Made by a program: the position numbers and the translations under genes | Source: Candidatus Afararchaeum irisae | GTDB taxonomy: Archaea; Halobacteriota; Halobacteria; Halobacteriales; Afararchaeaceae | Reading direction: 5' to 3' | Assembly (NCBI GenBank): GCA_034190545.1 | Contig: JAXIOF010000029.1 | Span: 1 to 42,087 of the forward strand | DNA: 42,087 nt | Part shown: piece by piece, positions 1 to 42,087 of the stretch | How the letters are laid out: each line of letters opens with the position of its first letter | Numbering within the stretch: the stretch's first letter is position 1 | Notes under the pieces: model-generated | What the model saw: the letters and a program-made list of their open reading frames with translations, nothing else | Database searches by the model: none | Told to the model about the DNA's origin: nothing

Positions 1-783
1 GTCTTCGGCTACGCCTCTTACCGCGACGTGCTTGAGAGACGTGTGCGCGACGAGGTCTGGTATCCCTTAGTAGTCTTGGGATTAGGGGGGCTTACTGCCG
101 ACCTACTCCTTCTCGACACACAGACCGTGGCTGTCTTCGCCGCTATCAGCCTACTCTTCGGCGGCGTCTTCGGATACTTCTTCTACCGCATAGGTGCCTT
201 CGGTGGCGCAGACATGAAGGCGATAGTAGTCCTGAGCCTTCTGTTCCCTGTCTATCCCGACTTCTGGGGTCTTCCCGTAGTCCGGTCGGAAGCCGGGGTC
301 TTCATACTCACAGTCCTCGGAAACACAGTCGTAGTAGGTGCTCTGTATCCTCTGGGTCTCCTCGTCGAGAATATCTTGAGACACGGATTCAGTAACCCCG
401 TCCTGATGGTGGTCGGCAGACAGGTCAAAGTTGACGACTTACACACGCGACATGGACGTATTCTGAAGCTACCCGACGAGTCTATGACCTTCTCGGGAAC
501 TGATCTCGACTTTTTCCGTGACTACGTAGACTGGAGGGATCTCAAGTCGCTGTCGGAGGTCGACGCCTCAGATCTGCATCTGAGGGAGTTCGTCAACGAG
601 ACCGACTGGGTCACCGACGACATAGAGAACGACGAGGAGGAGATGAGACGGATACTCAAGGCGGACAAAGTCTGGATAACCCCTGGGATACCCTTCATAC
701 TTCCTATGACGGTGGGTCTCGTCGTAGCTCTGACCTACGGTGACGTCGTATATGCCGTCTTACGCTGGCTTTTTCTGACGTAG
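1..783 (+). CDS. Type IV prepilin peptidase (A24 family), 5' end outside window
   Basis: This is a membrane aspartyl protease of the FlaK/PibD type, which cleaves class III signal peptides of archaeal pilins and archaellins. The reading frame is open from base 1, so the true start lies upstream. The first visible residues (GYASYRD) carry the first catalytic Asp, and the second lies in the GGADMK motif at about codon 64. Hydrophobic segments surround both, and a charged cytoplasmic stretch precedes a C-terminal membrane helix (FILPMTVGLVVALTYG). A GTG at base 28 is only an internal codon. A likely substrate, a pilin-like protein, is encoded at the other end of the window. The family call is firm; exact substrates are inferred. 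Confidence 0.88.
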   Translation, partial: VFGYASYRDVLERRVRDEVWYPLVVLGLGGLTADLLLLDTQTVAVFAAISLLFGGVFGYFFYRIGAFGGADMKAIVVLSLLFPVYPDFWGLPVVRSEAGVFILTVLGNTVVVGALYPLGLLVENILRHGFSNPVLMVVGRQVKVDDLHTRHGRILKLPDESMTFSGTDLDFFRDYVDWRDLKSLSEVDASDLHLREFVNETDWVTDDIENDEEEMRRILKADKVWITPGIPFILPMTVGLVVALTYGDVVYAVLRWLFLT

Positions 784-798
784 CGGCGTACTCGGTGT

Positions 799-1170
799 AT
801 GGCTGAGACAGAAGACATAGAGATAGACTTCGGCGAAGACGGTCTCGTCCCTGCTGTCACACAGGACGCCGAGACGCGAGAGGTTCTGATGCTCGCCTAC
901 ATGAATCAGGAGGCTCTCGAAAAGACGCGAGAGACGCGCGAGGCACATTACTATTCGAGGTCGCGCGACGAGATATGGCACAAGGGAGCCACGAGCGGAC
1001 ACACCCAGGACGTCGACGAGATACTCGTCGACTGTGACGCCGACGCCGTTCTACTCAAGGTCGAACAGGAGGGCGGCGCCTGCCACACCGGCTACAGGTC
1101 GTGTTTCCACAGAAGAGTAGACGGCGAGGTCGTCGGCGAGAAGGTCTTCGACCCCGACGAAGTTTACTGA
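799..1170 (+). CDS. hisI: Phosphoribosyl-AMP cyclohydrolase
   Basis: HisI opens the adenine ring of phosphoribosyl-AMP, the third step of histidine synthesis. The 123-aa protein has the single-domain archaeal length and no fused HisE domain. The Mg site DCDAD (Asp78, Asp80, Asp82) and the zinc cysteines Cys79, Cys95 and Cys102 (in [14 protein letters not shown]) are all present. The ATG starts 16 bases after the prepilin peptidase stop, so the two genes are probably co-transcribed. No other his genes are in the window, as expected for the scattered his genes of haloarchaea. Confidence 0.96.
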
Positions 1171-1190
1171 TTACTGATACTGACTACTGA

Positions 1191-1385
1191 TCACTCGTCG
1201 TCTTCCCTCATATTGGGAGGGAGGAGGTTCGGGATTCCGTCTTCTATGGGGTATGTCTCGTCACAGTCCTCACAGTAGAGACTACCCTCGATTATCTCGC
1301 CGTCGTCGTCCTCCTCGTCGACAGTGAATTCGAGGTCGGACTTACACACCGGACAGCAGATTATATCCATTAGGTCTGGCTTCAT
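1191..1385 (-). CDS. Trm112-family zinc-ribbon protein
   Basis: This 64-aa protein has two zinc-binding Cys pairs, CPVC near residue 11 and CEDC near residue 38, followed by the IEDGIPNLLPP tail typical of Trm112/UPF0434 proteins. Archaeal Trm112 is known as a partner that stabilises several SAM-dependent methyltransferases acting on tRNA, rRNA and release factor. Its ATG overlaps the purA stop by 4 bases (ATGA), so translation is likely coupled. Its methyltransferase partners are not encoded here. An aRF1, a possible methylation target in other archaea, is encoded at 13.1 kb. Confidence 0.87.
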   Translation of the reverse strand: MKPDLMDIICCPVCKSDLEFTVDEEDDDGEIIEGSLYCEDCDETYPIEDGIPNLLPPNMREDDE

Positions 1386-2683
1386 GGCTTGTCAAACGGG
1401 TTGGTACGGATTATAGTTTGCTCTCTTCCGGGACCTACGCTCACGGCGTAGAACTCGGTGTCGAGTTCGTCCTCAAGGTACTCGACGTAGGCGCGCGCGT
1501 TCTCGGGTATCTCGTCGTAGGTCTCTATCGCGTCCCAGTCGACGCCTTCCCAGCCGTCGAATCTCTCGTAGACGGGCTCACATCTCGCCCAGTCGTCCAT
1601 GTCGGCGGGGATACTCTCGACACGTTCGCCGTCGAGGTCGTACGCCTCACAGACCTTGACCTCATCGAGACCGTCGAGGACGTCTATGCTCGTGATCACA
1701 CCTCCAGTGAAGTCGTTTATGCGTGAGGCGTGTCTCACCATCGGAAGGTCGAACCAGCCGACACGTCTCCGTCTGCCCGTCGTCGTGCCGTACTCGTTTC
1801 CGACCTCGACGAGATGGTCTCCGACGTCGTTTTCGAGCTCTGTCGGCAGGGGTCCTGTTCCGACGCGCGAGAGGTACGCCTTCATGACACCGACGGTCTC
1901 GTCGAGACGTGTCGCTCCGACTCCGGTTCCCGTACACGCTCCCCCGACTGTGGTGTTAGAGCTCGTGAGGTACGGGTATATTCCGTGGTCTATGTCGAGC
2001 GATGTTCCCTGTGCGCCCTCGAAGAGGACGTCGTCGCCGTCGTCGAGTCTCTGGTTTATGACTTCGCTCGCGTTTATTATCCAGTCTTCGAGCTCCTCGC
2101 CGTACTCGACGTACTCCTCGTATATCTCGTCGACGTCGAACTCGTCACCCGCTTCGAGTCCGTAGACGTCCTCTACGACAGCTCTCTTACGCGGAACGAC
2201 GTACTCTAGCTTCTCTCTGAGTCTGTCGGGGTTGAGAAGGTCGAGCGCGCGCACTCCACGTCTTCCGACCTTGTCCTCGTAACACGGTCCTATTCCACGT
2301 CCCGTCGTTCCGGCTGCCATGTCCCCCTTGGCGTCCTCCTCCATTCCGTCGAGGACGCGGTGGTACGGCATTATGATATGTGCGCGCTCCGCGAGATACA
2401 GATCGGGGTCGATACCCTTCTCTCTGAGCTCTTCTATCTCTTCGAGGAGGACAGTTGGGTTGACGACACAGCCGTTGCCGACGACTGCTGTCTTACCTCT
2501 TATGACGCCGCTAGGGACGAGATGGAGCTTGAACTCCTCACCGTCTGCGACGACGGTGTGACCGGCGTTGTCTCCTCCCTGAAAACGGACTATGACATCC
2601 GCTGACTCCCCGTAGAGATCGGTTATCTTTCCTTTGCCTTCGTCTCCTAACTGAGAACCGACTATAGTTACTCCTGCTCCCAT
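1382..2683 (-). CDS. purA: Adenylosuccinate synthase
   Basis: PurA joins IMP and aspartate using GTP, the first step from IMP to AMP. At 433 aa it is full length. The N-terminal GDEGKGK loop (residues 13-19) and the NAGHTV segment are intact. TTGRGIGPCYEDK, the SLDIDHGIYPYLTSSNTT block and GRRRRVGWFD follow in the usual order. It is first in a two-gene minus-strand unit with the Trm112-like gene. The family is highly conserved and the call is secure. Confidence 0.97.
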   Translation of the reverse strand: MGAGVTIVGSQLGDEGKGKITDLYGESADVIVRFQGGDNAGHTVVADGEEFKLHLVPSGVIRGKTAVVGNGCVVNPTVLLEEIEELREKGIDPDLYLAERAHIIMPYHRVLDGMEEDAKGDMAAGTTGRGIGPCYEDKVGRRGVRALDLLNPDRLREKLEYVVPRKRAVVEDVYGLEAGDEFDVDEIYEEYVEYGEELEDWIINASEVINQRLDDGDDVLFEGAQGTSLDIDHGIYPYLTSSNTTVGGACTGTGVGATRLDETVGVMKAYLSRVGTGPLPTELENDVGDHLVEVGNEYGTTTGRRRRVGWFDLPMVRHASRINDFTGGVITSIDVLDGLDEVKVCEAYDLDGERVESIPADMDDWARCEPVYERFDGWEGVDWDAIETYDEIPENARAYVEYLEDELDTEFYAVSVGPGREQTIIRTNPFDKP

Positions 2684-2725
2684 TCTTCTACCTCTATTAC
2701 CCTCTTGATCTTCCTCGCGCGCGTT

Positions 2726-3391
2726 TTAGTAGCTTTCGTTATCCTCGGCTCGGTCTCTCATCTCCGGGTCTATCTCGTGAGGAACGTCCGTGATTACTCC
2801 GGCTCCCATACCGACGAGTTCGAGAGCCCTCCCGACATCGTTGACAGTCCACGCGTTGACTTCGAGACCTCTCTGGATCGCTTCGTCTACGTATTCCGGG
2901 TCGACGAGGTCGTGGTGGGGATGTACCGCCGACGCGTCGACCTCCTCGGCGACACCGAATCCGTCCCCCTCCTCGAAGAGAGGCGCGAGACCGTGGTTCG
3001 ACTTCTCGGCTAACTCCCTCAGAGCCGCGTAGTCGAAAGACGAGACGATGACGTCCCCCGGGTAGCCTTCGAGGAGGTCGAGTACTGCGTCGGTGACACG
3101 TCTCTCCTTCACCTCTATGTTGAGGTCTAAGCCGTACTCCTCGGCGGCTTCGAGAGCCTCGTCGAGACGTGGGACGACGTCCTCTATTTCCTCGTACCTG
3201 TATGAGTCGAGTCTTCCCGTCTTCGAAGTCGTCCTGTCGACTGTCTCGTCGTGGAGGAGAACAGGAACACCGTCCTTTGTCGCTCGGACATCGACCTCGA
3301 CCACATCGACGTACTCCGCCGCTTTTTCCACCGCCTCTACCGTGTTCTCGGGTGCGAGAGAACAGCCTCTATGTCCGATGAGTCTCGTCAT
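2726..3391 (-). CDS. Glycerophosphodiester phosphodiesterase
   Basis: This 221-aa protein is a compact GDPD TIM barrel. HRG (residues 7-9) and APENT form the first catalytic/metal site, VEVDVRATKDG the second, and LLHDETVDRTT carries the conserved His. Late motifs (VNAWTVND) are also present. Such enzymes hydrolyse glycerophosphodiesters to glycerol phosphate and an alcohol. No signal peptide is visible, so it is probably cytoplasmic. It is divergent from the NOS gene with a 35-base gap, so the two promoters must overlap. Confidence 0.9.
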   Translation of the reverse strand: MTRLIGHRGCSLAPENTVEAVEKAAEYVDVVEVDVRATKDGVPVLLHDETVDRTTSKTGRLDSYRYEEIEDVVPRLDEALEAAEEYGLDLNIEVKERRVTDAVLDLLEGYPGDVIVSSFDYAALRELAEKSNHGLAPLFEEGDGFGVAEEVDASAVHPHHDLVDPEYVDEAIQRGLEVNAWTVNDVGRALELVGMGAGVITDVPHEIDPEMRDRAEDNESY

Positions 3392-3426
3392 ACCCCGGGT
3401 ACGAAACGCAGACTCTAAAGCACTAC

Positions 3427-4575
3427 GTGACTACTATACAACAGTTCATGGAGTCTTCTGTTCCCGACTACGACCCCGATCAAGTATATAAAGAGGCTGA
3501 GGAGTTCGTGCGACAGGCTTACTCCGAACTCGGAAAGGAAGACGAGATCGACGAACGTCTCGAAGAGATAAGATCCTCGATAGACGAGACTGGGCATTAC
3601 GAACACACCTACGAGGAGCTCGAACACGGGGCGCGGATGGCGTGGCGTAACAGTAACAGATGTATAGGACGTCTCTTCTGGGACAGGCTCAATGTCATAG
3701 ACGAGCGCGGACGTGAGACTGCCGAAGGGGTCTATGAGGCTCTGTGTGACCATATCGAATACGCCACTAGTGACGGCGACATAAAGCCCGCCATATCGAT
3801 ATTCAAGCCGATGGTACGGGGCGAACAGCAGGTACGTATCTGGAACTACGAACTCGTGCGTTACGCGGGTTACGAGACAGAAGACGGCATAATTGGTGAC
3901 CCCGACGAGGTCGAGTTCACCGAGTACTGCGAGTCGAGGGGATGGGAGACCGAGGGCGAGAGGACAGATTTCGATCTACTTCCTCTCGTGATACAGATCC
4001 GGGACAACGAACCCGAGATCTTCGACGTCCCCGACGAGATTGCTCTCGAAGTCAGTATACGCCATCCTGAGTACGACTGGTTCGAGGATCTGGGTCTGAG
4101 ATGGTACGCTGTTCCGATAGTCTCGGACATGCGTCTCGAAATAGGAGGACTCCAGTATACCGCCGCGCCCTTCAACGGCTGGTACATGGAGACAGAGATA
4201 GGCGCGCGTAACTTCGCCGACGAGGACAGGTACGACATGCTTCCCGAGGTCGCCGAGGGACTCGGGTACGACATATCGAACCCGCGCACACTCTGGAAGG
4301 ACGAGGCGGTGGTCGAGCTAAACAGGGCGGTTCTCCACTCGTACGAGGAGGACGGCGTCAAGATAGTCGACCACCACACTGCAGCCGAACAGTTCGAGGA
4401 GTTCGAGGAGGAGGAAGAAGACGAGGGACGCGAGGTCACGGGGAAATGGAGCTGGCTCATACCTCCCGTCTCGCCCGCGACGACACATATCTTCCACAAG
4501 CCCTACGACGACACTGTGAGGACACCCAACTACTTCTACCAGGACGCTCCGTACGAGAACGACGACGAAGACTAA
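3427..4575 (+). CDS. nos: Nitric oxide synthase oxygenase
   Basis: This is a stand-alone NOS oxygenase domain that makes NO and citrulline from arginine, using heme, a pterin and electrons from a separate reductase. The heme-thiolate motif WRNSNRCIGR places the Cys ligand at residue 79. The substrate Glu lies in WYMETEIGARN, and the C-terminal DHHTAAEQF...GREVTGKWSWLIPP block matches bacterial NOS. At 382 aa it matches prokaryotic NOS and has no fused reductase. The listed start is GTG at 3427; ATG at 3448 (residue 8) is an alternative. An acidic insert (FEEFEEEEEDEG) is a halophilic adaptation. No dedicated reductase is adjacent. Confidence 0.93.
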   Translation: MTTIQQFMESSVPDYDPDQVYKEAEEFVRQAYSELGKEDEIDERLEEIRSSIDETGHYEHTYEELEHGARMAWRNSNRCIGRLFWDRLNVIDERGRETAEGVYEALCDHIEYATSDGDIKPAISIFKPMVRGEQQVRIWNYELVRYAGYETEDGIIGDPDEVEFTEYCESRGWETEGERTDFDLLPLVIQIRDNEPEIFDVPDEIALEVSIRHPEYDWFEDLGLRWYAVPIVSDMRLEIGGLQYTAAPFNGWYMETEIGARNFADEDRYDMLPEVAEGLGYDISNPRTLWKDEAVVELNRAVLHSYEEDGVKIVDHHTAAEQFEEFEEEEEDEGREVTGKWSWLIPPVSPATTHIFHKPYDDTVRTPNYFYQDAPYENDDED

Positions 4576-4633
4576 AACCGTCTTTTTAGCCTAAGTCAGT
4601 TATAACTGTTTTTCGGTCAGATGTAGAATTACG

Positions 4634-4900
4634 ATGTCGCAGACACAGACAGCCCGGGCTTCCAAGCACCGACGTGACGACTACAACGATGAACGGAGAG
4701 CAATCGTTGAGTATCTCAGAAAGAGATCCGAAGAAGGGAAGGTCTTCTTCAAGAGCAAAAAGATTGCCCGCGACCTCGGAATCTCGGCGAAGAAGGTCGG
4801 CGCTAATCTCGGAAGGCTGTCGGAGGAGTCGGATCTTCCCGTCTCGATAGAGAGATGGAGTCAGAGCAATGCGACGACTTGGAAGGTAGAGCCTCGCTAG
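4634..4900 (+). CDS. Small winged-helix-like haloarchaeal protein (DUF7123-like)
   Basis: This 88-aa protein resembles a conserved haloarchaeal family I recall as DUF7123. The core FFKSKKIARDLGISAKKVGANLGRL reads as a helix-turn-helix/winged helix, and the end (ATTWKVEPR) looks like a wing strand. It may bind DNA, but no target can be seen. It lies 58 bases after the NOS gene on the same strand and could be co-transcribed or have its own promoter in the AT-rich gap. Its stop overlaps the convergent squalene/phytoene synthase gene by 4 bases. Confidence 0.75.
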   Translation: MSQTQTARASKHRRDDYNDERRAIVEYLRKRSEEGKVFFKSKKIARDLGISAKKVGANLGRLSEESDLPVSIERWSQSNATTWKVEPR

Positions 4901-5964
4901 GATCTGTGGAAAGGCTTCCTCGAAACGGTTTTTCTGAGGTCGCCTACTGACTCCTTTCCGACGTCGGAGTCAGGCGACGTGAAGGCATCTATTATTGCCA
5001 TCACTTCTCTGCGTGATATCTTTACGTCGCCCTCTAAGACGACGTCGCTCGGACGTGACCTGAGTTCACGGAGTGTAGCGACCGCGAGGAGGAAAGGTAC
5101 TGCCCACGCCTCTAAGTTGTTGCCGTCTTTCTCGGGAACCTCCTCGAGATACGTCTGTGAGTCGTCGAGGTAGCCCTCGGCGCGGTCTACGACACGTCTC
5201 ACGACTCTCGCGACGGCGTCGGCGTTCTCTTCATCCGCGACCTCCTCCTGTCCTACGCCTTCTTCTTCGAGCCACTCGGCGGGGAGGTAGACGTTGTTCT
5301 CCTCCTCGTAGTCCTTCCTGACGTCCTTGGCGACGTTGACCAACTGGAGGAGGAGACCGAACGAACGTGAGTTCTGTCTCAGAACATCGACCTTTGTCTT
5401 CGACTTCGATGCACCTCTCACGACGAGGTTAGTTATGAGGTCGCCTACGGTTCCGGCGACGTACCAGCAGTACTCCTCTAACTCCTCGACTGAGTGTATA
5501 CGTAGACCGCCCTTCGACGAGTATCTCTCTACGAACTCAGACATCCCACCTACGAGCTCCTGTACAGGCGGGAGTATCGCCCTCCGGCTCTCGGGCGAGA
5601 ACGACCTGAATACTCCTACGACGCGCGAGGCGTTGCCCACGAGCTTCCAGTCGTCGTCGTTCCCGTCGGGAATCCATTTCTCGACCTCTTCCTCGAACTC
5701 CTCGGGGTCGGCTCCTTCAAGTACGTCGTTGTATCTGTCGAGTATCTCAGCCTGTTCCTCAGGAGGTATATGTCCGGCGTCCTCAACGGTATCGGCGATA
5801 CGGCAGAGGAGATAACCTACACAGATATACGATGACATCGGCTCGTCGAGTAGATCCACAGTGATAGCAAACGTGCGCGAGACGTCCTGGACAGTGTCGT
5901 AACACCACTCCAGGTCTTCATCCTTAAAGTTCCTGTCTCCGAGGTCGAGGCTGGACTCTTCCAT
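4897..5964 (-). CDS. Squalene/phytoene synthase family protein
   Basis: This is a 355-aa trans-isoprenyl head-to-head synthase. The first Asp-rich motif DTVED is at residues 58-62. The second is in the LVNVAKDVRKDYEEENNVYLP region around residue 215. Such enzymes condense two farnesyl or geranylgeranyl diphosphates to squalene or phytoene. Haloarchaea usually carry both types, and sequence alone does not separate them here. The DLEWCYDTVQDVSRTFAI start resembles the squalene synthase-like group, so that is slightly favoured. No carotenoid desaturase lies next to it. Confidence 0.87.
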   Translation of the reverse strand: MEESSLDLGDRNFKDEDLEWCYDTVQDVSRTFAITVDLLDEPMSSYICVGYLLCRIADTVEDAGHIPPEEQAEILDRYNDVLEGADPEEFEEEVEKWIPDGNDDDWKLVGNASRVVGVFRSFSPESRRAILPPVQELVGGMSEFVERYSSKGGLRIHSVEELEEYCWYVAGTVGDLITNLVVRGASKSKTKVDVLRQNSRSFGLLLQLVNVAKDVRKDYEEENNVYLPAEWLEEEGVGQEEVADEENADAVARVVRRVVDRAEGYLDDSQTYLEEVPEKDGNNLEAWAVPFLLAVATLRELRSRPSDVVLEGDVKISRREVMAIIDAFTSPDSDVGKESVGDLRKTVSRKPFHRS

Positions 5965-6023
5965 GTTACCCTATATAATCCAACCAAACAAAAGGTTAAG
6001 GTACTTTGGTTACCGTTCGACTC

Positions 6024-6437
6024 CTAATACGGCGGCGACTGACCTGTGATGACCTCCGAGACGTTGGCGAGCTCGTCGCTGAGGAGAACTACCATATCGT
6101 CGAGCGTGACGATACCCGCGAGTTCGCCGTTCTCGACTACGGGACATCTCCTTATTCCCTCGTCCGACATCGTCCTCAGAACCTCGAAGACACCGTCGTC
6201 TGCGTCGGCAGTCACGAGGTCGGTCGTCATTATCTCGCTTACGGGTGCTCCGCCGTCGACTCCGTGTCCCATCTCCATCGCTATCTTCCTGTCCGTCACG
6301 AGCCCCTCAGGAGAGCCGTTCTTCTCTATCACGACACTCCCGACGCTCTCGTCTTCCATTATCTCACACACTCCGGCTATGCTCTCTCCCCTATCTGCGG
6401 TCACGACGTCTTCTCTGGCGATATCTTTTACTGTCAT
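6024..6437 (-). CDS. Two-CBS-domain protein
   Basis: The protein starts best at the ATG at 6437 (MTVKDIAREDVV), giving 137 aa; the frame stays open to 6491 but that extension lacks family character. It consists only of a CBS pair: residues about 1-60 (ADRGESIAGVCEIMEDESVGSVVI) and about 70-130 (ADDGVFEVLRTMSDEGIRRCPVVENGELAGIVTLDDM). CBS pairs bind adenine nucleotides and act as energy or redox sensors. With no attached effector domain, its partner is unknown. Confidence 0.9.
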   Translation of the reverse strand: MTVKDIAREDVVTADRGESIAGVCEIMEDESVGSVVIEKNGSPEGLVTDRKIAMEMGHGVDGGAPVSEIMTTDLVTADADDGVFEVLRTMSDEGIRRCPVVENGELAGIVTLDDMVVLLSDELANVSEVITGQSPPY

Positions 6438-6540
6438 TTTCTTTCTCTGGATGTCTGTGGTATCTGTCGGGCGATACCCTAGAATGATCACAATTAATAC
6501 TTATGAGCTTTGGGGCGACTGGATAAAACGTGGTTCATCT

Positions 6541-6649
6541 ATATTGGTATATAGAAATATATATTTAAATCGGTAAAAAATACAGATATGTATTCAGATA
6601 TATACTCATTCCGTTAGGTTTATGTTTGTCTCAACTGCTTCTCAAAGTG
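6541..6649 (+). promoter_or_regulatory. AT-rich promoter/leader of pstS
   Basis: The sequence before pstS is extremely AT-rich. A TATA-like element (tatatttaaat, 6560-6570) is followed by a near-perfect 12-base tandem repeat (cagatatgtatt 6583-6594, cagatatatact 6595-6606). A phosphate-responsive promoter is expected here from function. The repeat could be a regulator site, but no known box is recognised. Confidence 0.45.
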
Positions 6650-7789
6650 ATGTCAGACCAAGACGGAGTTTCGAGACGTGACTTACTCAAGGCAGCGGGT
6701 GCCGCAGGTATCGCCGGACTCGCAGGATGTACCGGAGGCGGAGGAGGAAATGGAGGAGAGCAAACTACCGACACCAACGGCGGAGGTCAGCAGACACAGA
6801 ACGGCGGAGGTCAGTCTCAGGATCAGAACCAGCAGCAGTCTCAGAGTAGAGTAGGACCTCTGACGGCTGACGGATCTTCGACTGTCTACCCCATAACGAG
6901 CCAGGGAGCCTCTGTGTGGAACTCGAACCCTCCTGCTGACGACAAGGAGTACTGGGGACCGGGTCAGTACGGCATAGACACTGACAAGCCCCTCGCCGAC
7001 TACTGGGCAGGTCTCTACGGCTTCGAGCCCAAGGATAGCGGTCAGCCCCCCTTCATGGTCAACGTCGGACTCAGCCACTCGGGCACGGGAGTCAACAAGG
7101 TCATGCAGGGACAGGTTGACATAGGAGACTCAAGTGCTCCCGTCGCCGACGAGCTTCCCGACCTCTCGCAGTCGAAGCTAGACAAGTTTGTCGACCACGT
7201 AGTCGGAGTCGACGGACAGCCCATCGTTGTCTCGCGTGAGATCTATGACGCAGGAGTTACTAAGCTCACGGGGGATCAGCTCAGAGCTATCTACAAGCAG
7301 GAGATCACCAACTGGAGCGAAGTCGGAGGTCCCGACAAGAAGATACAGGCTGTTGGACGTGCGGTCGGGTCGGGAACCGACACAGCCTTCCGTGCGAACC
7401 TCTACGGCGACCCCGAAGCATCTATAAAGCCCGATGTCAGAAAGGGAGAGAACCAGCAGGTTCAGACACTCGTCGCCAACTCCGACAACGCCATAGGATA
7501 CATGGCTCTCGCCTTCATCCAGCCTAATGGACAGGTTCCCCCTATAGCACTCGAACTCAACGGCACAACCTATGAGTACGGAAAGAACCTCGGTGCGAAG
7601 GGATACCCCCTTTCGCGTGACCTCCACTGCTACACCTACGACGGAACATCCAAGAAGGAGGCTGTGTTCATACGTATGCTCCTAAGCGAGTACGGACAGA
7701 AGAACTTCGTCGAGCCCAACAACTACTTCAAGCTTCCTGAGAGTAGACGTGAGGAGCAGCGTGCGAAGCTCCCCGATACCGTGGTGTAA
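6650..7789 (+). CDS. pstS: Phosphate ABC transporter substrate-binding lipoprotein
   Basis: PstS binds phosphate outside the cell and delivers it to PstCAB. Starting at the ATG at 6650 gives 379 aa with a Tat motif SRRDLLK (residues 8-14), a hydrophobic stretch and a lipobox LAGC (Cys27). That signal layout is why this start is preferred over the TTG at 6626. A Gly/Gln/Asn-rich linker (about 28-65) tethers the binding domain, which opens with LTADGSSTVYPIT, a phosphate-binding segment, and later has AVGRAVGSGTDTAFR. It is followed, after a gap with its own promoter, by pstCAB-phoU. Confidence 0.94.
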   Translation: MSDQDGVSRRDLLKAAGAAGIAGLAGCTGGGGGNGGEQTTDTNGGGQQTQNGGGQSQDQNQQQSQSRVGPLTADGSSTVYPITSQGASVWNSNPPADDKEYWGPGQYGIDTDKPLADYWAGLYGFEPKDSGQPPFMVNVGLSHSGTGVNKVMQGQVDIGDSSAPVADELPDLSQSKLDKFVDHVVGVDGQPIVVSREIYDAGVTKLTGDQLRAIYKQEITNWSEVGGPDKKIQAVGRAVGSGTDTAFRANLYGDPEASIKPDVRKGENQQVQTLVANSDNAIGYMALAFIQPNGQVPPIALELNGTTYEYGKNLGAKGYPLSRDLHCYTYDGTSKKEAVFIRMLLSEYGQKNFVEPNNYFKLPESRREEQRAKLPDTVV

Positions 7790-7875
7790 GTAGACGCGAG
7801 TAGAGCTCTTCCCCTCTACACCTTATCTCGACGGGCTCCGTGTTACTGTGTCTGCTAGCTCGGTGGAGAAGAAGA

Positions 7876-7890
7876 GAGTTTAATACACCA
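7876..7890 (+). promoter_or_regulatory. Probable TATA box of the pstC-pstA-pstB-phoU unit
   Basis: A TTTAATA element (7879-7885) lies about 26-32 bases before the pstC ATG at 7911. This is the spacing expected for a leaderless haloarchaeal transcript. It suggests that the permease/ATPase genes are transcribed separately from pstS, which allows PstS to be made in excess. Confidence 0.5.
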
Positions 7891-7910
7891 GAAAAGATAA
7901 GACCAAAACA

Positions 7911-9002
7911 ATGCTGGATGATGTAGAACTGACAGGAAAGACTCAGACCGACAGTACCTCAGGCTCACGTACGGGGGTCGTCGGTCTACAGATACTAGGT
8001 GCTGTCTCCGTGATGGCTGCTTTCGTCGGATTCCTTCTCCAGGCGTCGTGGACTGTTTATCCTCTCAGCGTCTTCGTAATGTCTGCAGCCTACGGATGGT
8101 ACTCCTATCAGAAAGAAACAGCGCGATCCCTCGCGTTTCTCACCACTGTTTTCACGGTTCTGGTTCTCGGGCTCATAACAGTCTATCTCTTTCTCGAATC
8201 GATACCAGTCTTCCGAAGTATGGGTATTGAGATATTCATCCCCTTTGGAAAAGATATCACATCCCCCATAGCGATGTGGAATCCCAACAAGGACTATTAC
8301 TCACTCGCACCGATGATGTGGGGGACTCTCATAACGACTCTGATAGCGATGGCGATAGCGGGTCCTCTTGGCGTCGCGGGCGCTCTCTTCATAGGGGAGA
8401 TAGCTCCGAGACGTGTCAGGGAGGTCGTGAAGCCCGGGGTCGAGATACTCGCTGGAATACCCTCGATAGTCTACGGCTTCATTGGATACGTCATAATCAA
8501 CGAGTACATGATGCAGGTCTTCGCACTCCCTACCTTCGGAAGTCTCTTCGTCGTTGGAGTCGTCATCGGAATAATGGCTCTCCCAACAGTTGTCTCTGTC
8601 GCCGAGGACGCAATAGACAGCATCCCCGAGTCGACTAAGAGCGGATCTCTCGCTCTCGGAGTCACCGACTGGGAGACGATGAAGAGCATCACGATACCCG
8701 CGGCTGTCTCGGGTATCTCGGCGGCGGTTCTACTCGGAGTCGGAAGGGCGATAGGAGAGACGATGGCTGCGACTGTCATACTCGGACATTCTCAGGTGTT
8801 TCCCGAACCGGTCTACAATATCTTCGGTAACACTGAGACGCTCACGAGTCTAATAGCAAGTCAGTACGGTAATGCCCATGGTACCCATATGAAGGCTCTC
8901 TTCTCGGCGGGTGTCGTGCTGTTCGTCACAGTTCTCGTGATATCGGTTGTGTCACAGATGATAGAAGCAAGAATGAAACAGAAGTTCCAGGGTCTACAGT
9001 AA
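7911..9002 (+). CDS. pstC: Phosphate ABC transporter permease PstC
   Basis: This 363-aa integral membrane protein is one of the two Pst permeases. After an N-terminal tail come two closely spaced helices (about 22-65), then the long loop and the binding-protein-dependent transport core. The EAA loop reads SKSGSLALGVTDWETMKSITIPAAVSGI (in part), followed by LGVGRAIGETMA, the hallmark of PstC/PstA. The gene starts a tight operon: pstA begins 1 base after its stop. Haloarchaeal PstC proteins of this size are normal. Confidence 0.94.
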   Translation: MLDDVELTGKTQTDSTSGSRTGVVGLQILGAVSVMAAFVGFLLQASWTVYPLSVFVMSAAYGWYSYQKETARSLAFLTTVFTVLVLGLITVYLFLESIPVFRSMGIEIFIPFGKDITSPIAMWNPNKDYYSLAPMMWGTLITTLIAMAIAGPLGVAGALFIGEIAPRRVREVVKPGVEILAGIPSIVYGFIGYVIINEYMMQVFALPTFGSLFVVGVVIGIMALPTVVSVAEDAIDSIPESTKSGSLALGVTDWETMKSITIPAAVSGISAAVLLGVGRAIGETMAATVILGHSQVFPEPVYNIFGNTETLTSLIASQYGNAHGTHMKALFSAGVVLFVTVLVISVVSQMIEARMKQKFQGLQ

Positions 9003-9003
9003 T

Positions 9004-10527
9004 ATGAGTGGGAGCGAGGCATACGAGACCGAACTCATAGAGGAGGAGGCATCGCTTTACGAGTGGTCAGCAGTCGGAGCCGCGGCGTTGGGCTTCTTAG
9101 TCTTTCTTCTGAGCAACGCCGTTATACTCAGACTGGTTGACGTAGAGTCGGAGATACTCGGAACGACAGTCTTCAGTCTGTTCGGCTTCGGACTGTTAGT
9201 AATAGGAGCCGGAGTCGTGGGACTCGGTCTGTCGTCGTACCTCGGCTTCGTGGAGACCGATCCGAGCCAGACCTCGGGGATCTTCGTCGCCGCAGTCTTC
9301 GGCTTGATAGGAGTACTCGGATTCTGGATCGCGGCGGGCTCCTTAGTAGTAGGCGTGGCTGCGGGTCTCTTAGTCGCAGCCTTCACGGCTTACGTCGACG
9401 AAGACCTCGGGTCGACGGCAGTCCCGGGTCTTCTCTCGGTAGGTATCGGTCTCGTCTTCGTAACAGGTATAATAGACCCGGGATGGTCGTGGAACCCCGA
9501 AGGGATCTCAGTTACCTTCAGTGCCACGGTCGTGGTTCCGGCTCTCTCCGCCTTCAGTAGCCTTCTCACGACCTGGACTTCCGCGAAGGCACACGGTGAC
9601 TTCGGAAGCCGAGGACGTCAGAAAGGAGCCTTCGTACTCATAGGTCTCAACGCCTTCGGTATGCTAGCTATTCTTCTCGCTCTGATACTCTTCGTGACAG
9701 CCAAGGGTCTCCCTCAGGTCGTGGAGGGTGCCCAGGTATTCCCCCCGAAGGTTCCTTTCGTTATGAACAGCTACTCGATACTCAACCAGTACAACGGCAT
9801 ATTCCCCGCAATAGTCGGAACCGTATGGCTCGTCGTGGGAGCCGTCCTGTTCTCGGTTCCGCTCGGAGTCGGAGCCGCGGTCTTCCTCACCGAGTATGCC
9901 GAACAGGGTAAGTTCACACGTGTCGTCGAGACAGCGACTAACGGACTCTGGAGTACACCGAGCATAGTCTTCGGTCTCTTCGGGTACGCCTTCCTCGTTC
10001 CCCGGTTCGGAAATACTTCTTCGCTTCTATCGGGCATGATAGTTCTTGGATTTATGCTCCTTCCTCTCGTTCTCATAACGACACGAGAGGCACTCAAGAG
10101 CGTCCCGAAGGCATACAGGGATTCGAGTGCTGCACTCGGCGTCAACAAGTGGGAGACTATAAAGAGCGTAGTGCTTCCCGCGGCGATGCCGGGAATAACC
10201 ACAGGGGTCATACTCGGGGTGGGAAGGATAGCCGGCGAGACCGCGCCTATACTACTCGTGACCTCGGGACAGCCGTTTCCCCAAGCCGCGGTCGATGTCT
10301 TCAGCTTCAGCGGCTCCTTCCCGTTCGTCTCGGCTAACTTCTCGGAGCTTATGCAGCCTTCGAGTGCTCTCCCGTACCAGCTTTACGCCATAATAACAGC
10401 GGGTGTAGGAGGCAACGAGGAGTTCGGCTGGGGAACAGCCTTCGTTCTTCTCTTAGTCGTGCTGTCGTTCTACGCCATCGGAATAGTATCGAGGAAATAC
10501 TTCAGGAGGAAGTTAAAACATGAGTGA
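9004..10527 (+). CDS. pstA: Phosphate ABC transporter permease PstA (extended)
   Basis: The second Pst permease is 507 aa, far longer than the roughly 290 aa of bacterial PstA. About 230 extra N-terminal residues form several hydrophobic helices before the canonical core. The core holds [17 protein letters not shown], the EAA-type loop [17 protein letters not shown] and [14 protein letters not shown]. Such extensions occur in other haloarchaeal PstA proteins; their role is not known to me. It overlaps pstB by 8 bases, so translation is probably coupled. Confidence 0.93.
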
Positions 10528-11482
10528 CATAGAAACAGAAACCGGTTCCGAAGCCGGGACTGAGACAGAAGTAGAGTCAGATCCAGATCTAGAGAGTCGG
10601 TCACGTGAGTCGAGCTCAGGAGGAGTCAACACGACCAAGGGAGAGACACACGAGGAGATACAGGACGAGTGGGTCGAGTACGACTTTGAGGGCGACGCGA
10701 AGATATCCGTCGAGGATCTCGACGTCTACTACGGGGACGAACAGGCGATACGGAGTATCTCGATGGACATACCCGAGAAGAGCGTCACGGCTCTTATCGG
10801 TCCGAGTGGCTGTGGAAAGTCGACCTTCCTGAGATGTCTCAACCGTATGAACGACCGCATAAAGTCGGCACGTGTCGAGGGTACAGTCGAGATAGACGGC
10901 AGGGACATCTACCAGGACAACACTAACCTCGTCGAGCTCAGGAAGAGGGTCGGAATGGTCTTCCAACACCCTAATCCGTTCCCGAAGTCGATCTGGGACA
11001 ACATAGCCTACGGTCCGAGGAAACACGGCGAGGTTCGGAAGGGTATAGTCGACAAGCTTCTCGGGAGGAAATCGGAAGAAGAAGAAGAGATAGTCAAGAG
11101 ATCGCTTAAACGTGCGGCTCTGTGGGACGAGGTCAAAGACCGTCTCGACGACAACGCACTCGGAATCTCGGGAGGACAGCAACAGCGTCTCTGTATCGCG
11201 CGGTGTCTCGCAGTTGACCCCGAGGTGATTCTGATGGACGAGCCCGCGAGTGCTCTCGATCCGATAGCCACAGCGAGGATAGAGGATCTCATAGAGAGCC
11301 TCGCCGAGGACTACACAGTCGTCATAGTGACACATAACATGCAACAGGCGGCGCGTATAAGCGACCAGACGGCTGTCTTCCTCACTGGCGGAGAGCTCGC
11401 TGAGTACGACGAGACCGACAAGATATTCGAGAACCCCGAGAGTCAGCGCGTCGAGGACTACGTAACAGGCAAGTTCGGTTAA
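10520..11482 (+). CDS. pstB: Phosphate ABC transporter ATP-binding protein
   Basis: PstB powers phosphate import. The 320-aa protein has Walker [10 protein letters not shown] (94-102), a Q-loop region ([15 protein letters not shown]), the signature [15 protein letters not shown], Walker [13 protein letters not shown] and the switch His in VTHNM. A 55-60 residue Glu/Asp/Ser/Thr-rich N-terminal extension precedes the domain and is a typical halophile addition. The start is set by the overlap with pstA. Confidence 0.96.
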
Positions 11483-11505
11483 AGACCTAACCTATCTAAC
11501 CTGAC

Positions 11506-12243
11506 ATGACTATCAGAGAAAGAGAAAAAGACGACGAGACAGTGACAGAAACCCGATCCGAATCCGAGAAAGAACACACTCGGAAGAGCTTCCGAGAGGA
11601 TCTCGACGAGCTTCAGGAGGGTGTCACCGAGATGGCGGAGGCGGTCGTCGAACAGTACGAGAGGAGTCTCGAAGCCTTCGAGAACGACGACGAGGAGCTT
11701 GCACGTGAGGTCATAGAGTCGGACGATGAGATAAACGACCTCTACCTCAGTCTCGAACAGGACTGTATAGATCTGATGTCACTCCAGCAGCCTGTCGCGA
11801 GTGACCTGCGTCTCGTAGTCGGCTCGTTCAAGATAATCACCGACCTCGAACGTGTCGGCGACCTCTCGACCAACATCGCCGAGTACGCCCTCGAAAGCAG
11901 GGACTCGGTCATAGAAGGCGTCGAGATCGGGAACATAGCCAGAAACGCTCTCAAGATGCTGAGGGAGTCGGTACAAGCCTACGACGACGCCGACACACGT
12001 ATACCCTACGAGATTGCGGCAGAAGACGAAGACCTCGATGAGGCGTGTGGCGAAGTGGGTCAGGGACTCATGAGGAGCCTGATCGAGAAGTCTGGGTCGG
12101 AGGCGGAGATAGACGACGTCCTCCACGAGGCGAGACATATAGTCCTCGCTATACGTGACATAGAGAGGGTCGGTGACCACTCTGTCAACATCGCCGCACG
12201 TGTCCTGTATATCGCACAGAACGAGGAGGAGCTCGTCTACTGA
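11506..12243 (+). CDS. phoU: Phosphate transport regulator PhoU
   Basis: PhoU is a helical-bundle protein that restrains the Pst system when phosphate is plentiful. The 245-aa protein has two repeats of the PhoU fold, each with the metal-binding E/D motif: DLERVGDLSTNIAEYA (about 108-123) and DIERVGDHSVNIAARV (about 222-237). The first 25 residues are a charged tail. It closes the pst operon 23 bases after pstB. A second PhoU-domain protein with a DNA-binding domain is at 19.1 kb. Confidence 0.94.
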   Translation: MTIREREKDDETVTETRSESEKEHTRKSFREDLDELQEGVTEMAEAVVEQYERSLEAFENDDEELAREVIESDDEINDLYLSLEQDCIDLMSLQQPVASDLRLVVGSFKIITDLERVGDLSTNIAEYALESRDSVIEGVEIGNIARNALKMLRESVQAYDDADTRIPYEIAAEDEDLDEACGEVGQGLMRSLIEKSGSEAEIDDVLHEARHIVLAIRDIERVGDHSVNIAARVLYIAQNEEELVY

Positions 12244-12296
12244 GGCCCGACTCAGACAGGAAAGACCTTTCCGAGTAGACGTAGTACTTAGAGACA

Positions 12297-12746
12297 ATGC
12301 CCCGAGCCTCTAACCGTTACGACCCAGACAGACACGAAGAGTACCTCGCGTGTCCCAGAAGCAGATGTACCGCGAGGAACGCTCCACCCGACTCCGACGA
12401 CTTCGAGCCTCACTGCTGGAAATGTGGCGTAGAGCTCCCACGTAAACAGCCCGTGAGTGTCGGCGACGAGGTCGTAGTCGAGATAACCGACATACACCAG
12501 AGCGGTGAGGGGCTCGGAAGAACAGACGACGGCTTTATAATACTCGTAGACGGAGTAGTCCCGGGCGTCAAGGTACGTGCACGCGTCTCCGAGGTCAAAA
12601 GCTCCTACGCCAGGTCTAAGCTCATAGAGAGACTCCCTGACGACGCCGACGAGGAGGTCATAGAGTCAGACGACGAGAACGACTCCGATACAGAGACCGA
12701 GACAGACGATCCCGCTCTCGGAAGCCGCGACAACTTCTGGGGCTAA
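12297..12746 (+). CDS. TRAM-domain RNA-binding protein with N-terminal zinc ribbon
   Basis: In this 149-aa protein, residues about 18-45 hold Cys pairs (LACPRSRC and HCWKCG) that look like a zinc ribbon. Residues about 54-112 form a TRAM domain (VGDEVVVEITDIHQSGEG, then GVVPGVKVRARV). The tail is acidic. TRAM proteins of archaea bind RNA and have been linked to cold-responsive RNA chaperone roles; the function of this member is inferred only from the fold. It sits 53 bases after phoU and is probably transcribed separately. Confidence 0.84.
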   Translation: MPRASNRYDPDRHEEYLACPRSRCTARNAPPDSDDFEPHCWKCGVELPRKQPVSVGDEVVVEITDIHQSGEGLGRTDDGFIILVDGVVPGVKVRARVSEVKSSYARSKLIERLPDDADEEVIESDDENDSDTETETDDPALGSRDNFWG

Positions 12747-12791
12747 GCCCAACAAAAGATATTTATCTGTGTAAATTAATGATAAACCGTG

Positions 12792-12923
12792 ATGTATACT
12801 CCACGGGAGCACAGACACGGAAATATACTTCTACTTCTCCTCCTGACGTTTACCGCCGTCGGGGTAGTCCTCACCGCAGATCCCGAGACGGGGACACGTC
12901 TCCTCGAATCCGTGAGGATCTGA
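12792..12923 (+). CDS. 43-aa single-span membrane miniprotein
   Basis: The reading is MYTPREHRHGN, then about 18 hydrophobic residues (ILLLLLLTFTAVGVVLTA), then DPETGTRLLESVRI and a stop. That is a basic N-tail, one membrane helix and a short C-tail. Third-position use of C/G (ctc, gtc, acc) matches neighbouring genes. A TATA-like atatttat (12757-12764) sits about 28 bases upstream, as for a leaderless transcript. Family and function are not recognised. Confidence 0.6.
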   Translation: MYTPREHRHGNILLLLLLTFTAVGVVLTADPETGTRLLESVRI

Positions 12924-13083
12924 CCCACTCCAGCGACAGATTTATAATCCTCAGTTCCTAATATATAAATGTATTCATCGGTGACGGAGTTCTCGTCGAC
13001 GGCTAACTACCGAAGACAGTATACGTAACCGTCACGAATAACCGAGTAAGTAACCAGTACGAGAGGTTCATCTGTGACAAAAT

Positions 13084-14133
13084 ATGAAAGCGAAAGAGTA
13101 CGAAAAGAAGAAGGAGTTCGAGAGGCTCTCCGAGATAAAGGGGGGCAACACCGAGCTAGTCTCACTCTACATATCTCCGGGGAGCAACATCGCCGACTAC
13201 AGGGACAGGATACGTACCGAGATCTCGGAGGCTGACAACATAAAGAGCAAGGAGACGAGACAGAACGTCAAGTCGGCTCTCCAGTCGATACTCGACGTCC
13301 TCGGCAACTACAGACAGACGCCCGAGAACGGTCTCGTGATATTCTCGTCGAAGGACGAGACTTACGTCTTCGACGACCTCGAAACCCCGATAGACTCGTC
13401 ACGTTACCACTGTGACTCCGAGTTCCTCATAGAACCCTTGGAGACGTCGCTCGACAGCTCGACGACCTATGGTCTTGTCATAATCACGGAGAACGAGGCG
13501 AGCATAGGCGTCTTGGAGGGCAACACAGTGAGGGAGAGGAAGCATATGGAGAGTAACCTCCACGGTAAGCACAAGGCGGGAGGTCAGAGTGCCCAGCGTT
13601 TCGCGCGTGACAGGAGGGAGAAGAAGAAGAGATTCTTCAAGAAGGTCGGTCAGAGCGCGGGCAAGATACTCGACTCCGAGGAGATAGACGGCGTGATAGT
13701 CGGAGGAACCGAGATCACGAGGAAGGACTTCCTCGATGGCGGATACCTCCACCACGAGCTTGAGAAGATGATAATAGGCAGGTTCGCTGTCTCTTACGCC
13801 GGCGAGAGCGGTCTGAGACAGCTCGCAGACGCCGCCGACGAGGTCATCTCTGAACAGAGAATAAACGAGGAGAAAGAGCTAATCGAACGTTTCTACTCCG
13901 ACCTACGTGAGGGCAAGAACGCCTACGGAGTCGACAGGGTCGAGGATCTCGTCGAACACGGCAGAGTCGAGACCTTACTCATATCGGAGGACGTCGAGGG
14001 AGAGAGGTACGAAGAGCTCGCCGAGAAAGCCGACGAGATGGGAGGCGAGACTGAGTACATATCGACCGACTTCGACAAGGGAGAACAGTTCTACCAGAGC
14101 TTCGGCGGAGTCGGAGCTATTCTGAGATGGTAA
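13084..14133 (+). CDS. Archaeal peptide chain release factor 1, compact form
   Basis: aRF1 recognises all three stop codons and triggers peptide release. The stop-codon motif NIKS is at 52-55 and YxCxxxF at 108-114. The catalytic GGQ is at 166-168 in HGKHKAGGQSAQRF. Domain 3 (DFLDGGYLHHELEK, LLISED, STDFDKGEQF) follows. At 349 aa it is about 60 residues shorter than usual haloarchaeal aRF1: the Cys-rich zinc minidomain that normally interrupts domain 3 after LLISED is absent, and the sequence runs straight into the final helix. Both functional motifs are intact, so it is probably active. Whether it is the only aRF1 in the genome cannot be seen here. Confidence 0.9.
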   Translation: MKAKEYEKKKEFERLSEIKGGNTELVSLYISPGSNIADYRDRIRTEISEADNIKSKETRQNVKSALQSILDVLGNYRQTPENGLVIFSSKDETYVFDDLETPIDSSRYHCDSEFLIEPLETSLDSSTTYGLVIITENEASIGVLEGNTVRERKHMESNLHGKHKAGGQSAQRFARDRREKKKRFFKKVGQSAGKILDSEEIDGVIVGGTEITRKDFLDGGYLHHELEKMIIGRFAVSYAGESGLRQLADAADEVISEQRINEEKELIERFYSDLREGKNAYGVDRVEDLVEHGRVETLLISEDVEGERYEELAEKADEMGGETEYISTDFDKGEQFYQSFGGVGAILRW

Positions 14134-14567
14134 TACGAAAACAGCGAGTCTGACGTATACTTCTTTTCCCCATTCCCCCACGAACAGGTATACGGTGTCA
14201 CCCTTTCTTTTCTATGCCCTCCCGTTCCCCCTGTGAGAGAGCACATATAATCCGTAGACGCCCTGTCTTAAACCATTAACTATCATTAGGATAGTACTAC
14301 ACGCGTAGTCGCTGCTTTATCTTCTACAGTAAATCCACTAAATATGGACACATTTCCAATGTATATACTCTATTTACGGAATATAGAATTAAAAGAATCA
14401 TGAACTGTAAGGGGATTAAGTACCATGTTTATTTCGACAAGACATAAATAAGTAGGTGTATTTGTAGTATATGTGGTGAGAAAAAGAAGTATGTACGGTA
14501 TAGGCGGAACCGAAATTAATAAAGTAAAGTCTGGACGGACGTCTTTCGAAGATCACAAGGTGGTAGC
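14134..14567 (+). promoter_or_regulatory. Gene-free region with glnA promoter and ribosome binding site
   Basis: No credible gene is seen in these 434 bases, which become strongly AT-rich after 14280. At the right end, accgaaattaataaa (14509-14523) fits a BRE plus TATA element about 45-55 bases before the glnA ATG at 14568. Unlike many genes here, glnA therefore has a leader, and aaggtggt (14557-14564) is a good Shine-Dalgarno match. The long AT-rich stretch is a reasonable place for nitrogen-regulator sites, but no known operator is recognised. Confidence 0.45.
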
Positions 14568-15896
14568 ATGACGACCCCCGACGAGGTACTTGAGGAGATA
14601 GACGAGAAGGACGTGGACTTTCTGCGTCTCCAGTTTACGGACATCCTGGGAGTAGTAAAGAACGTCTCGGTACCCGCCGACCAAGCCGAGAAGGCGTTCA
14701 AGGAGGGTATCTGGTTCGACGGATCGTCGGTAGACGGATTCGTGAGGATACAGGAGTCGGACATGCGTCTCGATCCCGACCCTGACACCTTCGCAGTCCT
14801 GCCGTGGAGGGACAAGGACGGCTCGAAGACAGCACGTCTCATCTGTGATGTGACCGACACCGACGGAACGCCCTTCGAGGGCGACCCGAGACACGTCCTC
14901 AAACGCGCCCTCTCGAAGGCTGACGAGATGGGTTACGACGTCAACGCTGGTCCAGAGCCCGAGTTCTTCGTCTTCGAGACTGACGACGGAGACCCGACTA
15001 TGACGCCCCACGACTCGGGAGGCTACTTCGATCTCGCTCCGAAGGACATGGCGAGTGATCTCCGACGTGACATCATACTCGCTCTCGAAGAGATGGGATT
15101 CGACGTCGAGGCTAGCCACCACGAGGTCGCCGAAGGACAGCACGAGATCGACTTCAAGTACGACGACGGTCTGACGACTGCCGACAACGTCGCTACCTTC
15201 CGTTCGGTCGTGAGGGCGGTCTCAGAGCTAAAGGATCTCCACGCGACCTTCATGCCTAAGCCGATATCCGAGATAAACGGAAGCGGAATGCACACACATC
15301 TCTCGCTCTTTGACGAAGACGGAAATGCTTTCCACGACCCCGACGACGAGTTCGGTCTCTCGGATACTGCGAAGTCGTTCCTCGCCGGACTTCTCGAACA
15401 CGCACCAGCGATCACGGCGGTCACGAATCCGACAGTCAACTCGTACAAACGTCTCGTGCCGGGATACGAGGCTCCCGTCTACATCGCTTGGAGCGACACC
15501 AACCGTTCGGCTCTGATACGTAAGCCCGCCGCGAGAACGCCCGCAGCGTCACGTATAGAGCTGCGCTCTCCCGATCCGTCTTCGAATCCCTACCTCGCCT
15601 TCGCGGTCATACTCCAGGCGGGACTCGACGGAATCGAGAGAGGACTCGAAGGTCCCGAGCCTGTCAGGGAGAACATATACGAGTTCGACGAGGACGAGCG
15701 CGACGAGTACGGCATAGACACACTGCCGAGTAACCTCGACGAGGCGATCGACGCCCTCGAAGAAGACGACGTCATACTCGACGCTCTCGGTGACCACGTC
15801 GCAGAGAAGTTCGTCGAGGCGAAGAGACACGAGTGGAACGAGTACAAGGCGTACGTCTCCGACTGGGAGACGGAGAGCTACTTAGAGAAGTTCTGA
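14568..15896 (+). CDS. glnA: Glutamine synthetase, type I
   Basis: GlnA forms glutamine from glutamate, ammonia and ATP. The 442-aa length and motifs fit GS type [11 protein letters not shown] near residue 45, metal ligands in [10 protein letters not shown], the active-site block [14 protein letters not shown], and [17 protein letters not shown]. The adenylylation motif NLYDLP of GSI-beta is replaced by NIYEFDED, so control is more likely by PII protein, as known for other haloarchaeal GS. It heads a block with amt and glnK that supplies ammonium and senses nitrogen state. Confidence 0.96.
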
Positions 15897-15907
15897 GGTG
15901 ACATAGA

Positions 15908-15961
15908 ATGAGAACCACATCTAAACACGACACAGAGGAAAGACAGAGAGAGGTGGCATAG
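15908..15961 (+). CDS. 17-codon ORF between glnA and amt (possible leader peptide)
   Basis: A short frame, MRTTSKHDTEERQREVA, starts with ATG 8 bases after a Shine-Dalgarno-like gaggtg. Its stop TAG is directly followed by the amt ATG. A second gaggtg at its end (15949-15957 region) serves amt. The frame could be a translated coupling peptide or plain spacer; its tiny size gives no coding statistics. Confidence 0.3.
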   Translation: MRTTSKHDTEERQREVA

Positions 15962-17619
<1,658 letters not shown>

Positions 17620-17620
17620 T

Positions 17621-18469
17621 ATGAGAGTGAGCATGAAGGAGAAGTCCGAGACTGAGACAGTCACCGAGTTTGAGACGCGTCTCGATCCCGAAGCCACGAC
17701 CAACGAGATAACCTCGTTCATCCGGAGTTACGTAGAGGACGCGGGAGCCGACGGAGTCGTCGTGGGTCTCAGTGGGGGCATAGACTCGACAGTCGCGGCG
17801 ACAGTCGCTGTCGAAGCCCTCGGCTCCGAGCGGGTCTTGGGTCTCGTACTACCGACCGAGTCGACGCGGGAGTCGAACACCGAGGACGCAGTCGAAGTCG
17901 CTGAGTCACTCGGAATCAACTACGAGATGATTGATCTCCAGCCAGTCGTCGATAGCTTCACGGACGCGATGGGGCGACTCGACGAAGCGGACGACAACGA
18001 CAAGAACAAGAAAGCCGTCGGAAACTCGAAGGCGAGACTCAGGATGACTTCCCTCTATTACGTCGCCAACGCACGAGACCTACTCGTCCTCGGCACAGGA
18101 AACCGAACCGAGCTACTCCTCGGATACTTCACGAAGTACGGCGACGGAGGTGTCGACATACTCCCACTCGGCAGCCTCTACAAGACCGAGGTGCGTGAGT
18201 TAGCGCGCCACGTTGGGGTTCCCGACCGGATAGTCGAGAAGACCCCTACAGCGGGTCTCTGGGAGGGTCAGACAGACGAGACGGAGCTAGGCGCGCCCTA
18301 CGAGACTGTCGACGAGATACTGCGTCTGATGGTCTCGTCGGACGTAGACCTCGATGACTCCGAGATTGCCGAGTCGATCGACACCGATGTCGATACCGAG
18401 ACGGTCTCGGGCTTACGTCGGATGTACGAGTCAGCCGAACACAAGAGGGTACCACTCCCCATGCCATAA
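17621..18469 (+). CDS. nadE: NAD+ synthetase
   Basis: NadE amidates nicotinate adenine dinucleotide to NAD+. The ATG at 17621 lies 1 base after the glnK stop and gives 282 aa; the frame stays open upstream into glnK but without homology. The PP-loop SGGIDS is at 51-56, and GTGNRTELLLGYFTKYGDGG and TPTAGLWEGQTDE are family signatures. There is no glutaminase domain, so it is the ammonia-dependent type, which fits its place beside amt and glnK. Other NAD salvage genes are at 24.6-26.9 kb. Confidence 0.94.
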   Translation: MRVSMKEKSETETVTEFETRLDPEATTNEITSFIRSYVEDAGADGVVVGLSGGIDSTVAATVAVEALGSERVLGLVLPTESTRESNTEDAVEVAESLGINYEMIDLQPVVDSFTDAMGRLDEADDNDKNKKAVGNSKARLRMTSLYYVANARDLLVLGTGNRTELLLGYFTKYGDGGVDILPLGSLYKTEVRELARHVGVPDRIVEKTPTAGLWEGQTDETELGAPYETVDEILRLMVSSDVDLDDSEIAESIDTDVDTETVSGLRRMYESAEHKRVPLPMP

Positions 18470-19107
18470 TGGAAGAGATAGCCCAGAATCTCTACTTCGT
18501 GGAGGCTGACAAGCCCGGGAGCCACACCTACGTCTTCGAGGGCGAGTCGAGAACCGCGGTCGTCGACCCGGGTCTGAGCTCGAACTACGAGAGGGTCGTC
18601 TCGGAGGTCGGGGAGCCCGACATACTCGTGAACACGCACGAGCATTTCGACCATATAGGTGCTAATCCGAGGTTCCAGGACGACTGTCTCGTCGCAGCAC
18701 ACAGGTACTCCGCCGTCAAGATGGTGACAGGCGACGACGACGTCATGAAATGCAGGGCGAACGGACAGCCAGAGGAGTACGAGGTCGATCTCTGGCTCGA
18801 AAACAACGCCTTATTCGACCTGGGTGGTAAGCGGCTCAAGATCCTCCACACCCCCGGACACACCTCGGGGTCTCTGTGTGTCTACGACACCGAGACACGC
18901 GCTCTCGTCACGGGAGACACAGTCTACGCATACGGCACTATCTCCGACATCTACAAGTCGGGGAGCTACGGAGAGTACGCCAACTCGCTCCGGCGACTCA
19001 ACAACTTCAGAATAGACGTTATATGTCCGGGTCACGGAGATATATCGTATGATCCCGAAGAGACTCTCGAAAAGTCGATCACAAAAGCCGAGGAGCGGAT
19101 AGCTTAG
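18469..19107 (+). CDS. MBL-fold metallohydrolase
   Basis: The 212-aa protein carries the beta-lactamase-fold metal sites: HEHFDH (57-62), HTPGHTSGS, VTGDTVY and PGHGD near the C-terminus. The pattern is that of glyoxalase II-like hydrolases, but the substrate cannot be assigned. Its ATG overlaps the nadE stop by 1 base and its stop is 1 base from the next ATG, so it belongs to the glnA-to-PhoU transcription block. Confidence 0.88.
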   Translation: MEEIAQNLYFVEADKPGSHTYVFEGESRTAVVDPGLSSNYERVVSEVGEPDILVNTHEHFDHIGANPRFQDDCLVAAHRYSAVKMVTGDDDVMKCRANGQPEEYEVDLWLENNALFDLGGKRLKILHTPGHTSGSLCVYDTETRALVTGDTVYAYGTISDIYKSGSYGEYANSLRRLNNFRIDVICPGHGDISYDPEETLEKSITKAEERIA

Positions 19108-19108
19108 G

Positions 19109-20161
19109 ATGGAGCCGAGAAAGATACAGCAGGTCGGCAAGAGCACACTCACTGTCTCCCTCCCGAGCGACTGGGCTGAGAGATACGGCGTAGAGAAGGG
19201 CGACCACGTCTATCTCTTCAGCGGAAACGACTCGTCACTCACGATATACCCGTCAGTCTCGGGCTCCGTATCTGTCACGAAGGTCACCCTCGACGCCGAG
19301 GGACGACCCCCGATAGTCGTAGAGAGATCGATAGTCGGAAGTTACGTCTTAGGAAGGAAGGAGATAGTGATAGAGTCGGAGTCGGAGGAAGGTCTCACAG
19401 ACGCACAGACCGACGCGATATACAGAGCCGAGGAACAGCTTATGGGTGCGGGTGTGATAGAGGAGCGTCCGAGTAAGGCGGTTCTGAGGTTCTCGGTAAA
19501 CCCCTCTGAGTTCTCGGTCAACGACCTACTCGGACGTCTCAACTCGACCGCCGAGACGATGAGAGCGGAGGCTGTCGAGACAGTCCGAGATCCGACGGAG
19601 GATCTCCCGAGGAGAGGCGCTGACCGCGAGAAACACGCCAACAAGGTCTTCGTCCTCATACTCCGTCTCTTACTCACAGCCCAGCAGAACCCCGTCCTCG
19701 TCGACAAGATAGGTCTCACGAATCCCTTACACATAGTCGGTGCGAGGGCGGCGGCAAAGAGCCTGGAGAGATGTGCCGACTACGCAGCCGAGATGTCGGA
19801 GAACGCCGAGGAGGCTACGCGCGAGGGCGAGGACGGATCGCCCTTCGAGGACGAACTCGTAGACGGTCTCGAAGATCTCATAGATCTCACCGACTCGGTC
19901 TGTGACCACGCGCTTGAGAGTCTCAGGAGAGGCGACATAGACGCAGCGACACAGACACGTGACCTCTTCGAGGACGTCAGAGCGAAGCAGGAGGAGTTAG
20001 TCTCCGAGGCTTTCGAGGATCTCGACGACGTCAAGAGTCTGATGAGGTTCAACGACACCGTCTCGGCTGCTACACAGTCGGCGAAGGAGGGCGTCGAGAT
20101 AGCCGAGGTGGGATCGAACAGGGCACTTGAGTCCTCGGGAGACGGCATAGAGCTCGAGTAG
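19109..20161 (+). CDS. AbrB/SpoVT-domain PhoU-like regulator
   Basis: In this 350-aa protein, residues about 4-48 form an AbrB/SpoVT swapped-hairpin DNA-binding domain (IQQVGKSTLTVSLPSDWAERYG, read in part). The rest is a PhoU-like helical domain with two repeats. Related archaeal fusions are regarded as phosphate-uptake regulators. It ends a nitrogen/NAD operon rather than the pst operon, so it may connect phosphate state to nitrogen genes; that link is inferred from position only. Confidence 0.87.
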   Translation: MEPRKIQQVGKSTLTVSLPSDWAERYGVEKGDHVYLFSGNDSSLTIYPSVSGSVSVTKVTLDAEGRPPIVVERSIVGSYVLGRKEIVIESESEEGLTDAQTDAIYRAEEQLMGAGVIEERPSKAVLRFSVNPSEFSVNDLLGRLNSTAETMRAEAVETVRDPTEDLPRRGADREKHANKVFVLILRLLLTAQQNPVLVDKIGLTNPLHIVGARAAAKSLERCADYAAEMSENAEEATREGEDGSPFEDELVDGLEDLIDLTDSVCDHALESLRRGDIDAATQTRDLFEDVRAKQEELVSEAFEDLDDVKSLMRFNDTVSAATQSAKEGVEIAEVGSNRALESSGDGIELE

Positions 20162-20221
20162 GGCAGAACAGAGAACAGAGTTCCACAACCTCTTTCTATA
20201 ACGCGAGAATAAGACGGCTTA

Positions 20222-21535
20222 ATGAGCAAGTCTCAAGACAGGGGAATACTGGGTTATGTCTCAGACCTCGGACCCACGTGGCTCGCGGGTGCTATAGCCG
20301 CGGGTCCCGCGACGATGGCGAGCCTCCTGACAGCGGGGGCGTCGTTCGGCTACGAGCTTCTGTGGATAGTCGTCCTCTCTGCGGTTCTCGGCTCGGTGTC
20401 GCAGTACCTCGCGATGCGTCTCGGACTACTCACCGAGGAAGGCATAGTATCGACCGTCGAGAAGCATCTCGGCGAGGGCTGGGCGTGGCTACTCGTCGTC
20501 GATGCCGTCTTAGCCGCGGGTCTCGCACAGCTCGTTATAATGAAGACTGTCGCCGACGTCAGCGCGACTGTCACGGATATAGACGCGCGGATATGGGGTG
20601 TCGCGTGGGCGGTGATACTCGCGGCAGGTCTCGCGGGCGGAGGCTACAGGATAGCCGAAGTCGGTGCTAAGATACTCGTCTCGGGAGTCGTGATCGCCTT
20701 CGTGGCTTCAGTGTTCGTGGTTCCGGTTGACCTCGGATCAGCCGCAGCGGGTACTGTGCCGAGGATACCCGGAGGCTTGAGCGGTGCGGTGACCGCGGCT
20801 GGCGTCCTCGGAGGTGCGGTACATATAACACTCATAACGATGCAGTCGTACACTATGAGGTCACACGGCTGGAGACGCCGAGACTACGGCGTCGCGACCT
20901 TCGACGTCGTGACCTCTATGCTGGTCGCCTTCGGCGTATACAGTCTCGCGATATTCGTCGTCGCGGCGTCGGTTCTCCATTCGCCTGACATCAACGCCGC
21001 CGACCTCACAGCGACATCCGCAGCGCGCGCACTCGAACCCATAGCGGGTCAGAACGCTAAATGGCTCTTCCTGATGGGACTCTGGGGAGCCGCAGTCTCG
21101 ACGCTCGGCGGAAACACGGTCGTGCCGCCGTACCTCGTCGCCGACAAGCTCGACTGGGAGAAAGACGTCTCCGACCTACGTTACCGTCTACTCCTCGTCT
21201 TCGTCGCGGGGATAAGCGCGGTCGGGGCTTTCCTAGGCGGGAGCTTCTTCCCTCTCCTGGTTCTCGTCCTAGCCTTTGGGCTCGTCGGAACACCTTTCGC
21301 GCTCGCCATCGTCCTCTATCTCCTCAACTCGGACGCCGTCGACACCCCGAACCCGACAGTCCTAAACCTCGGCGGACTAGTCCTGATAGGAGTGACCTTC
21401 CTGACAGCTACGTCCTTCGTCAGACAGCAGCTTTCGGGTGGACTCGGCGATCCACTCGGAGTCTTCGTGGGACTCTACACCGTAGTCCTCACGACTGCGG
21501 TACTCGTTCTCGGGGCATTCGCCGTCGAGGGGTAG
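20222..21535 (+). CDS. Nramp-family-like membrane transporter with altered metal motifs
   Basis: This 437-aa protein has about 11 hydrophobic segments. The opening LGPTWLAGAIAAGPATMASL and the ASFGYELLWIVVLSAVLGSVSQYLAMRLG block align with the first helices of Nramp divalent-metal transporters. The classical helix-1 DPGN metal motif is replaced by AGPATMA, and the helix-6 MPH motif by HITLITMQSY. The fold call is good, but transport of Mn/Fe should not be assumed. A P-loop protein gene follows 1 base after the stop. Confidence 0.8.
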   Translation: MSKSQDRGILGYVSDLGPTWLAGAIAAGPATMASLLTAGASFGYELLWIVVLSAVLGSVSQYLAMRLGLLTEEGIVSTVEKHLGEGWAWLLVVDAVLAAGLAQLVIMKTVADVSATVTDIDARIWGVAWAVILAAGLAGGGYRIAEVGAKILVSGVVIAFVASVFVVPVDLGSAAAGTVPRIPGGLSGAVTAAGVLGGAVHITLITMQSYTMRSHGWRRRDYGVATFDVVTSMLVAFGVYSLAIFVVAASVLHSPDINAADLTATSAARALEPIAGQNAKWLFLMGLWGAAVSTLGGNTVVPPYLVADKLDWEKDVSDLRYRLLLVFVAGISAVGAFLGGSFFPLLVLVLAFGLVGTPFALAIVLYLLNSDAVDTPNPTVLNLGGLVLIGVTFLTATSFVRQQLSGGLGDPLGVFVGLYTVVLTTAVLVLGAFAVEG

Positions 21536-21536
21536 A

Positions 21537-22130
21537 ATGCTAGAAGTCACAGTCTCGGGGTCGGTCGTAGTCTCGGGAGGTCTCAACGCCGGAAAGACAC
21601 GTCTCACGGCTGAGACACTCCGGAGGTACGCCGAATACAAATACAAATACGAATACGACAAGACAGTAGTCCTCCTCGACTTCGCTCCCGAGTTCGTGAG
21701 AGACGGTGATCTCGTGGGTGGACACGTCTCGCGGTTCGTCGAGGTTCCCGAGACTGTCTCTACGTACGTCCTCGAAGCAAACGCGCCACGTCTAGAGGCT
21801 GACACCGAGGAAGAGACCCTCGAACTCGCGCGTGACAACTACGAGAGAGGGATCAGTCTAATAGATTCGGCACCGGACAGTCCCGACGCTGTCTTCGTGA
21901 ACGACGCCACGATACCTTTCCAGTATACCGGCTCCGACCCCGAGACACTCACCCGTTACTGTTCGAGAGCCGACGACTCTCTACTCAACTTCTACGACAC
22001 CGAGGCTGACTCCGAGAGAGAGTCTGACGGTCTCCCGTCCTCGTCGTCACAGACTGACGTCGTCGACCTAAATGAGAGGAGGACTGTCGAGTGGTTCAGA
22101 GACTGGTCTGATACCGAGATACGTCTCTGA
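21537..22130 (+). CDS. Orphan P-loop NTPase-like protein
   Basis: This 197-aa protein has a Walker A-like loop GGLNAGKT near residues 14-21 and a possible Walker B strand VVLLDFAPEF near residue 42. No known family is recognised. A six-base microsatellite (aaatac/gaatac, about 21636-21657) encodes the alternating string EYKYKYEYD. The C-terminal third is Ser/Asp-rich before a short conserved-looking end. It starts 1 base after the transporter, suggesting an accessory role to it. Confidence 0.7.
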   Translation: MLEVTVSGSVVVSGGLNAGKTRLTAETLRRYAEYKYKYEYDKTVVLLDFAPEFVRDGDLVGGHVSRFVEVPETVSTYVLEANAPRLEADTEEETLELARDNYERGISLIDSAPDSPDAVFVNDATIPFQYTGSDPETLTRYCSRADDSLLNFYDTEADSERESDGLPSSSSQTDVVDLNERRTVEWFRDWSDTEIRL

Positions 22131-22137
22131 CCCACAA

Positions 22138-23052
22138 TCACACATCGACGAGGCTTGACGCTAGCTCGCCGGCTTCGACGGCTGTCTCACCGAAGACGTA
22201 TGTTATGGGCTCGACACCGAAGCCCCCCTCGTGGTAGGCTATATCGGGGACTCCGTCGAACTCTCTGAACACCTCGAAGAGATCCGTCTGTAGGCTGTCG
22301 TAGGATGCGTCGAACTCGACTATGTCTAAGCCTCCGTCCTCGGTTGATTCTAACAGACTTTCCGAGGTCGCGAGGTTGACACATCCTCTAACGTCGGTAT
22401 CGACGCGTTTAGCCGCGAGTACGGCTCTGGCGACGTGCTGTGACGCCCCGAACTCGGGGTTCGCGGGTATATTGATACGTCCTCTCATAGTGTATATACG
22501 TCCCGGGACGGCTGCGACGTCGGTCTCGTCCTCTGCGTCGGGAAGTGCGGTCACGACGTTCGTGCCGACGTTTGGGACGTACTCGGCGACTCGGGGGCTG
22601 TTGGCGAGTTTCCTCGCGCCTTTTCTGACAGAAGAGAGCGCGGTTCTCTCAGCCAGAAGCTCCTCGTCCGATCCCCTCACGCACAGGTCACAGCCGAGAC
22701 CTTCGAGTGACGGCATCTCGTCCTCGTGTACCTCACAGATCGGACCTCTGTCCTCGAACTCACGCACTAGTTCGAGTAGCTCCGAGAGTATCTCGTATCC
22801 TCCTATGCCGTCGTCGTCTATCCTCCGTGCTATCGTCTCGACCGTCTCCTCCATCCGCGGGTCGTTCTCGAAACGTTCCTCTGTGCCCCCCTCACCACTC
22901 ATGTACTTGCTCACAGCCGACTGGGTGACACCGAGGTGGCTCGCTATCTCCTGCTGTGTGAAGCCGCGCGAGCTGAGCTCAGAAGTCAGCATCGACCTCG
23001 CTGTAGGCAGAAATCTCTCGACGACTATCTCGCTCGGGAAACGTAACGCCAT
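22138..23052 (-). CDS. Thiamine regulator ThiR: HTH fused to ThiN domain
   Basis: In this 304-aa protein, residues about 28-52 (GFTQQEIASHLGVTQSAVSKYM, read in part) are a clear helix-turn-helix. A middle segment has Cys residues (ICEVHED, GCDLCVRG). The C-terminal part (about 135-300: VGTNVVTALPDA, PGRIYTMRGRINIPANPEFGASQHVAR) is a ThiN thiamine-phosphate synthase-like domain. In archaea this fusion is known as ThiR, a repressor of thiamine genes sensing thiamine phosphates. No thiamine biosynthesis gene is adjacent. A strong inverted repeat lies 26 bases upstream of its start. Confidence 0.88.
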   Translation of the reverse strand: MALRFPSEIVVERFLPTARSMLTSELSSRGFTQQEIASHLGVTQSAVSKYMSGEGGTEERFENDPRMEETVETIARRIDDDGIGGYEILSELLELVREFEDRGPICEVHEDEMPSLEGLGCDLCVRGSDEELLAERTALSSVRKGARKLANSPRVAEYVPNVGTNVVTALPDAEDETDVAAVPGRIYTMRGRINIPANPEFGASQHVARAVLAAKRVDTDVRGCVNLATSESLLESTEDGGLDIVEFDASYDSLQTDLFEVFREFDGVPDIAYHEGGFGVEPITYVFGETAVEAGELASSLVDV

Positions 23053-23077
23053 ACGCGTCTTTCGTGAGAAGGAGTTA

Positions 23078-23106
23078 TTAAGTTAACTCAACTCAACTTA
23101 ACTTAA
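23078..23106 (-). promoter_or_regulatory. Inverted repeat upstream of thiR, possible operator
   Basis: TTAAGTTAA (23078-23086), an 11-base spacer and TTAACTTAA (23098-23106) form perfect 9-base arms. The 29-base site lies between the coiled-coil gene stop and the thiR start, in the promoter position for thiR. It could be an autoregulatory ThiR operator. A terminator for the upstream gene is less likely because the arms are AT-rich and widely spaced. Confidence 0.5.
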
Positions 23107-23110
23107 TTAG

Positions 23111-23425
23111 TCAGTCCATCTTCTCCTCTACCTCGTCTATTCTCTTCCTCACGTTCTGGATCATCTCCGACATCTCCTCTCTCTGTTCCTCTATTCCTTT
23201 CTCGAACTCCTCCTGTATCTCGTCCACGTCGGATCTGAGTCCATCGACCGCCTTCTGCCTCTCCTTTGCCTCTCTTTTCTCCGACAGTCTCTTCTCGATA
23301 TTCTCGACCTCCTCCTTGACGCGCTGTGTGAGTTCGGACGCCTTCTTCTTCCCCTCTGACTCCATCTTCGACTCTAGGTCGCTGACGACTGACTTGAGCT
23401 TCTTTACGGACTCTCTCTGTGACAT
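23111..23425 (-). CDS. Small coiled-coil protein
   Basis: This 104-aa protein is almost entirely Glu/Lys/Arg-rich with heptad-like spacing (VKKLKSVVSDLESKM, VENIEKRLSEKREAKER, IDEVEEKMD), so it is predicted to be one long coiled coil. It has no signal peptide or membrane segment. No family is recognised. It lies upstream of thiR on the same strand and just downstream of the RNase P RNA. Confidence 0.68.
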   Translation of the reverse strand: MSQRESVKKLKSVVSDLESKMESEGKKKASELTQRVKEEVENIEKRLSEKREAKERQKAVDGLRSDVDEIQEEFEKGIEEQREEMSEMIQNVRKRIDEVEEKMD

Positions 23426-23478
23426 AGAAGTAGAGTTGTACGGCGAGTAACTTTATACTGTCGGCGGTTAGATTGAGT

Positions 23479-23866
23479 ACACGTTGAGGAGAGTAAGCCC
23501 CCTTCTGTTCACCACGGCATTCAGCTGAGCACCGACTATCGAGGCAGGGCTTACCATAGCCGGCTTGCACCCACGGGGATTCGCCGTTCCACCGTTCCCT
23601 CGCCGTCGTGTCTCGGAAGGTTAACTCGTCGGCGTCTGTAAGTAGCCGTCGACTTCGCGTTCCTCATCGATCGGGCGAGGACGTGTCGTTTCTGTTCCAG
23701 AGCCGCCGGTCTCCCGACCCCGGCTTGTCTGCGTGGATCGGAACCGACCCACGTGCTCGCTGAGAGTCCCAGCGAACGCCGAGCCGTGTGCCCTGCGGTG
23801 GGGGGACTTTCCTCGTTTGGTACGTCTTAAAAACGTACCCACGGGAGCCGTGCTTCCTCTACGTGT
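23479..23866 (-). ncRNA. rnpB: RNase P RNA, archaeal type
   Basis: Read on the minus strand, the region contains the universally conserved RNase P RNA core: CGAGGAAAGTCCCCCCACC (CR-I, near 23820-23802), then GCAGGGCACACGG. Near the 3' side come GCAAGCCGGCTATGG and ACAGAAGGGGGCTTAC (CR-V, near 23508-23493). The ends pair as helix P1: ACACGTAGAGGA (23866-23855) with TCCTCAACGTGT (23490-23479), with one mismatch. This sets the limits at about 388 nt. Protein-like frames inside it are spurious. It processes 5' ends of pre-tRNA. Confidence 0.95.
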
Positions 23867-23885
23867 TACGAAATAGAACCGCTCT

Positions 23886-23893
23886 CCTTAAAC
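23886..23893 (-). promoter_or_regulatory. TATA box of rnpB
   Basis: On the minus strand TTTAAG lies about 26 bases before the predicted P1 5' end, preceded by a purine-rich cgaaacc BRE-like stretch. The spacing is right for an archaeal promoter, and it independently supports the RNA 5' end. Confidence 0.6.
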
Positions 23894-23973
23894 GGTTTCG
23901 GGTCGGTCAGCCCCTATACGTACCAAAAGATTATACTAAATGAGCCACAGATTAAACACGTACTAACTCAACC

Positions 23974-24600
23974 ATGGCGGCTCAGAACAGCGTTCTAAGT
24001 CACGAGAAGGGGAAAGCTGCCATCGAACTCGCGCGCGAATCGATGGAGTCGTATGTCATAAACGGGCAGAGAGAACATCCCGGAAGCATGGAGGACGTCT
24101 TCTACGAGAGGACGGGTGTTCTCATAAAGCTCAGTTCGACGCGGGGACGGGGGTCGGTGAGGGGTAGTGCTGGATCGTACCACAGGGACAAACATTTCTC
24201 GGAGGCTATAATCGATGCCGTGATAGAGGCGTCGGATTCGAGCTCGGGGACGTCCGAGATAGAGGAGTCGGAGCTCAGGAGTATAAGTATCACACTCTGT
24301 GCCCTCGACTCGATAGACGAGGTCGCCGACCCGGAGACAGACGTCGAGGTAGGTCGTCATGGTCTGATAGTCGAGACCTCCGACGAGTCGGGATGGATGC
24401 TTCCGACGATGCCGGTCGAACACGGCTGGAGCTCCGCCGAGTTCCTCGACAGGGTCTGCTGTAAAGCCGGGTCGTGTAACAACGGTCAGATGGGGCGTGG
24501 GTCTTGGAAACAGGACAACGTGAGTGTCTATACCTTCGAGGGAGCCGTCTTCAGAGAGAGGTCTCCCGGAGGAGACGTCGAAGAAGTCAGCTTCAGCTGA
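23974..24600 (+). CDS. AMMECR1-domain protein
   Basis: This 208-aa AMMECR1 domain is recognisable from the opening helix (GKAAIELARESMESYV), the TGVLIKLSSTRGRGSVRGSAGS segment (read in part), the DLRS-like middle strand and GLIVETSDESGWMLPTMPVEHGWSSAEFLDRVCCKAG. In most AMMECR1 proteins the core is LRGCIG; here the Cys is Ser (VRGSAG). The biochemical function of the family is unresolved. It converges on and overlaps the nicotinate phosphoribosyltransferase by 8 bases. Confidence 0.88.
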   Translation: MAAQNSVLSHEKGKAAIELARESMESYVINGQREHPGSMEDVFYERTGVLIKLSSTRGRGSVRGSAGSYHRDKHFSEAIIDAVIEASDSSSGTSEIEESELRSISITLCALDSIDEVADPETDVEVGRHGLIVETSDESGWMLPTMPVEHGWSSAEFLDRVCCKAGSCNNGQMGRGSWKQDNVSVYTFEGAVFRERSPGGDVEEVSFS

Positions 24601-25762
24601 AGAGACAGTCGTCCTGTTTTTCTCTGACTCTCTCCACTCCTTCTTCTACTCTCTGTCTCGCGTCTTCTATCGAGAACTCAGTCAGTATTTCGCCGTCGTC
24701 TATGACGGGCTCCATGAGTCTCTCGGCTTCGTCGGGAGCCTCACCGTCGCCGCCTGTATACACGACGGTGTCTTCCATGGTCTCGTAGTCACGGTAGATT
24801 TCCTTCGCACCGCTTTTCGTGCCCCTCTTAGCCGCGAACTCGCCGTCAACCTCGACTATGTCGAGTGAGAAGTCCACGGGGTCGGCGTTGGCTACGTATC
24901 CCCCGACACCGAATCCGTCTACGACGTCTCTGAGTTCGAGTATCTCGCCGGCGTCGACGCCGCCGCTCACGAATATTCCTACGTCCTCGTATCCTCGTGC
25001 GTCCAACTCCCATCTGACTTCCTCAGCGATCTCCTTCATGTCGCCACGTCTACTCGAAGTAGTGTCGAGACGGACGCTGTCTACGTTATCGAGGAGTTCG
25101 ACGGCTCTCGTCGCCTCTTTCTTCTCGTCGTCGTATGTGTCACACAGAAGAACCCGCGGCACCGACTCGTCGAGTGCTTCGTCGTACGCGAGCCACGCCT
25201 CCTCTTGGTCGCCCATCGAGATAACGAGTGCGTGGGGCATCGTACCTCCGGCTTCGACTCCTATCGCCTCTCCTCCTGCGACGTTAGAGATTCCGTCCAT
25301 TCCTCCGATTAAGGCGGATCTCTCTATCATCCCCGCGGTCGCGGGATGCTGTCTGCGTGTCCCGAAGCTCAGGACTGTCCTGTCTCCCGCGGCGGCTTTC
25401 GCCCTCATAGCCTTCGTGGCGACGCCGCTCGCCTTACAGATGAATCCGAGGAGAGCCGTCTCGTACCTCCCGAAGTCGAGATAGTCGCCCTCTATACGCA
25501 TCACGGGCGAGTTCCTGAAGAGGGTGCCCTCGGGGACTGAGTAGACGTCGACGGGCTTTCCTTCGAGAAGCTGGGCGACGTCCTTGAGACCCGCGAAGAC
25601 GTGCCAGTCGTCGGTTTCCTCGCCAACTTCGGCGACGACTTCGGGGTTTCTGTCGGCGTATTCGAGTACCTCCTCTGTCGTCTCGAAGTAGGCGTCTGTC
25701 ACCCGTCCGTCGTCTATGTCGTCGGGAGTGAGTATGTCGTACTTCCTGTGGGTCTTGTCCAT
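24593..25762 (-). CDS. pncB: Nicotinate phosphoribosyltransferase
   Basis: This type II phosphoribosyltransferase makes nicotinate mononucleotide in NAD salvage. The ATG at 25762 (MDKTHRKYDILTPDDI) is preferred over 25786 because it matches the family start. Motifs include LGFICKASGVATKAMRAK, LSFGTRRQHPA with the catalytic-loop His, the GGxxG-like SGGVDAGEI and VGGYVANADPVDFSLDIV. At 389 aa it has normal archaeal length. The likely partner, a nicotinamidase-like hydrolase, is upstream on the same strand but separated by a hairpin-rich insertion. Confidence 0.9.
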   Translation of the reverse strand: MDKTHRKYDILTPDDIDDGRVTDAYFETTEEVLEYADRNPEVVAEVGEETDDWHVFAGLKDVAQLLEGKPVDVYSVPEGTLFRNSPVMRIEGDYLDFGRYETALLGFICKASGVATKAMRAKAAAGDRTVLSFGTRRQHPATAGMIERSALIGGMDGISNVAGGEAIGVEAGGTMPHALVISMGDQEEAWLAYDEALDESVPRVLLCDTYDDEKKEATRAVELLDNVDSVRLDTTSSRRGDMKEIAEEVRWELDARGYEDVGIFVSGGVDAGEILELRDVVDGFGVGGYVANADPVDFSLDIVEVDGEFAAKRGTKSGAKEIYRDYETMEDTVVYTGGDGEAPDEAERLMEPVIDDGEILTEFSIEDARQRVEEGVERVREKQDDCLFS

Positions 25763-25825
25763 ACCGAAGTATTCTCGTCGTCTCACCTTATATACTCGGT
25801 CTCTTACAGATAGGACAGCAGAATG

Positions 25826-25845
25826 CCTGACCCTTTAGGGTCAGG
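25826..25845. repeat. Hairpin resembling an IS200/IS605 right end
   Basis: CCTGACCC-TTTA-GGGTCAGG is a perfect 8-bp stem with a 4-base loop, followed by GATGAATG. Stem, TTTA-type loop and GATG tail resemble the right-end/omega-RNA hairpin of TnpB-carrying elements. No tnpB is adjacent, so it is called a remnant. A plain terminator is possible, but the pncB gene starts, not ends, nearby. Confidence 0.42.
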
Positions 25846-25989
25846 ATGAATGCGTCATGCTATTTGACTTAACCAATTTGTATGCCTTAACCGGATATTC
25901 AGCACAAAGAATATATTGCTCAAATGTATATTGGATGTAACCGCCGTAACATTAGGTTGACGTAAGCGGAAACTCGCAGGCTGAACAAC

Positions 25990-26345
25990 CTGCCGTCGAG
26001 CAAGGTCTTCGACCTTGCGAAGACACGCCCACCATGAGTGGGGAGATAGGCACGTTTGACCGTGCTGTACGGGCTGTAAACCACGCCTTCACAAAATCTT
26101 CGATTTTGTGGGCTGTGAAATCAAATATTTCACAACTTTGGTAATAATTAGGCGGGAACCTACGACACGGCTCCTGAAAAGGAACTTGACCGTTAGGAAA
26201 CGCCCAACCTTAATTTCCGCTTCGCGGATTCCTGCGTTCGTGAATCTCCGATTCACGAGCATGCTGAGGGAACCTCAGCATACGTCTCCAGATCTTTGAT
26301 CTGGATGGCTAACGAATTCGGAGAATTCGTACCGTCTTCAGGCGG
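25990..26345. repeat. Hairpin field between the two NAD salvage genes
   Basis: At least eight perfect hairpins occupy this stretch: 26000-26018 (GCAAGGTC-TTC), 26090-26110 (CACAAAATC-TTC), 26114-26134 (TGTGAAAT, longer loop), 26216-26228 (TCCGC-TTC), 26238-26258 (TCGTGAATC-TCC), 26261-26281 (ATGCTGAGG-GAA), 26287-26305 (TCCAGATC-TTT) and 26312-26330 (ACGAATTC-GGA). The field ends with CCGTC-TTCA-GGCGG then AGGAGG (26332-26350), which resembles an IS605-type right end. No gene is credible here. The segment CTTC-hairpin-GGGCT-hairpin-AACTTT (26087-26138) is shared with the 36-kb repeats. Confidence 0.75.
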
Positions 26346-26354
26346 AGGAGGAGG

Positions 26355-26930
26355 TCAATCGTACTCTATCTCGGTCGAGTCGACTACCTCACCGAAGAGC
26401 CAGTCAGCGTGTTCGAGAGAGTACTCCTTGTCCGACTCGTCGATATAGCCGACTGCGTCCTCGACCAAGATGGGACGGTAGTCACGCAGACCCGCGCTGC
26501 TCGCTGTGTGTAGTACACAGACGTTAGAGAGTGTGCCACAGATCACGAGGTCGTCTATGCCGTGGCTGTCGAGGAAGCCCTCCAACTCGGTCTCGTAGAA
26601 GGCGTCGTAGGTGTGTTTGACGACTACGTGGTCGGACTCGTGTACGTCGATGTCGTCGACTATCTCGGAGTCCCAAGACCCTTCGACGACGTGCTCGCCC
26701 CATCTCTCGAACTCGTCGTAGTAATGGTTTCCGTCGAACTGTCCCTCGGGATGTACGTCTCTCGTGTAGATTAGCTGGACGCCGTTGGCGCGCGCCTCCT
26801 CGACGACGTCTTGTACGCCGACTATCGCAGTCTCGCTCGGCTCGGCGTAGAGACTGCCATCGGGATGACAGAAGGCATTCTGCATGTCGACGACTACGAC
26901 GGCGGTCGAGTCGGGGTTTAGATCTACCAT
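26355..26930 (-). CDS. Cysteine hydrolase, probable nicotinamidase
   Basis: This 191-aa isochorismatase-fold protein starts at the ATG at 26930; the longer frame to 26972 has no family match. The catalytic triad is visible as Asp in VVVVDMQNAF, Lys in VVVKHTYDAFYET and Cys in GTLSNVCVLHTA. DVHPEGQFDGNHYYDEFERWGEH (read in part) supplies the metal-type His/Asp pattern of nicotinamidases. Its same-strand neighbour pncB uses the product nicotinate. The assignment beyond the superfamily is inferred from motif and context. Confidence 0.84.
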   Translation of the reverse strand: MVDLNPDSTAVVVVDMQNAFCHPDGSLYAEPSETAIVGVQDVVEEARANGVQLIYTRDVHPEGQFDGNHYYDEFERWGEHVVEGSWDSEIVDDIDVHESDHVVVKHTYDAFYETELEGFLDSHGIDDLVICGTLSNVCVLHTASSAGLRDYRPILVEDAVGYIDESDKEYSLEHADWLFGEVVDSTEIEYD

Positions 26931-26990
26931 GTTGGGCTCTACACAGTCATAAAAAATCAGACTTTTGACCACGCGTTCCGTCTTTGGCGT

Positions 26991-27743
26991 ATGTTAAGCT
27001 TCGTTGGTCTAGGACTCTACGACGAGCGCGATATCACCCTCAAGGGGAGGGACGCGATTGCCGACGCTGACTCCGTCTACGCCGAGTTCTACACGAGCGT
27101 ACTCTCGGGGACGTCACTCGAAGAGCTAGAGGAGTTCCACAGCGTCGAGATAAACAGGCTGTCAAGGGAGGACGTCGAGTCAGACCCAGAGTTCTTAGAC
27201 GAGGCGCGCGAGAATAACGTCGTCTTCCTCTCGGGAGGCGACGCGATGGTGAGCACGACACACGCCGACCTGCGTCTCCGTGCCCACGAGAGGGGGATAG
27301 AGACACGTGTGATACACGCGCCGAGCATACAGACCGCCGTCTCGGGTGTCACCGGACTCCAGAACTACAGGTTCGGACGTTCGACGACTCTTCCGTTCGA
27401 ACACGACGGCTGGAGACCTGACTCGCCCTACGAGGCGGTGATCGAGAACCTCGAAAGAGATCTCCATACAGTCGTCTTCCTCGACATAGAGGTCGAGGGC
27501 GAGGAAGGGAGATACATGACCGCCGACGAGGGCGCGAGGATACTCGGCGAGACCGACAACTCGGGTGAGATAGACACCGTCGTCGGCATAGCTCGTGCAG
27601 GGAGCGAGTCTCCTGAGGTCTTCGCGGGAACCCCCGACGAGGTCTCGAACCACGACTTCGGACCTCCTCTCCATATACTCGTCGTGCCCGCGTCTCTACA
27701 CCACATAGAGGAGGAGAGCCTCAAGGAGATAGCGAACCTGTGA
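26991..27743 (+). CDS. dphB: Diphthine synthase
   Basis: DphB methylates the modified His of elongation factor 2 in diphthamide synthesis. The 250-aa protein opens with MLSFVGLGLYDERDITLKG. SGGDAMVSTTHADLRLRA (SAM site region), APSIQTAVSGVTGLQNYRFGR and VVGIARAGSESPEV follow. It is divergent from the nicotinamidase-like gene with a 60-base shared promoter region (cataaaaaatca, 26949-26960). Confidence 0.95.
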   Translation: MLSFVGLGLYDERDITLKGRDAIADADSVYAEFYTSVLSGTSLEELEEFHSVEINRLSREDVESDPEFLDEARENNVVFLSGGDAMVSTTHADLRLRAHERGIETRVIHAPSIQTAVSGVTGLQNYRFGRSTTLPFEHDGWRPDSPYEAVIENLERDLHTVVFLDIEVEGEEGRYMTADEGARILGETDNSGEIDTVVGIARAGSESPEVFAGTPDEVSNHDFGPPLHILVVPASLHHIEEESLKEIANL

Positions 27744-27816
27744 TACTACACTACTTCTCTGATACGTCCACGCCGACCTCCTAAGTCTACGTCTAATTCT
27801 ACGGCTACGGATTAAG

Positions 27817-28287
27817 CTAAGCCTCGAACTCCGCGCCACAGTCGGGACATCTCATCCCCGGCTCTCCGTCTATCACTGTGAACTCCATGTAGTCGGCTTC
27901 GCCACAGTCGGGGCAAGATGCCGCAATACGGATATCAGTCGACTCCTGAGGAGTGCCGAGTGCGAGAGCCCGGACTGTCTCGTCCGACTCGTTCCGTCCC
28001 TGTAGATACTCGCCCGGGTCGAACCTAACCATCTGTCCCTGAGTCACAGTGACAGTCTCGGTTTCGGCGTCTAACTCGGGCTTTGTCTCGAAGGTAGCCT
28101 CGCCTTCGAGAACGAAGAAGGTCTCCTCCTGGTCAAGATGGCTGTGTACAGCGTCGGCGAAGTTCTCTCCCGGCTCAAGCACGTAGTAGTTCATCGAGAA
28201 GTCCTGAGCACCCAGCGGCTCCGAGACGCTCTGTCTGTTCCGGGGGTCTTCCTCCGGAGTCATACTGTTAAGGTCGATCTTCTGCAT
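27817..28287 (-). CDS. Cupin-domain protein with C-terminal zinc ribbon
   Basis: In this 156-aa protein, residues about 30-110 are a cupin barrel with the metal motif HSHLDQEETFFVLEGE. Residues about 122-153 hold two Cys pairs (CPDCGE and CPDCGAEF) that form a zinc ribbon. The cupin probably binds a metal and a small ligand. No substrate is implied by the neighbours (dphB and a transducer). Confidence 0.87.
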   Translation of the reverse strand: MQKIDLNSMTPEEDPRNRQSVSEPLGAQDFSMNYYVLEPGENFADAVHSHLDQEETFFVLEGEATFETKPELDAETETVTVTQGQMVRFDPGEYLQGRNESDETVRALALGTPQESTDIRIAASCPDCGEADYMEFTVIDGEPGMRCPDCGAEFEA

Positions 28288-28343
28288 ACAGCCACAGACG
28301 TGTCCTCAGTGACGAAAAAGATACTGGTGCTTTTAAATTAAAT

Positions 28344-29678
28344 TCAGTCTATCTCGCTCTGGACGTCTAACTCGTTCATACTGTCGACCTCACTGCTGAT
28401 TCCCTCGACCATAGCCTCCTGTTCCTCGTTCGAGGCGGCTATGTCCTCTGCCTTGTCGGAGACCCTCTCAGCCTTCTCGGATGCCTCGTCTACCATGCTC
28501 GCTATCTCCTCGGAGCTTGATGCCTGCTGGTTCGTGGCACTCGATACCTCCTCTACGCTCTGGGAGACCTCCTCGACCATATCGGCGATCTCCTTGAAGT
28601 TCTCGCCCGCGGTCTCGACCTTGTCGGCACCCTCGTCGATAAGCTGGTTGTTGTCTTCGAGGCTCTCGACTGTCTCCATCGCGTTCTCCTGTATCGTCTC
28701 GACGATCTCCTCTATCTCGCTCGCGTGGCTCTGTGACTCCTCGGCGAGCTGTTTGACCTCATCGGCGACGACAGCGAATCCGTCGCCTGCCTCCCCCGCT
28801 CTTGCCGCCTCTATGTTGGCGTTGAGAGCGAGTAGGTTAGTCTGGTCAGCGATGTCGTTTATGACCTCGACTATCTCGTTTATCTCCTCGACGCTCTTCC
28901 TTAGGTCTTTGACGTCCTCCGAGACCTCGTGAGAAGACTCCTCTATCCTCTCCATCATCTCGACCGCCTCCTCGGCTGACTCCTCTCCCTCCGAAGCCTT
29001 GTCCCTCGCAGTCTCGCTTCTCTGGCTGACCTCGTCGGTACTCGAAGCGATCTCCTCGACGGTCGCACTCAGATTCGAGACCTCGCTCGATATCTGTTCC
29101 ATCGACTCCGACTGTTCGTCGGTGAGGCGACTAATCTCCTGTGAGTTCTGAGCCACGTGCTGGGAGACTTCCTTGAGGTCGTCGACCGAGTCCTTGACGT
29201 TACCCACGGTCTCTTTCTCGTCTGTGAGGTCTCTGAAGGTCTCGGCGATTCCTATTACGTCACCCTCCGTGTCACGAATCGGGCGGCAGATGAGTTCGGT
29301 GGGTATCACCTCGCCGTCGTGGCTTTCCTTGTTGACCTCGACACGTATCTCGTCCTTGCCGTGGTCGACTATCTGGTTGAGAGTGCAGTTATCCGTGCCA
29401 CATACGTCGGGGTTCGAGAACTGGTCGAAGCATTTGACGTCTTCGACACCTTCGGCTTCTATGTCGCCCATCTCCTTCATCTGCTGGTTTTCGAGTATGA
29501 CATTGAAGTCGGTGTCGAGTATTCTCATCGCAGCCCCCGTCGACTCCATCACCGTCCTTATGTTGTTGCCGAGCTCTTCCCTGAACTCCTTCTCAGTCAG
29601 ATCCTTGCCCCCTGAGATGTCCTGAGAGAGGTCAGCGTCGGAGCTGTCATGCCTTGGAAGGCTCTTATCAATAGACAT
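28344..29678 (-). CDS. Soluble chemotaxis transducer with Cys-rich PAS domain
   Basis: This 444-aa methyl-accepting protein has no membrane helix. The N-terminal sensory part (about 35-160) is PAS-like, with a Cys cluster ([16 protein letters not shown]) and later [23 protein letters not shown]. The long coiled signalling domain has the conserved tip [20 protein letters not shown] followed by [14 protein letters not shown]. Cytoplasmic transducers relay internal signals to CheA. The Cys cluster could bind a metal or sense redox state. It is paired with the globin transducer, 128 bases away. Confidence 0.9.
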
Positions 29679-29806
29679 ATGCCTATACTGGCTTCATCAC
29701 ATGGCTATATATACTTGTATATGTAGGAATTTTGCAAGATTCTCACACAGTAAACCCTACTAAAAATCCGGATATACAGAACGGTCAGACCGCCTTCATC
29801 TCAGCC

Positions 29807-31384
29807 TCAGCCTATCTGCTGTCTGATCTCGTCTATGTCGACTGCTGCCTCGGATATCAGATTCTCAAGTGCCTCGGTTATCAGAACGAAGTCCTCTAGC
29901 TGTTCGTTGGTCTTCTCCTTCATCTCGTGGGTCTTACGTGTCGCAGACTCCGCCTTAGTGCTGACTTCGTCGACCATTCCGGCGACCTCCTCGGTGCTCG
30001 TCGCCTGGTCTTCGGTCGCCTCGGCGACTTCGTTAATTCCGTCGGACGCCTCCTCGACTGCGGAGTTGACCTCCTTGAATGTCTCCGCAGCCGTGTTCAC
30101 AACCGAGATTCCTTCGCTGACGTCTTCGTCCATCTCTTCGAGGCTGTCGAGGGTCTCGTCGGCGGTCTCCTGTATCCCCTCGACGATCTCCTCTATCTCT
30201 GTCGCACGTTCCTGGGACTGTTCGGCGAGATCCTTGACCTCGTCGGCGACGACAGCGAAGCCGTCGCCCGCCTCTCCCGCCCTCGCAGCCTCTATGCTCG
30301 CGTTGAGTGCGAGGAGGTTGGTCTGGTCGGCTATGTCGTTTATGACCTCGACCACCTCGTTTATCTCGTCCATCATGCTGTGGAGGTCTTCCATGTTCTG
30401 TCTGACCTCGTCGTTGGCGTCACGTATGTTACGGATCGATACCTCGGCTCTCTCGGCTTTACGTCTCCCGTCAGTCCCCTTCTGACTCGCCCTGTCAGCT
30501 GCGAGAGAGACCTCGTCGGCACTCGCGGCTATCTCCTCTACCGAAGCACTCAGACCGGATATCTCGGATGCGATCTCGTCTATGTCCTCCTTCTGACCCT
30601 TCACGGTCTCCTCCGTCTCCGACGCGAGTTGGTTGACTTCCTTGCTCGTGTCCTTGACTATCTCGGTGGAGTCCTCGACGCCTTCTGCCATTCTCTCCAT
30701 GGCTTCTATGTTCTCTATATCACTGAGGAACGAGTGCTGGTATGTGTCGACTGCGATCTGCATGTCGAGGTTAGTTATCTTGAGAACCGACATCACGGTC
30801 TCGAAACAGTCGGACAGCTCCGACTCGACTGCTGACTCTATACTGCGTTTGAGATCCGACTCGGAGCCGTAGTCAGAGTCGGAGTCGGAGTTGGATACCT
30901 CGTCGGCGACCCTCTCAGCTATCCCGTCTTGGGCACGTCTCCTTATCTCGGGAAGTATGTTTCTGTAATAGAGTACGTAAGCCCCGAAGTAGTACTTCGG
31001 AGGCATATTTATCATGTCGTGTAGCTTGCCTATCCGTGCGCGGTCTGCGAAGTACTCCGTACTGTAGCTCCCGTTTCCGAGAGACAGAAGATACTCCTTC
31101 TGTGTCTTCTTGAGTTCGGAGACGGGACGTGACGAGCGCTGTAGTATCTCGTCGGTCTCCTCGAACGACTCCAACGTCGCATAGAAGTCGTCGACGGCTT
31201 CGTCCTTTACCTTCTCCAACACAGGAGTGAGCTTCCGGAGTCTCCGAGCGTCCTCGCCGTCGAATCCGATTATCTTCTTTCTGAACTCTATCTCGCTCTC
31301 GTCTATTCCTAACTCGTCTATGAGACTACTGCCGTCAACTTTACTTCCTCTCCCCCCAGAAGAGGACTTTTCCCCCAGGCTCAT
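29807..31384 (-). CDS. hemAT: HemAT-type globin-coupled chemotaxis transducer
   Basis: This is a 525-aa soluble transducer. Residues about 20-185 form a globin-coupled sensor domain; [20 protein letters not shown] places the proximal heme His at residue 122, as in known HemAT aerotaxis sensors. The C-terminal half is a signalling domain with the tip [20 protein letters not shown]. HemAT proteins bind oxygen and direct movement; the heme can also bind NO in related proteins, which is of interest given the NOS gene at 3.4 kb. A short Ser/Asp tract ([14 protein letters not shown]) sits near residue 165. Confidence 0.94.
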
Positions 31385-31497
31385 GCGCCTGTCTTCAGCA
31401 CGGTAACTTATATTTTTTTGGGTAGATATGGAAATACCGTAAAAATGTCCTAACCGGGGTTCCTTCCTTTTTTGACCCGCGGACGCGTCGTACGTTT

Positions 31498-32160
31498 ATG
31501 CAAGACCTGACCCATCGTGTCGATGATCAGACCCAGACGTACCCAGGAGACCCCGACGTCGAGATAGAGCCCGACTCGGTCTACTCTGAGGACGGATACA
31601 GGGTCTCACGTCTGTCGCTCGGAAGCCACACCGGAACACACGTCGACGCGCCGTCCCACACAGAGCCCGACGGAGACTCGCTCGGGTCGTACGGAGTAGA
31701 GTCGTTCGTCTTCGAGAGCCTACGTGTCGACTGCCGTGACCTGGGCTCGCGCGAGAGTATAGGTCTCGAACGTCTCCCTGACCTCAGTGCCGATACATCC
31801 GTCGACTGCCTAGTCTTCTGGACGGGCTGGGACAGACACTGGAATACCGACAGATACCTCGATCATCCGTATCTGTCGCGCGAGGCGGCTGAGTACTGTG
31901 CCGAACACGGGGTCGCAGTCGGAACCGACACACTCAGCCCCGATCCGACGCCCTCGGAGGAGTCCCACGACACTAACACGAGCTTCGACGCACACAGTGC
32001 TCTTCTCGGCGAGGGATGTCTGATCTTCGAGAACCTCACGAACCTCGGAAAGCTACCCGAGAGATTCGAACTCCGAGCCTATCCATTACGTCTCGATACC
32101 GACGCGTCGCCCGTGCGTGCTGTCGGGGTTAGACTCAGTAAGACAGATGGAACTGTGTGA
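31498..32160 (+). CDS. Cyclase-family (KynB-like) metal hydrolase
   Basis: The 220-aa protein carries the cyclase family motif HTGTHVDAPSH (about 42-52), which in arylformamidase-like enzymes binds zinc or manganese. The second conserved part is GVAVGTDTLSPDP. Substrates in the family range from N-formylkynurenine to lactams, and no kynurenine genes are near, so the substrate is unassigned. The ATG follows a promoter region shared with hemAT and is probably leaderless. Confidence 0.87.
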   Translation: MQDLTHRVDDQTQTYPGDPDVEIEPDSVYSEDGYRVSRLSLGSHTGTHVDAPSHTEPDGDSLGSYGVESFVFESLRVDCRDLGSRESIGLERLPDLSADTSVDCLVFWTGWDRHWNTDRYLDHPYLSREAAEYCAEHGVAVGTDTLSPDPTPSEESHDTNTSFDAHSALLGEGCLIFENLTNLGKLPERFELRAYPLRLDTDASPVRAVGVRLSKTDGTV

Positions 32161-32171
32161 ACCGGGTTGGG

Positions 32172-33416
32172 CTACTCGTACCTGAGGGCGTCTATGGGGT
32201 TTACCTTCGATGCCCTCCAGGCGGGATATATGCCCGCGACCACACCGACTGTGACTCCCATGAAGACCGAGAAGACGACCCATCCGACTGCGGGAGTGAA
32301 GCCGACACCCGCATAGACCGTAGCACCCCAGGCTATTCCGAGACCGATGGGTATTCCGATGACTGATCCCGCGGTGCTCAGTAGGACAGCCTCGGTGAGG
32401 AAGAGCTTCACGACGTCGCGGTTGGTAGCTCCGACTGACTTCATTATTCCAATCTCCTTCGTACGTTCGGTCACGCTCACGAGTGTGATGTTAGCTATTC
32501 CGACCGCGCCGACTACGAGTGATATAACGGCTATCCCCGTCACGAACTTAGTTATCCTGTCTATGACGTCCTGTATCTCGTCTATTATGTCGCCGCTCGT
32601 CTGAACCGTGAATCCACTGTTGTCGGGAACCAGACCCGAGGCGTCGGAGCTCTGTCTGAGGTACTCCTCGATCTTGTCTCCCGTCTCTCCGACACTTTCA
32701 GTGTCAGCGACGACAGTCATCTGTGGGTAGGCTTTCTGGTCGTATCCGAGACCCGGTACCGTCACTGTCGTGGTGTAGAAAGGATCTGAGGGTAGGTAGA
32801 AACGCGGGACTGCGTCGCCGAATCCCGTGACGAACTCGCCCTGTGTCGACGACACTATTCCGACTACTCTTAACTCGGTCTCCTCGCCTGACGAGTCTGT
32901 CATAACCACCGTCGAGCCGACTGTGACGTTCTCCCCGAACGCCTCTGCGGCGGGCTGATTCATGACTATCTCGTCGGATCCAGACCTGAATCCACGCCCC
33001 TCCAAGACGGATTCCTGGCTAAACGTCTCGGGAACCGTGGCGATCACTGTCTGTTGTGCGACTGTCCGGTTGGCATACGACAGGGACGACACCGGAATTA
33101 TTCCTCTCGGTATCACCTTCTTGACCCCCTCTATCTCCGAGATCTCTTCTACGTCACCCGTCGTAAACACGGGGTTTATCGAGGCTCCGAAGTCGGTCGG
33201 GGCACCGTGTTCGTCCTCGCCCGGAAAGACATAGATGTTGTTAGCGTTCGTAGTGCCTATCTGACCCACGACGTCAGCCCTGACACTCGCGCCGAATGTT
33301 GAGAAGACTATCACAGACGCGATACCGATCACGACACCTAAGACTGTGAGAGAAGACCTCAGACGGTGAGCACGTATCGAACGTCCGGATATACGTAGTA
33401 TCTCTTTCAGCTTCAT
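32172..33416 (-). CDS. ABC transporter permease, MacB/FtsX type
   Basis: In this 414-aa protein, one N-terminal helix (SLTVLGVVIGIASVIVFSTF) is followed by a large extracellular MacB-like domain (about 45-275). Three C-terminal helices then bear the FtsX signature ERTKEIGIMKSVGATNRDV. It partners the ATPase encoded immediately upstream (4-base overlap). MacB/LolCE-type exporters use mechanotransmission to move lipoproteins, peptides or toxins. The divergent LolA-like gene supports a lipoprotein or surface-protein role. Confidence 0.9.
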   Translation of the reverse strand: MKLKEILRISGRSIRAHRLRSSLTVLGVVIGIASVIVFSTFGASVRADVVGQIGTTNANNIYVFPGEDEHGAPTDFGASINPVFTTGDVEEISEIEGVKKVIPRGIIPVSSLSYANRTVAQQTVIATVPETFSQESVLEGRGFRSGSDEIVMNQPAAEAFGENVTVGSTVVMTDSSGEETELRVVGIVSSTQGEFVTGFGDAVPRFYLPSDPFYTTTVTVPGLGYDQKAYPQMTVVADTESVGETGDKIEEYLRQSSDASGLVPDNSGFTVQTSGDIIDEIQDVIDRITKFVTGIAVISLVVGAVGIANITLVSVTERTKEIGIMKSVGATNRDVVKLFLTEAVLLSTAGSVIGIPIGLGIAWGATVYAGVGFTPAVGWVVFSVFMGVTVGVVAGIYPAWRASKVNPIDALRYE

Positions 33417-34150
33417 ACTCGATCCCCTTTTCTGAGATCTTCGACTCTCTCAACGTCGCCGTCACGGATATGTACGATTCTCTCAGCATGTTCGGCAATA
33501 CGGCGTGAGTGTGTCACGAGGAGAACCGTGTTTCCGTCGTCGTGAATCTCCGAGAGTAGATCCATTATCTCGTCCCCCGTCTCGGTGTCTATGTTTCCCG
33601 TGGGCTCGTCGGCGAGAACTACCGACGGGTCCGGGGCAAGCGCGCGTGCTATCGCAACACGCTGTCTCTGTCCTCCGCTAAGCTGGGTCGGCTTGTGGTC
33701 GTATCTGTCTCCTAAGCCGACGTCGTCGAGGCTCTGTCTCGCGCGTTCGAGCCTTTCTTCCTTTCCCCATCCGGCGAAAGCCAGAGGCAGTGCGACGTTC
33801 TCGACGGCTGTGAGACGAGGCATTAAGTTGAAAGTCTGGAATATAAATCCGACCTCTGTACCTCTAAGGGACGCACGTCTGTCCCCGGTAACCGACCCTA
33901 TCTCCTCGTCACGTATCCTCACTTCACCCTCGTCGGGAACATCTAGACCGCCTATGAGGTTCAGAAGAGTGCTCTTACCCGATCCGCTCGGACCCATGAC
34001 TGCGGTGTACGATCCCTCACGCAGACTCACCGAGACCCCGTCGAGAGCCTTTACGGTGCCGCCGAGGTCGTACCTCTTGACGACGTCAGCGACCTCGACT
34101 ACCGTCTCCGACAGAGAGCCGTCGCCCGGGGCTGAGTTAGCGTGTGTCAC
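33413..34150 (-). CDS. ABC transporter ATP-binding protein, LolD/MacB type
   Basis: This 245-aa ATPase has Walker [10 protein letters not shown] (about 54-62), signature [15 protein letters not shown], Walker [13 protein letters not shown] and the switch His in [17 protein letters not shown] and the ERLERAR loop are typical of the LolD/MacB family. Translation is coupled to the permease by a 4-base overlap. Confidence 0.93.
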
Positions 34151-34243
34151 TACTCAAGATAGAGCCTGAGACCGTATATACCTTTGTCCTATCCGCCGTA
34201 CGGCAGTGGTTCGTCTCTCTAGAACGTCGAACACGCACAAGCC

Positions 34244-34272
34244 ATTTAACCGTACAGTGTGTATGTATCGTG
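34244..34272 (+). promoter_or_regulatory. Promoter of the LolA-like gene
   Basis: ATTTAAC (34244-34250) lies about 26 bases before the ATG at 34273, consistent with a leaderless transcript. This supports choosing 34273 over the longer open frame that begins at 34144. Confidence 0.5.
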
Positions 34273-35586
34273 ATGGATAAGAGAGACAGCCCCACCGACA
34301 CTGACACCGACACCGCAGCCGACGACTCAGAAAGCCGGGGTATCACGGACAGCTTCGGTCTACTTGCGATAGCTCTTCTCGTAATAGGTGTCGTAGGAGC
34401 GGGTCTTACTATAGCCCAGACCCCGATGGGTACTGACTCGGGCGACGACGCGACGGTGACCGCAGACTCGGTTCTCGACGGGGTACACGAGAGGTACAAC
34501 TCCTCCGAGACTCTCGCCGGAAACGCGACTGTCGAGGTCAGTAAGGAGGGTGAAACCAGAAGCTACGCAGTCTCGTTCGCCGCTACCGACGAGAACGAGT
34601 CACGTGTCTCGGTAGAGACTGAGAACGGATCTGTTGTAATGGGATCGAACGGCTCGGCTGTCTGGCTACATTCCGAGAAGACGGGCTTAACACGTGTCTA
34701 CAGCCGCGACGAGATACATGACTTTAAGCAGGGTGACGCCGATCCCTTCGAAGGACACGGATTCAACCACAGCAAGTCTGAGTATCCGGGAGCGTGGGGG
34801 TCGTTCGACGCCAACATGAACATGACTCAGCCGTGGAATGCCGACGGTCTCCCTAACCACAGCTTCAGACACAGTCACAGCGACTTTTCGAACCACAGCC
34901 TAAACAGTACGTCTGAGTACGTCGGAACACAGAGTATCCGTGGCACCGAAGCACACGTAGTTGAGATAACTCTCAGAGATGAGAACCAGAGCCTACATCC
35001 CGAGACCCTCGTGACCTACTGGGTCTCGGACGACAACGTAGTTCTGAGACAGGAGGTGGAGACCCCGAACGCGACTGTCACAGTCGACATGACCCGGACG
35101 AGGTTCAACGTGAGTATAGCCGACTCAACCTTCGAGCCTCCGACTGACGGAGAAGGCTCACAGTTCGCGACTTCGACCTTCGACTCCTTCGACGGTCTAC
35201 AGGACTCGACCGATTTCGATCTACTCCGCCTAGGCTCGAACTACAGCTTCGACGAGGGACGTAAGATCGTCTACGCGGGTGAGACAGCCGCAGTACAGGA
35301 GTACGTAGACGACGGATCGCGTCTCAGAGTCGTCTCAGCCGAAGAAACCAGCCGAAGCTTCGGCTTCGCTGATCGGCACACGGGTACCAGCGTAAACAAG
35401 ACATCGACTCAGGAGACTGAGGTCGTTATAGACGGAGTCAACACGACAGTCACTGTCTCGGAGACGAGCCGAGGAGCCGCAGTCTCTTGGACTCACGAGA
35501 CAGACGGAGACAAACTCAGACACGCAGTAGTCTCCGAGACGGAGTCTGCCGAGACGGTCTTAGAGGTCGTCGAGAATCTCGGCTGA
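34273..35586 (+). CDS. LolA-like membrane-anchored outer-surface protein
   Basis: In this 437-aa protein, a DT-rich cytoplasmic tail (SPTDTDTDTAADD) precedes one helix (GLLAIALLVIGVVGAGLTIA, about 32-51). A long extracellular part rich in Asn-x-Ser/Thr sites follows. The region about 70-290 resembles LolA/LppX lipoprotein carriers (DGVHERYNSSETLAGNATVEV; later NVVLRQEVETPNATVTVD). About 300-437 is a second lipoprotein-sorting/DUF4367-like domain. It is divergent from a LolD/MacB-type transporter, suggesting a common lipid or lipoprotein-handling job. The ATG choice follows the promoter and the membrane-anchor layout. Confidence 0.78.
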   Translation: MDKRDSPTDTDTDTAADDSESRGITDSFGLLAIALLVIGVVGAGLTIAQTPMGTDSGDDATVTADSVLDGVHERYNSSETLAGNATVEVSKEGETRSYAVSFAATDENESRVSVETENGSVVMGSNGSAVWLHSEKTGLTRVYSRDEIHDFKQGDADPFEGHGFNHSKSEYPGAWGSFDANMNMTQPWNADGLPNHSFRHSHSDFSNHSLNSTSEYVGTQSIRGTEAHVVEITLRDENQSLHPETLVTYWVSDDNVVLRQEVETPNATVTVDMTRTRFNVSIADSTFEPPTDGEGSQFATSTFDSFDGLQDSTDFDLLRLGSNYSFDEGRKIVYAGETAAVQEYVDDGSRLRVVSAEETSRSFGFADRHTGTSVNKTSTQETEVVIDGVNTTVTVSETSRGAAVSWTHETDGDKLRHAVVSETESAETVLEVVENLG

Positions 35587-35627
35587 GGCTTAAGTTTACC
35601 ATCAGAAATGCTTATACTGGAGGACAT

Positions 35628-35670
35628 TCACAAAGCGAAGCTCTGTGAGTAAGCAAGATCAAAGATCTTG
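35628..35670. repeat. Two hairpins after the LolA-like gene
   Basis: TCACAAAGC-GAA-GCTCTGTGA (35628-35648, one mismatch) and CAAGATC-AAA-GATCTTG (35654-35670) are trinucleotide-loop hairpins of the same style as those at 26 kb and 36 kb. They lie about 40 bases past the stop and could also act as a transcription end, but no T-run follows. Confidence 0.6.
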
Positions 35671-35771
35671 TTACAAAAATAGATAAAGATAAAGATTGAA
35701 TACGGTCTTCTCGGAAAACGTCGGATACGGTACCCGTGTTATTCTTTGCGACTTATAGGAAAAATTCGTAT

Positions 35772-36060
35772 TCACGTTCTTTTGTCCTTCAGTATGAGAG
35801 GAGTCGAGAACTCCACGGTGTCGAGAACCGGATCGTTGGTCGCCTCCAGAACTACGGGAGGTGCGACGCCTGCCTCCTCATCCTCTATCCAACGACTGAG
35901 ACAGAGACACCAGCGGTCTCCGGGCTCGAGATCCGCAAACTCCACCTCAGGACGTTCACGAATCCGAAGATTCGTGTGCACACGAGGGCTTTAAGAGTCC
36001 TCGTTTAGGGGGAGAATATCAAGCTTTGCCTCTGGTTCTAAAGGAGAGCAGCGAGAGTTC
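35772..36060 (-). pseudogene. Decayed DUF2237-family gene
   Basis: The minus-strand frame ending at 35772 contains RPEVEFADLEPGDRWCLC, then SRWIEDEEAGVAPPVVLEAT. This is the unmistakable C-terminal half of the DUF2237 family, of unknown function. The N-terminal half is gone: the expected Cys/Gly-rich segment is missing, and a hairpin (CACGAATC-CGAA-GATTCGTG, 35957-35976) sits at the junction. Farther upstream a TAA interrupts the frame. A faint RN....PLEP match (about 36055-36025) may be the original start. The 36061-36176 repeat abuts this point. The gene is judged dead, partly through hairpin insertion. Confidence 0.7.
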
Positions 36061-36176
36061 CACGGGTTTCCGAAAACCGTAGGTTTTCGGCTTCGTGAAT
36101 CATTGATTCACGGGCTACAAAATCAGAGATTTTGTAACTTTAGCAAATCTTCGATTTGCGAAACACCTGACCCGTG
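36061..36176. repeat. 116-bp four-armed (cloverleaf-like) repeat, copy A
   Basis: The ends pair as CACGGGT...ACCCGTG, with inner TTTC/GAAA pairing. Between them lie four perfect hairpins: CCGAAAACC-GTA-GGTTTTCGG, CGTGAATC-ATT-GATTCACG, ACAAAATC-AGA-GATTTTGT and GCAAATC-TTC-GATTTGC. They are joined by constant linkers (CTT, GGCT, AACTTTA). Copy B has the same length, linkers and fold with different arm sequences. No protein is encoded. It could be a mobile DNA or a structured RNA. Confidence 0.85.
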
Positions 36177-36206
36177 TTTTGCTGAACGTAGTGAAGCAAA
36201 GCAAGG

Positions 36207-36260
36207 AACGTTCGTGAATCTATGATTCACGAGCCTGCAAATCTCTGATTTGCAGACGTT
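36207..36260. repeat. Two-armed hairpin module
   Basis: Outer arms AACGT (36207-36211) and ACGTT (36256-36260) enclose TCGTGAATC-TAT-GATTCACGA and TGCAAATC-TCT-GATTTGCA. It uses the same arm sequences as the 116-bp repeats in a smaller layout, suggesting modular assembly. Confidence 0.75.
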
Positions 36261-36269
36261 AGTGACTGT

Positions 36270-36600
36270 GGGTGAATCGCGTCGAAGTATTTAACTAACC
36301 CTACGTTGTATAATGGTTGGAGGGTAATTATAGGCATCACAAAACCCTGAAGCATGGTGAGTCTTGTCTTGTCGTGCCGTGAGTGAAGTGGCATACGCCT
36401 ACGGACAGTATGCAACTGCATACGCTCGCACGGACTGTGCGAGTGATAAACCTTCGGCGGTGATAGAAACCCTATCACGGAAGGTGAAGCCTGTTCGGGT
36501 GTTTGTTCCTCCACACGACCATTCAACATGGAAGTGCAGGCGGAATTAAATTCCGTTGCTCCGTTACGCTGGCATAGTGTCAGAGGATAGATACGGAAGC
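36270..36600. other. Gene-free stretch with further palindromes between repeat copies
   Basis: No credible gene is seen in these bases. Short frames here match no family. Palindromes continue: GTATGCAACTGCATAC (36408-36423), CTCGCACGGACTGTGCGAG (36425-36443, one wobble), GTGATAG-AAACC-CTATCAC (36460-36478) and CGGAATTAAATTCCG (36541-36555). A TATA-like tatttaac is at 36288-36295. The stretch may be the decayed body of a mobile element or a structured RNA. Confidence 0.5.
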
Positions 36601-36716
36601 CACGGGTTTCCGAAATCTGTGATTTCGGCTTCGTGAATCAATGATTCACGGGCTGTGAAATCGTAGATTTCACAACTTTAGCAAATCCTTCGGATTTGCG
36701 AAACACCCGACCCGTG
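36601..36716. repeat. 116-bp four-armed (cloverleaf-like) repeat, copy B
   Basis: This has the same plan as copy A with terminal CACGGGT...ACCCGTG (8 bp when the flanking C and G are counted). The arms are CCGAAATC-TGT-GATTTCGG, CGTGAATC-AAT-GATTCACG, GTGAAATC-GTA-GATTTCAC and GCAAATCC-TTC-GGATTTGC. Three arms differ from copy A in stem sequence, yet every stem is perfect, so changes are compensated. Arm 2 differs only in its loop (AAT against ATT), exactly what inversion of that arm would give. Confidence 0.85.
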
Positions 36717-36751
36717 GTACTTCACGAGGTCTGAGATATCCGTAATTCACC

Positions 36752-36780
36752 AACAGCCTTATTAACAGCCTTATTATATC
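36752..36780 (+). promoter_or_regulatory. Tandem 12-base repeat overlapping the kinase promoter
   Basis: AACAGCCTTATT occurs twice head to tail (36752-36763 and 36764-36775) and runs into TTATTATATC, a TATA-like element about 30 bases before the ATG at 36809. The gene is probably leaderless. The repeat could be a regulator site or a simple duplication. Confidence 0.5.
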
Positions 36781-36808
36781 TAAAACGGTTGGTGTACTCG
36801 AACTGGAT

Positions 36809-37777
36809 ATGTTTGATGGGACATGGGAGATATATCTGTACAGCTTGTTTCCGATGGTGTTTCTGTTTCTCACTATATCACACGTAATACTCAGGACAAA
36901 CAGGCTGAGAAGCTGGAAGCCCTTGACTGTAGTCTTACTACTCTGGTCGATGGCTATACACCAGTCTGTCGAGACAGTCTCATTCATACAGACGGGGGAC
37001 TTAGTCTCGAAGTTCGAGGCTGTAGAGACGGCTACTAACCTGATTGCCGGATTCTCAGCCTACTTCGCACTCGGAGTCATAAACGAGGAGAAGAAGATTA
37101 AGGAAGGCAAGGATGTCCTCGACAGGGTGATGAGACACGATCTCAGAAACAGCCTTACGGTAATCAAGGGACAGATAGATCTCGTAGAGACCAAGATCGA
37201 GAACGGAGACTACTCCCGGGTTCGGGATCATCTAGCTAAGTCGGAGAAGGAGATCGAGAGGATGGACAGGACTGCGAGTAAAGCCCGTCGTCTCGAAAGC
37301 ATACTCGCAGAAAGCCGACGACTTCACTCGGTTAGTCTCGACAGAATACTCGAAGAAGAGGTCGAGAGACTCAGAGAGAGGTTCGACGAAGCCGATATAC
37401 GTCTCGGACTCGACGCGACGGACAGTCTGAAAGTCGTGGCTGACGAAGATCTGAGATCAGTCATCCGAGCCGTGGCTGAGAACGGAGTCGTACACAACGA
37501 CAAAGACGAGCCGCGTCTTGAGATAGACGTCGAGAGAAACCGGCTTAGTGTGACTGTCTCAGTAGAGGACAACGGTCCGGGTATTCCCGAGGAAGACAGG
37601 TGTCTCGTCTTTGGACACGAGGAAAAGGACGACCTTCGGCACGGAGAGGGAATCTCTCTCTTCTTCGCCGACAAGCTGGTGGAGGAGTACAGGGGCGACA
37701 TACGGGTCAGGGACAGCCGTCCCGAGGGCACAGTCTTCGAGATACGTCTGTGGAGGTCGTTCGATGACGTCGTCTGA
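36809..37777 (+). CDS. Membrane histidine kinase
   Basis: In this 322-aa protein, three hydrophobic segments (about 8-28, 38-53 and 75-92) form a small membrane sensor. The DHp domain has RVMRHDLRNSL, with the phospho-acceptor His at 110. The ATPase domain has the N-box ENGVVHND, G1 DNGPGIP and G2 HGEGISLFFADKLVEEYRG. This architecture is common in haloarchaeal kinases. No response regulator is adjacent, so its partner is elsewhere. Confidence 0.9.
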   Translation: MFDGTWEIYLYSLFPMVFLFLTISHVILRTNRLRSWKPLTVVLLLWSMAIHQSVETVSFIQTGDLVSKFEAVETATNLIAGFSAYFALGVINEEKKIKEGKDVLDRVMRHDLRNSLTVIKGQIDLVETKIENGDYSRVRDHLAKSEKEIERMDRTASKARRLESILAESRRLHSVSLDRILEEEVERLRERFDEADIRLGLDATDSLKVVADEDLRSVIRAVAENGVVHNDKDEPRLEIDVERNRLSVTVSVEDNGPGIPEEDRCLVFGHEEKDDLRHGEGISLFFADKLVEEYRGDIRVRDSRPEGTVFEIRLWRSFDDVV

Positions 37778-37859
37778 AGATTAAATCTTCCGTGGAATGT
37801 GGGATATATGTAAAAGTTTGGGGGCTATGGGAAATATTACCGTATATAGACAAACTGAA

Positions 37860-38282
37860 CTACTTCTCCACGAAGATGACGTCCTCAAGGGCTGTGTCCT
37901 CGCCGTCTCCGTTCTTCGACGCAGCGACGTCGTAGATCCGCCGTATGACCTCGATGTCATCCTCTGACAGCACCTCCTCCGAGAGACCGTCGTAGAGACG
38001 TGAGGCACCCCCGATTACGAGATACCTCTGGCTCTCGTCTGCGATGTAGATGAATCCCGAGGAGTCACCGTCTCCGGCTGCCCTGTCTCTGAGATCCGAC
38101 AGTACGGAGTCCGTCAGAACTGCCTCCTCGAACGTCTGTAGAAGTCTGTCAGCCTCGGATGTGGATATGTCTAGACCCTCGGTCGCCTCGTCCAACACCT
38201 CCGACGAGTGGGGTGAGTAGTAGTCCCTCGACTCAGACGACGAGTCCTTGAGGAACCCCAATATAGAGGCTAAGTCTAACAC
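37860..38282 (-). CDS. Unknown acidic protein
   Basis: This 140-aa protein matches no family I recognise. It is acidic, with no membrane helix or signal peptide. A strand-rich centre (SGFIYIADESQRYLVIGGASRLYDGL) lies between helical parts. It is divergent from the Bat-like regulator with a 32-base gap, so the two starts share control sequence; it could be a target of that regulator. Confidence 0.6.
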   Translation of the reverse strand: MLDLASILGFLKDSSSESRDYYSPHSSEVLDEATEGLDISTSEADRLLQTFEEAVLTDSVLSDLRDRAAGDGDSSGFIYIADESQRYLVIGGASRLYDGLSEEVLSEDDIEVIRRIYDVAASKNGDGEDTALEDVIFVEK

Positions 38283-38314
38283 GTCCGTGAGTATCCTCCG
38301 AACTCTTAAGTATC

Positions 38315-39589
38315 TTGTCTATCCGAGAAGGAGTGGGAACGTATTTCGTCACGAGACTACTACAGTATGTAGTGACAGACATACTCCGTGAGAGCTCCGA
38401 CGAGATACTTGAGAGGAGGACACGTGAGGGCATAGAGGAAGCAGTCTGTGAAACTCTTACCTCGACAGCGACGTACACACGAGCCTGGGTTTCTGAGGTG
38501 AAAAATCGGAACGAGGTCGTCTTACGTGAGTACGGCGTCGAAGGGGAGACAGATCCGAGAGGCTGTCTATCAGACACAGAGAAGGAAGCCGTCCTCGAAT
38601 CCGCCGAGAGACGTGAGAGACGAGTCGTCGAGAGCCGCGGTACGGCAGACACAGACACAGATACAGATACAGATACCGACGACACAGACACGGGTACCGA
38701 CGCCGAGACTGAGTACATAGCCACAGTTCCAATAAGTTTCGAGGACGTTCCCTACGGTATCCTCGGTGTGGTTTCCGAGAGACGTTTCAGCGACGACGAG
38801 GTACATACCTTCGAGAGCCTGAGCGACCTCGTAGGATTCACTATAAGCTCCGCCGAGACGAGAAAGAGCCTCCTGTCGGACAGATACGTCGAGCTTGAGT
38901 TCGGTGTCTCGGACTCACGTCTCTTCTCTGTCTATGTCTCGGAAGAGCTGTCTTCGACTGTTGAGATCGAAAGCATGGTACAACGTCCTGACGGTAGATT
39001 CCTCCAGATACTCACAGTAGAGGTAGACGGTACCGCCGACTCCGAGATACGTGGGATAGCGGAGAGGTTCGGGAAGATTGACGAGTACGCGAGGATAGCC
39101 GTCCCGGATGACACCGCGACCGAGGGTAGATGTAGATGGGCTGTGATCACCTCGAAGCCGTGTATAGCCGCAGTCATAGCCGAGCACGGGGGCAAGCTTG
39201 AGACGGCAGCCGCTGACGACGGCGAGGGAACAGTAGTAGCCCGTCTTCCGCCCGAGTCTGACGTGTCGGGTCTAATGGAGTCGTTAGAGTCGGAGTACGA
39301 CGGAGTGGAGATACTAGCAAGACGTGATCCCGCGAGAAGACCCAGAGGACGCGGGATCGGGGATGAAGACACAGACGGAGACAGCCGTGTCGCGTCCTCC
39401 CCGACTGACGGTCTGACGAGGAGACAGACGGAAGTCCTGGAGACGGCTTATCTCAGCGGATACTTCGAGTATCCGAGATCTAAGACCTCCGACGAGGTCG
39501 CCGATATGCTCGGGATCTCTCAGCCCACCTTCTCAGAGCACATACGTGAAGCCGAGAGCGAGATACTCTCGTCTATTCTCGGAGGCTGA
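38315..39589 (+). CDS. Bat-like transcription regulator (GAF-like + HTH_10)
   Basis: In this 424-aa protein, the C-terminal about 60 residues (LTRRQTEVLETAYLSGYFEYPR, read in part, then SDEVADMLGISQPTFSEHIREAE) are the HTH_10 domain of bacterio-opsin-activator regulators. The region about 50-190 looks GAF-like (EYIATVPISFEDVPYGILGVVSERRFSDDEV), and the Bat middle domain follows. A DT repeat (TDTDTDTDTDDTDTGTD) interrupts the GAF part. The start is uncertain: TTG at 38315 or GTG at 38333 are candidates. Confidence 0.86.
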   Translation: MSIREGVGTYFVTRLLQYVVTDILRESSDEILERRTREGIEEAVCETLTSTATYTRAWVSEVKNRNEVVLREYGVEGETDPRGCLSDTEKEAVLESAERRERRVVESRGTADTDTDTDTDTDDTDTGTDAETEYIATVPISFEDVPYGILGVVSERRFSDDEVHTFESLSDLVGFTISSAETRKSLLSDRYVELEFGVSDSRLFSVYVSEELSSTVEIESMVQRPDGRFLQILTVEVDGTADSEIRGIAERFGKIDEYARIAVPDDTATEGRCRWAVITSKPCIAAVIAEHGGKLETAAADDGEGTVVARLPPESDVSGLMESLESEYDGVEILARRDPARRPRGRGIGDEDTDGDSRVASSPTDGLTRRQTEVLETAYLSGYFEYPRSKTSDEVADMLGISQPTFSEHIREAESEILSSILGG

Positions 39590-39746
39590 CCAAGTCACAA
39601 GAGTCAGTCCGGAACTCGTCACATACTTCGTCCCCGGGCTCGGCTCCTACCGAACAGTCGACTGACTGAAGCTCCTCCCACTCTTCGTCGGAGTAGTCGT
39701 CTCTCCGGAGGTTGGGCGGATAGTAGACACAGCTTTCACATATCAT
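39573..39746 (-). CDS. 57-aa Cys-rich miniprotein
   Basis: The minus-strand reading opens MICESCVYYPPNLRRDDYSD and continues with further Cys residues (VDCSVG, EVCDEF, DSCDLV) before the stop. Five Cys in 57 aa, including CESC at the start, suggest a zinc-binding knot. Acidic composition and codon use match real genes here. Its last 17 bases overlap the end of the convergent Bat-like gene. It is 24 bases from the osmC stop and same-strand, so probably co-transcribed with osmC. Confidence 0.6.
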   Translation of the reverse strand: MICESCVYYPPNLRRDDYSDEEWEELQSVDCSVGAEPGDEVCDEFRTDSCDLVSLRE

Positions 39747-39769
39747 ACCATTGTGTCAGTATCTATGTA

Positions 39770-40315
39770 TCAGTTGGTCTCAAGAGAGATGTCGAGGCTG
39801 ACCTCGTTCGTGACGTTGTCGTAGAGTGGCGAGGTCTGTTTGACCTCCTCGTGGAGGCTCTCGATCTCTTCTTCGGAGGCTTCGGTCTCTATACTCAGTC
39901 TACAGCTTATCTCGTCGTAGCCTGGTCTGACGTCACCGATTCCGAGGAATCCGCGGAGGTCTAACTCGCCCTCGAACTCGAACTCCATATCTTCTATCTC
40001 GATGCCTTTCGCGGCTGCGTGTCCCGCGTAGGTGACGCTGAGACACGACCCAACCGCTCCAAGGAGTAGCTCTACTGCGTTAGGTCCCTCGCGTTCTCCG
40101 AGAAGTGCCTCTGGCTCGTCGCCGACGATCTCGAACTCGGGGGATTCGACCGTCTCGCCGTTGTGATCGAAGTCGGATATCCTCGTCACGCTCGAAAACC
40201 CGCCCGTCCACTCGGTCTCGGATCGGAAGGTGAACGACGCGGCTTCGGGGTTCTGGTTGACGTCTTCGAGGAGGCTCTCCAGCTTCTGAGTCGGGAGTCC
40301 GTTTACTCGGTTCAT
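39770..40315 (-). CDS. OsmC/Ohr family protein
   Basis: This 181-aa OsmC-like protein opens a strand-rich region after about 30 helical residues. The first redox Cys is in ELLLGAVGSCLSVTYAGHAAAKG and the second in DEISCRLSIE, in the positions of the peroxidatic pair. OsmC/Ohr proteins reduce organic hydroperoxides. It is divergent from the alcohol dehydrogenase gene. Confidence 0.9.
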   Translation of the reverse strand: MNRVNGLPTQKLESLLEDVNQNPEAASFTFRSETEWTGGFSSVTRISDFDHNGETVESPEFEIVGDEPEALLGEREGPNAVELLLGAVGSCLSVTYAGHAAAKGIEIEDMEFEFEGELDLRGFLGIGDVRPGYDEISCRLSIETEASEEEIESLHEEVKQTSPLYDNVTNEVSLDISLETN

Positions 40316-40417
40316 CTCGTGTCTAAGTACTCCCTCGACTCCGAAAAAGACGGAGCCTATATGTATAGGCGAGAACTCAGTGGAAGGCTTTTACAGCCCC
40401 GAAGAGGATATACGTAT

Positions 40418-41455
40418 ATGAGAGCCGCAGTCTATAACTCGCCCGGAGATATATCAGTCGAGGAGGTTCCGAAGCCGGAGATCGACAGCCCGAACGACGC
40501 CGTGGTACGTATCACACACACTGCGATCTGTGGCTCCGATCTCTGGTTCTACCGCGGCGAGAAGGATCAGGAGCCGGGTTCACGCGTTGGTCACGAGCCG
40601 ATGGGGATAGTCGAGGAGGTCGGCGACGACGTCCGCTCAGTCGATCCCGGAGACCGCGTCCTGGCACCCTTCTCTATAAGCTGTGGAGACTGTGAGTTCT
40701 GCAGGAAGGGACTCTACACGTCGTGCGTTAAATCCGAGTCGTGGGACGACGAAAACGGCGGGGCACAGGGAGAGTACGTCCGGTGTCCCTACGCCGACGG
40801 AACTCTCGTGAGAATACCTGACAGACACGCCGACGACGACGCACTCGAATCCCTTCTTCCCCTCACCGACGTCATGGGTACGGGACACCACGCTGCGAAG
40901 AGTGCGCGTGTCGGAGAGGGTGACACGTGTGTGGTTATAGGGGACGGAGCGGTTGGTCTCTGTGGAGTCCTAGCCGCAAGCCGTCTCGGAGCCGAACGTG
41001 TAATTGCGGTGGGACACCACGACGACAGGCTCGAAGTCGCCGAGGAGTTCGGAGCGACCCAGACAGTCTCGGAGAGGGGTGAGGAAGCCATCGAACGCGT
41101 ACGTGAACTCACATACGGCGGTCCGAACCACGTACTCGAATGTGTAGGTGCGGCGTCTTCGATGGAGACCGCTGTCGAGGTGTGTAGACCCGGGGGTACT
41201 GTCGGATACGTCGGAGTCCCATACGGCGTCGAGAACGAGGGATTCGACGTCTTCTCGTTCTTCCGGAAGAACGTCGAGTTACGCGGAGGCGTCGCCCCGG
41301 TTCGTGCGTACGCCGACGATCTCATGGAAGACGTCTTACAGGGTACTCTCGATCCATCACCGGTATTCACGAAGACGGTGAGTCTCGACGAGATCGCTGA
41401 GGGCTACCGTGCGATGGACGAACGCGAGGCGATCAAGGTTCTCGTGAAGCCTTAG
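40418..41455 (+). CDS. Zinc-dependent alcohol dehydrogenase (MDR family)
   Basis: The ATG at 40418 gives 345 aa with the family start MRAAVYNSPGDISVEEVP; the frame stays open upstream into osmC and is ignored. The catalytic zinc Cys38 is in HTAICGSDLWFYRG, then GHE at 58-60. The structural zinc Cys cluster is CGDCEFCRKGLYTSC, and the nucleotide fold is VVIGDGAVGLCG. The physiological alcohol is unknown. It ends 1 base before the frameshifted tail of the convergent pilin gene. Confidence 0.92.
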   Translation: MRAAVYNSPGDISVEEVPKPEIDSPNDAVVRITHTAICGSDLWFYRGEKDQEPGSRVGHEPMGIVEEVGDDVRSVDPGDRVLAPFSISCGDCEFCRKGLYTSCVKSESWDDENGGAQGEYVRCPYADGTLVRIPDRHADDDALESLLPLTDVMGTGHHAAKSARVGEGDTCVVIGDGAVGLCGVLAASRLGAERVIAVGHHDDRLEVAEEFGATQTVSERGEEAIERVRELTYGGPNHVLECVGAASSMETAVEVCRPGGTVGYVGVPYGVENEGFDVFSFFRKNVELRGGVAPVRAYADDLMEDVLQGTLDPSPVFTKTVSLDEIAEGYRAMDEREAIKVLVKP

Positions 41456-41456
41456 C

Positions 41457-41593
41457 CTAGCCGGTCTCGTGTATCCGTACTACGTGTTTCCCGCCGTCGT
41501 GTGTCGCCATGAAACGAAGACGGACGTTCTCGCCGGGGCAGATCGCCCAGTCTGATCCGCCTGGAACTCCTATGTCGACGTCAGTAGGGGGGG
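41457..41593 (-). other. Frameshifted C-terminal tail of the pilin-like gene
   Basis: Directly after the C7 tract (41587-41593 on the plus strand as G7), the +1-shifted frame continues as TDVDIGVPGGSDWAICPGE, then NVRLRFMATHDGGKHVVRIHETG and a stop at 41457. This is a coherent protein end that stops 1 base from the alcohol dehydrogenase gene. With six C instead of seven, the pilin would read through into it. Confidence 0.75.
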
Positions 41594-41964
41594 TTCCCGT
41601 TTCCTACTACCTCGTTAGCCAGATACTTCGTGTCACCTATCTGAGAAGAGGGGTCGTCCCAGACTGTTTTATTGACCTTTCCACCGTCACCGAGGACATA
41701 TATGTGATCCGCCTTGGGAGCCGATACTAGGGTCGCCTTAATCCCTATCTCGTTGTCAGCGCACGGATCGTCAGCGTCTTCCGAAAACGTGTACTCTTGG
41801 GTCTCGATTCCCGCGAAACCCGGCTCCTCGGGTATGTTGTCGCTTGAGACCTCCATAGCCGTAATCCCGACGACAGAGGCTATCATAACCGCTATTACGA
41901 CCATCAGAATCACTCCCACGGTCGAAGAGATTGCCTTGTCTCTTACTCCCTCACCGTCTACCAT
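41581..41964 (-). CDS. Type IV pilin-like protein (frame interrupted)
   Basis: The N-terminus MVDGEGVRDKAISSTVGVILMVVIAVMIASVVG is read here in two parts: a short charged leader ending RDK, then the class III hydrophobic helix (AISSTVGVILMVVIAVM) of archaeal pilins. This is the substrate type of the prepilin peptidase at the window start. The extracellular part has two Cys-like features (DDPCADNE; Cys also in the shifted tail, WAICPG). As sequenced it stops early (127 aa) after a run of seven C; one base fewer gives 168 aa. It may be a sequencing error, a mutation or phase variation. Confidence 0.82.
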   Translation of the reverse strand: MVDGEGVRDKAISSTVGVILMVVIAVMIASVVGITAMEVSSDNIPEEPGFAGIETQEYTFSEDADDPCADNEIGIKATLVSAPKADHIYVLGDGGKVNKTVWDDPSSQIGDTKYLANEVVGNGNPPY

Positions 41965-42087
41965 GTAGATGATTTATTATGTAGATATTTGAGTCTTCTG
42001 CCTGTGCTGAAAAGATAGGGCTAGGTCAGGACTCATTCGTCTTTAGCTAAGACTCACACCTCGGTTGCGTAGCGGTAACTAGCGTCT

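Follow-up and report, generated by a model that had tools for sequence, protein, structure and literature searches.

The window, by which we mean the entire 42,087-nucleotide stretch that was analyzed, is one whole contig (C29) of the genome of a salt-loving archaeon, 1.9 Mb in 117 contigs. Near the end of this contig, the minus strand carries a type IV pilin gene that is divided over two reading frames, and the features of the locus are the following:

41581-41964, minus strand: N-terminal part of the pilin (127 aa), with the ATG start, the Pilin_N hydrophobic helix and most of the beta domain (PF07790, E 1.4e-5; profile of the intact relatives, positions 3-127, E 5e-22)
41587-41593, minus strand: C7 homopolymer, the likeliest site of the one-base frame change, as the longest run in the 20-nt switch interval
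41457-41603, minus strand: C-terminal part of the pilin in the +1 frame, 48 open codons and then a stop at 41459-41457, with the second conserved cysteine (profile positions 125-161, E 2.2e-10; codon score +10.2; match to the Halorutilus copy, E 8.1e-5)
41965-42033, minus strand: short stretch upstream of the pilin, apparently AT-rich near the start
42034-42087, no strand assigned: 54-nt repeat at which the contig is cut, also present at the ends of three other contigs

The frame that begins with the ATG runs from 41964 to 41581 and ends as GNGNPPY-stop, with the stop one codon past the C7 (G7 on the plus strand), while the +1 frame is open from 41603. The switch between them was confined to 20 nt (41603-41584); besides the C7, these contain a few runs of at most three bases. 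The C7 lies at codon 124 of 168, that is, 74% along the gene, and is the longest C/G run of the window. A single base (41456) separates the end of the tail from a convergent plus-strand ORF ending at 41455, which encodes a zinc-type dehydrogenase, and 123 bases lie between the pilin start and the contig end. The first-pass annotation had described a pilin-like frame that stops shortly after seven C, a +1 frame continuing to a stop one base from the next gene, and a pilin of 168 aa upon restoration, and each of these was confirmed, including the combined length of the two joined frames. Elsewhere in the window, the minus strand contains an archaeal RNase P RNA at 23482-23863 (Rfam RF00373).

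The assignment as a pilin, also made at first pass, was verified with the Pilin_N model (PF07790), which scored 26.2 bits on the N-terminal frame, and 26.7 bits in a second search, against a curated cut-off of 25.2. Like the solved haloarchaeal pilins 8gi2 (Natrinema PilA2), 8fj5 and 9myg, the protein has the N-terminal hydrophobic helix, with matches between E 1.6e-7 and 3.2e-5 over query residues 8 to 55-65. It differs from them in being divided over two frames and in its C-terminal part, whose VDVDIG...CP motif was found only in a small subfamily in the searches of the order and family. A working member of this subfamily is expected to have the full C-terminal domain in one frame; here, the frame ends at residue 127, and the rest of the domain lies in +1. 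A single-sequence AlphaFold model of the read-through pilin was poor (pLDDT 45, pTM 0.29).

Next, a profile was built only from the three relatives with an uninterrupted gene (G298, G250 and G394) and run against all six frames of the window. Both the N-terminal piece and the tail were recovered with the E values given above, and the next best match had an E value of 0.72. The gene of G394 hits an assembly gap just past the domain, and its unknown residues were kept in this profile. When only G298 and G250 were used, the E values were 1.2e-19 for the N-terminal piece and 1.7e-7 for the tail, with the next best at 0.48. The three-relative profile thus spans both pieces from end to end, indicating that the tail is the genuine C-terminus of the pilin and that one gene extends over two frames. 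The codon score, which was trained on the window itself, favored the +1 frame for the tail (+10.2, against -30.0 and -16.6 for the two alternatives); for reference, in-frame 42-codon segments of the window genes averaged +13.5 (sd 6.7), and out-of-frame ones -25.6 (sd 9.9). Moreover, 30 columns were invariant in an alignment of four homologs. They include two cysteines, C68 in the N-terminal piece and C142 in the tail, and this pair, shared by all four, could form a disulphide. Having a stop of its own, the short frame is a valid ORF and could be read as the normal product, with the tail an open frame arisen by chance; however, the tail matches the intact relatives (E 2.2e-10) and carries a conserved cysteine, and we regard this reading as highly improbable. 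A chance open frame as the origin of the tail was ruled out by the profile match together with the codon score.

The relatives were sought by alignment in 392 genomes of the order and 170 genomes of one family, two overlapping sets. The genomes available as relatives share the order of the source genome, and none belongs to its family. Across the 392 genomes, matches were mostly to the general pilin N-terminus, and the near full-length members amounted to the window pilin, G009, G298 and G250, with G394 added from the 170-genome set. A GTDB scan with the N-terminal piece alone gave no match, the same scan with the four-row alignment gave one, and no homologs of the window pilin were found in viral contigs. 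The gene is open throughout in G298, G250 and G394, and in these three no homopolymer inside it reaches six bases. In G298 and G250, the intact pilin adjoins a second, different pilin-like gene in divergent orientation. The homolog of G009 lies on a stretch identical over 6,279 bases to Halorutilus salinus F3-133 (NZ_RKLV01000006.1), and it is split too, profile positions 6-52 being read in a different frame from 58-162. It resembles the window pilin in having 36% identity over the read-through length and a +1 change between the pieces; it differs in its neighbors, which include an eIF5A-like gene recognized by eye, and in the place of the break, near residue 57 within a stretch of about 30 bases containing an A6, some 70 codons upstream of the C-terminal C run. 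Two of the five near full-length members are therefore broken at or near homopolymers. The short form is not common to all the relatives, as three are whole and that of Halorutilus salinus is broken at another site. Judged from the sequences compared, the same gene is broken at different places in two lineages, and the three whole relatives together with this second break make a real damaged or variable copy probable in the window.

That the downstream piece is one base onward in both the window pilin and the Halorutilus copy raised the question of programmed +1 recoding, in which the ribosome or the RNA polymerase would slip on the C run and both proteins would be made from one gene. A proline-encoding C run is a plausible slippery site. 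Nevertheless, a programmed frameshift is expected to have its shift site conserved in orthologs, and this was not observed: the Halorutilus break lies far upstream of the C run, and the three relatives are uninterrupted. Because the site is not conserved, recoding is very unlikely.

The repeat of 53-54 nt is found at the ends of contigs C29, C19 and C2, with a variant at the end of C66, and in the window it starts about 70 bp upstream of the pilin start. It resembles the terminus of a repeated element, possibly a mobile one, and contigs cut after 53-54 shared bases suggest a short-read de Bruijn assembly. No inverted repeat was found within 41400-42087. An invertible promoter derived from this repeat was considered and rejected, given the lack of an inverted repeat in that interval. 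A terminator and promoter scan, whose promoter models are bacterial, gave nothing useful.

A further explanation is that the break is an error of sequencing or assembly at the C7, living cells having one open frame. Homopolymers are the usual place of sequencing errors, and the tail is fully conserved with good codon usage, as would be expected of an intact gene. The distinct C/G runs of at least seven bases in the genome were inspected: 14 of 31 were clearly in frame inside unbroken genes, 15 were intergenic, near gene ends or undecided, and only two genes were apparently broken at such a run, i.e., the window pilin and a Bat-like regulator on contig C14, a pair that speaks for errors. On contig C64, 2821-4926, seven C/G runs of 7-9 occur within about 2 kb, mostly poorly coding, the contig being of 5.5 kb. 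A codon-path scan was also carried out over 242 kb, made up of the window and ten stretches, one of which was picked knowing the C14 case. It returned 92 frame switches, of which 73 had a start codon close by, as for neighboring genes, and 19 did not; nine of the latter were read, and these comprised the C14 regulator as a clear case, an ambiguous COX15/CtaB case, one at an assembly gap, and otherwise ordinary neighbors. Frame breaks were rare in the sampled 242 kb, although the scan is noisy and misses small breaks, the window pilin itself not being flagged because of its short tail. The ambiguous case, at 15380-17339 of contig C36, could be either a split gene or overlapping genes: a COX15/CtaA piece comes first, and a COX15 piece joined to a UbiA-type (CtaB-like) domain comes after it in a different frame.

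The C14 regulator seems to be split between ORFs 104-1090 and 1029-2222, with the C8/G8 run at 1037-1044; the first piece (397 aa) contains a PAS domain, and the second (328 aa) contains BAT and HTH_10. A paralog in one frame in the window (38315-39589) matched the second piece from residue 40 on with an E value of 2e-19, and had no significant match to the first (best E 1.5). As the paralog matches only the second piece, the break at the G8 run is likely but unproven.

Against an error at the C7 stand the in-frame runs, the rarity of other clear breaks in the 242 kb, and the contig ends, as consensus errors at a C7 are uncommon in the type of assembly that they suggest; jointly, these lower the odds of error. 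In addition, an independent isolate has a broken homolog: Halorutilus salinus F3-133 is described as sequenced with Illumina HiSeq 4000 reads and assembled with SPAdes (PMC10134839). The first-pass annotation had called a sequencing error equally possible, and this was too generous to error, with breaks rare, 14 of the 31 runs in frame, and the gene of the Illumina isolate broken elsewhere. An error is a possibility to be taken seriously, yet we hold it rather unlikely.

The same data were examined with regard to phase variation, in which slipped-strand changes at the C7 would switch the pilin between full-length and truncated forms within the population, as at C/G runs of bacterial surface genes. 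The gene encodes a surface appendage, its break falls at the longest C/G run of the window, the tail is still open and conserved, two of the five full-length family members are broken at or near homopolymers, and a second gene of the genome, the Bat-like regulator, is apparently split at a G8. Furthermore, a poly(G) run of 7 nt in pldA of H. pylori has been reported to be phase variable (PMC2831843), so that a run of seven bases is in principle able to switch. The two cases are alike in having a C/G homopolymer of about seven within a surface-related gene, with the frame change of the window pilin at its run; unlike pldA, the run of the pilin shows neither enrichment nor conservation, sits well away from the 5' end, and is known here from one assembled sequence. 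Although the homopolymer is at the break, runs of G7/C7 in the window are not above chance (one seen against 2.77 expected from shuffles), and the genome as a whole shows no enrichment, with 42 matches to C/G runs of at least seven against about 125, a rough expectation obtained by scaling up the window shuffles. The run is also not kept in the relatives, as homopolymers in the three intact genes stay below six bases, and equally long runs stand in frame in other genes. On contig C20, a C8 at 2522-2529 closely precedes a TATA-like stretch in front of an intact pilin paralog; the near-twin of this paralog on contig C55 lacks the run.

The phase variation put forward in the first-pass annotation is thus possible in principle, but it gained no positive support: the short run comes after about three quarters of the coding sequence, and the three intact relatives lack it. 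We consider it improbable, and the wider proposal, of homopolymer phase variation of an archaeal type IV pilin, perhaps together with the Bat-like regulator, in a subfamily that two haloarchaeal lineages would have silenced independently, each at a different homopolymer, is still a little less probable. In the titles and opening parts of abstracts of the literature library searched, we recognized no paper on an archaeal surface filament being turned on and off by a homopolymer. As for the capacity of the genome to repair slips, a MutS homolog is present and NucS was not found in it. Hypermutation through missing mismatch repair was discarded because of this MutS homolog, and a genome prone to slipping gains no simple support.

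Collectively, we favor a lone haloarchaeal Pilin_N type IV pilin gene with a genuine one-base frame change, likeliest caused by a slip in the C7, in a gene that is weakly or intermittently maintained, and we give this reading a probability of roughly 0.52. A plain loss-of-function mutation, which the first-pass annotation had left out, fits the data best. In favor of the preferred reading, both frames match one continuous profile built from intact relatives. A replication slip in the C7 would have produced the frame change, and the product would be a pilin of 127 aa that keeps the N-terminal hydrophobic helix but is missing the end of the beta domain along with the second conserved cysteine; such a truncated pilin would probably be non-functional or unstable. 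The tail is still clean, which suggests a lesion that arose recently or that occasionally reverts. The subfamily is patchily kept, probably under weak or intermittent selection. Against a genuine lesion of this kind, the MutS homolog should repair slips, and a clean tail would also fit a switching gene. The lesion could in principle revert, and there is so far no sign of its use as a switch.

Should the C7 vary in living populations, the locus would exemplify an archaeal surface filament turned on and off through a homopolymer. Otherwise, this would be an ordinary decaying or polymorphic pilin gene, and the analysis would still document a small subfamily of pilins whose cysteine pair is conserved and whose reading frame is interrupted at separate sites in two lineages.
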